DNA from: a virus
DNA length: 39,995 bases
Direction: 5' to 3' (one strand)
Virus record (IMG/VR): IMGVR_UViG_3300031951_000436
Span: 1-39,995 of that record
Part shown: positions 1 to 39,995 of the stretch, one piece after another
How the letters are laid out: each line of letters opens with the position of its first letter
How positions within the stretch are numbered: the first letter of the stretch is position 1
The notes under the pieces: generated by a model
Databases searched by the model: none
Seen by the model: only the letters and a program-made list of their open reading frames with translations
Told to the model about the DNA's origin: nothing
Made by a program: the position numbers and the translations under genes

Positions 1-17
1 CCTCAAGGCTCGGGGAT

Positions 18-278
18 GTGACGGGGCATCACAGCCGCTCCCGGTACTACAACGCCAACGAAACCTGGGAGTCGGCTGGCGACAGCGTGGTCGATGCCAA
101 GTGGCGGGACTACCCGGACTGCGTGATCGTGAAGAGCAACTTCGATGAGTCCCCGACCGGTAAGGACGGCCCGTGGTGCGAATACACGGGCGGAGATATT
201 GGTCTGCCCGCTACCCCTGAATCGGCAGTGGCCATGGTCGAAGAGGCGAGCCTCCTCGACAGCCTGCCACTGTCGTGA
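18..278 (+). CDS. Hypothetical protein, possibly 5'-truncated
   Basis: I do not recognise this 86-residue protein. The reading frame is open leftwards to base 3, so the true start may lie outside the window; the GTG at 18 is the first possible start visible. The sequence is acidic with several Trp and Tyr residues, has no membrane segment and shows no motif I can name. It is the first of a run of closely spaced small plus-strand genes and ends 15 bp before the next one, so it is probably co-transcribed with them. Its coding status rests on length, spacing and ordinary composition only. Confidence 0.5.
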   Translation: MTGHHSRSRYYNANETWESAGDSVVDAKWRDYPDCVIVKSNFDESPTGKDGPWCEYTGGDIGLPATPESAVAMVEEASLLDSLPLS

Positions 279-293
279 AAGGACGCTACTCAC

Positions 294-545
294 ATGATGC
301 AGACCTTATCGGAAATGGACCCGCAGACTGCAGCACTCTGGTTCTGTGGCATCTATTTCGTCCTCTGGTTTTATGTCACTGACAAGTGGCCGTGGATCGT
401 GCTTGCATCCACTGCCAGTGTGTTGTTCCTGAGGTACGCCATGTCTCTATCGAACGAGGCAGAGGCGACCTTGCCCCCTATAGCGACGCTCGTAGCAACG
501 CTTCATTGGGGTGTGGTTTACATGTGTTTTTCAACAGAGAGGTGA
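294..545 (+). CDS. Small membrane protein with about three transmembrane segments
   Basis: This 83-residue protein has three hydrophobic stretches, at about residues 12-28 (rich in Trp, Phe and Tyr), 33-48 and 61-79, so it should be an inner-membrane protein. The start is the ATG at 294 (a second ATG follows at 297), with a GAAAGGA ribosome-binding site about 12 bases upstream. Size and topology would fit a holin or a superinfection-exclusion protein, but no endolysin or other lysis gene is beside it, so I assign no function. It lies in the early-type plus-strand cluster, 4 bp before the next gene. Confidence 0.6.
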   Translation: MMQTLSEMDPQTAALWFCGIYFVLWFYVTDKWPWIVLASTASVLFLRYAMSLSNEAEATLPPIATLVATLHWGVVYMCFSTER

Positions 546-548
546 ACG

Positions 549-830
549 ATGATTGAACGAGAGCCCCCAGAACTGGCCATCTATGGGTACGGGGTGGCCT
601 GGAGGAAGAAGCCCAAGGTCGGACAGCGAGACCCCAAGTCGCTGCCCGCCTGGCAGATCGAGCAGTGCGAAGAGTACCTACATCTCCCGGCTCACTATGC
701 CAGCCTCGAAGAGGCAGTGGACCGGGCGAACCACATGAGAACGAAGGGGGTGGAGGTAAGGGTCATGGCCTTGGTGGCCGAACCCACCGACACCGCAGAA
801 GAGTTTGAAAGGAGCAAGGTCAATGAGTAA
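549..830 (+). CDS. Hypothetical protein
   Basis: This 93-residue protein is not recognised. It is soluble and charged, with a basic patch (WRKKPKVGQR) near residues 18-27 and an acidic C-terminus. The ATG at 549 follows a GAGAGGTGA ribosome-binding site. Its stop overlaps the next start: the ATG at 823 precedes the TAA at 828-830, an 8-base overlap that suggests translational coupling with the helix-turn-helix protein downstream. No catalytic motif is visible. Confidence 0.6.
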   Translation: MIEREPPELAIYGYGVAWRKKPKVGQRDPKSLPAWQIEQCEEYLHLPAHYASLEEAVDRANHMRTKGVEVRVMALVAEPTDTAEEFERSKVNE

Positions 831-1197
831 GCGACTGATGATCGACCGTTTCCTGCCCCTCTATCTGGAGGCCGCAGAGAAGGGCGTCACGAAGGAAGAG
901 TTCGCCGCACAGGTTGGGCTCAAGCCCGACACCGTGTACCAGCGGGTGTATGCCCTGCGTCGCAAGGGGATGGACATTCCACTCCTGCGGTCCAAGGGCA
1001 AGATCCCCCTGCTGGAACAGGCGGACAAGATCCTGACGGAGTACAGGGCGAAGCGAGGGGCACCCGCCCCCGCTCAGTCCAAGGCTCCCAAGGACAAGGA
1101 GAACCCCACCAAGGCAGCCGCCCCCAAGGCGGATGCCGACCCGGCCCTGGTTGGTGAGTCCGTGGAGGACATCGCCAGCCTGCTCGGGATGAACTAG
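823..1197 (+). CDS. Helix-turn-helix DNA-binding protein
   Basis: This 124-residue protein has a predicted helix-turn-helix at about residues 22-48 (KEEFAAQVGLKPDTVYQRVY followed by a basic stretch), resembling the DNA-binding part of small phage regulators. The C-terminal half is a low-complexity Lys/Ala/Pro linker ending in a short hydrophobic tail (SVEDIASLLGMN), perhaps a protein-interaction peptide. The ATG at 823 is chosen for the GAAAGGAG site 8-10 bases upstream and the overlap with the preceding stop. It is the last gene before a strong rho-independent terminator, so it closes an early transcription unit. A role as transcriptional regulator is inferred from the fold alone. Confidence 0.65.
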   Translation: MSKRLMIDRFLPLYLEAAEKGVTKEEFAAQVGLKPDTVYQRVYALRRKGMDIPLLRSKGKIPLLEQADKILTEYRAKRGAPAPAQSKAPKDKENPTKAAAPKADADPALVGESVEDIASLLGMN

Positions 1198-1208
1198 CCG
1201 ACGGTATC

Positions 1209-1246
1209 CCCCCGCCCGGTACGGAATGCCGGGCGGGGGTTTGTTT
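1209..1246 (+). terminator. Rho-independent terminator
   Basis: A perfect 11-bp GC stem (1209-1219 pairing with 1229-1239) with a 9-base loop is followed by the T-rich run TTTGTTT. It begins 12 bases after the stop of the helix-turn-helix gene, so transcription from the left should end here and the gene at 1273 may need its own promoter or readthrough. Confidence 0.9.
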
Positions 1247-1272
1247 CCCATCCATAACGGAGTGCGTTAGTC

Positions 1273-1665
1273 ATGCCGATTACGTTTGCCCCTATCCGTG
1301 TTGCCCGGCGTGGCAACAACACCGACCTGACGGTTCATCTCAGGAAGTATTCCAGCGGCACCATGTCCCTGGAACTGGCCCTCTCCGCTGTTGCCCAGGA
1401 GCGGGTCCGGTACATCGACGGCGACCGTGTGGTCGCCCACTACGACGAGTCCAACAAGTCGTGGAGCCTGGAGCGGATCAACTCCGACCGGGCCAGTGAT
1501 GGGTACAAGGTGACCGTCCGTCAACTGGCCAATGGTGCCAGCAACGCCGTGGTTCGCCTCGGCTGCACCAGGGAACAGGCGGCGACGGTTCTGAGCGACC
1601 GGGAGGCCGGACGCTATGAGTTCCTGGAGGTGGCCGGAAACAAGGCCACGTTCGTGGAAGCCTGA
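1273..1665 (+). CDS. Hypothetical protein
   Basis: This 130-residue soluble protein is not recognised. It is rich in Arg, Val and charged residues and looks like an alpha/beta domain with no clear active-site motif. It is flanked by a strong terminator upstream (1209-1246) and a very stable hairpin downstream (1671-1707), so it may form a monocistronic unit; such isolated small genes in phages are often abundant early proteins. The ATG at 1273 sits after ACGGAGTGCG, a plausible ribosome-binding site. No promoter with good -10 and -35 boxes is evident in the 26 bases between terminator and start, so its promoter may overlap the terminator. Confidence 0.65.
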   Translation: MPITFAPIRVARRGNNTDLTVHLRKYSSGTMSLELALSAVAQERVRYIDGDRVVAHYDESNKSWSLERINSDRASDGYKVTVRQLANGASNAVVRLGCTREQAATVLSDREAGRYEFLEVAGNKATFVEA

Positions 1666-1670
1666 GGCCA

Positions 1671-1707
1671 GCCTCGCCCGGCATGGTGACCCCGTGCCGG
1701 GCGAGGC
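1671..1707 (+). promoter_or_regulatory. Very stable intergenic hairpin
   Basis: A perfect 13-bp inverted repeat (1671-1683 with 1695-1707) encloses an 11-base loop, 6 bases after the preceding stop codon. There is no T-run after it, so it is not a textbook intrinsic terminator. It may be a weak terminator, an mRNA 3'-end stabiliser or a processing site ahead of the LexA-like gene. Confidence 0.7.
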
Positions 1708-1729
1708 ACCCCATCACAAGGAACACCCC

Positions 1730-1948
1730 ATGAGCAACACGCTCAAGCCACTGGAAAAGAAACTGCTACGCCACATCGCAGCCCATGTCAGGAAGCACGG
1801 GTACCAGCCGTCCTACCGGGAGATGGCCAACGAGTGGGGCTACAGCAGCATCGGATACATCGCCGCTCTCATCAACAAGATGGAAAAGAAGGGGCTCGTG
1901 CGTTGCATTGGACCGCGAGCCGTTGCCTTCGACCACAACTCTTACTGA
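1730..1948 (+). CDS. LexA-type winged-helix DNA-binding protein without peptidase domain
   Basis: The 72 residues match the layout of the N-terminal DNA-binding domain of LexA: an opening helix (LEKKLLRHIAAHVRKHG), the YQPSYREMANEWGYSS turn equivalent to the LexA PTRAEIAQRLGFRS segment, a recognition helix and a short beta wing (GLVRCIGPRAVAF). The S24 autoprotease domain of true LexA and CI-type repressors is absent, so it cannot self-cleave. The start at ATG 1730 has an AAGGAA site 8 bases upstream. A plausible role is repressor or antirepressor competing at SOS-type operators. It sits directly before another small helix-turn-helix gene and is probably co-transcribed with it. Confidence 0.75.
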   Translation: MSNTLKPLEKKLLRHIAAHVRKHGYQPSYREMANEWGYSSIGYIAALINKMEKKGLVRCIGPRAVAFDHNSY

Positions 1949-1959
1949 AAGGAGACCAC

Positions 1960-2112
1960 ATGACTCGTTCCATCAAAGACAAGGACCCCATCCGCGTTCG
2001 CAACTTCATGGTCTGGGAGTTGCACTGCAAGGGGTACAGCCAGCAGTTCATCTCACGGATCTTCGGCATTACATCGGCCCGTGTATGCCAGATCCTGGGG
2101 GAGATGCAGTGA
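1960..2112 (+). CDS. Small helix-turn-helix protein
   Basis: A 50-residue protein whose C-terminal half (KGYSQQFISRIFGITSARVC) fits a resolvase or sigma-region-4 type helix-turn-helix: a helix, a Gly-containing turn and a recognition helix. It has an excellent GAAAGGAGA ribosome-binding site before the ATG at 1960. Its stop codon overlaps the GTG of the next gene (GTGA), suggesting coupled translation. It probably binds DNA or RNA polymerase as a small early regulator; the target is unknown. Confidence 0.6.
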   Translation: MTRSIKDKDPIRVRNFMVWELHCKGYSQQFISRIFGITSARVCQILGEMQ

Positions 2113-2243
2113 GACTACCCACCTGGGACAGGATTCTTACGGCCCTGGTCCTGATCCGCATGGGTCAGGAACTCGGGACCAACAGCCAGTTGGCACGGGC
2201 TGTCCATGCCGTGCTGAGTATTGCCATCAACATCTTCAAGTAA
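2109..2243 (+). CDS. Small hypothetical protein
   Basis: This 44-residue protein begins at a GTG that overlaps the previous stop in the GTGA arrangement common in this genome, with GGGGAG as ribosome-binding site. It contains two amphipathic or hydrophobic helices (about residues 7-19 and 29-42), so it could be a small membrane-associated peptide. No family is recognised. Evidence for coding is the tight spacing and the 11-base gap to the next ribosome-binding-site-led gene. Confidence 0.4.
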   Translation: MRLPTWDRILTALVLIRMGQELGTNSQLARAVHAVLSIAINIFK

Positions 2244-2254
2244 GGAAACAAGCG

Positions 2255-2581
2255 ATGATCGCATCAAGCCCCGAAGTACTAGACCGTTGCACACACATCG
2301 AACACCAGACCGTATATCACGACATGATCTGCAGGATGGGAGACCACAAGATTCGCGTCCGGGTGAAGCGGAATGTCTACGACTTCCAGTCTTCAGTCAC
2401 TGCGGAACACTGGGGGATTGGTGGGTGGAACGAAATGTTCCGCCACCCCATCCATGTCTATCCGCCCCTGGCCAACGTCAATCATAAAAGCACCACAGCA
2501 GCGGAGGCTCTTGATGCCATGGCTGCTGTCGAGAAGACGGTCCTGGAGTTGGCCGAGCAGTTCCTGGAGTACCGCGAATGA
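2255..2581 (+). CDS. Hypothetical protein
   Basis: A 108-residue soluble protein of unknown function. The ATG at 2255 is preceded by GTAAGGAAAC. It has Cys and His residues in the N-terminal third (C13, H15, H18, H23, C27) that could bind a metal, followed by a beta-rich middle and a C-terminal helix (AALDAMAAVEKTVLELAEQF-like). The stop overlaps the next gene's ATG (ATGA). No motif assigns a reaction. Confidence 0.6.
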   Translation: MIASSPEVLDRCTHIEHQTVYHDMICRMGDHKIRVRVKRNVYDFQSSVTAEHWGIGGWNEMFRHPIHVYPPLANVNHKSTTAAEALDAMAAVEKTVLELAEQFLEYRE

Positions 2582-2940
2582 AGAAGCCAGCCTGGACCGA
2601 GAAGGTTGAGAGAGGGATGTGGCTGATCGTTGCACGGTCAGCCACTGTTTTTTCCGCAGAGAACGGCGGGCCCGGCATGTCCAAGGATGAGATGGATTCC
2701 ATCCTGGCCGCGTCCCGCTACTGCGATTACCACTGGGCCGAGCATGGCCAGTACTGGAAGGAGCATCGAGAACATGCAGACATTCCTACCGTTGCCCGAC
2801 ATGCACGAAAGCGTAAGGGTCCTGGACGACCGGAGGCTGGGGAAGCAGAGGGTCGAGGCCCTGCAGATACTCAACACGCTGGCGGGCAGGTCTCAGGGTT
2901 GGCGGAACCATCCGGCAGTCAAGATGTGGAGGGGGCATGA
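2578..2940 (+). CDS. Hypothetical protein with a long 3' overlap into the next gene
   Basis: A 120-residue frame starts at ATG 2578, overlapping the previous stop. The first 65 residues look like a genuine protein (Trp/Tyr-rich, alpha-helical). From about base 2774 the frame runs out of phase under the glycosylase-like gene, and that tail is rich in Gly, Arg and Pro, as expected of a shadow frame. The frame has no earlier stop, so the tail is translated if this start is used. Function unknown. Confidence 0.5.
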   Translation: MKKPAWTEKVERGMWLIVARSATVFSAENGGPGMSKDEMDSILAASRYCDYHWAEHGQYWKEHREHADIPTVARHARKRKGPGRPEAGEAEGRGPADTQHAGGQVSGLAEPSGSQDVEGA

Positions 2941-3190
2941 GCATGCACTGCGTACCTATCACAACCTGTGCATCGCAGAGTGGATTCACCGTGGGTTTCG
3001 TAACAACATGCAACTCATGGAAGAACTTGCAGGCAGTCCGCTGCCCGACTGGTTCGGCATACCGGAGTTCCATGCAAGCCACAGGTCAAACCTTCTCCGC
3101 AAAGACCCCGGCCACTACGGCTGGTTCGGGTGGAGCGAGCCAGCAGACCTGCCTTACTATTGGCCAACGGAAGCGAGGGCAGAAACATGA
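2774..3190 (+). CDS. Pyrimidine-dimer DNA glycosylase-like protein
   Basis: The 138 residues match the small pyrimidine-dimer DNA glycosylase family found in phages and bacteria. Visible signatures are the N-terminal MQTFLPLPD, the VLDDRRLGKQRVEA segment, GWRNHPAVKMWRG, the FHASHRSNLLRKDP block and the C-terminal DLPYYWP. Such enzymes cut the glycosidic bond at UV photodimers to start base-excision repair, which suits phages of sunlit water. The start at ATG 2774 is chosen because homologues begin MQTF. Its stop overlaps the next ATG (ATGA). The upstream frame at 2578 overlaps its first third. Substrate specificity is inferred from family. Confidence 0.85.
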   Translation: MQTFLPLPDMHESVRVLDDRRLGKQRVEALQILNTLAGRSQGWRNHPAVKMWRGHEHALRTYHNLCIAEWIHRGFRNNMQLMEELAGSPLPDWFGIPEFHASHRSNLLRKDPGHYGWFGWSEPADLPYYWPTEARAET

Positions 3191-3513
3191 AGGGTGACAT
3201 CAACCTGTACGACGTTCGGGTGACGCATCCGTTCGAGACCTTCGGGTACCGGGGCCGCAATCAGGAGAACGGCAAGCGAAACACTTGCGTTCACAGACTG
3301 ATCGTGGCTGCCCCGTCGAGGGATTCGGCCGAGGCAATCTCCCGATTCCATGTCTACAAGAAGGTGGGCAAGCACGTTGACGATGTTCTTGTCTGCGAGA
3401 TCCCCGAGAAGGTACACGACCTGGGGATGTTCGCCTTCAAGAACAAGGACATGCAGTTCTTCAAGGCTCGCTGCGATGCCGATGCAGTAAAGGAGGAAAC
3501 CGAATGCTCGTAG
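3187..3513 (+). CDS. Hypothetical protein
   Basis: A 108-residue soluble protein with alternating beta strands and helices. It carries a middle segment about residues 32-75 (HRLIVAAPSRDSAEAISRFH) typical of small beta-alpha-beta domains. The ATG at 3187 overlaps the preceding stop. Its own stop lies 10 bases inside the serine recombinase gene, so the two are translationally coupled. That coupling hints at, but does not show, a role with the recombinase, such as a directionality factor. Confidence 0.55.
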   Translation: MKGDINLYDVRVTHPFETFGYRGRNQENGKRNTCVHRLIVAAPSRDSAEAISRFHVYKKVGKHVDDVLVCEIPEKVHDLGMFAFKNKDMQFFKARCDADAVKEETECS

Positions 3514-4313
3514 CCTATGGGTACTGTCGAGCCAGCACCGCCGGTCAGTCCCTGACCTTCGATGCCCAGAAGACCGCCATCACCCGGCACTTCAAGGAGA
3601 AACTGGAGCCGGAGGGGTGGACGTTCGGTGGGTTCTTCGAGGACAAGGCGACCTCGGGTGCCAAGCCCCTGACCGAAAGGGAGCAGGGGCGGGCCATGTG
3701 GGTGGCAGTGCAGCCCGGTGACTGTGTGATCTGGTCGAAACTGGACCGGGCGTTCCGCTCAGTCCGGGACGGGGCCAACACCCTGCAGTTGTTCAAGGAG
3801 AAGGGCGTGGCGATTCACTCGCTCGACCTTGCCCTGGACACCAGCACGGCACTGGGCTCCTTCGTCATGCACCTGCTGGTCCTGCTTGCGGAACTGGAGC
3901 GGGAGTGGATCCGTGGTCGAACCCGGGATGCACTCATGGCCAGGGCGGAGAAGGGCCTGCCAATCACCGTCAACATCCCGCCGGGATGGAGGAAGGTGAA
4001 GGCTGGACCCAACCCCGCCAAGCCTGGCAAGTACATCTACCGCTATGAGGTAGACCAGAAGGAGCGGTCCTTACTGGATGACATCGCAGCCAGGAGGCAG
4101 GCCGGTGAGAGTTTCGAGAAGATCAGCAACGACCTGTTCTTCAAGAAGGTCTTTCGGTACAACGCCCCGAGCAAGACGAAGTGGAACAGGAAGCACGGGC
4201 AAGCCGGGCTCTACTCCACTTGGTTCCTGACTCTGGCGATGAAGTGCCGGGACCAGGGGTACCCGCTCCTGACCAGGAAGAAACTGGATCAGGACCCGGC
4301 GTTGTCCTCGTAG
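3504..4313 (+). CDS. Serine recombinase (resolvase/invertase family)
   Basis: This 269-residue protein has an N-terminal resolvase catalytic domain: YGYCRAST near the start with Arg9 and nucleophile Ser11, the WSKLDRAFRS segment around residues 77-86, and a long helix containing ELEREWIRGRTRDAL near residues 130-145. A recombinase-type DNA-binding region follows (GLPITVNIPPGWRKV, then an ERSLLDDIAARRQAGESFEKI helix), but the protein lacks the zinc ribbon and coiled coil of large serine integrases. Ser-recombinases cut both strands and rotate to invert, delete or integrate DNA. The start has an AAGGAGG site. It is the last plus-strand gene and overlaps the convergent sigma-like gene by 25 bp. 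The phage also has a tyrosine integrase, so this may act in inversion or dimer resolution. Confidence 0.9.
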   Translation: MLVAYGYCRASTAGQSLTFDAQKTAITRHFKEKLEPEGWTFGGFFEDKATSGAKPLTEREQGRAMWVAVQPGDCVIWSKLDRAFRSVRDGANTLQLFKEKGVAIHSLDLALDTSTALGSFVMHLLVLLAELEREWIRGRTRDALMARAEKGLPITVNIPPGWRKVKAGPNPAKPGKYIYRYEVDQKERSLLDDIAARRQAGESFEKISNDLFFKKVFRYNAPSKTKWNRKHGQAGLYSTWFLTLAMKCRDQGYPLLTRKKLDQDPALSS

Positions 4314-4807
4314 CAGGTTCGCAGTTGGTCGAGGTAGGACCGCAGACGTTTCTTTGCAGTCCGCCGATGGACCCCATGCTGCCTGCCGAGGACCGAGAAG
4401 TTGGAGCCGTCGAAGACGAACGCCTCGATCCAAGAGCGAACGTCCTCTGGCATATCCTGCAGAGCGGGCAGGGCAGCCTCCATGTCCGGGAAGTCCGGCT
4501 TGGATCGCTGCTCTGCCTGCTCCAGGGTAATGCGGTACACGCTATGGCTCTGGCTCTTCACTTCTTTCTGGATCTCCTTCAGGAATGCGTTGCGGATGGC
4601 CACTGAAAAGTATGCACTGATGCCGCACTTCTCAGGCTTGTACGTCCTGGCTGCTTTGCAGCATGCCAACTGAGCCGCCCCCTCCAGGTCGCATGCTGCG
4701 GCCACCTCTCTCAGGCAGGGGAAGTTCCTCCAGAACGCAGCCATGCACACCGGTATAAGTGCTATGGCCTTTTCCGCTATGGCTTGCTGCTCTGGTGTCA
4801 GGCTCAT
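4289..4807 (-). CDS. Sigma-70-family-like RNA polymerase sigma factor
   Basis: In 172 residues there is a sigma region 2-like stretch (about 40-85: DLEGAAQLACCKAARTYKPE, then ISAYFSVAIRNAFLKEIQKE), matching the DLVQEG...AA..F.P..G..F..Y....IR..IL pattern. A region 4-like helix-turn-helix follows (about 117-165: LGRQHGVHRRTAKKRLRSYL). The layout fits an ECF or SigF-like minimal factor or a phage sigma that redirects host polymerase to phage promoters. It ends the leftward operon and starts with ATG overlapping the previous stop. The four GACATAAAC sites elsewhere in the window are candidate targets, by inference. Confidence 0.8.
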   Translation of the reverse strand: MSLTPEQQAIAEKAIALIPVCMAAFWRNFPCLREVAAACDLEGAAQLACCKAARTYKPEKCGISAYFSVAIRNAFLKEIQKEVKSQSHSVYRITLEQAEQRSKPDFPDMEAALPALQDMPEDVRSWIEAFVFDGSNFSVLGRQHGVHRRTAKKRLRSYLDQLRTCYEDNAGS

Positions 4808-5001
4808 CTCTCTTTGCCATACCGGATATAGGTGTCGTGTCTTATGTGCCGCCTACAGGCGTCCTCATGGCATTGTACGCAAGTCCAGTGGTCGCAGATC
4901 GACCCGAACTGATCGACGTTGTAGACCCCCGGGCGTCCGCATTCCTTGCAAGGCTGCGGCGGGGGTTTCTTTTTTTCTGCGGGCGGCTGCTTCTTAGGCA
5001 T
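4804..5001 (-). CDS. Small zinc-ribbon protein
   Basis: The 65-residue protein opens with a Lys/Pro-rich tail (KKQPPAEKKKPPPQP), followed by Cys pairs CKEC (about residues 18-21) and CVQC (about 41-44), then C49 and two His, consistent with a zinc ribbon or treble clef. Such small proteins often bind nucleic acid or RNA polymerase. It overlaps the sigma-like gene downstream by 4 bases, so a partnership in transcription is possible but unproven. Confidence 0.65.
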   Translation of the reverse strand: MPKKQPPAEKKKPPPQPCKECGRPGVYNVDQFGSICDHWTCVQCHEDACRRHIRHDTYIRYGKER

Positions 5002-5008
5002 GGCACGT

Positions 5009-5332
5009 TCAGTGTCGAAGTCTCTTGGACCTGTGCTTAGGGACTCGGCAGTGTTCCTCTATGGACCTCCTGGCCCTGACGGGATCCACGCCGATAGCCT
5101 CGCAGCACTCCTCGAAAGTGATCGTGCCCGTACCTCCGTCCACCCACTGCTTCGCCTCCCTCCTCTGGAAGGCAGTCTCTTTGACGCAGCCGCCGTCGGC
5201 CCCAGTCAGGTACTTGGGTGCCGCCCTCTTGAGGCCATCGGACTCAAGCCGTTGCACGGCCTGGACCAGCAGCCCGGCACACAGCATCCGCCAACCACCG
5301 GCACAAACCTCACGCTCCAAAGCCACCATCAC
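5009..5332 (-). CDS. Hypothetical protein
   Basis: A 107-residue mostly helical protein with no family I can name. The middle (about 67-90) reads like an HTH or helical pair (ITFEECCEAIGVDPVRARRS), so nucleic-acid binding is possible. Translation starts at GTG 5332, whose TG overlaps the previous gene's TGA, or at the ATG 3 bases later. It belongs to the tightly packed leftward operon. Confidence 0.6.
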   Translation of the reverse strand: MMVALEREVCAGGWRMLCAGLLVQAVQRLESDGLKRAAPKYLTGADGGCVKETAFQRREAKQWVDGGTGTITFEECCEAIGVDPVRARRSIEEHCRVPKHRSKRLRH

Positions 5333-5859
5333 GACTTCCCTCCCAGTTCTTCCTCAATCGCTTCCCTCAGAACCGTCTCCGCCTCCCATCCAGGCAGGAC
5401 GTTGACGATGTGCAGTTTCCGATCAGGCTCAAACTCTCCAGGCCATTCATGCTGGGTCAGCAGCAGGTCCCTCTTCTCGTTCATCAGGGCGACGCGGTCT
5501 GCATGCTTGACTGGCCCAGGCATTGGCCACGGGAGATTGAACCGCCCGGCTATGACCTTCTGGAACTGCTCCTCCAGGGCCCGGTACTCGGGCAATAAGG
5601 TCTTGAGGGGACTGGCGACATCCCCCAGGTACGCCTCGCTTGCATCGTGAAGCAGGGCCCAGAGGCGATGCTCTGGCGGGGCGATCTCCGCCACCAGAAG
5701 GCTGTGCTGGGCCACGGTGTACGGGGCATGGGCATGGCCGGTGAACCGGATGATCTGAGACAGGGCGTGACATACGTCCGAGATGCAGATGTCGTCCTCG
5801 CAGAACCGACTGAGGTCCACGATCCGCCCCGAGTGGGTCTGCATGCAGTGCGGGTTCAT
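5329..5859 (-). CDS. HD-domain phosphohydrolase, YfbR-like
   Basis: The 176-residue protein carries the metal-binding HD signature: H52 (YTVAQHS), H71-D72 (ALLHDASEAYLGD) and D121 (KHADRVAL), with the N-terminal GRIVDL and RFTGHAHAPY segments seen in phage YfbR-like enzymes. This family dephosphorylates deoxynucleoside mono- or triphosphates, shaping the nucleotide pool. The start is ATG 5859 because it overlaps the stop of the preceding gene and matches the family N-terminus; the longer frame to 5994 lacks similarity. Together with the MazZ-like gene at 7299-7619 it suggests active control of purine deoxynucleotides. Confidence 0.85.
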   Translation of the reverse strand: MNPHCMQTHSGRIVDLSRFCEDDICISDVCHALSQIIRFTGHAHAPYTVAQHSLLVAEIAPPEHRLWALLHDASEAYLGDVASPLKTLLPEYRALEEQFQKVIAGRFNLPWPMPGPVKHADRVALMNEKRDLLLTQHEWPGEFEPDRKLHIVNVLPGWEAETVLREAIEEELGGKS

Positions 5860-6080
5860 TCTCCCTCCAACTTCTTCTTGGCCTTCTTGGCACACCCCGC
5901 ACACAGGATGGCCATCACCACTCCCTCCACGTTCTGCACCACATTGAAATGGTCGTCCGGCCCGAGCAGCATGGGCTCGTCGCATGCCATGCACGGGACC
6001 TCGAACGTGTTGTCTGCGTAGACAACCACCCTGAGGTCACCGGCCGCCACTCTCACCGTCACGATCTTGGGGCTATCCAT
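5856..6080 (-). CDS. Small zinc-ribbon protein
   Basis: A 74-residue protein with two Cys pairs, CMAC (about residues 30-33) and CAGC (about 61-64), followed by a Lys-rich tail (KKAKKKLEGE). This is the arrangement of a four-Cys zinc ribbon. ATG 6080 lies 8 bases inside the preceding gene and is preferred over the upstream in-frame ATG because it restores normal operon spacing. It probably binds nucleic acid; function unknown. Confidence 0.65.
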   Translation of the reverse strand: MDSPKIVTVRVAAGDLRVVVYADNTFEVPCMACDEPMLLGPDDHFNVVQNVEGVVMAILCAGCAKKAKKKLEGE

Positions 6081-6372
6081 CCCGCCCTCCGGTGAGCCGA
6101 TAGCCCAATGCGTACAGGATCCTGGCCAGGTCACGGGCTGCATGGGTGACATGCTCCTCACTGTGTGTGGGATTGGCGATGTGCCAGAACTCGTGGATCT
6201 CCGTCTCAAGGCGGGCCCTGCCTGTCAACTTCTCGTTGACCATGACCCTCTCCTGCACGTTCTGGTTTGCGGGGTCCTTGAGATACGCCCAGCCGTCGGC
6301 CTTGCCCCGCAGCCGGGTGTACCGCCACGGAACCTTCTTGCCGAGGATGCTGAAGATGTGGTCGCTGGGCAT
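6073..6372 (-). CDS. HExxH metallopeptidase-like protein
   Basis: The 99 residues include ETEIHEFWHIANPTHSEEHV near residues 58-77. HEFWH is a zincin HExxH motif and the following HSEEHV could supply the third ligand. Small phage proteins of this type (EIHE..H) are known as putative metalloproteases of unknown substrate. The start at ATG 6372 follows the metallophosphoesterase stop by one base. The protein is much shorter than typical peptidases, so it may be a minimal zincin fold with a structural or regulatory role. Confidence 0.65.
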   Translation of the reverse strand: MPSDHIFSILGKKVPWRYTRLRGKADGWAYLKDPANQNVQERVMVNEKLTGRARLETEIHEFWHIANPTHSEEHVTHAARDLARILYALGYRLTGGRDG

Positions 6373-6373
6373 G

Positions 6374-7252
6374 TCACACCTCTGGCGGGCTGTCGTGGAA
6401 GGTGGCGACGATGGTGTTGTCTCGGCTGGAGCGGAGACGCATCCAGTAGCCGGGATTGGTGGTCGGCCGAGGCCCCCGGCCCTTCTCGATGTGCCATCCA
6501 TCGAGCGGCCCGTACTCGTCCTTGTAGGTGGAGACCCTAACGAGAGTGGTCTCGTACACCTTGCGGATGTCTTGGGCGGTGATCTTCTCCCGGGCCATCA
6601 CCCCAAGGTTCTTGGTGTGGATGTGGCCGGACACGATGCAGTCGGCATCGACGTACTGCGACACCCGAGACATGGCGATGGTGCCCTGTGTTACAGGGGA
6701 GTCACCGCCGGACCCGTGGTGGTAGTACATCCTGTAGTTCGCACATAACGCTTTGCCCTTGTAGTTGGCACCGTACAGGATCCAGCCGTTGTACCCACCC
6801 TTGACACAGTGGGATCCCTCCAGCCGCAGCCGCTCCACCAGCCGAGATGTCAGGCAGGTCTCGTGCCTGCCGTAGATGGCCGTCTCGTGGTTTCCCACGG
6901 AGATCATGCCCATCACGCTGGCATAGGGCTTCAGGAAATCAGCGGCGGTCTCTACCAGGGAGTCCAGGTAACTGCCGGTCTGATGCTCGGGGCGGATGGA
7001 GTCCTTCGATGACCGCTTGTCGTACTTCCCCTGCATCGCACAGAAGTGGTCACCGGCCGAGATGACCATGGCCCCGATGCTCTTGGCGGTTTTGAGGTCC
7101 CGCTCTATCAGGTCGAGCCTGCATTTCGGATTGTCCCAGTGCCAGTCCGCAGTGATGAGGACCCACATCTCTGGCTGCCTGCCGCCAGAGAACTCGACCT
7201 TGTGAACGCCATGCTCCAGGGAGCGAATCGACCAGGAATTGCTTTCCGGCAC
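6374..7252 (-). CDS. Calcineurin-like metallophosphoesterase
   Basis: The 292-residue protein shows the binuclear-metal motifs in order: D-x-H (TADWHWD, residues 35-40), GDH (67-69), GNHE (120-123) and GHIH (209-212), with YHHG near 177-180. The family hydrolyses phosphoesters; phage members are often nucleases of SbcD/Mre11 type or phosphatases. Translation starts at a GTG (7252) with AAGGAGG about 8 bases upstream. A copy of GACATAAAC lies about 45 bases upstream, so this gene probably heads a transcript running left to the sigma-like gene. The exact substrate is not visible. Confidence 0.9.
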   Translation of the reverse strand: MPESNSWSIRSLEHGVHKVEFSGGRQPEMWVLITADWHWDNPKCRLDLIERDLKTAKSIGAMVISAGDHFCAMQGKYDKRSSKDSIRPEHQTGSYLDSLVETAADFLKPYASVMGMISVGNHETAIYGRHETCLTSRLVERLRLEGSHCVKGGYNGWILYGANYKGKALCANYRMYYHHGSGGDSPVTQGTIAMSRVSQYVDADCIVSGHIHTKNLGVMAREKITAQDIRKVYETTLVRVSTYKDEYGPLDGWHIEKGRGPRPTTNPGYWMRLRSSRDNTIVATFHDSPPEV

Positions 7253-7296
7253 TGCTCTGCCTCCTTGCGTCGTGGGTTGGCGTCCGTGCCTACCGT

Positions 7297-7305
7297 GTTT
7301 ATGTC
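7297..7305 (-). promoter_or_regulatory. GACATAAAC motif, copy 1 (candidate phage promoter)
   Basis: The minus strand reads GACATAAAC here, upstream of the metallophosphoesterase; the TAA stop of the MazZ-like gene is part of it. The 8-bp palindrome AACCGGTT lies 3 bases upstream. It is identical to the 9-mer at 25645, 33515 and 36585. Confidence 0.55.
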
Positions 7306-7619
7306 TCTAACCGGTTGAGTTTCGGCCACTTTTCTGCACTGTGGCAGGCCATGAGCATGTTGGCGGCGGCATGCCCGAGGTGGTCCTCGGAGGCATCCCC
7401 GTCCAGGTACTGGAAAATGTGGGCCAGGGCGTGGTTCAGCAGGAACTTGACCGGCATTCCCCGGGTCCAGTTCCCCTCGCCATATTTGCTGGCCCCATAG
7501 GCCATAGCCTCGGCCACCCGCCGGACTCCGACCGACGGGACTAGGTCGTACCTGGGCCCGAGCAGGCTCCTGATGGCCCCGGTGGAGTAGGCTTCGACGC
7601 CCGCGTCATAATCTGGCAC
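7299..7619 (-). CDS. MazZ-like dATP/dGTP diphosphohydrolase domain protein
   Basis: About 106 residues match the N-terminal dATP/dGTP diphosphohydrolase domain formerly called DUF5664: RYDLVPSVGVRRVAEAMAYG, KYGEGNW and the HALAHIFQYLDGD...LGHAAANMLMA helical segment with metal-binding acidic and His residues. These MazG-fold enzymes turn dATP and dGTP into monophosphates. No ATG fits, so the GTG at 7619 is proposed; it sits 79 bp inside the upstream nuclease gene. In some phages this enzyme accompanies PurZ in making 2-aminoadenine DNA, but it also occurs without it and no PurZ is in this window. Confidence 0.8.
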   Translation of the reverse strand: MPDYDAGVEAYSTGAIRSLLGPRYDLVPSVGVRRVAEAMAYGASKYGEGNWTRGMPVKFLLNHALAHIFQYLDGDASEDHLGHAAANMLMACHSAEKWPKLNRLET

Positions 7620-7924
7620 AACGCGATCAGGTCGCTCATTTGGCAGGTCACCAGCCACGGCTCGTGGTTCCTCCTGTGGCACACCACTGCCGTCTTGGAT
7701 GCCCCCGCCTGCGTCACCGCCAGTGCCATGGCCTTGTTCACGTTCAGGGCCTGCACTCGCTTGCATTCGACAAACAGGTCCGGTGCCTGCTTGACTACCA
7801 AGTCCGCGTCGCCCGCATTCCCGCTGTACTGGACCGATCTCTGTACATCCCATCCGAATAGTCCTTTCAACACTTGGCATAATTCCAGTTCTCCACGCTT
7901 GCCCTTCTGTTTCCCGTTCGTCAC
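7541..7924 (-). CDS. Holliday-junction resolvase-like PD-(D/E)XK nuclease
   Basis: This 127-residue protein begins with a basic stretch and KRGELELC (E12), then GDADLVV (D39/D41) and FVECKR (E53, K55). That gives the G-E ... D ... E-x-K layout of archaeal-type resolvases and VRR-NUC-related nucleases. Such enzymes cut branched DNA during phage recombination or packaging. The GTG start at 7924 overlaps the HNH stop as GTGA. The C-terminal 30 residues overlap the next gene and are probably disordered. Confidence 0.75.
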   Translation of the reverse strand: MTNGKQKGKRGELELCQVLKGLFGWDVQRSVQYSGNAGDADLVVKQAPDLFVECKRVQALNVNKAMALAVTQAGASKTAVVCHRRNHEPWLVTCQMSDLIALCQIMTRASKPTPPGPSGACSGPGTT

Positions 7925-8328
7925 TTGGCCTCCCTGCCGCCGTACAGTGGCGACTTGCTTGCAGACGCCCGCTCCTTCTGGACCCACTCTGGCAACGGGG
8001 TCGGGTCTTCACGCAGGCCAACCCTGCCCATGAGCCCAGCCAGGAATGGGATGTCAACCTCGCTGTCCTCCTCTAACTTCGCCTGTAAGATGTGACCTAG
8101 TGTTAGCGACTTGGCTCCGCCGCTGTGATATGCGTAGTGACAATCACTGCATACCATGATCAGGTTTCTGTGATGGTGAGGATCCCTGCCTCTCCGGCCT
8201 ACGATATGGTGCAGTTCCAGTCTCTTGCCTTTGCCGTACTTCGGGTGCCAGCAGACAGCACACCGCTCACACTGTTGGGCGTAGATCTCCAGCCACTTCC
8301 TGTCCTTCTTGGATGCCACGACCGTCAC
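7921..8328 (-). CDS. HNH endonuclease
   Basis: A 135-residue HNH protein with Cys pairs C23/C26 and C60/C63 framing the ELHHIVGRRGRDPHHHRNL core (H40, H41, N55) and a C-terminal H68: a standard zinc-stapled beta-beta-alpha metal fold. Phage HNH enzymes next to packaging genes help cleave concatemers; here it sits among nucleases instead, so a homing or degradation role is equally possible. GTG 8328 is preferred over ATG 8355 because it overlaps the previous stop as GTGA. Confidence 0.85.
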   Translation of the reverse strand: MTVVASKKDRKWLEIYAQQCERCAVCWHPKYGKGKRLELHHIVGRRGRDPHHHRNLIMVCSDCHYAYHSGGAKSLTLGHILQAKLEEDSEVDIPFLAGLMGRVGLREDPTPLPEWVQKERASASKSPLYGGREAK

Positions 8329-8642
8329 CCCTGTTCGATCTCGTCCTCTAGCCATTCAGCCGCTTCGAGCATCCAGGCCCCGATCATCCGCAGGATGTCC
8401 GGGTCCATCACCAACTGCAGGTTTTCGTAGGTCCGCAACACCACCATCGGGTGCTGCGGTTTGCCCGTGTCCGGCGACTGAATCTCTCCAATTCCAGCGA
8501 CCAAGGCGTCATCCACGATCTCACGATTGGCCTCGTTCCTCAGTGCGGCCACGAGCCCGGCGTTCCCCTCTGGGCTGCCGATCACGAGCATCGCTGCCAC
8601 CGGATCGTCGTCTTCGTCGTCCTCGTCCTGCTCTAAGATCAT
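8325..8642 (-). CDS. Hypothetical acidic protein
   Basis: A 105-residue strongly acidic protein: the N-terminus has a run of Asp/Glu (EQDEDDEDDD) and the C-terminus ends in WLEDEIEQ. Its middle looks alpha/beta. It has no clear motif. The ATG at 8642 has no Shine-Dalgarno sequence upstream, but the 8-bp palindrome CTGTACAG lies 2 bases before it, so it may be leaderless or use a regulated start. It is the first gene after the 387-bp gene-free stretch. Acidic phage proteins sometimes mimic DNA; that is only a possibility here. Confidence 0.6.
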   Translation of the reverse strand: MILEQDEDDEDDDPVAAMLVIGSPEGNAGLVAALRNEANREIVDDALVAGIGEIQSPDTGKPQHPMVVLRTYENLQLVMDPDILRMIGAWMLEAAEWLEDEIEQG

Positions 8643-9029
8643 GCTGTACAGGCTAACAGTCGTGTCAAACCGTAAACCAGTTGAGTACCTGTGTTCACAT
8701 CGAGGTACATGTGTGTTCACTGCCTACAACCCTTCCGTTCCGAAGAGGGCTCTTCAGATCCTGGGTTACCAGGGGCTTCACCCGCCTTATCTGGGCACGA
8801 CTTCGGATGACCACCGGGATGCAGGGTTTGTCTCGGCCACTGAGTAGGCCGCAGAGCCCGGGTTTCGTGCGGGTGTTACCGACTTTCGTGGACTAGCCAC
8901 CCCTGCATAGGCAGGTGTTCTTTAGGCTCGCAGGCTTTGATTTCTAGGCCGCTGATGCCAGGCGAGAAAACAGAACAGCGGTGCCGCCAATGTGACAACG
9001 GCGGCGGAGTCGTCAAAACGTAAACCACT
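8643..9029 (-). ncRNA. Gene-free 387-bp stretch, candidate structured RNA
   Basis: No convincing coding frame exists here on either strand. The minus strand can form several local hairpins: CACCTGC with GCA..GGTG near 8900-8920, GGCC with GGCC near 8834-8850, CCTGG-TAAC-CCAGG near 8761-8775, GAAGAG with CTCTTC near 8742-8756, and GTACCT with AGGTAC near 8685-8708. Such dense short pairing suggests a structured RNA read leftwards, perhaps a leader or regulatory RNA. I do not recognise a known class such as RNase P, tmRNA, 6S or a group I intron. Confidence 0.35.
8664..8682 (-). repeat. Direct repeat flanking the gene-free region, copy A
   Basis: This 19-mer matches the copy at 9012-9030 at 17 of 19 bases (plus strand GTCAAACCGTAAACCAGTT against GTCAAAACGTAAACCACTT). 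On the minus strand each contains TTTACG followed by TTTTGAC or TTTGACA. The two copies bracket the gene-free stretch, so they may be paired promoters, operators or recombination ends. Confidence 0.6.
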
Positions 9030-9030
9030 T
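9012..9030 (-). repeat. Direct repeat flanking the gene-free region, copy B
   Basis: Partner of 8664-8682, 348 bp away and in the same orientation, touching the stop codon of the nuclease-like gene that ends at 9030. The two differences are single-base substitutions. Confidence 0.6.
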
Positions 9031-9524
9031 CAATCGGCCCACGCCTTTAGCACCTCCTGCGTGATTGGGTGGAGGCGATCCTGGGGCACGAACCACGACG
9101 GCCTGTGACCATGGGGGTCTCGGAGGAACTCGGGTTGCTTGGCCTCGCCTCCTGTTATCCAGCCGACCAGCGTGACGTTGGGGGCGTTGACGATGGCGAG
9201 TACATACCGGCGGTCGTCTGAGTCGTTGTCTCTCACGATCAGGCAGCCGTGGGGCACCGCCGTGGACCGGACCTCAACGTCTCCGAGGCAGTCGGGGGTT
9301 CGATGAAACGTGTTGACGCTGGGCACGAACCATCGGCCGCTGGCTTTGCCGACTGCGATCTCACCGCAGGCACCTACAACCTCTTCATCAAGACGCTTCA
9401 CAAGGTCCCGCTGGTATGTGGAAGAGTGGTTCAGTTTCTGCATGGCGGACGCAACGATCCGAAGGCGAGCCGTGTTGACGGCCACCTCAAACTCGGTCAG
9501 CGTGAGTTCCGTCGTGAATCCCAT
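9030..9524 (-). CDS. Restriction-endonuclease-fold-like protein
   Basis: The 164-residue protein has GACGEIAVG near residues 51-59, a DCLGDVEVRST segment near 78-88 and a beta-strand series ending in LVGWITGGEA. This resembles phage proteins with a PD-(D/E)XK-like core in which the catalytic Lys position is Arg (E-V-R). It may be a nuclease or a non-catalytic DNA-binding relative. The ATG 9524 start lies 3 bases after the helicase gene's stop, so the two are co-transcribed. Family assignment is by motif layout only. Confidence 0.55.
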   Translation of the reverse strand: MGFTTELTLTEFEVAVNTARLRIVASAMQKLNHSSTYQRDLVKRLDEEVVGACGEIAVGKASGRWFVPSVNTFHRTPDCLGDVEVRSTAVPHGCLIVRDNDSDDRRYVLAIVNAPNVTLVGWITGGEAKQPEFLRDPHGHRPSWFVPQDRLHPITQEVLKAWAD

Positions 9525-9527
9525 GAC

Positions 9528-11093
9528 CTATGAAGCCAGGAACTTGTTCTTGACATGGCGGATGCGGATCTCCTTCTCGAAAGCAGCCTTCCACATGGGC
9601 GTCAGGCGACCCTCTCGGAGCATCCACTCCAGGTAACTCGTTGGCACGGCCGGGTTGGAGAGCGGCTGACCCTTGTATTTCCCGAACGGGAACCTGTACT
9701 CCCGACGCTTGGCATGCTTGCGGTCGGGCCTGCCGAATAGGTCGCGGTCCTCGGAGTCGAACGTGACGCCGACGACAAGTGCCTGCCGCCGCTTCCGCTC
9801 GGCCTCCCGCTCCAGCCGGGCAGCCTCGGCCTCGGCCTTCAACTCGGCCTCCACGGCGGCGTCGATCTCCTCCATAGAGACCTCCTCGCCCTCGGTCTTT
9901 TCCTTGACCTTGGTCTTCAACTTCTTGTTCTGGGAGGACAGAACGTCTATGGCCGAGCAGATCTGGTGGCAGCGGGTGGAGTCGGTCAGGTCGTGGATGA
10001 TGAAGTGCGGCTTCTTGCTGCCAGCAATCACAGCCTTCCTGGCCTCGGCCGTCTCGCACTCGTCAATGTTGCAGTCCCATGTCCGGGTGGCACGGCCGAT
10101 CATCTGGGTGTATTTGTTCAGGGCCTTCGTAGGTTTGGCTATGAAGACCTCAGATACAGGTGGATGGTCCCAGCCGGTGGTCAGGATGCCGACGTTGATG
10201 ACCAGTTCCCGCTCGCCGGAGGTGAACTGCTTGAGTTCCCGGGCGTACTCAGCGTCGCTCTGGTAGGAGTGGACGAGACTGCACGGGATGCCGTGCCTGT
10301 CGAGCAGCATGTCCCGCATCAGGCAGGCTTGCTTGACAGAGTGGGCGAACACGATCCCCTGCCGCCCGGCGACATGCTCTTTGGTGATAAGGCCCGCGAT
10401 GTCATGCAGAACCTGCTCGCCACGCAGGATCCGGTCCAGTTCCTCGGCGTGAAAGTCAGACCCCGACTTCTTCGCAGCCTTGGACAGGTTGATGCTTTTG
10501 ACGTAGTGCGTCTTGGCCTTTGGTGGGACCAGCCATCCGTCCTCAATGGCCGACCTCAGGGAGTAGCAGTAGGAGAGTTTCTCGTAGTGCCCCATCAGGC
10601 TTTGCCGGTCGGCCCGATAGGCGGTAGCAGTGCAGCCAAGAACCCTGGCACCGGCTGCGACAAACTCATTGAGGATGTCGCGGGCCTGCACGGTGAACAT
10701 CCAGTGGGCCTCGTCCACCACCACCAGATCGACCTTGCCCAGGAACTTGCGGTACCGGCCGTTCCGCATCAGCGTTTGCCAGGACGCCACCACAAACTCG
10801 GTTTCAGGGATGGCCGACAGGTCCGCCTGCTCAACGTCTGGCTGGCACTTCCTCAGGGACTGTATGGACCTGACCGTCTGTCCTATGAGTTCAATCAGAG
10901 GAACAATCACAAGGGTGCGAGCCCCCTCCCGGGGCAGCAGGACGAAGGTTCGCGTCTTGCCGCACCCGGTCGGGAGTTCCATCAGCAGGCTCTTGAGTCC
11001 GCTCCGCCAATCGGCACGGAGCATCTCAATGGCCCGCTTCTGATACGGCCGCAGCATGTGGTCAAACAGCGGCAGGGCTTCGCACTTGGGCAT
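9528..11093 (-). CDS. SF2 DEAH-box helicase with C-terminal DUF3820-like domain
   Basis: The 521-residue protein is a superfamily 2 helicase: Walker A PTGCGKT (41-47), motif II DEAH (127-130), motif III TATAYR (155-160) and motif VI QMIGRATR (330-337). Like the UvsW/RadD-type phage helicases it should remodel branched DNA or unwind at origins. After a charged coiled coil (about 388-438) there is a compact C-terminal domain with FPFGKYKGQPL...SYLEWML (about 468-492), the hallmark of DUF3820. It sits with annealing and exonuclease genes, indicating a recombination-dependent replication role. The fusion to DUF3820 is less usual. Confidence 0.9.
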   Translation of the reverse strand: MPKCEALPLFDHMLRPYQKRAIEMLRADWRSGLKSLLMELPTGCGKTRTFVLLPREGARTLVIVPLIELIGQTVRSIQSLRKCQPDVEQADLSAIPETEFVVASWQTLMRNGRYRKFLGKVDLVVVDEAHWMFTVQARDILNEFVAAGARVLGCTATAYRADRQSLMGHYEKLSYCYSLRSAIEDGWLVPPKAKTHYVKSINLSKAAKKSGSDFHAEELDRILRGEQVLHDIAGLITKEHVAGRQGIVFAHSVKQACLMRDMLLDRHGIPCSLVHSYQSDAEYARELKQFTSGERELVINVGILTTGWDHPPVSEVFIAKPTKALNKYTQMIGRATRTWDCNIDECETAEARKAVIAGSKKPHFIIHDLTDSTRCHQICSAIDVLSSQNKKLKTKVKEKTEGEEVSMEEIDAAVEAELKAEAEAARLEREAERKRRQALVVGVTFDSEDRDLFGRPDRKHAKRREYRFPFGKYKGQPLSNPAVPTSYLEWMLREGRLTPMWKAAFEKEIRIRHVKNKFLAS

Positions 11094-11095
11094 GA

Positions 11096-11410
11096 CTACC
11101 TCTCACCCACGAGGCTGGATTGGAAGAACTGAGCCGACCTCCCCACCCACCGCTTCCGGGCTTCCTCCTCCGTCCACGCTTGGCGGATTTCGGCTGCCCT
11201 TTCTTCGATTTCTTCGGGGCTTGGGTCCGCTGACCTCGGTGTGCTGCGGGCTCTCAGGACTCCCTGCTTCCGCAGCATCTCCTCGATCTGCCTCCGGGAC
11301 ACTGGGTAGTGCCTCATGTGCAGCAGGTGTACCGACATGCCCTCGGTCGTGTACGCCTGCACTATCTGGGCTTCCGTCTCCGTCGAAACTTCCCTGCCTC
11401 GGCAAATCAT
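11096..11410 (-). CDS. Helix-turn-helix protein
   Basis: A 104-residue protein with a probable homeodomain-like helix-turn-helix: ETEAQIVQAYTTEGMSVHLL, then PVSRRQIEEMLRKQGV. A C-terminal amphipathic helix follows (EEIEERAAEIRQAWTEEEAR). ATG 11410 is chosen for the strong AAGGAGG site 7-9 bases upstream. It is likely a DNA-binding protein controlling or assisting the recombination genes around it. Nearly all of its gene overlaps another frame (11103-11582). Confidence 0.6.
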   Translation of the reverse strand: MICRGREVSTETEAQIVQAYTTEGMSVHLLHMRHYPVSRRQIEEMLRKQGVLRARSTPRSADPSPEEIEERAAEIRQAWTEEEARKRWVGRSAQFFQSSLVGER

Positions 11411-11582
11411 TGGTATTCCCTCCTTGGAAAAAGGCATCGGTCTGATCGTTCAGGGCGGCACGAGCCAGCCTGAGTTCTGAAAACAACAGCGGGATCGCCC
11501 GCATCAACAGAGACGGGAGTTGGTCCATCGTTGAGCGAACGATGTAGTTCTCCAGTTCATCAACCTGCTCGTCGGTCAGCAT
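11103..11582 (-). CDS. Hypothetical protein, 3' part overlapping the HTH gene
   Basis: ATG 11582 with GGAGGAG upstream opens a 159-residue frame. The first 45-50 residues (LTDEQVDELENYIVRSTMDQ onward) look genuine: amphipathic helices suited to a small partner protein. From about 11410 the frame runs beneath the HTH gene and becomes Gly/Ser/Pro-rich, as expected of a shadow. The first 23 bp overlap the ERF gene. I trust the start but not a function for the C-terminal two thirds. Confidence 0.45.
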   Translation of the reverse strand: MLTDEQVDELENYIVRSTMDQLPSLLMRAIPLLFSELRLARAALNDQTDAFFQGGNTNDLPRQGSFDGDGSPDSAGVHDRGHVGTPAAHEALPSVPEADRGDAAEAGSPESPQHTEVSGPKPRRNRRKGSRNPPSVDGGGSPEAVGGEVGSVLPIQPRG

Positions 11583-12186
11583 TGGGCTCCTCCTTGGGGC
11601 CATAGGCATCGAACAGCCGCTTGGCATCAGCCGCCCTGATCTCACCCTTGGCGGCGAGAGTGGCGACATGAGCGAGGATGGGCTTCCGCTCCTCGTCGGT
11701 CTTCAGGCTCTGGAGTTTCTTCTCCGCCCTGTTGACCAACTCCACCCACTTCATGGCGTTTGCAGAGGTGTGGTTCTGCTCTGCCTGTTCACCGTCGTCG
11801 TCATCGTCTGCAGCGATGCCCACGATGGCGGACAGTGCGATCCGCCTGGCGTAGGTGACGTTGGCTGCCAGTTGCTGCGGCGTGAGGTTCGCCTTGATGG
11901 GGATGCACGACCGGATCCACTGGCCGCTGGTGTGACCCAGCGTCGTGGCTACCGCTGTCTCCCCCTCCTGACCGTAGGGCACCACCGACTGGATGATGCA
12001 CAGGCCGTTCTTGGCCAGGGCCCCACGGGTTACGTCCCGCACCGTGGCGAGGTCCGCGTACATCCCGTAGTGGGACTTCTTGGTCCTCGGGGCATTGGTC
12101 ATTTCGCCCTGTGCTTTGGCCAGGGCTTCGTACAGTTTTGCACACTCTGGAGACTGCTCTCCGTACATCACGGGCATACGATCCAT
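11560..12186 (-). CDS. erf: ERF-family single-strand annealing protein
   Basis: The 208-residue protein has the ERF signature: an N-terminal helix (KLYEALAKAQGEM), SHYGMYADLATVRDVTRGAL, a GLCIIQSV strand, a GHTSGQWIRSC segment and the QQLAANVTYARRIALSAIVG helix followed by an Asp-rich stretch. ERF proteins anneal complementary single strands in phage recombination and genome circularisation. ATG 12186 has GGAGGAAT upstream and follows the nuclease stop by one base, so nuclease and annealing protein form the classic two-component pair, as in Red or RecET systems. Confidence 0.85.
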   Translation of the reverse strand: MDRMPVMYGEQSPECAKLYEALAKAQGEMTNAPRTKKSHYGMYADLATVRDVTRGALAKNGLCIIQSVVPYGQEGETAVATTLGHTSGQWIRSCIPIKANLTPQQLAANVTYARRIALSAIVGIAADDDDDGEQAEQNHTSANAMKWVELVNRAEKKLQSLKTDEERKPILAHVATLAAKGEIRAADAKRLFDAYGPKEEPNADRRAG

Positions 12187-12187
12187 T

Positions 12188-13198
12188 TCATTCCTCCATG
12201 CAATACTCAGGCACAAACAACTCCGTCACCTGACCTGAGTCTTCAGGCAACCAATGGTCGAACATGATTCGGGCATGTAGGTCGTTCAGGGCTGCCTGAC
12301 GCCTACGCCTCGCCTTGTCGAGAAGCCTCTGCGGCAGAGTTACCGCATGGCACAGATAGGGCGGCACTGTGCTGGCAATCAGGAACACGAACTGTGTCCT
12401 GGTCTGACCAGAAGCCGCTACGCCGTCGAGATAGTGGACGGCCTGTATGTCGTAGCCCCACTTCAGAACGCTCTTGTAGAACGTCGGAAGTGGATTGGGA
12501 TCGCTGGTCGTCTTGATGTCCCACACCACATCAGGCGTCAGGGCATCAGGTCGGCACTTGAGTTGCAGCCCAGTGCCAGGATCTATCCAGCGGATCGAGA
12601 CTTCCCGGGAAGTTGTCTGCTGGCTCAGTTGCCCGAAGATCGGGTTGGCCTTGATGGCCTCGAACTGACGCCGGTACTCGTCTGCCTCACTCTGCTTCAG
12701 CAGGATGGCGTCAGCGGCCTGCGTCGAGACGAACGCCTCGGTCTTCTTGGTACGCCGACCGGAGGTGCCCAGAGCGTCGTCTGGAATGATGACGACACGA
12801 GCCCACCAGGCGTCGTCACCCTGCTCCGCCCACTCGTGTACATGCGTCCCCTTTTTTAGGGAGGCATCCCTTGCGTAGGGTTGAAGGGTTCGGGCGAGAT
12901 GCCGCGCGCAGAAAAACTGCGGCCCCTGGGACATCAGGTCCCAGAGTTGGCTCTTGCTCCACCACTCCGCGTCGGAGTGGTAGGCGTCAATCGTTTCACT
13001 GGAGAGGTAAGTAGCGGCGGCCGGACTTGAACCGGCGACACCCGGCTTATGAAGCCGGTGGCCCATAAGGCCCGCACCGACGGCACATGTGTCGGCAGGA
13101 TCTGCGTAATCAGAACCCGCCAAAATATGGGCCGCCAGGTGGGGGTTTTGGTCCATCCCCGCGTCGTTACTCTCTCCCAGTCCGGGAGAGGTAGTCAT
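12188..13198 (-). CDS. RecE/lambda-exonuclease-like PD-(D/E)XK nuclease
   Basis: The domain starts near residue 68 (AYHSDAEWWSKSQLWDLMSQ) and shows H120-H121, CRPD (D218), DIKT (D227, K229) and QAVHYLDG (Q252-Y256), the active-site layout of the PDDEXK_1/RecE-type exonucleases. These digest one strand of duplex ends to feed the ERF annealing protein. ATG 13198 has an AAGGGAC site and is 1 bp from the divergent integrase start. Residues 45-63 are encoded by the tRNA-like attachment site and include VAGSSPAAAT, a peptide typical of translated tRNA T-arms. Integration at that site would split this gene's 5' end. Confidence 0.85.
   Translation of the reverse strand: MTTSPGLGESNDAGMDQNPHLAAHILAGSDYADPADTCAVGAGLMGHRLHKPGVAGSSPAAATYLSSETIDAYHSDAEWWSKSQLWDLMSQGPQFFCARHLARTLQPYARDASLKKGTHVHEWAEQGDDAWWARVVIIPDDALGTSGRRTKKTEAFVSTQAADAILLKQSEADEYRRQFEAIKANPIFGQLSQQTTSREVSIRWIDPGTGLQLKCRPDALTPDVVWDIKTTSDPNPLPTFYKSVLKWGYDIQAVHYLDGVAASGQTRTQFVFLIASTVPPYLCHAVTLPQRLLDKARRRRQAALNDLHARIMFDHWLPEDSGQVTELFVPEYCMEE
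13012..13081 (-). other. attP: tRNA-Met(CAT)-like sequence, probable attP core
   Basis: The minus strand has a perfect anticodon arm (CCGGC-TTCATAA-GCCGG, anticodon CAT, 13042-13058), a 5-base variable loop and a perfect T arm (GCCGG-TTCAAGT-CCGGC, 13020-13036). The 5' half is poor: a 5-base D loop without the GG pair, no T at position 8, and an acceptor stem with a mismatch and wobbles. This pattern, a conserved 3' tRNA half next to an integrase gene, is the usual form of a phage attP that targets a host tRNA gene. I therefore call it an attachment site rather than a working tRNA. Confidence 0.75.
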
Positions 13199-13199
13199 C

Positions 13200-14075
13200 G
13201 TGTTGTCCCTTGCGCAACAGTACTGCGACGAAAGAGAGGTGTCCGCTGATTACCGGCAAGCCCTGGCTCGGGTTGCACGGTCAATGGAAGCGGCTGGCAT
13301 CACTCCGTCGATGCTTTCAGACTCCGTAATCAACCGCTGGCTGGCGTCGTTGAACCAGTCGGCAACGACTCGCAGCAACTACCGGCGGATGGCGTTGACC
13401 CTGTGGCGGTACGCCCTCGACCTGCGGTTGACCGATCATCCTATAGGCCGAGTTATGCGAGTCAAGGCGAACACCAAGACACCTATCGCCTGGTCTGCGG
13501 ACGAGATGCGTCGCCTCATTTTGGCCGCGAGAAACATGCGGGATACGCTGCGGTCAGGGTGCCCAGCCAACCTGTTTTTCGAGGCGTTCCTGAGGACCGG
13601 CTACGAGACCGGCCTGCGGTTCAGCGACCTCCTGCGGCTGCGTGTCGAGCAACTGCGGGACCACCGGCTGTTCGTGGTTCAGAACAAGACGGGGCAGCCC
13701 CTGGCGAAGGTGCTGAGTGCCGAGTGCGTGTCGTGTCTCAGGGACCTAAGTGTCCTAGGGGACGGTAAGACATTTTTTCTCTGGGCCCTGCACCACCGCT
13801 GGTTGAGAGTGCATTTCAGGCGGCTCTGTCACGCGGCCGGGGTGACCGGCACCCCTAAATGGTTGCGTCGGACGGGTGCCACGGCGGTCGAGGCGGTCAG
13901 CCCAGGGTCGGCTGGCAGGTTCCTCGGGCACCTCTCGCCCGGCCTGGCTGCCCGCTTCTATGTGGACCCCACGCTGCTGCCGAACGCCTGCCCGACACCG
14001 CCGCCGATCAGTACAGCAGCGACGACTCCTGCTCCTTCTTGCGGTCCCGCACCCGCTGCTTCTGCTCACGGTTGA
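13200..14075 (+). CDS. int: Tyrosine recombinase (phage integrase)
   Basis: The 291-residue protein has an N-terminal SAM-like core-binding domain (about 1-90) and a catalytic domain with R140 (TGLRFSDLLRLR), K163, the KWLRRTGAT box (K220/R223), LGH (H244) and nucleophile Y254 (FYVDP). It should integrate and excise phage DNA at the tRNA-like site 120 bp to its left. The GTG at 13200 (or TTG at 13203) has GGGAGAGG upstream. The start is 1 bp from the divergent nuclease start, leaving no room for a separate promoter. Its last 68 bp overlap the convergent 1204-residue gene, and its Pro/Ala-rich tail lies there. Confidence 0.9.
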   Translation: MLSLAQQYCDEREVSADYRQALARVARSMEAAGITPSMLSDSVINRWLASLNQSATTRSNYRRMALTLWRYALDLRLTDHPIGRVMRVKANTKTPIAWSADEMRRLILAARNMRDTLRSGCPANLFFEAFLRTGYETGLRFSDLLRLRVEQLRDHRLFVVQNKTGQPLAKVLSAECVSCLRDLSVLGDGKTFFLWALHHRWLRVHFRRLCHAAGVTGTPKWLRRTGATAVEAVSPGSAGRFLGHLSPGLAARFYVDPTLLPNACPTPPPISTAATTPAPSCGPAPAASAHG

Positions 14076-17000
14076 GGGCCCTGTCGAGAAGGTAGAGTCT
14101 CGCCACCTCTGGGTCGAGGAACGGTATCTGCTCCTTGGGGATGTACCTTTGCTCGAAGGACCTTGAGTAGGGAGCAAGCAGTTCCTCGATCTTTGCCCTT
14201 GCGTCCTGTGTCCTGGCTTCGTCGGTTACGTTCTGCACCTTCATGCCAGTGAACGTGTTGAACAGAGTCTGTGCCAGGCGGGTGCTGAAGTCCGGTATCC
14301 GCTCGGAGTCTGCGAGCCTGCGAACAGTCTGTCCTACTCGGGGCATGAACGGAATCAAATCCAATAGGGGGCTAATCTGGTTGGCCCTTCTGTCCAGCGG
14401 GTCTCCCTTGTCCGCCAGCCCAGCGGCACGCAGCATGATCTGCGGAGTCGTTGCCATCGCACTCAGATCACGCTTGGTTGCCAGGTCCTGGTCCGTCATC
14501 AACTGGAAGGCTGCCTTGGCGAGTGGGTGTGTCTGGGCGAGAATGCTCTTGCCAGTCTCCTTTGCAGTTAGCCACGGCGACATCATCCCCGTCTCGGGGT
14601 CGAACCGGGGGCTGAAGTAGTTGATTGCGTCCGCCCCTGGCAGGTCGATGTCTACCAGGAATGGAGTCGCGTCCGGCCTGTTGGGCGTCAGCATGGACAC
14701 TGCTGATTGCAGGAGTGGAGAGTTGCCTGCAAGCCGGTTGAGGTTGACGCCAAGTTTCTCGCGTATTGCCTGCGGGACGTACTGCTCCTCGTCGTTCTGC
14801 TGCATCCGTTCCGGCATCCTCATGCCGAACTGGACGTACATGCCGCCCGGGTTGTTGTAGATCTCCGAGCCGACGTACTTGAGGATGCGGCTGTTGTAGG
14901 AGTACCAGGGAAAGATCCGGCGTAGGAAGTTGCGTTCAAACTTGGTGAGCGAGTTGTAGTCCACCTGTGAGGCTTTGATCCTGCGGGCCGCCTCCATAGG
15001 GTCGAGCCCTTGCCGAAGCAGGGCGATGTAGCCTGCTGCCCGGTTGATGGCGTCCGTCGTGTCCCCGAGTTTGTTGCTCCATCGCAACACTGGATTGACC
15101 ACATCCTTGTCGGCCAGCGTCGTGCTGAGATTCCGTGGGTCCAGTTGTCCCGGCAGTTTCCTGGCTGCCGTGGCCCAGTTGCCAGCGTTGAGCAGTTCGG
15201 CATAAGACGCCCGGCTAGATGACAGAGGCATGCGGCCGGACAGCAGGTCACCGACCTGATAGCCCAGCGTGGTGCGTGGCGTAGATCCAGGGACCAGTTC
15301 CGACATGAGCCCGGTGCCAGCCATGTCGCTGACCAACTCGTCGCCAACATCCGCCAGACCTCGTCCGGTCAGAATCTGCGAGGCGGCGAGGTCCGAGAGG
15401 AAAGCCTGCCGTCTGGCAGTTGCGTCGCCCAGGGACTGATAGCGGGAGATGGATCTCAGGATCGGATCCAGCCTCTCGTACTGCCCCTGGATTAGGTACT
15501 TCGCCCCCTGGTAGCCCTTCCTAAGGTCCATCGGATTGCGGACTTCGTAGAAGTTGGACACTATGGATGAGTACCAGTCACGAACAAATCGTGCGGGCCA
15601 AGCCAAGATGTTCGCCTTGAACATCCGAGTGAGGTCATCGAGGAAAGTCATCAGTTTCCCCTGGGCCTCCGGGCTGGCGTAGAAGTCGCTGATCCTCGTG
15701 AGCCTCTCCAGCAGTCGTTCGTCTATGGCGACGTTGCTCAGATCGCTGATGGCACCAGGGCCGAACCGCTTCTCCAGCCTGTCGAGGAGTTGCTTGGCGG
15801 CACCCTCCAGGTTTCCTGCGGCGTCTGGAGTGGACTGGAGCCCCAGTTTCTGCAGGGCCTCGGCGGCTGTGGTGTATGAGCGGTAGCCCCCTCCTGGCAC
15901 CTGCGTCGAGATCGTCCCGTAGTTCTGCGGCACGGCACTGCTGGCGATGGCGTCATACAGGGTATTCGCAACCCGGATCGACCGCTCCCTGCCGGTGACG
16001 TAGCGGGTAAGGTCCTCCCCCACGCTGGAGCCGAACAACGGGAACCCCTTCTTGATGGCCTCGGGGTCAATGCGGTGCAGTGTCCGGGCCGCCTCCATGG
16101 CCTGCTGCATGCTGTAGGTCGGGACTGGGCCTCCGGTCGGTGTCGCCCCCGTGGGGAAGATCCGGCGAATCTCCTTGTCGGCCTCGGCCTTGATGTACTT
16201 GGCTGCCTCCAGGTCATTGGCAGCCGTGCGATTGAACCCAGCCACGTTGGGATCAAGGCTCAACCGCTGCAGGGTGGCCTCTCCGCCCGGCATCTTGAGT
16301 TCGTCGGCCCGTGCGAGTTGGTCCCCAGTCAGCGTGGAGAAGTCCAGGTTGCCCTTGCCTGGGCCGGATTTCATTCCGGGGAACAGGTTCTTGTTGGCGT
16401 GACGCGGGAAGTAGTCTGTGCCGAACGGATCCTTCAGTTCCGCACTGCCGATGCCAGCGGCCTTGCTGCGCTGAATGTAGTCAGGGGCCATGGACTTCCA
16501 GCGATCCACGAACTCTTGCAACTCGGGCCTGCGAGCCACGAACTGCATGTCGCTGGCTGATGCGACGTTGGGCCCGGCCAGCACACGGCGGAGCAGTTGC
16601 TGCGTGTCGGGCGTGAAGGCGTTCTCGGGCAGTTTCTGCAGGGCGTCGGCTGCGATCCGGCGACCGGCCTCCTCTCCCTGCTGCCTGGCTGCAGACACCT
16701 GCTTGGCGAGGATCTGCCCGCCCTCCTCGGTGTTGCCAGCCACGGAGTTGTCGAACAGCGATGTGGCAAACCGACCTGGGCCTGACCACCGGGCCATCTG
16801 ACCGAGCCGGTCGAGGCCGCCACTCAGGTACTCGCCTAGCACTGGGATGTTGCCGGTGATGGCTGGGCTGCGGAATGGCAGTCCGATCCCGATGTCGCCG
16901 CCCAGCCTCCGACCTCGCAGGTTGTTGTACTGCCCGGCTCCTGCCCAGTTCTCGATCTTCTGGATGGCATCGGCCCTGTTGGGCTGGGCGTCGATGAGGT

Positions 17001-17622
17001 CTTCGAGCGTCAGGCTCCGCTGGGCCATCCGCCTTCCAACGAGCGGCCGGGCTGCCAGGTCTGCGTCCGTGAGGTCCGCTAGGCCCTTGCCGAAGTTGTC
17101 CTGCCACGACCGGGCAGCGTTTCTGCCGAACGCCCCGAGTTCCCCGCCGCTAGAGAGCAGTTCGCGGCTGGCTACACGAGTCGCGTCGTCCAGCATCCCG
17201 GCGGCTTTGGCGGCCCGCCCGGCCTTGGAGAGGGCCGATCCACCCAGCGTGAAGATATTGAGCGGGTCGCCCAGTGCCTCGGCTGCGAACCCCGCCAGCG
17301 GCCTGCCCCAGCCGCCCATCGCATGCTCGCTGGGCAGCAGCCCGTATGTGTCGAGCAGTTCTTCGCCAGAGACCCGCTCTCCAGGCTTGCCCGCCAGCCA
17401 GCCTTGGAAGTAGGCACGCGGCGTGTCGATGGCCTGCAGGGCGGCAGAGATGCCCTGGCCAGAAGACTGGGACAGATTGTCCAGCATCTCGTCCCGGATA
17501 GCAGGGTCCAGAGACTCCTGCTCAACGGGATCGTCTGTGTAGAGAGATCCTTCTCCGTAAAGCCCAATCCCGATAGGCTTCCGTCGTGTTCGCCTCGGGG
17601 ACTCGGGCTGCAGAAGATCCAT
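14008..17622 (-). CDS. Very large internal-virion/ejection-type protein
   Basis: At 1204 residues this is the last gene of the leftward structural block, the place of T7-like internal core proteins. It is helical and charged. A conserved-looking middle and C-terminal section includes MTFLDDLTRMFKANILAWPA, ARFVRDWYSSIVSNFYEV and FERNFLRRIFPWYSYNSRIL. These aromatic-basic helices occur in large phage proteins thought to travel with DNA into the cell. I see no lysozyme or transglycosylase motif. Function is inferred from size and position. The first codons follow the previous stop by 2 bases. The 3' end overlaps the integrase gene. Confidence 0.7.
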   Translation of the reverse strand: MDLLQPESPRRTRRKPIGIGLYGEGSLYTDDPVEQESLDPAIRDEMLDNLSQSSGQGISAALQAIDTPRAYFQGWLAGKPGERVSGEELLDTYGLLPSEHAMGGWGRPLAGFAAEALGDPLNIFTLGGSALSKAGRAAKAAGMLDDATRVASRELLSSGGELGAFGRNAARSWQDNFGKGLADLTDADLAARPLVGRRMAQRSLTLEDLIDAQPNRADAIQKIENWAGAGQYNNLRGRRLGGDIGIGLPFRSPAITGNIPVLGEYLSGGLDRLGQMARWSGPGRFATSLFDNSVAGNTEEGGQILAKQVSAARQQGEEAGRRIAADALQKLPENAFTPDTQQLLRRVLAGPNVASASDMQFVARRPELQEFVDRWKSMAPDYIQRSKAAGIGSAELKDPFGTDYFPRHANKNLFPGMKSGPGKGNLDFSTLTGDQLARADELKMPGGEATLQRLSLDPNVAGFNRTAANDLEAAKYIKAEADKEIRRIFPTGATPTGGPVPTYSMQQAMEAARTLHRIDPEAIKKGFPLFGSSVGEDLTRYVTGRERSIRVANTLYDAIASSAVPQNYGTISTQVPGGGYRSYTTAAEALQKLGLQSTPDAAGNLEGAAKQLLDRLEKRFGPGAISDLSNVAIDERLLERLTRISDFYASPEAQGKLMTFLDDLTRMFKANILAWPARFVRDWYSSIVSNFYEVRNPMDLRKGYQGAKYLIQGQYERLDPILRSISRYQSLGDATARRQAFLSDLAASQILTGRGLADVGDELVSDMAGTGLMSELVPGSTPRTTLGYQVGDLLSGRMPLSSSRASYAELLNAGNWATAARKLPGQLDPRNLSTTLADKDVVNPVLRWSNKLGDTTDAINRAAGYIALLRQGLDPMEAARRIKASQVDYNSLTKFERNFLRRIFPWYSYNSRILKYVGSEIYNNPGGMYVQFGMRMPERMQQNDEEQYVPQAIREKLGVNLNRLAGNSPLLQSAVSMLTPNRPDATPFLVDIDLPGADAINYFSPRFDPETGMMSPWLTAKETGKSILAQTHPLAKAAFQLMTDQDLATKRDLSAMATTPQIMLRAAGLADKGDPLDRRANQISPLLDLIPFMPRVGQTVRRLADSERIPDFSTRLAQTLFNTFTGMKVQNVTDEARTQDARAKIEELLAPYSRSFEQRYIPKEQIPFLDPEVARLYLLDRALNREQKQRVRDRKKEQESSLLY

Positions 17623-17624
17623 CT

Positions 17625-19553
17625 CTACTTGTCGAAGGGCCTTCGTCCGGGCTTCTTGCCGTCAGCGACAGCGTTATCCTCCGGCTTCGGCGGAAACGCA
17701 TAGTTCCAAAGTTGCTGACCGGCAGCACCGGCCGCACTCGCCCCTTGAGTGACGGCGTTCAAGGCTCGCTCTCCAAGCCCTTCAGCCTTCTTGTCGGTCT
17801 TGGACTCCCACCACTGCCGATTGGCGGGGGTGTCCGGGATTCCCAACTGAGCGCGGAACGCCTGATAGGTGGGGTACAGTTGCAAATACTCGCGGACGAA
17901 TGCGTCCTGCTCAGGCGTCAGGTTCGGGTTGCCGTGCAACTCCTTGTACTTCACCGACCCAGCGGTCTTGAGGTACGGCTTGGCACCATTCGGGTTGGCC
18001 CTGCCAGCCTGTGTGCTTTGGTAGTGGTTGGTGAACGCAGCCAGCGTCCCTGGCCCGACGGGGGCGGCGTTGATGATAGCCAGGTTCTGGGCCTCCCTCG
18101 CGGCGGGCAGGGGCTGGTCATCGCCGCCCAAGGCCCCGGCCTGCTGGGCTCCCGCCTGATTCCGCATCTCCATGGCGGCAAGGTTGCCCCAACCCATATA
18201 GGGATTCTGCGAGTGCATCATGGTCAGGAATGCCAGTCGCTGCTCATCGTTGGCAAACGACATGCTGCGGTACTGCTGATATGCCTGCGGAGCGACGCCC
18301 ATCATCCTGGCTTGCTTGAACTCCGCGATTCTCTGCTGCTTTTCCTGTTCTCTGGCGGCACGCATTTCGGTGCGGACAGCCATGAGGGCCATGTTGATAG
18401 CCCGCACTCCGGCCTCGTGGCCACCCTGCTGTGCGGCATTGTTGTAGATCGAGCGCAGCCCGGGGATGCGATCCCCGTTCTTGGTCTGGCGATCTTCGAG
18501 GAACAGCCCATGGCTCTCGGCCGCATGTCCGATCTGTGGCCAGGTTCTGGCCAGGAACCGCTCACGATTCTCTGGTGTTCCAGGCATGGGGACGGGCCTG
18601 GCCCGGTTCTCTGCGGCGGCAGGGGCGTCGGCCTCCAACTCCTCGCCTGGGCCAGGCACAAGCGACTCAGGGCCAGCGTTGCGTGGGGCGGGCGGCGTGG
18701 CTGCTACAGTCGGAGCAGCGGCAGGTGCCGGAGCGGCAGCAGCAACAGGGGCTGCGGGCGTCGGCTGCCGTGCCACCCGAGACTGCGGGAGGACGCTTTG
18801 GGTGTACCCTTGGTCGTAGGGATTGAGTTTGTCCATGGCGACCGCCACGGTGCTGCCGTCTTGGCGTTGGATGATGACATCCCCGTTCTCGTACCCCACG
18901 GCTCGTCCGACAACGGCGTACCGGCCGGTCGAGTCCACCCACCGCCTGTAGGGCGGCATCTGGACGGCACCGGCCTCCTTCATCATCTCGTCAGCCTCTG
19001 CTGGCGTGGCGATGCGGGTAGGCTCCGGGGCAGGAGGCGGGCTGCCGACTGGCCGAAGTGACTGTGCCGCTGCCTGCTGGGTGGGGAAAGGGCCCTGAGG
19101 ACGAGGGCTGACATCCGAGTACTCGTTCTTGGGGTACCGATGCTCGAAGTCCCTGGCCGCCGGGGAGTTGGCCCAGTAACTCTGCTTTCGCTTGGCTTCT
19201 TCGGCGGGATCGTAGTGCGTAGGCAGGTCCGGCGGAGCCATCGGGGGATCTTCCGGGACCATGTCCGGCTGCTGCGGGAACATCCCGGCCATCATGCCGT
19301 CCATGGCCACATGAAGATCGGGCGAGTTGTATGCGTCCGCCGGATCGCCATCTAGGCTGACCGAGCCATAGCCATCGGGCGGACCACCGCCGACCTGACC
19401 TGGGATGGCGGGCACCGGCCTTGGCTCGATGTCCGCCGAGGTCCTTCGCTCCATCCAGTTCTTGACGTCACGGGCCTGTTCCGGGAACGGCACCTCGTTC
19501 GGGTCGGGTAGCCCAAGTCGCCTACGCTGCTGATCTCGAATGATATTGCTCAT
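17625..19553 (-). CDS. Large virion-associated protein with an SHD1-like domain
   Basis: The 642-residue protein is Pro/Ala/Gln-rich. Residues 203-255 (WVDSTGRYAVVGRAVGYENG, then DGSTVAVAMDKLNPYDQGY) match the SHD1 fold: W.D..G.y.v, a V.v strand, and a final KL...D..Y. SHD1 domains are abundant in Planctomycetota and rare in phages. Around residue 435 lies a 36-residue segment whose DNA (18145-18251) has a near copy at 39524-39624. Position between two giant structural genes suggests a virion or ejection role. It starts at ATG 19553, 3 bases after the preceding stop. Confidence 0.65.
   Translation of the reverse strand: MSNIIRDQQRRRLGLPDPNEVPFPEQARDVKNWMERRTSADIEPRPVPAIPGQVGGGPPDGYGSVSLDGDPADAYNSPDLHVAMDGMMAGMFPQQPDMVPEDPPMAPPDLPTHYDPAEEAKRKQSYWANSPAARDFEHRYPKNEYSDVSPRPQGPFPTQQAAAQSLRPVGSPPPAPEPTRIATPAEADEMMKEAGAVQMPPYRRWVDSTGRYAVVGRAVGYENGDVIIQRQDGSTVAVAMDKLNPYDQGYTQSVLPQSRVARQPTPAAPVAAAAPAPAAAPTVAATPPAPRNAGPESLVPGPGEELEADAPAAAENRARPVPMPGTPENRERFLARTWPQIGHAAESHGLFLEDRQTKNGDRIPGLRSIYNNAAQQGGHEAGVRAINMALMAVRTEMRAAREQEKQQRIAEFKQARMMGVAPQAYQQYRSMSFANDEQRLAFLTMMHSQNPYMGWGNLAAMEMRNQAGAQQAGALGGDDQPLPAAREAQNLAIINAAPVGPGTLAAFTNHYQSTQAGRANPNGAKPYLKTAGSVKYKELHGNPNLTPEQDAFVREYLQLYPTYQAFRAQLGIPDTPANRQWWESKTDKKAEGLGERALNAVTQGASAAGAAGQQLWNYAFPPKPEDNAVADGKKPGRRPFDK
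18145..18251 (-). repeat. Donor copy of the duplicated gene segment
   Basis: These 107 bp, encoding NDEQRLAFLTMMHSQNPYMG and the following WGNLAAMEMRNQAGAQ, align with 39524-39624 with 94 of 101 matches and one 6-base (two-codon) gap by my count. Reading frame and strand are the same in both genes. No direct repeats flank this copy, so I take it as the source. Confidence 0.85.
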
Positions 19554-19556
19554 GGC

Positions 19557-22500
19557 TCAGTAGTAGGTTGTGGGCCTTTGCATCGTGCCCGTTGGGATCC
19601 GGCCACCGGGCCGAGTGGTCGAGATGATCCGGCGGATTCGGTCCAGGGAGTCGTTGGTGTCGTACTCCGCTGGCACCATCATCTCTGGCGGCACCATGTT
19701 TATGCCCTCGTCGCCGGGGAAAGGGCCATCTTCCGACAGCCCGACCGGGAAGATTCCGGCCCCGCCAGGCATTCCGCCCGGTGTTCCGCCAGGGCCAGAG
19801 CCGTTCCCGCCGTCCGGGAGTATCCGTCGGGCAGCAGCCTTGGCGGCGTCGTAGGCTCGCCCTGGCAGTTCCCGCATCTTGTCGCCAGCATCTGCGACTG
19901 GAAGCATCCATTCGGGGAGGTTTTCCCGATTGGCACTGGCGGCATACAGACCTGCACCAGCAGCCGTGAGTGCGAGTTTGTTCCTCCAGAGTTGGTTGAC
20001 CCCAGCACCAATGGCGCTGTAGCCAGCCCGGAACGGCAGTTTGACGAAGTAGTCCAGTTCCTCCCGCTTGAGCCTTTCCCACTCTCGTGATCGCAGGCCA
20101 GGCTTCCCGGACTCCCCAGCCCGCTGGGGCTGCGGGTTGGTCTGAGCGTTGGCGGCGTCCTCGGCCTTCTTGGCTGCGGACTCAGCGTCAGCAGTCCTGG
20201 CTGCATCCGTGGCAACCGCAACCGCCTTGTCGGACTCAACGTCCTTAGTGGCCTTGGCGGCGTCCACGTTGGCCGCTGCTTGTTCGGCGTCCTGGACGAC
20301 CTGGCCTGGGTTTGCGGATCGACCTGAACTCTCGGGGAGCGGCAGGTCATCGAGGACTGGCTGGGTCTGCCTCTGCCGCATGAAAGCGTCGATCTCCATC
20401 TCCTGCTGCGACCGTCGTGCGGCCCGCTGGTCATCCAGCGCAGTGGTGCTGAAGTCGTTGATCTTGTCAGTCCACGGCTTGATAGCGGGATCGCCCATGG
20501 TGCCCACCTGCAGGGCCTGTTCGATCTGCCGCATCTCTGCAGGAGTGGGATTTCGGCCGTTTCGTCCCCGGAAGGCCCGCACGCCCCTAGCCATCTGATC
20601 CGCCGTCACCGGACGGGGCGGCTGCGTGAACCCGGAGTCCGGGGCTGGAGTTGCCGGTGCCGGAGTTGCCGCCGGATCTGGAGTCACAGTTGGGCTCGGA
20701 GTACTGGATCCAGCCGCTCCAACTGAGGGCGTATCTGCGGGCGTGCCGACCTGAGTCGTGGATGCACTCGCCAGCGGGTCGATTGGGGCCCCTGGGGCGG
20801 ACGGCCCTGACCTGGCAGGAACGCCGTTGGGGAACCTCTTGCTGAGAGCCTGCTCCATGGGGCCAATGACCTCAGAGGCCCACCTGGCAGCGATGGTCTG
20901 GGCCTGCGGATCGTTGGGGAACTGCCCAGCCATGCCACGCATTTCCTGATAGCGGGCCAACGCACTGCGGAACGCTGGGCTATCTTCTGGGGCGTTGGCG
21001 ATATGGTTCGCAAACTTCTGAGCGTCTTTGACGTATGTCGCCAGCCGGTCGTTCGGGCCTCGTCCGCCTCCGCGTGGCGGCGGCTTCGGTGCAGCGGGCC
21101 CTTGCTGAACCGGCTTGGCCTGTGCCTGCTGCTTGGCCGCCTGCTTGCCAGCCAGCCTCTGACGGCCCTGCTCTGAGAAAGCACCCGGCGGCGGGGCGTC
21201 AATGTCACCTGCCGATGCGGCACTCAGGGCGGCGCTGACATCGTCGGTCGTGGCTCCAGGCTGCAGGACAGGAGCGTCGTCCTGGCCTACTTGAGTCTGG
21301 GTAGGCTTCTGGGGTGCGGCCTGGGGTGGCGTCTCGGGGGCCTGGGGATTTCTGAACAGTTCCCCAAACTCGTCAATCTCGTCCGCCATTCCGAGAGCGT
21401 CTTGGTCCCCGCGCAGCAGGGCATCCGATGTGGGCGGAACTTCGAGCGACTCGACATCATCAGGAAGCGACTCCACCTGCCGTGCCAGTTCCTCTGCACG
21501 CTGCTGGGCGGCCTCGATCCGCTTTTGCCTCTGAATCTCGGGGTTGTCCCAGTCGGGGTCGAGGGCCGGGCGAGCCGGGGCTTGCGGGGCGGCTTGTGCC
21601 CCCTGCACAGCAGGACGAGCCGCACCCGGCCGACCAAGCAGGCGGGCACGCATGTCATCGACGCTAATCGGGCGAGCAACCTGCTGGCCCTCGGCCTTCG
21701 GCAGGCTCGAAAGCCCCATGTCCTCGCCCCATGTCTCCGCGAACTGGCGACGAAGCGGCTCCCGAACAGCGTCCAGCATCGCCTCCGGGATCGGCTTGTC
21801 CTTCTCCAAGACTCGGATGGCGAAGTCCGCCATCTCGTCTGGAGTCTTGAAGCCGTATCGTGCTGGTGGCTTCAGGAATGCAGACTGCACATCCTTGATG
21901 TTCCCGCCCGCATCTCGAATGGACTTCTCGACACCGGCAGCCCGCAGGATCTCGGTGTAAAGATGCTCCACGGCTCGCTTGGATAGCCCCTTGATTCGCC
22001 CTGCGCTGGGTGCCCGGCCTGGCTTGGACTGTAGCGGTCGCGTTTCCGCCTTGAGTTCGCCAGGCAGGCTGCCTCGGGAGATGCCGTCGATAACAGACGA
22101 GTCGTCATCAACGCCCAACTCACCGGCTTGAGGCTGTTTGCCGCCGAGGCCCACGATGTTTTCTGGGCGAGACGACGGCCTGCCACGGCTGGCGATGGCG
22201 TTGAACTCGTCCGCAGGCATCCAGGGGTCAAACCCTACGACAGACACGAAGTTCTTGGAGTAGGTCTGGAGCGGCGACCCTTCTCCGAGATCCCGGCGGG
22301 TCATGCTGCTGCTGGGCTCAGATCCGCTAAGGGCCTTCCTCTCGCCCGCAGTCAGCCTCTCTCCTCGCTCCAGTTTCCTGGCGGCAGCCAGTGCAGCACT
22401 GTCATCGTTCGGAATGGACCACTTGCGAGGATCAGCGGAGCGAGTGCGACCGAAGTCGTCCTCGGAAGATCGCCTCCAGGCCCGGAGAATCTGTGCGTCA

Positions 22501-23342
22501 ATTTCATCGGGCATGAGGCTTTCGAGAGGCGGCAGGCTGGGATTCGCAGCGCGCTTTTTCTCGTACAGAGCAGGAAACCTCTGCCGAGCCATCTCAAACT
22601 GCTCTGGGGTAGGCTGTGCCGGTACAGAGATAGTTTCGGGGCCACCTCGAAACCGTGGCCGAGTCTCCGGGGCAGTGACCGGACGGCCAGCGGTCTGCGC
22701 CTGAATCTCCTTGTATCGCTTGCTGACGTAGTCGCCCACGGAGGCACTCGTTGTCAGCCCCTTGCTTCTGGCCTCTGCATACAGGCCACGCAGTATGAGG
22801 TTCTCGCTCTGGCCAGGGGGAGGAAGTTCTGCAGGTGCCTCCCGAGAGAACGGGGCATCAGGCTTCCGCTGTTCCGCCGAGAAGCCCTCAAACTGCGATG
22901 CGGCCTCAACCGCAGCCCGCCTTTCAGCAGACATCGGCTGCCCCTGCAGGGTCTCTAGCAGTTCCCTGGCGGACTCCGACAAGCCTCGCTTGCCCCGGGG
23001 GTTTGGATTGGCGGCAACAATCAGGGCATCAACCTGCTGCCGGGCCTCGGGGCTCAAATCGGCGTAGGCGCTCTGTGCCTCGATCCTCTTGCTGAGACTG
23101 TCGCTGAACACATACTGCCGAAGCAGGGCGGCGACATCGGTGATGTACTTGGTGCGGTCTCCGCCCGTCGCCTGGGGGTTTTCGAGGGCCTGCTGCAGAA
23201 CGTCCCGAAGGGTGCCGCCGCGAATGTCTTTGCCAGCCCGGCCAGCGACCTTACCGCCAGACGGAGTCTGATCCCACGAACGCCCGATAGCCTCGGGGTT
23301 CACCTCAAACAACTTGGCGGCAGCCTTGCGTGGATCAGCCAT
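19557..23342 (-). CDS. Giant low-complexity virion/ejection-type protein
   Basis: This 1261-residue protein is the second giant of the structural block. Long parts are Ala/Pro/Gln-rich and probably extended or coiled. Around residues 1118-1137 is a hydrophobic stretch (KLALTAAGAGLYAASA) that could insert into the host membrane, as ejection proteins do. The end is Gly/Pro-rich. There is no enzymatic motif I can see. The start ATG 23342 overlaps the previous gene by 8 bases. Together with the 642- and 1204-residue proteins it fits the three-protein ejection apparatus of short-tailed phages, by position and size. Confidence 0.65.
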   Translation of the reverse strand: MADPRKAAAKLFEVNPEAIGRSWDQTPSGGKVAGRAGKDIRGGTLRDVLQQALENPQATGGDRTKYITDVAALLRQYVFSDSLSKRIEAQSAYADLSPEARQQVDALIVAANPNPRGKRGLSESARELLETLQGQPMSAERRAAVEAASQFEGFSAEQRKPDAPFSREAPAELPPPGQSENLILRGLYAEARSKGLTTSASVGDYVSKRYKEIQAQTAGRPVTAPETRPRFRGGPETISVPAQPTPEQFEMARQRFPALYEKKRAANPSLPPLESLMPDEIDAQILRAWRRSSEDDFGRTRSADPRKWSIPNDDSAALAAARKLERGERLTAGERKALSGSEPSSSMTRRDLGEGSPLQTYSKNFVSVVGFDPWMPADEFNAIASRGRPSSRPENIVGLGGKQPQAGELGVDDDSSVIDGISRGSLPGELKAETRPLQSKPGRAPSAGRIKGLSKRAVEHLYTEILRAAGVEKSIRDAGGNIKDVQSAFLKPPARYGFKTPDEMADFAIRVLEKDKPIPEAMLDAVREPLRRQFAETWGEDMGLSSLPKAEGQQVARPISVDDMRARLLGRPGAARPAVQGAQAAPQAPARPALDPDWDNPEIQRQKRIEAAQQRAEELARQVESLPDDVESLEVPPTSDALLRGDQDALGMADEIDEFGELFRNPQAPETPPQAAPQKPTQTQVGQDDAPVLQPGATTDDVSAALSAASAGDIDAPPPGAFSEQGRQRLAGKQAAKQQAQAKPVQQGPAAPKPPPRGGGRGPNDRLATYVKDAQKFANHIANAPEDSPAFRSALARYQEMRGMAGQFPNDPQAQTIAARWASEVIGPMEQALSKRFPNGVPARSGPSAPGAPIDPLASASTTQVGTPADTPSVGAAGSSTPSPTVTPDPAATPAPATPAPDSGFTQPPRPVTADQMARGVRAFRGRNGRNPTPAEMRQIEQALQVGTMGDPAIKPWTDKINDFSTTALDDQRAARRSQQEMEIDAFMRQRQTQPVLDDLPLPESSGRSANPGQVVQDAEQAAANVDAAKATKDVESDKAVAVATDAARTADAESAAKKAEDAANAQTNPQPQRAGESGKPGLRSREWERLKREELDYFVKLPFRAGYSAIGAGVNQLWRNKLALTAAGAGLYAASANRENLPEWMLPVADAGDKMRELPGRAYDAAKAAARRILPDGGNGSGPGGTPGGMPGGAGIFPVGLSEDGPFPGDEGINMVPPEMMVPAEYDTNDSLDRIRRIISTTRPGGRIPTGTMQRPTTYY

Positions 23343-23676
23343 CTGCCCGTGCCTTCCCGTTGAGACGCTTCTTGTTCGACTTCTTGGCGATCATCTCCTC
23401 GTCGTCCTCCTCGGGAGGCGGGTCGAGGTCGTTTTCAGCGATGGGCAGATCGTCTTCCTTGACCTTGGGCGGCTTGCTGTCGCCCTTCTTCTCCTCATGG
23501 AGATTGACTACGTCGTCGTTCTCCTTGAGGGCCTTCTCCAGGTCCTCCTCGGACGCACCACGCCACGAGCCCCTGCGGCCGATGTGCCTCAGGACCTTGA
23601 GTAGTTGGCCCCTGGTCAGTTCCTCGGGTTCGAGGGTGATGAGAGAGGCGACTTCAGACGCTTTGTGGGACGACAT
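23335..23676 (-). CDS. Hypothetical charged protein
   Basis: A 113-residue protein with an N-terminal helical half (SSHKASEVASLITLEPEELT, then LLKVLRHIGRRGSWRGASEE) and an acidic, Pro-rich C-terminal half (PPPEEDDEEM) that ends in a basic tail (KKSNKKRLNGKARADG). This could be a scaffold-like or packaged small protein. It overlaps the start of the 1261-residue gene by 8 bases. No family recognised. Confidence 0.55.
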   Translation of the reverse strand: MSSHKASEVASLITLEPEELTRGQLLKVLRHIGRRGSWRGASEEDLEKALKENDDVVNLHEEKKGDSKPPKVKEDDLPIAENDLDPPPEEDDEEMIAKKSNKKRLNGKARADG

Positions 23677-23704
23677 GGCGATTCCTTTGAAACCGTCAGG
23701 GGAC

Positions 23705-24298
23705 CTAGCCCATTAGGGCCATCATTAGTTGGAGTTGGGACTGCTGCATGGCCATACGGAGTTGGGCCGCTGCGGACATGTGGCCGAAGTTGCGAGACCA
23801 GTCGGCCTGACCTCGGGCGTGCTGCACCATGGCCAGGTTCTGGGCCTCCAGTTCGCGGGCCTTCTCGTAGTCAGACCGCATCTTGGAGTTGGCCAACTGG
23901 TCTTCCGTGCGAATCTGGGCAGCACCCTCGGCGGCCTTCGACATGGCCTGGGCACCCTCCTGCCCCGCGATGAACTGCTGGCCCCTGCCGCGAGAAAGAC
24001 CGGCACGGTCCAGTTGCTTGGTCTGGTACCGCTGGTCGGCGTGCTGGAACCCCTGGGCCATCACGTTATTGACGGCGTCCTCGGTGGTGTTGATGTCGAT
24101 GTACTGCGGTTTCTTGATCGTGGACTGCCCGGAGTACGGGGGTTTTGACCCGCCCTGGCTCGGGAACCCGGGACTGTAGGTGCCACCGCCCGGCTGCGGG
24201 GCCATGGTCATGCCTGGCATCTTGGGTGCAGAGCCCGACCGAAAGCCTGGGCTGTACACCCCGCCTTTCCCGCCAACAGACATGTCGCTACCCAGCAT
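23705..24298 (-). CDS. Small virion-associated protein with YSPGF repeats
   Basis: A 197-residue protein. The first 60 residues contain two near-identical GxYSPGF segments in a Gly/Pro/Ser-rich linker (about 14-20 and 40-46). The remainder is a long Gln/Ala-rich helix (EDQLANSKMRSDYEKARELE) ending LQLMMALMG. The layout resembles the next gene upstream (24312-24908), suggesting a pair. It is probably a minor structural or tail-associated protein. Confidence 0.5.
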   Translation of the reverse strand: MLGSDMSVGGKGGVYSPGFRSGSAPKMPGMTMAPQPGGGTYSPGFPSQGGSKPPYSGQSTIKKPQYIDINTTEDAVNNVMAQGFQHADQRYQTKQLDRAGLSRGRGQQFIAGQEGAQAMSKAAEGAAQIRTEDQLANSKMRSDYEKARELEAQNLAMVQHARGQADWSRNFGHMSAAAQLRMAMQQSQLQLMMALMG

Positions 24299-24311
24299 TG
24301 TTGGCCTACGT

Positions 24312-24908
24312 CTATGAGAGAAGTGCCTGAGCGAATGCCATGCGATTGCGGATCATGGACTCCTGCAACTTGGCGGCCAGGCTAACCTGATCGACCGACC
24401 GCTGGGCCATGTCGCCGTAGATCTTGGCCTGATTGGAGAGCCCGCTCTGCATCAGTTCGCTGCGGGTAACCTGATCTTCCATGTTCTGCTGGGCGTTGGT
24501 CTTCTCGATGCCGCGACGCAACTGTGCCGCATCGTTCATGGACAGAGAGCGACTCAGGTCATTGGCTGCCTGCACGCCCGTGGGAGATCCTGTGGCCTGG
24601 TATTGGCCCTCTTTGCCAAGCCGGTCCATGACGTTGCCGGTGTTCACGGCCTGGCGGTTGGCGTTGAACCCCGCCTGATACCCGAAGCCCTGCTGCCCAG
24701 CGCTCTGGACTGGTTGCGGCTGGTTCTTGTTGATGAGGTCCGTGCGGGCCTTCATCTGGGCATTCACCACATCCTGGCCGGTGCCGTTCGGGTTTTGGTC
24801 CCAGAAGGCGTTGTGCTGCGGCGAGGAATACTGCCGGTATGTGCTGCTGTTTTGACCCAGCAGGGCCTCATACGGCTGCATTCCGGTGCCGGTGGCTGTG
24901 GGGGGCAT
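24312..24908 (-). CDS. Small virion-associated helical protein
   Basis: A 198-residue protein with a flexible Gln/Asn-rich front half and a helical back half (AAQLRRGIEKTNAQQNMEDQ, then VTRSELMQSG...RNRMAFAQALLS). Architecture, length and the EDQ...S.M helix resemble the neighbour at 23705-24298, so the two may be paralogues, though identity is low. It lies in the run of small structural genes between the tail and ejection proteins. Function unknown. Confidence 0.5.
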   Translation of the reverse strand: MPPTATGTGMQPYEALLGQNSSTYRQYSSPQHNAFWDQNPNGTGQDVVNAQMKARTDLINKNQPQPVQSAGQQGFGYQAGFNANRQAVNTGNVMDRLGKEGQYQATGSPTGVQAANDLSRSLSMNDAAQLRRGIEKTNAQQNMEDQVTRSELMQSGLSNQAKIYGDMAQRSVDQVSLAAKLQESMIRNRMAFAQALLS

Positions 24909-24914
24909 GGGCGT

Positions 24915-25343
24915 CTAACCGAAGAGGCTCTTGGCAAAACTGTCGAACCCGCCACGGCGCTTCTGGGGCACGGGGCCCCGCATCTGGTTCTGGCTCGCAG
25001 CGAAAGAGCCGCCGATCCGCTTGCCGTCGTTGTCGTGCAGGTTCACCGTGGCTGGCTCCATCGGGACCGGCTGCATCATGTTCCCGAACCCAGAGCCGAA
25101 CCCATTGAGGCCGTTGAACATTTCCCTGACGGCCTTGAGTTTTTCCTGCTGAATCTGCTGTGCTTGAGCGGTTTCGGAGTTACGCCTGGCCTGCTCCTTG
25201 GCGATGATGGACTCCTGGAATGCCTGACGCTGGCGATCCCACATCATCTGCTCCCAGGCGGCACGGGCTCGCTGGTTCCGGGCGTTCGCGGCCTCCTGGG
25301 CAAGAACACGATTCCGCTCTTCTGCGATATAGACTTGCGACAT
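24915..25343 (-). CDS. Coiled-coil virion-associated protein
   Basis: The first 75 residues form a long charged helix (EERNRVLAQEAANARNQRAR, then WEQMMWDRQRQAFQESIIAK) predicted to be coiled coil. It is followed by a Gly/Phe/Met-rich section (NGLNGFGSGFGNMM) and a basic end (PQKRRGGFDSFAKSLFG). Such proteins often form virion inner or tail components. Seven bases separate it from the gene downstream. Function is not otherwise visible. Confidence 0.5.
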   Translation of the reverse strand: MSQVYIAEERNRVLAQEAANARNQRARAAWEQMMWDRQRQAFQESIIAKEQARRNSETAQAQQIQQEKLKAVREMFNGLNGFGSGFGNMMQPVPMEPATVNLHDNDGKRIGGSFAASQNQMRGPVPQKRRGGFDSFAKSLFG

Positions 25344-25346
25344 GGC

Positions 25347-25628
25347 CTAGTACTCGGATGGCATGGACTGAGACACGGAAATGGATACACCGTTAGGTCG
25401 AACGCTCGGGATTGCCGGAATGCTTCCGTCGTAGTAGCCGAGGTCCCTGAGGTACTTCTTGAGTTCCCGAATCCGATTGTGCGATGCCAGAGCGGACTTG
25501 AGGTCGCCGCCCCACAGGCTTCCAATCACGCCAGACTCAGTCTGAGACCGCTCCTGGCCCAGTCGGTGGGCGATCTCCGGCCCGGACGAGAGGTCGAGCG
25601 AGTAGTTCGTTGAAGACTGAAGTGCCAT
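25347..25628 (-). CDS. Hypothetical structural-block protein
   Basis: This 93-residue protein has no recognised family. A central helix (SALASHNRIRELKKYLRDLG) precedes a Pro-rich, Ser-rich tail. It is the first gene after the GACATAAAC motif at 25645 and has GGAGA as ribosome-binding site 8 bases upstream, with nearly no untranslated leader beyond it. It is therefore a good candidate for the first gene of a transcript that runs through the ejection-protein genes. Confidence 0.5.
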   Translation of the reverse strand: MALQSSTNYSLDLSSGPEIAHRLGQERSQTESGVIGSLWGGDLKSALASHNRIRELKKYLRDLGYYDGSIPAIPSVRPNGVSISVSQSMPSEY

Positions 25629-25644
25629 TCGGGTTCTCCAGGGG

Positions 25645-25653
25645 GTTTATGTC
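25645..25653 (-). promoter_or_regulatory. GACATAAAC motif, copy 2 (candidate phage promoter)
   Basis: The minus strand reads GACATAAACCCCCTGGAG here, identical over those 18 bases to the copy at 36585. The TAA is also the stop codon of the 143-residue gene upstream, and the ATG at 25628 follows. The CCAG-GCCG-CTGG inverted repeat lies 4 bases upstream of it. Confidence 0.6.
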
Positions 25654-26078
25654 TGCCCAGCGGCCTGGCGTGGCCCCTTCTTTTCGGCCCTCCTGATGGC
25701 CAAAAGAACCAGGGCCCTGGCGGCGGACTCCAAGAAAGGCAGGCCCCGGCCGGTGGCCTCTTCCTTCAGCCATTGGCAAATGGTCTGTATGTTGTCCCTG
25801 CACCACCGGGCCCCCATCTTGTCCATGTGCTTTGCCCTTCTGTTGCAGGCACAGCCTGGTCTGGCCTTGATGCCAATCCGCCCCAGCAGCCGCTTCAGTT
25901 CGGACCCAGGGCCTGCCTGAGGCTTCTCGGGCTCTCGCTTTTTGGGATAACTGGGGTGGGTCTCGTCCACTGTGACCGAGTGTTCTCCCTGCTGGACAAT
26001 GCAGGGACGCACATCTTCCAGGGAGTAACCCCGGGCCTGGCACAGAGCCTCAAAGACGGATCTAGGGCCGGTAATCAT
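25647..26078 (-). CDS. Hypothetical cysteine-containing protein
   Basis: A 143-residue protein. Near residues 72-95 it has CACNRRAKHMDKMGARWC, a Cys/His arrangement that could form a zinc site and looks like part of a nucleic-acid-binding module. N- and C-termini are helical and basic. ATG 26078 overlaps the previous stop (ATGA). Its stop codon lies inside the GACATAAAC motif. Its role among tail and ejection genes is unclear. Confidence 0.5.
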   Translation of the reverse strand: MITGPRSVFEALCQARGYSLEDVRPCIVQQGEHSVTVDETHPSYPKKREPEKPQAGPGSELKRLLGRIGIKARPGCACNRRAKHMDKMGARWCRDNIQTICQWLKEEATGRGLPFLESAARALVLLAIRRAEKKGPRQAAGQT

Positions 26079-26608
26079 GGGAATGGGGTCGCGTCGTAGA
26101 AGCAGATGTCGAGGTACGCCTCCGCAACCACGCCATGGTTGTCTCCGATGGCCAGCGTGAAACACCTCTCCTCTATCTGGAACGAATACGAATAGGCGTC
26201 ACAGGCACCGAAATATGGTCCGCCGACCGTGTAATCGTCGGACCCGACGCAGTGGGCGACATTGCAGTCGCAGTACCCATCTACGCTGCACAGCGGGTCA
26301 GACGGGTCGATAACGTATTCGCCCTCTTCGATTATCGAGCCGTTGATGATGAGTTCGTCGTCCACCCAGCCCCGGATAGTGACCAGTGCAGGCAGTGGGC
26401 AGCCTGGCGGAACGCAAATCGTGGTCTCGAAATACGGCGCGGCATCGCATGTGCCGGGCAAGACAAAGCGATTGGCTAGGCCCGAGAACGTCGTGCATCG
26501 TTCGCATGCCTCGCAGCAGCAGCCGTCATATTGTGTGACTGGCCCCGACTTGGCGACAAGCCCAGAGCCATTCACCAAGATGCCGTTGTTCTTGATGACA
26601 AGCGGCAT
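26075..26608 (-). CDS. Cysteine-rich virion-associated protein
   Basis: A 177-residue protein with an N-terminal MPLVIKNNGILVNGSG start typical of secreted-like phage structural proteins, then a dense Cys run (GCCCEACERC near 29-38) and many further Cys in pairs (CSVDGYCDCNVAHC). Such Cys-rich segments may form disulphides or bind metal in the virion surface or tail. There is no signal peptide. Position beside the tail proteins suggests a minor tail or head decoration. No known family is named with confidence. Confidence 0.5.
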   Translation of the reverse strand: MPLVIKNNGILVNGSGLVAKSGPVTQYDGCCCEACERCTTFSGLANRFVLPGTCDAAPYFETTICVPPGCPLPALVTIRGWVDDELIINGSIIEEGEYVIDPSDPLCSVDGYCDCNVAHCVGSDDYTVGGPYFGACDAYSYSFQIEERCFTLAIGDNHGVVAEAYLDICFYDATPFP

Positions 26609-26611
26609 GGA

Positions 26612-27328
26612 TCACTCCGGCGGCGGCTCGTCGCAAACCGTGAGGTCTATTTCGGTATCAAGGCCGGGGCTGTACCAAGGCCCAAAGACGTAAGCCGAGC
26701 CCTTTCTCACCCAGAGTTTGCCTGCATCTAAGTCCAATTCGACATCTGTCACGAAAGTGATTTCCTCAAGTTCGCTGACATCTATGTAGAACTTGGTTGC
26801 GTTTTGCTCCTCTGTAATCTTGAGCCGAATGTAGTCTTCCTGGTTCCCCGCAGCCTTGAAGTCCACGCTATGCACGACGTTCGGCGGGGTCTTACCGTCG
26901 GGGAACGTGCAGTGACGGCGGATGTCGTTGTGTCGGAGCGAGACGGTGCCTGACTCATCTACGTCGATGTACCTGCCCGGGAAGACCGACCCGCCTAAGA
27001 AGGTGTTGTTGATGATGTTGACCGTGTCTCCGCCCCCTGGATTCGGGCTGCCGGGCCCGACTGGCGGATCGGGGTCTTCGTCGGGTTCTGGGGCAGGTGG
27101 CTCAAACTTGGTTGGCTGCGGGAGCGATAGGTCCGGGTACGAGTAGCGGGCCGTGTCGGGCGTTATGAGCCGCATGTCGGGCCGGGTGTAGTCAATGGTC
27201 ACTGGGCCGCGATGCACGAGCGGAGCCCTGCACTGGCCGAGCAGGTTCTGCACGGTGCTGGCCAATGGAGGGGCGAGGCCACCCAGGAACAACGACTGGC
27301 CAAGCAGTGGTGCCTGCCTTGTGAACAC
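26612..27328 (-). CDS. Hypothetical tail-region protein
   Basis: A 238-residue protein with three parts: a basic/hydrophobic front (about 1-70), a Pro/Gly/Asp-rich linker (PEPDEDPDPPVGPGSPNPGG, 80-99) and a beta-rich C-terminal domain. The linker-plus-beta-domain design is common in tail spikes and fibre proteins. It follows the nozzle gene by 2 bases and is probably co-transcribed. Function unknown beyond a likely structural role. Confidence 0.5.
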   Translation of the reverse strand: MFTRQAPLLGQSLFLGGLAPPLASTVQNLLGQCRAPLVHRGPVTIDYTRPDMRLITPDTARYSYPDLSLPQPTKFEPPAPEPDEDPDPPVGPGSPNPGGGDTVNIINNTFLGGSVFPGRYIDVDESGTVSLRHNDIRRHCTFPDGKTPPNVVHSVDFKAAGNQEDYIRLKITEEQNATKFYIDVSELEEITFVTDVELDLDAGKLWVRKGSAYVFGPWYSPGLDTEIDLTVCDEPPPE

Positions 27329-27330
27329 GC

Positions 27331-30267
27331 CTAGCCTCCAGACTTGTCGTTGACGCCGTAGATGTCCAGGTTGTGGATTGACACAGACCCGGCTGCGTCC
27401 TGCTTACCCGACAGTGCCACGCTCACATGGCGGTCAGACCCCATCATGTCGTCAAGCACCCGGCCGGAGAACACGGCACGGGCCACAGCATGGGACTCTG
27501 CTTCCTGCAGCGGAGTGGCCTGCATGTCCAGGATCGCCGCTGGCACCTCGTCGGAGTGGACGAAGCCAGTCCCGCGATCCCGGCGGACGACGTTGCTGCG
27601 TGGGTATCGGGAGTTGTTGTAGTACGTCTGCAGGTTCAGAATGCACTGGCTGGTCGTTGGCTGGTAGGTGACCGAGCATTGGCGGTTCTGGGCTTCGCCG
27701 CCCCGCTTGTCCTGGGAGTCGGTCGTGTACTCAAAGCACCCAGACTTGAAGGACCAGTGAACCGGCCTGGTGGACGAGGAAACGGTGTAGGTCGCAGTAG
27801 CCTGCACGCCTCCAGTGGGCGGGGCACTGATCGTCAGGCTGCCGTTGGTGTACTTGGTTCCTGGGCTTTTGATGACGATGCCGGTGATCGAGCCGTCGCT
27901 GTTCAGGGCACACTCGAACTGCGCACCGTGGCCTCCTCCAGCCGTAATGGTCGGGGGCTGCCGGTAGCCACGGCCGGGGTTGGTGATGGTGACGGTTGCG
28001 ATGGACGACTCCGCCAGGTCGGTCAGCCCCTGGTTCAGTTGACGCAGGTAGCCGCCGCTCGTCCCAAACACCAACCTTACGCCGCCGTCGTCAGTTCGGA
28101 CCTCGGTTGCCGAAGACAACTCTGCGGGGTACCGCTCCTCCCACCATGTCTTGAAGTCGAAGGAGTACACCAGTTGTCGGGACGGGTACTTCGTAGAGCC
28201 GTCTCCCAATACTGCGACGCCAGCCCGCAACACACCAAGTCGCTTGTCGGCCCGGACGTAGAACCACTGCCGCAGCGAGGCGTCGATTTTGTTGACCCAG
28301 TAGTCGAAGATCCCGAGAGACAGGTCCTCGACGTTCCCCTGGGCGTCCATGGAGTACACCCCCTGGTCGTCCATGGCGTAGATCTTGCCGTCGAAGATGT
28401 CCCAGCACCGCTGGTTGTAGCAGCCACGGTAGGCCAGCATGTAAACGCCCAGGTCTACCAGTGGCTGGGCGACGTAGGTGAGTCGATGGCAGTGCCGAGA
28501 CTGGGCCACGATTAGAGCCCCGGCATAGGGGATGAGGGCCGTAACGAAGTCTGTAGACCGCAGGTTGGTCTGCAGGACGACTTCGTTCACATCGGGCATG
28601 GACTCCGGCTCGTCCGCCTCACTGAACCGCAGCACGTTTGGCGAAGACCCCGTGGTATCGACCCCCATCCACATCCGGTCCTGAAACATCACCCCGACCG
28701 CGAAGTCATCAGGCGGAACGCCAAACCTGTTTGCGTTTAGTTCCCCGTTCGGCAAAAGAATCGGCATGGCCATGAAGCCGGTGCGGTTCGGGTCCACCAA
28801 CTCCCAGTCCGTGATGTTGTCGGTCGTGGACCCGAAGGCCCCTGTGCCGCCGATCTTGGCCACCCGGAACAGCGTGGTGGCCTGGTTGGAGGTTGTCCGC
28901 CAGAGTTCCACGCTTCGGCCAGACGCTGCGGTGTAGGTCCAGGTAATGTGCGAGGCCCCGTCGCCGCAGTCCACTTCAGTCAGCGGAGAGAGGTTTGAGT
29001 ACAAGGGCCCGCCTTCAGCCGTCGGCACAGAGTCGTTGACGTAGCGGTAGTAGCACTGATACTTGCCACGCAGGTGGGCACGAATCACCGCCGTAGCCTT
29101 GCCGCCGCCGCTGTTGGCCAGCAGATCTCCCTGCGTGGGAGGCCACAGGAACCGCTGGTCCCGCAACTCTCCGTTCGGGTCAATGGCGGTCACGACACCC
29201 GCAGAAGAAGTCGTGGTCGAAACTTGGGTGGCCCCGTCCTTGGCCGATCCCGTGTACGGCAGAAGTTCGCAGGTCGGAGCCCGCAGGTACATCGAGCCGC
29301 CGTTCGAGATGGTGTACGACGTTATCTTGCGGGACTTGAACCGACTGGCGTCCGACAGTTCCTGGAGGGTCTTGGGCGTCTTGGGGTGGTTCCTGCCATA
29401 CCCCTTTACAATCATGGGGCAGACAAGGTTGGCGTCCGTGCAGTCGGGAGTGCCCAGGGCAGACACGGAGGTGAAGGCGATCTTCACCGACACCTCGGCG
29501 GTCGAGGAGTAACCCGAGCCGAAAGCCTGCACGCCCACGCCGCTTCTGGAGGTGATGTCATCCACTTGCTGTTGAGTGCAGCACGGCGTCGCCGTATCGA
29601 CGGTCGTCTTCATGCCGAGCAGTTCCAGGCGAACCTTTGCCCCGCTCCCGCCGCCGCCACCCTGGGCGTCTGCAACCCAGCAGGTGAACCCGTCCTCTGT
29701 AACCTCGGCCATCGCGGTGCTTTCGGCGGTGCAGAGGTATGCCTGCACGTTGCCGAACAACTCCAGCGATCCGGCTGGAGGCTGGCTCTCGACCTCCCAG
29801 TACACGATCCCGGTGGCTGGAGTACCGGAGGGGGATCCTGATTCCAGGTTGGCGGTGAACGACAGGCCGCTGCCGATGGCACCGCTGTCGGAAAGGGTGA
29901 CGCTGGGAGCCTGGCTGTACCCCTTGCCGTAGCCGGTAACGTCAATCGACCTGAGGCCGCCGTCCTGAATCCGAGACACGGCAGTGGCGACGGTTGTCGG
30001 GGCAGTGCCGTTGTGCGTAATGGTCACAGCGGGAGGCCGGTTGTACCCACCCCCTTCATTCTCGATGTCGATCCGAGCGACGTAGTACAGGACCGTACCG
30101 CTCTTGGTGACGGTCGGGGCGACGGTCGGGGCGTTCACGCCTACGTCACGCCAGGCATCCAGGCTGGGGCTGTAGACCTGGCCCCGATTGTTGTGGCCCT
30201 GATAGACGTACACTTCTCCCCTGCGGCCCTGGGAGAACGCGACGGGTTTGTTGCCGCTGAAGGGCAT
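27331..30267 (-). CDS. Tail nozzle / tubular protein B-like protein with GxGY repeats
   Basis: This 978-residue protein has the size and position (after the adaptor) of T7 gp12-like nozzle proteins. Its middle has typical features: RFGVPPDDFAVGVMFQDRMW, ESMPDVNEVVLQTNLRSTDF and VYSMDAQGNVEDLSLGIFDY. It also carries inserted GxGYxxxPxVTI modules near residues 72-84 and 113-125 and again near 763-829, similar to ones in the 405-residue adaptor. Such modules are common in phage virion proteins and may act as surface-exposed beta decorations. ATG 30267 overlaps the previous stop by one base. Confidence 0.7.
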   Translation of the reverse strand: MPFSGNKPVAFSQGRRGEVYVYQGHNNRGQVYSPSLDAWRDVGVNAPTVAPTVTKSGTVLYYVARIDIENEGGGYNRPPAVTITHNGTAPTTVATAVSRIQDGGLRSIDVTGYGKGYSQAPSVTLSDSGAIGSGLSFTANLESGSPSGTPATGIVYWEVESQPPAGSLELFGNVQAYLCTAESTAMAEVTEDGFTCWVADAQGGGGGSGAKVRLELLGMKTTVDTATPCCTQQQVDDITSRSGVGVQAFGSGYSSTAEVSVKIAFTSVSALGTPDCTDANLVCPMIVKGYGRNHPKTPKTLQELSDASRFKSRKITSYTISNGGSMYLRAPTCELLPYTGSAKDGATQVSTTTSSAGVVTAIDPNGELRDQRFLWPPTQGDLLANSGGGKATAVIRAHLRGKYQCYYRYVNDSVPTAEGGPLYSNLSPLTEVDCGDGASHITWTYTAASGRSVELWRTTSNQATTLFRVAKIGGTGAFGSTTDNITDWELVDPNRTGFMAMPILLPNGELNANRFGVPPDDFAVGVMFQDRMWMGVDTTGSSPNVLRFSEADEPESMPDVNEVVLQTNLRSTDFVTALIPYAGALIVAQSRHCHRLTYVAQPLVDLGVYMLAYRGCYNQRCWDIFDGKIYAMDDQGVYSMDAQGNVEDLSLGIFDYWVNKIDASLRQWFYVRADKRLGVLRAGVAVLGDGSTKYPSRQLVYSFDFKTWWEERYPAELSSATEVRTDDGGVRLVFGTSGGYLRQLNQGLTDLAESSIATVTITNPGRGYRQPPTITAGGGHGAQFECALNSDGSITGIVIKSPGTKYTNGSLTISAPPTGGVQATATYTVSSSTRPVHWSFKSGCFEYTTDSQDKRGGEAQNRQCSVTYQPTTSQCILNLQTYYNNSRYPRSNVVRRDRGTGFVHSDEVPAAILDMQATPLQEAESHAVARAVFSGRVLDDMMGSDRHVSVALSGKQDAAGSVSIHNLDIYGVNDKSGG

Positions 30268-30542
30268 TAGGACACCGTGGGGTTGGTGAACTTCACGATG
30301 TTTCCGGCGTCATTGAAGCCGAAGATGATCTCCGACTGGCCGCTGCCGACGCTGTATCCCCAGAGTTCGATCAGGGCCCCGCCAGCGGTTCCGGTGGCCG
30401 TGACGTTCCCCATGCCGCCACGCACGGTCAGTTGGCCGGGGATCAGGCTCTGGGCGTTTGTCTGCTCGACGGCCCCGCCAGCCGGAAGGATGTACGGGCT
30501 GGCTGCGGTCACGAGGCCGGACCACTTGGAGATTCGGATCAT
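30267..30542 (-). CDS. Short tail protein resembling the N-terminus of nozzle proteins
   Basis: The 91 residues (ISKWSGLVTAASPYILPAGG, EQTNAQSLIPGQLTVRGGM) look like the opening domain of larger tail proteins of this class. Here it is a separate gene whose TAA overlaps the ATG of the 978-residue protein (TAATG). Either the domain was split off or the first domain of the nozzle is now a partner subunit. No frameshift is evident at the junction. Confidence 0.55.
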   Translation of the reverse strand: MIRISKWSGLVTAASPYILPAGGAVEQTNAQSLIPGQLTVRGGMGNVTATGTAGGALIELWGYSVGSGQSEIIFGFNDAGNIVKFTNPTVS

Positions 30543-31756
30543 GGATTCTGAACCCCCTGATCCACGCCAGGCCGCAGATACCAGAACGAGAAGTAGCCGC
30601 CGGTCGTGAGCCTCCGGCCCGAGATCGGGGCCAGCGTGTCCTGCTCAAAGGCGAGCCGCAGGTCTCTGTAGTGGACCGCAGTGGCTCCCTCGATGTTCTT
30701 GCCCAACAGCCGGGAGACCCATACCTCGGCCCCAGACAGCAGGGCCGTGTACATGGTAGGGGCGATGTCCAGCAGGTCAGTCACGATGTACTTGCTGCCA
30801 CTGACCGTGGACGCAGGCTCTGGCGAGTGGACCGTCATCGCAGTGGTGCTGGATGGCGGGGCTGTGATGTACGCCTCGAACACATACGGCCGCATGCCAG
30901 CCAGGCCCTCTGGGTGGTAGGTGGCGTCACCGGAGGCCCGCAGAACGGAACCGGCCATGCGGCTGTGGAATTGCGTGCTTGTGCCAGCAACCGTGAAGTA
31001 ACTCCCGGGCGGCGTAGAAGGAGGTGCCGCCAGGGTGACGGTTGGCGTGCTGACGTACCCAGTCCCGCCGCTGGCTACGGTGATGCCAGTCACGACGCCG
31101 TTGCTTATCGTGGACGCAGCGACAGCCCCCGATCCGCCGCCGCCAGTGATGGTGACGGTGGGGTTCATAAAGTAGCCGTTGCCGCCAGCGGTCACCGAGA
31201 TAGCCGTCACATTCCCGCCAGCAACAGTGGCAGTTGCCGTGGCCTGCGAGGCCGGGGCAGAAGTGGACGATGTCGTGATAGTGCCAGCCCGGCTCGTGGG
31301 CTCCCACCCGGTCAGGCGAAGGTCCCTTGGGCGACGCCTGTAGGTCAGGGTTACGGTCTCGTTGTAGCGATAGCCGTTGTAGAGTTTCAGGTCGTAGTAG
31401 CCGTCTCGCTCTGCCGATGGCATGACGGTCCAGGCCAGCCGGACCAGTTGCTGGAAGGGCGAGGTCTCGATCCTGGCCCAGTCGGCCTGAGAGACGTACT
31501 CAGCCACGATCCGCAGTTGCGGGATGTAGACCGCGTCTACGCTGGAGACGCCCCAGGGAAGCCTCACCGTCTTGATGAGGTCCGCAGCGACAATCGGCAC
31601 CTGCTCGGTCGAGTGGTACCACTTCCAGTCCCGGGCGGAGATCAGGTCACGGTAGGCGTGAAACAGCCCCTGCCGCAAGACGCGATGCTCTTGGTCCTGG
31701 GCACCGCCCCCCGTGCTGGACAGAAGGTATTCGATGGCGTCATAGGCCGTGTACAT
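30539..31756 (-). CDS. Tail tubular A / adaptor-like protein with inserted repeats
   Basis: The 405-residue protein has an adaptor-like N-terminal half (AYRDLISARDWKWYHSTEQV, VRLAWTVMPSAERDGYYDLK, ETVTLTYRRRP) and C-terminal half (LLDIAPTMYTALLSGAEVWV), as in gp11/TTPA-type proteins that join portal to tail. Between them, residues 171-247 hold two tandem GxGYxxxPTVTI modules, an insertion absent from minimal adaptors. The downstream nozzle carries related modules. The function as head-tail adaptor is inferred from position and architecture. Confidence 0.65.
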   Translation of the reverse strand: MYTAYDAIEYLLSSTGGGAQDQEHRVLRQGLFHAYRDLISARDWKWYHSTEQVPIVAADLIKTVRLPWGVSSVDAVYIPQLRIVAEYVSQADWARIETSPFQQLVRLAWTVMPSAERDGYYDLKLYNGYRYNETVTLTYRRRPRDLRLTGWEPTSRAGTITTSSTSAPASQATATATVAGGNVTAISVTAGGNGYFMNPTVTITGGGGSGAVAASTISNGVVTGITVASGGTGYVSTPTVTLAAPPSTPPGSYFTVAGTSTQFHSRMAGSVLRASGDATYHPEGLAGMRPYVFEAYITAPPSSTTAMTVHSPEPASTVSGSKYIVTDLLDIAPTMYTALLSGAEVWVSRLLGKNIEGATAVHYRDLRLAFEQDTLAPISGRRLTTGGYFSFWYLRPGVDQGVQNP

Positions 31757-31786
31757 GAACCCTCCGTGCCGCCCGTGCCACCGCGA

Positions 31787-32092
31787 CTACTTCCGCACCG
31801 GCGGCACGAACAGTGCTTCCAGACCCGCCTTGACATCTGGCCCCAGCACCTCCAGCAGCCTGGCCTCCGCTTGGGCCTGCGTGTAGTCACCGGCAGCATC
31901 GTAGGCTGCGCCATCCCACAGCGTCACAGCGAACGGGCATCGGCGGATGCCAGCACGGGCGATCTTCCTGGTAGCGTTGTCCGAGATTGTGAAATCCAAC
32001 TCCGCGAACTTCATCTCCGGGAACGGCTTCGACTGACCCTTGCTGTTGACAAACGGCGGCGGCTGGATGGTGATGGGGCTGGGCAGAATCAT
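31787..32092 (-). CDS. Hypothetical protein
   Basis: A 101-residue protein between the adhesin-like genes and the adaptor. It has a Pro-rich N-terminus (PSPITIQPPPFV), a basic middle (ATRKIARAGIRRCPFAV) and a C-terminal helix (EARLLEVLGPDVKAGLEALF). It may be a small connector or chaperone. It starts 1 base after the adhesin stop; no family recognised. Confidence 0.5.
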   Translation of the reverse strand: MILPSPITIQPPPFVNSKGQSKPFPEMKFAELDFTISDNATRKIARAGIRRCPFAVTLWDGAAYDAAGDYTQAQAEARLLEVLGPDVKAGLEALFVPPVRK

Positions 32093-32093
32093 G

Positions 32094-32963
32094 TCAGGCT
32101 ACTCCTAGAATGCTGGAACCGTTGATACCGCTGCGACGGACGAAATACACTTGCCCGCCGCCCCATCCGTCTGTCAGAACGATGGGCGGCCCTACGACGT
32201 AGACTGTGGCGTCCAGATTTGCACTTGAGCAGGTGGATTGGTCATGAAATGTGATTCCGCCCATGATGGACGCTCCTGCGCCGTATTGCGCATGGCTGTA
32301 ATCGTACATTCCAACGTATCCGTCAACGACCATGTCTATGCAGAATGTGCGGTCGTTGAAAGTTCCGTTGCCGACGATAGACCCGTTGTCCCCAATTGCG
32401 TCGTCGTTGAATGTGGCGTCACCGCCAACGGAGCCGTAGCAATCTGAGACGTCGTTGAACGCGGCGTTGTTAGTCACAGTCCCGCCAGAGTACTGCGTGT
32501 TGTTGTAGAAGACGGCACTGTCAACGATTCCGTCTAATAGGCCATGACCAGGCTCAATGGAGCCGAATGTGGCAGTTCCCCCAATGCTTCCTCCACCATC
32601 CATATACCGTAGGGTGGCATCTCCAGTGACGTGCGCGCCATATAAGTACAACAAAATCCCATCGCCGGTAAGCGTATAACCAGCGTCAATGCTTTCAGCC
32701 TGAACAAGCCCGGTGGCCGTAATATCAAACCCGATTACTGCATATCCTAAGTTGTCGGTAAAGTTGACGATTGTCGGCTGGCTGCCGCTATTGACCATCA
32801 GGTAGACACTGAGGCCAACGATCACAACGCTGTCGCTGCTCGTCGGCAGATTTGATGCCTGCGTGGTGCAGGCTTCGTTCGTCCACCAGTTGTCGATGGT
32901 GTCCCAGTCAACATCCTCCGCACCGCCAACTGCCGCCGTGTCGTTGAAATAAAGAATTGCCAT
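32094..32963 (-). CDS. Beta-solenoid-like adhesin (tail fibre/spike)
   Basis: The 289-residue protein is full of short repeats of type G-xx-xF(N/D)D, for example VGGDATFNDDAIGDNGSIVG and VTNNAAFNDVSDCYGSVGGD, which predict a parallel beta-solenoid. The base composition is visibly poorer in G+C than its neighbours, suggesting recent acquisition. The start is ATG 32963, 1 base after the preceding stop. A receptor-binding or surface-displayed role is inferred. It ends with YFVRRSGINGSSILGVA, a possible cap or attachment piece. Confidence 0.6.
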   Translation of the reverse strand: MAILYFNDTAAVGGAEDVDWDTIDNWWTNEACTTQASNLPTSSDSVVIVGLSVYLMVNSGSQPTIVNFTDNLGYAVIGFDITATGLVQAESIDAGYTLTGDGILLYLYGAHVTGDATLRYMDGGGSIGGTATFGSIEPGHGLLDGIVDSAVFYNNTQYSGGTVTNNAAFNDVSDCYGSVGGDATFNDDAIGDNGSIVGNGTFNDRTFCIDMVVDGYVGMYDYSHAQYGAGASIMGGITFHDQSTCSSANLDATVYVVGPPIVLTDGWGGGQVYFVRRSGINGSSILGVA

Positions 32964-32964
32964 T

Positions 32965-33462
32965 TTAGTATCCCGGTACGAATGCGACGATGTCCCACTT
33001 GTCCCTGCCCGCGTGATACGTCGCAGCCAGGATGTCCATCTTGTTCGCGGCTGTGGAGAACGGCAGCGGGCTGGTCGCACTTGACGGGATGACGAACTTG
33101 TTGCCTAGCGTCACGGTGCGACTGCCGGTGCCGTCCTGCCTGATCCTCCACCGGATGGTCTTGCCGTCAACGGGATTCGTTGGGTTCGCGAGAGTCACGT
33201 TGCCAGTGAGAGTCAGGTCGAAGATCGAGCCCTGCGAGGCGTCGGTCGTCACGGTGGAGGCGTAGGTCAGGGCCACCACGCCAGGGTTCAGGCCGCTGTC
33301 GTCAGGCTTGTAGCCCGTGACAGTCCAGCGGGAGCCGACGCCGACCTTCTCCTTGCCCGTGTCCGACTCCACCCCGTAGTCGCCGCGAGCCAGGTACGGG
33401 TCCTCGGCGGTCCACTGGGCGGCCGTCTTGCTGACGATCAGGGGCGAAATCGACCTGTCCAT
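32965..33462 (-). CDS. Tail-fibre-like protein
   Basis: The 165-residue protein has an N-terminal KTAAQWTAEDPYLARGDYGV segment of the sort found at the start of fibre or major-tropism-determinant-like proteins. A beta-rich body follows (LTLTGNVTLANPTNPVDGKT, RTVTLGNKFVIPSSATSP), ending in the FVPGY motif. Such short fibres are usually trimeric. It is read from ATG 33462, 50 bases downstream of GACATAAAC copy 3, and is followed by the solenoid protein, so the two look like one host-range cassette. Confidence 0.6.
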   Translation of the reverse strand: MDRSISPLIVSKTAAQWTAEDPYLARGDYGVESDTGKEKVGVGSRWTVTGYKPDDSGLNPGVVALTYASTVTTDASQGSIFDLTLTGNVTLANPTNPVDGKTIRWRIRQDGTGSRTVTLGNKFVIPSSATSPLPFSTAANKMDILAATYHAGRDKWDIVAFVPGY

Positions 33463-33514
33463 CGGTTGGTCCTTGGTTCTCTAGCGTTTCCCGCTGGTAG
33501 ATGGCGTCACCCTG

Positions 33515-33523
33515 GTTTATGTC
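33515..33523 (-). promoter_or_regulatory. GACATAAAC motif, copy 3 (candidate phage promoter)
   Basis: It sits in the 80-bp gap before the fibre-like gene, minus-strand sense GACATAAACCAGGG. It follows directly a 16-bp inverted repeat at 33525-33540 that comes right after the stop of the 179-residue gene. Confidence 0.55.
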
Positions 33524-33524
33524 C

Positions 33525-33540
33525 TCTAGCACGGGCTAGA
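33525..33540 (-). repeat. 16-bp inverted repeat
   Basis: TCTAG and CTAGA surround a 6-base spacer, just beyond the stop of the upstream gene and abutting the GACATAAAC site. It may be an operator or a weak transcript end. Confidence 0.5.
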
Positions 33541-33542
33541 AG

Positions 33543-34082
33543 TCACTTTTTCTTCTTCCACCGGGGCAAATGCTTCTCGTGGACCTTGGCCAGGGCGTCC
33601 CGCATGGAGAGTTTGGGGTCCTTCGAGATCTCCTTCTTGGCGAGTTCTTTGGCGATACGGGGGTTCAGGGGCACGTTCTTGGGGCCTTCATGAGACCCCT
33701 CTATGTTCACGATGCCTTGGACGTTTAGGTTACGGGCTTTGGCGACCCGCTTGATGTCGTCCACTGAGTCCACCCATGCCATGGGGTCCATGTGCCCCCG
33801 CTTGTCGGCCAGGCCGCTTAGATAGAACTTCCCGGTCGGGTTGATCCCGGAAGCCCGTGCCTCTCGAACAATCCGGGCGGCCTGCTTCTTGGGGAGCGAG
33901 TCCAGCCAGTTACCGCTGTACCGGCCCTCCATGAAGGTGCGGTCGGCGGCCTTGGTGCCGGGGGCCTGCTGGAGGCTGCACATCAGGGCGAACCTCTCGG
34001 ACTGGCCGTCCTCGATCATCCTGAGGTAGTGCTGCTGGACCTCGTATGAGGCGGCGGCGATCTCGGGAGGGAGCGTGGTCAC
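33543..34082 (-). CDS. Hypothetical protein next to portal
   Basis: This 179-residue protein overlaps the portal stop (ATGA) and so is translated with it. It is helical and ends in a Lys-rich tail (HLPRWKKKK). Sections such as RYSGNWLDSLPKKQAARIVR, and VDSVDDIKRVAKARNLNVQG further on, look like a scaffold or head-completion protein. It is too short and too basic for a major capsid protein. No catalytic motif is seen. Confidence 0.5.
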   Translation of the reverse strand: MTTLPPEIAAASYEVQQHYLRMIEDGQSERFALMCSLQQAPGTKAADRTFMEGRYSGNWLDSLPKKQAARIVREARASGINPTGKFYLSGLADKRGHMDPMAWVDSVDDIKRVAKARNLNVQGIVNIEGSHEGPKNVPLNPRIAKELAKKEISKDPKLSMRDALAKVHEKHLPRWKKKK

Positions 34083-36223
34083 GGCTGCAACTCCTGCGGG
34101 ACCTGGGGCGGGGGCTCCTGGGGCGGAGGCTCTTCGGGAGGAGGTGCCCCGCCGCCGCCACCACCCGGGGGTTGCGGCTCACCGCCCGGAGGGGAGGCGG
34201 GAGCGCCCGGGGGCTGCGGCTGTGGCGGCGGCGGGGGCGGCGGTGGAGGTAGCAGGTAGCGTGACGGGTCGATGTCGAGGGACTTCGCCCAGTCCGTAAC
34301 GAGAGCATTGAAGGGGTCCACAATCCCCTGCGGAATGAGACCCTGGAGAACAGGCCCGAGCGTCTGCAGGGCCATCTGCATCTGCTCGACGCGGCTTGCC
34401 TTGTTGGGCTTCCGTGCCGAGCCCGCCTCTACTCTGTAGTCGTACTCCCTGGCTACCTGATAGATGTCCAGGCTCTGAACGTGCATTTCCCAGGCTTTGG
34501 CCCCGAGCGGACCCAGGACTGAGGCTACGTCGTTGGGGCTCAATAGCCAGCGTGCAGCCAGGGCTTCCTTGCGTGCCAGTTCACTCATGGCACTTTCGAG
34601 GGTTTCAGCCATGTCGTCCGGCCTGACCGAGATCTGCTCGCTTTTGACCTGGGCCTCGGCGGCAGACCGGAATTGGTTCCGCGTCATGCCGTACACGAGT
34701 TCCGTCAGCCCAACGCGGCGGTCGAACATTTCCGCCACAGCCGACACGATATTCCAGATGTCTGGAGTGACCTGAGGCAATTGGAAGACCGAAATGATGT
34801 CATTGACCGATTTCCCCAGAGTCTCCGAGAGTTCTACGAGGTTGAACCCGTTCTCGGACTGGGCAGTGATCTGGTCCTTTATGTCAGAGTCTGCTGCTTT
34901 GCTGACTCCGATCAGGGTGTTGCAACTTGTGGCTATGCGAGTCGCCAGGTAGGACATCGCCCAGTTCAGGAACTTGAGTTCCGCCACACCAGGCTTCAAA
35001 TGGGAGATAGGCCATGAGTACCCCGGCTTGCGATGGAACTGCAGCGGGGTGAATGGCCAGCCGTTGTGATCGGCGTAGAACGGGATCGGCCACCGGGTTC
35101 GCAGGAACATCGGGCTCGGAGTCCCTTCCTGCATTGCCTGCTCATCGGGCTGCTCGGCCGCCAGTTCCTTCGGCACATTGAGCGGGAAATCCACGCCCTC
35201 GCACACCACGATGTAGCAGTTGTCCCCGAGGTCCTGGAACAGGTCGGCACTGTCCTTGGGGGCGTCCTTGAGCGTGTGCCCGAAGCCGGTCTTGCTGTAG
35301 ATCTTCCAGTAGACGCAGAGGTCGTTGGTCTTGCCGTTCCGCTTCTTATTGCGGTAGTCCCGCTCCTCTTCCTTCGAGCGGGCGACGTAACTCTCCAGGT
35401 GACCCTTCAGGTCCTCCCGCTTCAGGCCGTACTTCTTGGCCACAACATCGACAGGGTGAATGCACCTACGGGCCGCCCAGAGGATGTCCTCCTGCTCGTC
35501 TGCGTCAGGGTCCCAGAGGACGTTGTCGCACGAGTCCATGAAGGACCCGACCATCGACACCTCCGTCTCGGGGATGGTGACGAGTTCGGTCCACCACACC
35601 CCAAGGCCCTTGATGATGGCCTCGTCCACGACCTTCCGGGAGTTCTCTCGGAGATTCAGTTCGTTCGGGGTGTAGTTCAGGTATGTCTCAAGCAGTTCGC
35701 TCACGGTCCTGCGAATCTGCTCCATCCATCCGACCTGGCGAGAGACCTGGATGAACTCATCTACGGCCGGGTTTGGGATCGGCTGCCCGGTGGCAGGATC
35801 CATGGACGGCGGCTGGTCCATGTCGATGCCCACGGCCATGGGCGAGATGACCGGGAAAGTCTTCGGGGTCACGTTCCGCACCGGGTTTCGGTGGTAGATG
35901 ACTGCCCCGAATAACTTCACGGCCTCGAAAACACGGTTGATAGTGATTCTGAAGGCCGGGGGAGACAGCCTGCTGTACCCCGATTCCCCCTTGGTGGCGT
36001 CCTTCCAGAACCAGTTGTTGGTTCCGTCGAAGAAGTTCATCGCCTCCTTGGCGTCTTCGGTGAACGGCCTCTTGTGCTTCTCGGCCTGCTGCAACTTGGC
36101 CAGCCAGGACTTAGCCACCGCACGCAGGGCATCCTCGACCCGCTTGGGCCCAGCCATGTCCGGCGGGATGTCCGGGAGTTCGGCGGAGTTCCCGCCGGAA
36201 ACGTCCGCCTGGGGCTCGATCAT
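34079..36223 (-). CDS. Portal protein
   Basis: The 714-residue protein lies directly downstream of terminase, in the normal order. It shows portal-like features: an N-terminal acidic and helical stretch, an AAEAQVKSEQISVRPDDMAE segment and a DKLNWAMSYLATRIATS-like helix region. The last 55 residues are a Pro/Gln/Gly-rich low-complexity tail, unusual for a portal and probably flexible. Portal dodecamers form the DNA gate and nucleate head assembly. It overlaps its neighbours at both ends by 4 bases. Confidence 0.75.
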   Translation of the reverse strand: MIEPQADVSGGNSAELPDIPPDMAGPKRVEDALRAVAKSWLAKLQQAEKHKRPFTEDAKEAMNFFDGTNNWFWKDATKGESGYSRLSPPAFRITINRVFEAVKLFGAVIYHRNPVRNVTPKTFPVISPMAVGIDMDQPPSMDPATGQPIPNPAVDEFIQVSRQVGWMEQIRRTVSELLETYLNYTPNELNLRENSRKVVDEAIIKGLGVWWTELVTIPETEVSMVGSFMDSCDNVLWDPDADEQEDILWAARRCIHPVDVVAKKYGLKREDLKGHLESYVARSKEEERDYRNKKRNGKTNDLCVYWKIYSKTGFGHTLKDAPKDSADLFQDLGDNCYIVVCEGVDFPLNVPKELAAEQPDEQAMQEGTPSPMFLRTRWPIPFYADHNGWPFTPLQFHRKPGYSWPISHLKPGVAELKFLNWAMSYLATRIATSCNTLIGVSKAADSDIKDQITAQSENGFNLVELSETLGKSVNDIISVFQLPQVTPDIWNIVSAVAEMFDRRVGLTELVYGMTRNQFRSAAEAQVKSEQISVRPDDMAETLESAMSELARKEALAARWLLSPNDVASVLGPLGAKAWEMHVQSLDIYQVAREYDYRVEAGSARKPNKASRVEQMQMALQTLGPVLQGLIPQGIVDPFNALVTDWAKSLDIDPSRYLLPPPPPPPPPQPQPPGAPASPPGGEPQPPGGGGGGAPPPEEPPPQEPPPQVPQELQP

Positions 36224-36567
36224 GCGGCGTCCTTAGGCTTGGCCAGACGAGCGGCCTGCAACTTCAGGCTCTTAGCGATGTCCGCCACCTGCTTCAGGGC
36301 CTGGGTGCTGGGGTGCAGGCGGAAGCCGCCCCACTTGGTCCAGGCGGCGGCACTGGGGTTCTCGGTCCAGAACGGGTCGTCCACATGCCGCACCGAGGGC
36401 TTTTCGATAAGGCCAGCGTCCTCGGCCCAGATCAGGATGCTGATGGTCTGGACGCCTGGGCGACGGGCGACCCAGCCCATGGACGGTTCCTGGGGGTTGA
36501 TCGGGTCCGAATACCAAAGGACCATGTCCCCGACGGCCAGTTCCGGCATCTTGAAAACGTCGCTCAT
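36220..36567 (-). CDS. Hypothetical protein between terminase and portal
   Basis: A 115-residue protein with an SH3-like beta opening (PELAVGDMVLWYSDPINPQE, then GWVARRPGVQTISILIWAED) and a helical basic end (VADIAKSLKLQAARLAKPKD). ATG 36567 has a strong GGAGG site and lies just downstream of GACATAAAC copy 4, so it starts the portal/fibre transcript. It could be a packaging accessory factor, but no known family is recognised. Confidence 0.5.
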   Translation of the reverse strand: MSDVFKMPELAVGDMVLWYSDPINPQEPSMGWVARRPGVQTISILIWAEDAGLIEKPSVRHVDDPFWTENPSAAAWTKWGGFRLHPSTQALKQVADIAKSLKLQAARLAKPKDAA

Positions 36568-36584
36568 CTCGCATCCTCCAGGGG

Positions 36585-36593
36585 GTTTATGTC
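36585..36593 (-). promoter_or_regulatory. GACATAAAC motif, copy 4 (candidate phage promoter)
   Basis: GACATAAACCCCCTGGAG on the minus strand, matching copy 2 over 18 bases. It lies in the 75-bp gap after the terminase stop, and the GGAGG of the 115-residue gene follows after 4-5 bases, giving a minimal leader. Confidence 0.65.
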
Positions 36594-36642
36594 CGCAAAC
36601 CGCCGGAAGTGTATTGCCGATGAACAGGCGTACAAAACGGTA

Positions 36643-38328
36643 TTAGCCGTAGTTGCCCGTCGCGGTGACTGGGGCAAGGTAGATTGCGCCCTTGCCTTTT
36701 TTCTTGCGTCGCTCCTCCGCCCACTTCACCCACCAGGGCTGCTCTGCCAACTGCTTGGGCGGCTCGTGCCAGATGGGGCCGTAGGCACAGAGGTACCGGA
36801 GGCAGTCCACGAGATGGAACTCACCTCGCTTGCTGGGCTCATCTGTGACTATGGTGGTTCCGGCTACATATTGAACCTTCTTCTTGTACCTCTTCATCTC
36901 CCGCTCAAGGTTCGGAAGGGCCCCTCTCAGGAACCTGAGTTTGGAGGTGCCCTCTGGCCGGATGTAGAGCATGTTCCGCACGGCCTGCAGGCCAGCCTGA
37001 ATGTCGTCGCAGCCGGGGATGAAACTGTGCCCCGTCACCTCGGAGGCGGTCCCGAGGTTTCGCAACTCTTGCGAATACTGCTCCTGGGCGGTGCGGCCGG
37101 AGCCGATGTCAGTGATGCGACCGCCGTGTGCGTCGATCAGGAAGGCGTAGAACTGCTGCCTGCCGACCTTGTCGTGAAACTCCTTGGCGAACTTTATGGC
37201 GTTGCACTCTCGGATGTAGAGTTCGTCGTAGCACAGGATCATGTTTCCCTGGGGCGGCACGGCGGCGAACAGAACGGCCGTGACCGAGTGGCCCGGGTCC
37301 ACGATGGCATAGCGGCACCAGTCGTCCGGCACCTGCCCAGAGGGCATTTCCTCCCGGTTGTAGCCGTGGACGCTCATGTTGAACGAGGGGTAGACCAACA
37401 CGCTGTCGGTCATAAACTCGCCCTCTGACCGCTGACGCAGAACGTCCTCGCCCAGGGCGGCCCACCGCTCAAGCATCTTCCGCTTCTCGTCGGCGTCGAT
37501 GTGCGGGTTGTCTAGGAACCGCAGCACGAACCGGCGTATGTCCGTGGTGTTGCCGATGCTCTCCGCCTTTTCCGACCGCTCGTTGAGCCCAATTAGGGCT
37601 TCATTTTTCGAGTGCGGCATGGCCGACCATGTGAACCTACCACGGCGATCAGCAAGTCTGGCCTGCATCTCGGGGACCCACTGCTCGTTATTCAGGTCCT
37701 CATCAAGGTGGACCCTATTGGCCTGAAACCCTTGCGGGGGATCGCCCTCGGACGAGAAGCAGTAGATGGTCCAGCCGTTAGTCAACTCGCAGGAGTTCAG
37801 ATACCCAGCCGACTTCAGGAGCCAGGACATGCTCTTTATCATCCGGGGCGGGATCAGCGGCGGGGCTGGCTTGGCCTGGGCCTCGCGTTCCTTGTCCCCC
37901 AGCAGCATCGGATCGAAGGCCCGCCACTCGCCGCTGGTCCGATCCTTGATGATCTTGAAGGCCCCGGCACGAAACAGATAGGGCACTATCACGAGCCCTA
38001 CATGCTTCCAATTCGCCCCGACGATGACGAGATTCCCGCCTTCTTTTGGGTACTTGCCTTCGATGGGATGGGTACCAGTTGCGGCCCATGCGTCCTCGAT
38101 GAACGTGCAGAGACTCTTGCCTGACCGATTACCCCCGATCACCAGGGTTTCGCTCGCCATGCACTGGTGGTACTCCCACTGCAGGGGCGTCGGCCTGTAG
38201 AGCCTCAAGGCTTCTAGCCGCCTCGACTTCAATTCTCCCTGCAGTGCCCGCAGTTCGTCCTGCTGGAACGTCGAGAAGTTCTTGATGGTCGGCAGCGGTT
38301 GCTGCGGCGGCGGTGTCTTCTTGGGCAT
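36643..38328 (-). CDS. Terminase large subunit
   Basis: The 561-residue protein has Walker A GGNRSGKS (65-72), Walker B RVHLDED (205-211) and an RNase-H-like nuclease with three acidic residues: D344 (IVDPG), D399 (LIDAHG) and D508 (LVDCLRY). It powers and cuts DNA during packaging. ATG 38328 has GGGAGG 7 bases upstream and is preferred over downstream ATGs because Walker A then lies at the usual position. It overlaps the small subunit's frame by 200 bp. Confidence 0.92.
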   Translation of the reverse strand: MPKKTPPPQQPLPTIKNFSTFQQDELRALQGELKSRRLEALRLYRPTPLQWEYHQCMASETLVIGGNRSGKSLCTFIEDAWAATGTHPIEGKYPKEGGNLVIVGANWKHVGLVIVPYLFRAGAFKIIKDRTSGEWRAFDPMLLGDKEREAQAKPAPPLIPPRMIKSMSWLLKSAGYLNSCELTNGWTIYCFSSEGDPPQGFQANRVHLDEDLNNEQWVPEMQARLADRRGRFTWSAMPHSKNEALIGLNERSEKAESIGNTTDIRRFVLRFLDNPHIDADEKRKMLERWAALGEDVLRQRSEGEFMTDSVLVYPSFNMSVHGYNREEMPSGQVPDDWCRYAIVDPGHSVTAVLFAAVPPQGNMILCYDELYIRECNAIKFAKEFHDKVGRQQFYAFLIDAHGGRITDIGSGRTAQEQYSQELRNLGTASEVTGHSFIPGCDDIQAGLQAVRNMLYIRPEGTSKLRFLRGALPNLEREMKRYKKKVQYVAGTTIVTDEPSKRGEFHLVDCLRYLCAYGPIWHEPPKQLAEQPWWVKWAEERRKKKGKGAIYLAPVTATGNYG

Positions 38329-38824
38329 CTACGATCCTCCCTGATACTCGCGTCATGCTGGCAACCTGACGGATGCGAGCGTCGATCTCCTGTTCCAACT
38401 CCTCTTCGGAGTAAAGTTGGATGGGCTTCTTGGCCCCTCCCTGCTCGGTGTTCTTGGATGCGAGCCGGACGATCATCTCCAGCACCGAGGTCCGAATCCT
38501 GCTTCCCGGAGGGGACTCGAAGTACTGCTTCAGCAGCAGTGCGGCGAAGCCGTTGGTGCCGCCGAAGTAGTGCAGGATGGCTTCCAGCAACTCCGCCGTG
38601 TGCGGGATGTTGGCCCCGCCGATGGCCGCCGCGTCCAGCATGTGGGACACGGCCTTCTTCTCGATCCGGTCCATCCGCCGCTGCCGACGGGCCTTCCCCT
38701 GGCAGGACCGGCAGACCGTCTTCCAGTCACCGTCCTTGCCGCCGTATCGCTGGAAGTTCTTCTCGTTCAGCGTTTTGACATGCTGGCAGACAATGCACTG
38801 CCGATCCTTGCTGGCAGCGATCAT
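38129..38824 (-). CDS. Probable terminase small subunit
   Basis: The 231-residue frame opens with a zinc-finger-like CIVC (C10, C13) and CRSC (C38, C41) in a basic region, suited to DNA recognition, then a helical part (MLDAAAIGGANIPHTAELLE, ending ASMTRVSGRI). Gene order and size suit a small terminase. After about base 38328 the frame runs beneath the large subunit's start and gives an Ala/Glu-rich tail, probably a shadow; no earlier stop exists, so it is translated if the frame is used. Function is by position. Confidence 0.6.
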   Translation of the reverse strand: MIAASKDRQCIVCQHVKTLNEKNFQRYGGKDGDWKTVCRSCQGKARRQRRMDRIEKKAVSHMLDAAAIGGANIPHTAELLEAILHYFGGTNGFAALLLKQYFESPPGSRIRTSVLEMIVRLASKNTEQGGAKKPIQLYSEEELEQEIDARIRQVASMTRVSGRIVDAQEDTAAAATAADHQELLDVPAGRTAGTAGRIEVEAARSLEALQADAPAVGVPPVHGERNPGDRG

Positions 38825-38827
38825 GCG

Positions 38828-39160
38828 TCACCTGTCTAACTGCATGATAGATCGAATCATGGGGGCCGAGGCGACTCCGCCGCCTTCCCTGGCGGCCTTC
38901 AACTTCTCCTGGATGCCCTTTCGGTACATGTCGTCCATGGCCATGTCGGCAGGCATGGGCTCGTCCATGAAGCCGTAGAGTTCCTTTATCATCTGCGGGT
39001 CGAGAGGCACGAGGGAGTTCTCGTTCTGCTCGATCATGCTGCGGGCGTAGTCCTCGTTGTCCATCGCCATCTGCTCAAGGTCGATGGGGCGATTGAGCCT
39101 GCGAGCAATCTCTTGCTGCATGGCCAGTTGCTGTCGCAGTTGCCGGATGATGGATGACAT
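38828..39160 (-). CDS. Hypothetical protein upstream of terminase
   Basis: A 110-residue, mostly helical protein with many Met and Gln residues (QLRQQLAMQQEIARRLNRPI, PADMAMDDMYRKGIQEKLKA). It ends 4 bases before the terminase small subunit. A hairpin with AAGGAG in its loop lies 24 bases before the ATG (39174-39195), which may influence its translation. No motif recognised; could be a packaging helper. Confidence 0.55.
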   Translation of the reverse strand: MSSIIRQLRQQLAMQQEIARRLNRPIDLEQMAMDNEDYARSMIEQNENSLVPLDPQMIKELYGFMDEPMPADMAMDDMYRKGIQEKLKAAREGGGVASAPMIRSIMQLDR

Positions 39161-39210
39161 AGGAGTGTTGAGCGCCGGGGGCCTCCTTGCCCCCTGGTCG
39201 CGTGCATGCG

Positions 39211-39723
39211 TCAGTCGAGCGTGTACCCGGGCTTCCGCTTGGGCGGCGCAGACTTCTTCGGATTGGCCCGTGCCAATGGCTGTCGCTTCTTAGTGGGATG
39301 CCACACTTCCTCGCCCGTCAGAAGATCCGGGACTTTGATGTGGTTGGGCGGCGGCACGAGCATTTCTCTTGCATCCGACATCGTGGACTGCGGCACGCCC
39401 TCCAGCATCGGATCCGGGGGCGAGTACATAGAGTCACGCACATCCTGCTGCAGCCTGCGGATACGGTCCTCTGACGAGAGCATGTCCGGCCCCGGGGCGG
39501 CCTGCGGCTGCTGGGGGACCTCCTGGGCTCCCGCCCGATTCCGCATCTCCATGGCGGCACGGTTGCCCCAACCCGGAGTCTGCGAGTGCATCCTGAACAG
39601 GAATGCCAGTCGCTGCTCATCGTTCTCCGGGGCGGCCTGCGGCTGCTGGGGGACCTCCCGAAAGGGCGGCATGTCCTGGGGCCCGAAACTCTTGTAGTTC
39701 TGGTATTTCTCTGGGTAGGGCAT
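39211..39723 (-). CDS. Chimeric small virion-associated protein carrying a duplicated segment
   Basis: This 170-residue protein opens MPYPEKYQNYKSFGPQDMPP, then has a repeat EVPQQPQAAP (encoded by the 32-bp repeats), a 34-residue insert NDEQRLAFLFRMHSQTPGWG, RAAMEMRNRAGAQ, a second EVPQQPQAAP, and a basic Lys-rich end (NPKKSAPPKRKPGYTLD). The insert is homologous to residues of the 642-residue virion protein, and the frame is preserved through the duplication. It may interact with the same partner as the parent protein. ATG 39723 has AAGGAA upstream. Confidence 0.6.
   Translation of the reverse strand: MPYPEKYQNYKSFGPQDMPPFREVPQQPQAAPENDEQRLAFLFRMHSQTPGWGNRAAMEMRNRAGAQEVPQQPQAAPGPDMLSSEDRIRRLQQDVRDSMYSPPDPMLEGVPQSTMSDAREMLVPPPNHIKVPDLLTGEEVWHPTKKRQPLARANPKKSAPPKRKPGYTLD
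39492..39523 (-). repeat. Perfect 32-bp direct repeat, copy 1
   Basis: Identical to 39627-39658, in the same orientation, and immediately flanking the 101-bp inserted segment. It encodes EVPQQPQAAP with one flanking Gly. Confidence 0.9.
39524..39624 (-). repeat. Recipient copy of the duplicated gene segment
   Basis: A near copy of 18145-18251. By my alignment 94 of 101 bases match, with a 6-base in-frame deletion relative to the donor; of seven substitutions six change the amino acid. Confidence 0.85.
39627..39658 (-). repeat. Perfect 32-bp direct repeat, copy 2
   Basis: Partner of 39492-39523, at the other edge of the inserted segment after two extra bases. With the insert it makes a 135-bp (45-codon) in-frame unit. 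Confidence 0.9.
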
Positions 39724-39750
39724 GATCTGAAGTTCCTTGGCGTCGTTACG

Positions 39751-39995
39751 TCACTTCTTTGGGCACTGGCCGTCCGGGCACTTCCCGGCGGACTTGCACT
39801 TACAGGTCACGGGGCAGGGGCACTTCTGCACGATTCTGCCGTCTGGCTTCCAGTAGCCGTCCTTGCATGTTCCGCCACAGACGCACTCGGCAGGCTTTGG
39901 GGCCGGGGGCGGCTCGGTGGCAAAGGTGGCGTAGGCGGCACGCACAGCGGCGGCGGCCCGGGGCTGCTCAGTGTCGATGGCCTTGGGGTCAGACG
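39751..39995 (-). CDS. Cysteine-rich protein, cut by the window edge
   Basis: The frame is open from the window edge to 39751, at least 80 residues. The visible end has a dense Cys pattern (CVCGGTCKDGYWKPDGRIVQ, KCPCPVTCKCKSAGKCPDGQ), suited to metal or disulphide binding, preceded by an Ala/Pro-rich stretch. The GTG at 39945 is only the first start inside the window, and the true start may lie beyond it. Function unknown; it precedes the packaging genes. Confidence 0.5.
   Translation of the reverse strand, partial: SDPKAIDTEQPRAAAAVRAAYATFATEPPPAPKPAECVCGGTCKDGYWKPDGRIVQKCPCPVTCKCKSAGKCPDGQCPKK

Follow-up and report, generated by a model that had tools for sequence, protein, structure and literature searches.

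What becomes of a phage gene when the site through which the phage integrates lies within it? The question is posed by a 39,995-bp IMG/VR virus record (hereafter the window, meaning the whole stretch of DNA analyzed), in which the 3' half of a tRNA gene falls within the beginning of a gene encoding a recombination nuclease. An earlier note on this sequence had taken the tRNA remnant for an attP core next to a tyrosine integrase, and had proposed that integration would part the nuclease domain from its start codon. The features that bear on the question are these:

13011..13060, minus strand: probable attP core, recognized by its identity with the 3' half of host tRNA-Met, from the anticodon arm through the variable loop and T arm to the 3' acceptor strand
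13061..13087, minus strand: degenerate 5' half of the tRNA-like element, with no match to the host D arm
13047..13053, minus strand: anticodon loop TTCATAA, with anticodon CAT at 13049-13051 and perfect inverted repeat CCGGC/GCCGG as flanks, read from the sequence
12188..13198, minus strand: predicted RecE-like PD-(D/E)XK nuclease, 336 codons (PF12684, DUF3799, 2.6e-16; phrog_412, exonuclease VIII, 3.3e-43; RecE fold)
13016..13198, minus strand: disordered N-terminal leader of the nuclease, residues 1-61 by pLDDT, containing the core-encoded peptide
13200..14075, plus strand: tyrosine integrase, GTG start, divergent from the nuclease (PF00589, 8.4e-07; phrog_1, 2e-17)
11560..12216, minus strand: ERF ssDNA-annealing protein, the next gene past the nuclease (PF04404, 9.3e-19; phrog_2324)
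9528..11093, minus strand: helicase gene, further down the same strand (profile matches)
13172..13190, no strand assigned: inverted repeat CTCTCCC-AGTCC-GGGAGAG just past the nuclease ATG, where most relatives also have a stem-loop

A tRNA fragment within a nuclease gene

ARAGORN calls a tRNA-Met(CAT) at 13011-13087 on the minus strand, with perfect anticodon and T arms but degeneracy in the D arm and in the acceptor strand of the 5' side. The element scores 29.6 bits against Rfam RF00005 (cut-off 29), compared with 71-72 bits for the intact tRNA-Met genes of two hosts and 30-33 bits for the same site in three sister phages. The earlier note had described an intact 3' half and a degenerate 5' half, and this is borne out: 49-50 nt at 13011-13060 are identical to the 3' half of a planctomycete host tRNA-Met, a block slightly larger than the 13012-13058 that the note had given. 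It had also allowed that a good score as a full tRNA would speak against an attP. Nominally the ARAGORN call is such a result, and it is what favors a functional tRNA-Met gene encoded by the phage. The covariance score argues against functionality strongly enough to rule that gene out, and in four sister phages the site yields no ARAGORN call, so that we give the idea almost no credence. Single-strand RNA folding of the site is uninformative (z only -0.98).

Five viral contigs have an exact copy of a 43-mer from the core. One of the five duplicates this window; in the other four the flanks are only about 71-84% identical, and the match is therefore not chance. The seven base pairs at 13047..13053 are, from their sequence, the likely crossover region.

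The core lies 140 bp outside the start of the integrase gene, in which R140, K163, R223, H244, and Y254 are invariant among 13 relatives, and within the open reading frame of the nuclease. In the direction in which the nuclease is read, its start codon (ATG, 13196-13198) comes before the core, and LHKPGVAGSSPAAAT is encoded at the core, in frame with the nuclease body, just as had been proposed. Three lines of evidence predict a RecE-like PDDEXK nuclease: the profile matches, the predicted model, which matches E. coli RecE (3h4r, E 1.5e-11), and an invariant acidic/lysine motif (D218, D227, and K229). In that model, residues 1-51 and 53-59 have pLDDT below 50 and the first strand begins at residue 62. 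The core encodes residues ~48-63, in a leader that is poorly conserved. The best relatives of the nuclease in the named phage collection are about 30% identical or less, and in the same collection no relatives of the integrase were found.

The host tRNA gene

The exact phage core was scanned as a 34-mer in one genome per species, 84,980 species in all. It was found in 36 genome contigs, all titled planctomycetes except one titled 'bacterium', and in 34 of the 36 ARAGORN finds an intact tRNA-Met, as the earlier note had suggested looking for; hosts with variant cores are beyond the reach of these counts, since the scan used the exact core. The typical host gene reads GGCGGCGTAGCTCAGTTGGTTAGAGCACCGGC-TTCATAAGCCGGGTGTCGCCGGTTCAAGTCCGGC-CGCCGCTA. 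It is therefore likely, as part of the explanation that we prefer as a whole, that 13011-13060 is the attP core of a temperate Planctomycetota phage integrating into tRNA-Met by means of the adjacent tyrosine integrase.

One end of such an integrated element is found in locus L011 (from G003), one of the two contigs among the 36 where no intact tRNA-Met is called. It has a core with a degenerate 5' half and, in the same geometry, an adjacent integrase 37% identical to that of the window. Its 3' flank follows intact tRNA-Met genes in other genomes (e.g., 94% over 242 bp and 95% over 128 bp). Judged by its sequence, L011 is the attR of a related integrase at the same tRNA. At this locus (1391-3666 on a planctomycete MAG contig), two related integrases in tandem accompany the displaced tRNA-Met core and the host flank. 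Around 3296 of L014 there is a second tRNA-Met 3' half without a 5' half, beside which no related integrase was found; it is possibly the attR of another element.

No intact tRNA-Met of the exact host sequence, the sign of an attL, occurs in the viral contigs. Among 35 genomes with the exact core, nuclease matches are weak only and integrase matches include the attR element of L011. No lysogen of this phage itself was found in the genomes searched.

Conservation across phage lineages

Related loci were gathered by three scans, based on the integrase, the nuclease, and the nuclease domain, and by our count comprise 21 distinct lineages. The nuclease scan made use of the peptide pattern RLHKPGVA and hence favors loci that carry the core; the other two scans are independent of the pattern. 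In all 21 lineages the nuclease is read through the core without a stop from an in-frame start, either an ATG that precedes the core by 8-53 codons or, in L072, a GTG upstream of it. An SD-like motif accompanies 19 of 20 starts upstream of the core, as against 24% of 792 control ATGs.

The core is read in more than one frame. In 17 lineages (frame A) it encodes LHKPGVAGSSPAAA or a near variant, and in 4 (frame B) it encodes GFISRxSxVQVxPxL or a near variant. None of the 21 uses the third frame, in which there is a TAA. Four changes are required to account for frame B on the nuclease-domain tree, and well-supported branches impose at least three of these; L074 and L075 are sisters that differ in frame (A and B). 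That the reading-through has been kept across at least three changes of frame argues for selection.

Between the core and the domain, none of the 21 lineages has an ATG or GTG. The stretch contains 2 start-type codons in about 242 codons, both TTG, where about 10 would be expected at the rate of 4.3% seen in the domain, a deficit to be taken as descriptive only, because the lineages are related.

The core goes with the integrase. In the domain scan an integrase neighbors the nuclease at 13 loci, and every one of them has the core in frame, L152 being counted by its sequence rather than by the arm-finding rule, as its anticodon stem is imperfect. Homologs from the same scan with no integrase nearby lack the core and start near the domain. 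L148, for example, 54% identical and sister of L149, has neither integrase nearby nor core and starts directly at the domain. The exception is L143, where the core is present and the contig stops before an integrase would be reached. A locus that breaks the rule is L228 (G839:C68, 144-2139), where a divergent integrase and nuclease are adjacent without a tRNA 3' half. Between them lies a piece resembling a tRNA 5' half (AGCTAGCTCAGTTGGTTAG), followed by a strong SD-ATG and the start of the nuclease.

A lysogen junction

An in silico junction of the host tRNA's 5' sequence with each of 20 phages predicts that a TAG in the 5' half of the tRNA would end the nuclease frame, and from this stop to the core no ATG, GTG, or TTG occurs. 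Samples of genomes at the level of phylum, order, and family were searched for lysogens, and one was found, in the planctomycete MAG G580. On its contig C271, an intact tRNA-Met (71 bits) is followed directly, and in frame, by a nuclease body. On the host side of the tRNA are genes for a molybdopterin oxidoreductase and MutS; beyond the nuclease body the contig continues with an ERF-like gene and others, at least one of which, a sigma-like ORF where the contig stops, resembles by eye 4289-4807 of the window. The prophage is a relative of this phage, its nuclease being sister to that of L071, and it was missed by the exact 34-mer scan because its core has a variant T stem.

In G580 a TAG at 7072-7074 precedes a nuclease frame of 309 codons. 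The first 169 of these include no ATG, GTG, or TTG, and the first start-type codon is the GTG at 6564, codon 170. The in-frame TAG and the startless 169 codons therefore mean that integration removes the start codon of the nuclease and its ribosome site. The earlier note had anticipated prophage junctions at the tRNA-Met and the separation of the domain from its start, and this relative has both. It had gone on to suppose that lysogeny would switch the gene's 5' end: the start is indeed lost, but no alternative 5' end takes its place, only a startless frame after a TAG, and the gene is likely off.

Contig C271 stops inside the prophage, and neither an attR nor an integrase was found in the genome bin. 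The attL, from the G580 relative, and the attR, from the related integrase of L011, thus come from different elements, with one junction each. The nucleases of G618 were considered as attL and ruled out, since they start adjacent to the domain, each from a start of its own, and lack a neighboring tRNA. Directly past the restored tRNA-Met of the lysogen, within the linker of the nuclease frame (L204, around 6960-7010), there is a GC-rich inverted repeat, possibly a processing or termination signal.

A proposed switch, and alternatives to it

According to the model, the nuclease of the free phage would be translated from the ATG and ribosome site on the integrase side of the core. Crossover within the core would restore an intact host tRNA-Met and join it to the nuclease body, which would then have an in-frame TAG upstream and no start codon. 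The start codon, the ribosome site, and presumably the promoter would move to the other end of the prophage, beside the integrase, until excision restored the gene. The nuclease is thus probably off in the lysogen and on again after excision, as regards silencing in cells, and if the promoter lies where we suppose, the downstream ERF and helicase genes probably lose it on integration as well. The anatomy of the locus, its conservation, and the lysogen junction of one relative can be read directly; loss of the protein in vivo and selection for the switch are what we infer from them, and we consider the explanation as a whole probable. A broader claim strikes us as evenly balanced: that a clade of planctomycete phages shares an integration-controlled OFF switch, with attP set within the first gene of a recombination/replication operon, the start codon on one side and the gene body on the other, so that integration shuts down the nuclease and excision restores it, possibly with the rest of the operon, and little or no repressor is needed at that promoter.

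Perhaps, though, the arrangement reflects nothing more than compaction. Genes packed back to back might leave the core in a disposable, disordered leader, and the start would be lost without regulatory role. The interlocked CATG starts of nine relatives fit this idea, as does a nuclease leader that is disordered and poorly conserved. Distant relatives with separated start codons nevertheless retain the core in the nuclease, the open frame survives at least three switches between A and B, fewer start-type codons than expected follow the core, and homologs without an integrase start near the domain. We regard compaction alone as unlikely, while the most serious of the alternatives. Much less room is left for a lysogen that still makes the nuclease by initiating at a non-standard codon, ATT for instance, on transcripts begun at the tRNA-Met promoter. 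The frame in the lysogen is intact for its 309 codons and there are ATT codons at the end of the tRNA and just before the domain, but the 169 codons free of ATG, GTG, and TTG speak against it, and the 3' end of tRNA transcripts is normally processed. We consider it improbable. Still more so is a nuclease that truly starts after the core, the core being 5' untranslated sequence. The peptide encoded by the tRNA has no predicted structure, and the TTG codons past the core in L060 and L069 might serve, yet such a start is ruled out by the missing ATG and GTG in the 21 lineages together with the SD-like motifs at the upstream starts, and the stop-containing frame of the core is never used.

Some observations count against the explanation that we prefer, namely loss of the nuclease start on integration. 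L228 does so, with its adjacent integrase and nuclease and no tRNA 3' half. In three frame-B lineages the core includes a GTG at which translation could begin, and this could count against start loss. The window also has a LexA-type gene (1616-1948, plus strand; HTH/DNA-binding domain, PF01726), whose product is a possible conventional repressor and, if it represses in that way, may count against the explanation too.

Relation to known systems

In the integration-dependent immunity of mycobacteriophage BPs, attP lies inside the repressor gene, and integration removes the 3' end, which encodes a degradation tag, to give active protein (PMC4557955); prophages related to this type have been described (PMC9934374). 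The present locus is similar in that the attP core is inside a phage ORF and integration changes the gene product. It differs in that the gene encodes a RecE-fold nuclease rather than a repressor and in that integration takes away the start codon along with the rest of the 5' end, probably leaving no product. By analogy, the logic would resemble integration-dependent immunity without its defining features, the repressor gene and the 3' truncation. The 'suicidal' integrases of the SSV type, described as exclusively archaeal, have the recombination site in their own gene (PMC8371274). There too a coding region is split by integration, but here the integrase stays whole, the core being outside its gene, and the divergent nuclease is split. 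Ordinary attP sites of tRNA-targeting tyrosine integrases have a core made of a tRNA 3' half, with the tRNA restored at one junction and the integrase adjacent (PMC10865867). This one shares the 3'-half core and the adjacent integrase, but it is protein-coding as well, an open frame in a recombination gene. The nuclease resembles RecE/exonuclease VIII-type enzymes (DUF3799, PDDEXK) in profile, predicted fold, and conserved motif and departs from them in an N-terminal leader encoded partly by a tRNA fragment.

Text searches of the open-access literature, which were not exhaustive, gave no description of a nuclease that loses its 5' end by integration. In the precedents found, the gene controlled by integration encodes a repressor (BPs) or an integrase (SSV); here it encodes a recombination nuclease, in a clade of environmental phages, and the 3' half of a host tRNA has been retained as protein-coding sequence in two reading frames. 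Removal of a start codon offers a testable alternative way to keep a prophage quiet. If the model is true, recombination would be a lifestyle decision and a gene switch at once. Such switches might be sought by LHKPGVAGSSPAAA or GFISRxSxVQVxPxL at the N terminus of a nuclease.

Other features of the locus

The starts of the nuclease and the integrase are one base apart in the window (CAT-C-GTG, 13196-13202), and the ribosome site of each gene is within the coding sequence of the other. In nine relatives (L054, L055, L057, L060, L061, L062, L063, L064, and L069), a CATG palindrome interlocks the two starts. The stem-loop after the nuclease ATG keeps its position in most relatives while its arm sequences differ from phage to phage, and in L071, L074, and L075 the tRNA anticodon arm itself folds near that position. 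In the window the integrase SD is within the 3' arm of the stem-loop (13172-13190). A hairpin that traps the integrase SD would fit the phages with interlocked starts but not the distant ones, and we do not claim it. Within the integrase gene a promoter-like site (13465-13438, minus strand), a consensus match only, is directed at the nuclease. Elsewhere in the window there is a second recombinase, of the serine resolvase type (3504-4313, plus strand; PF00239).
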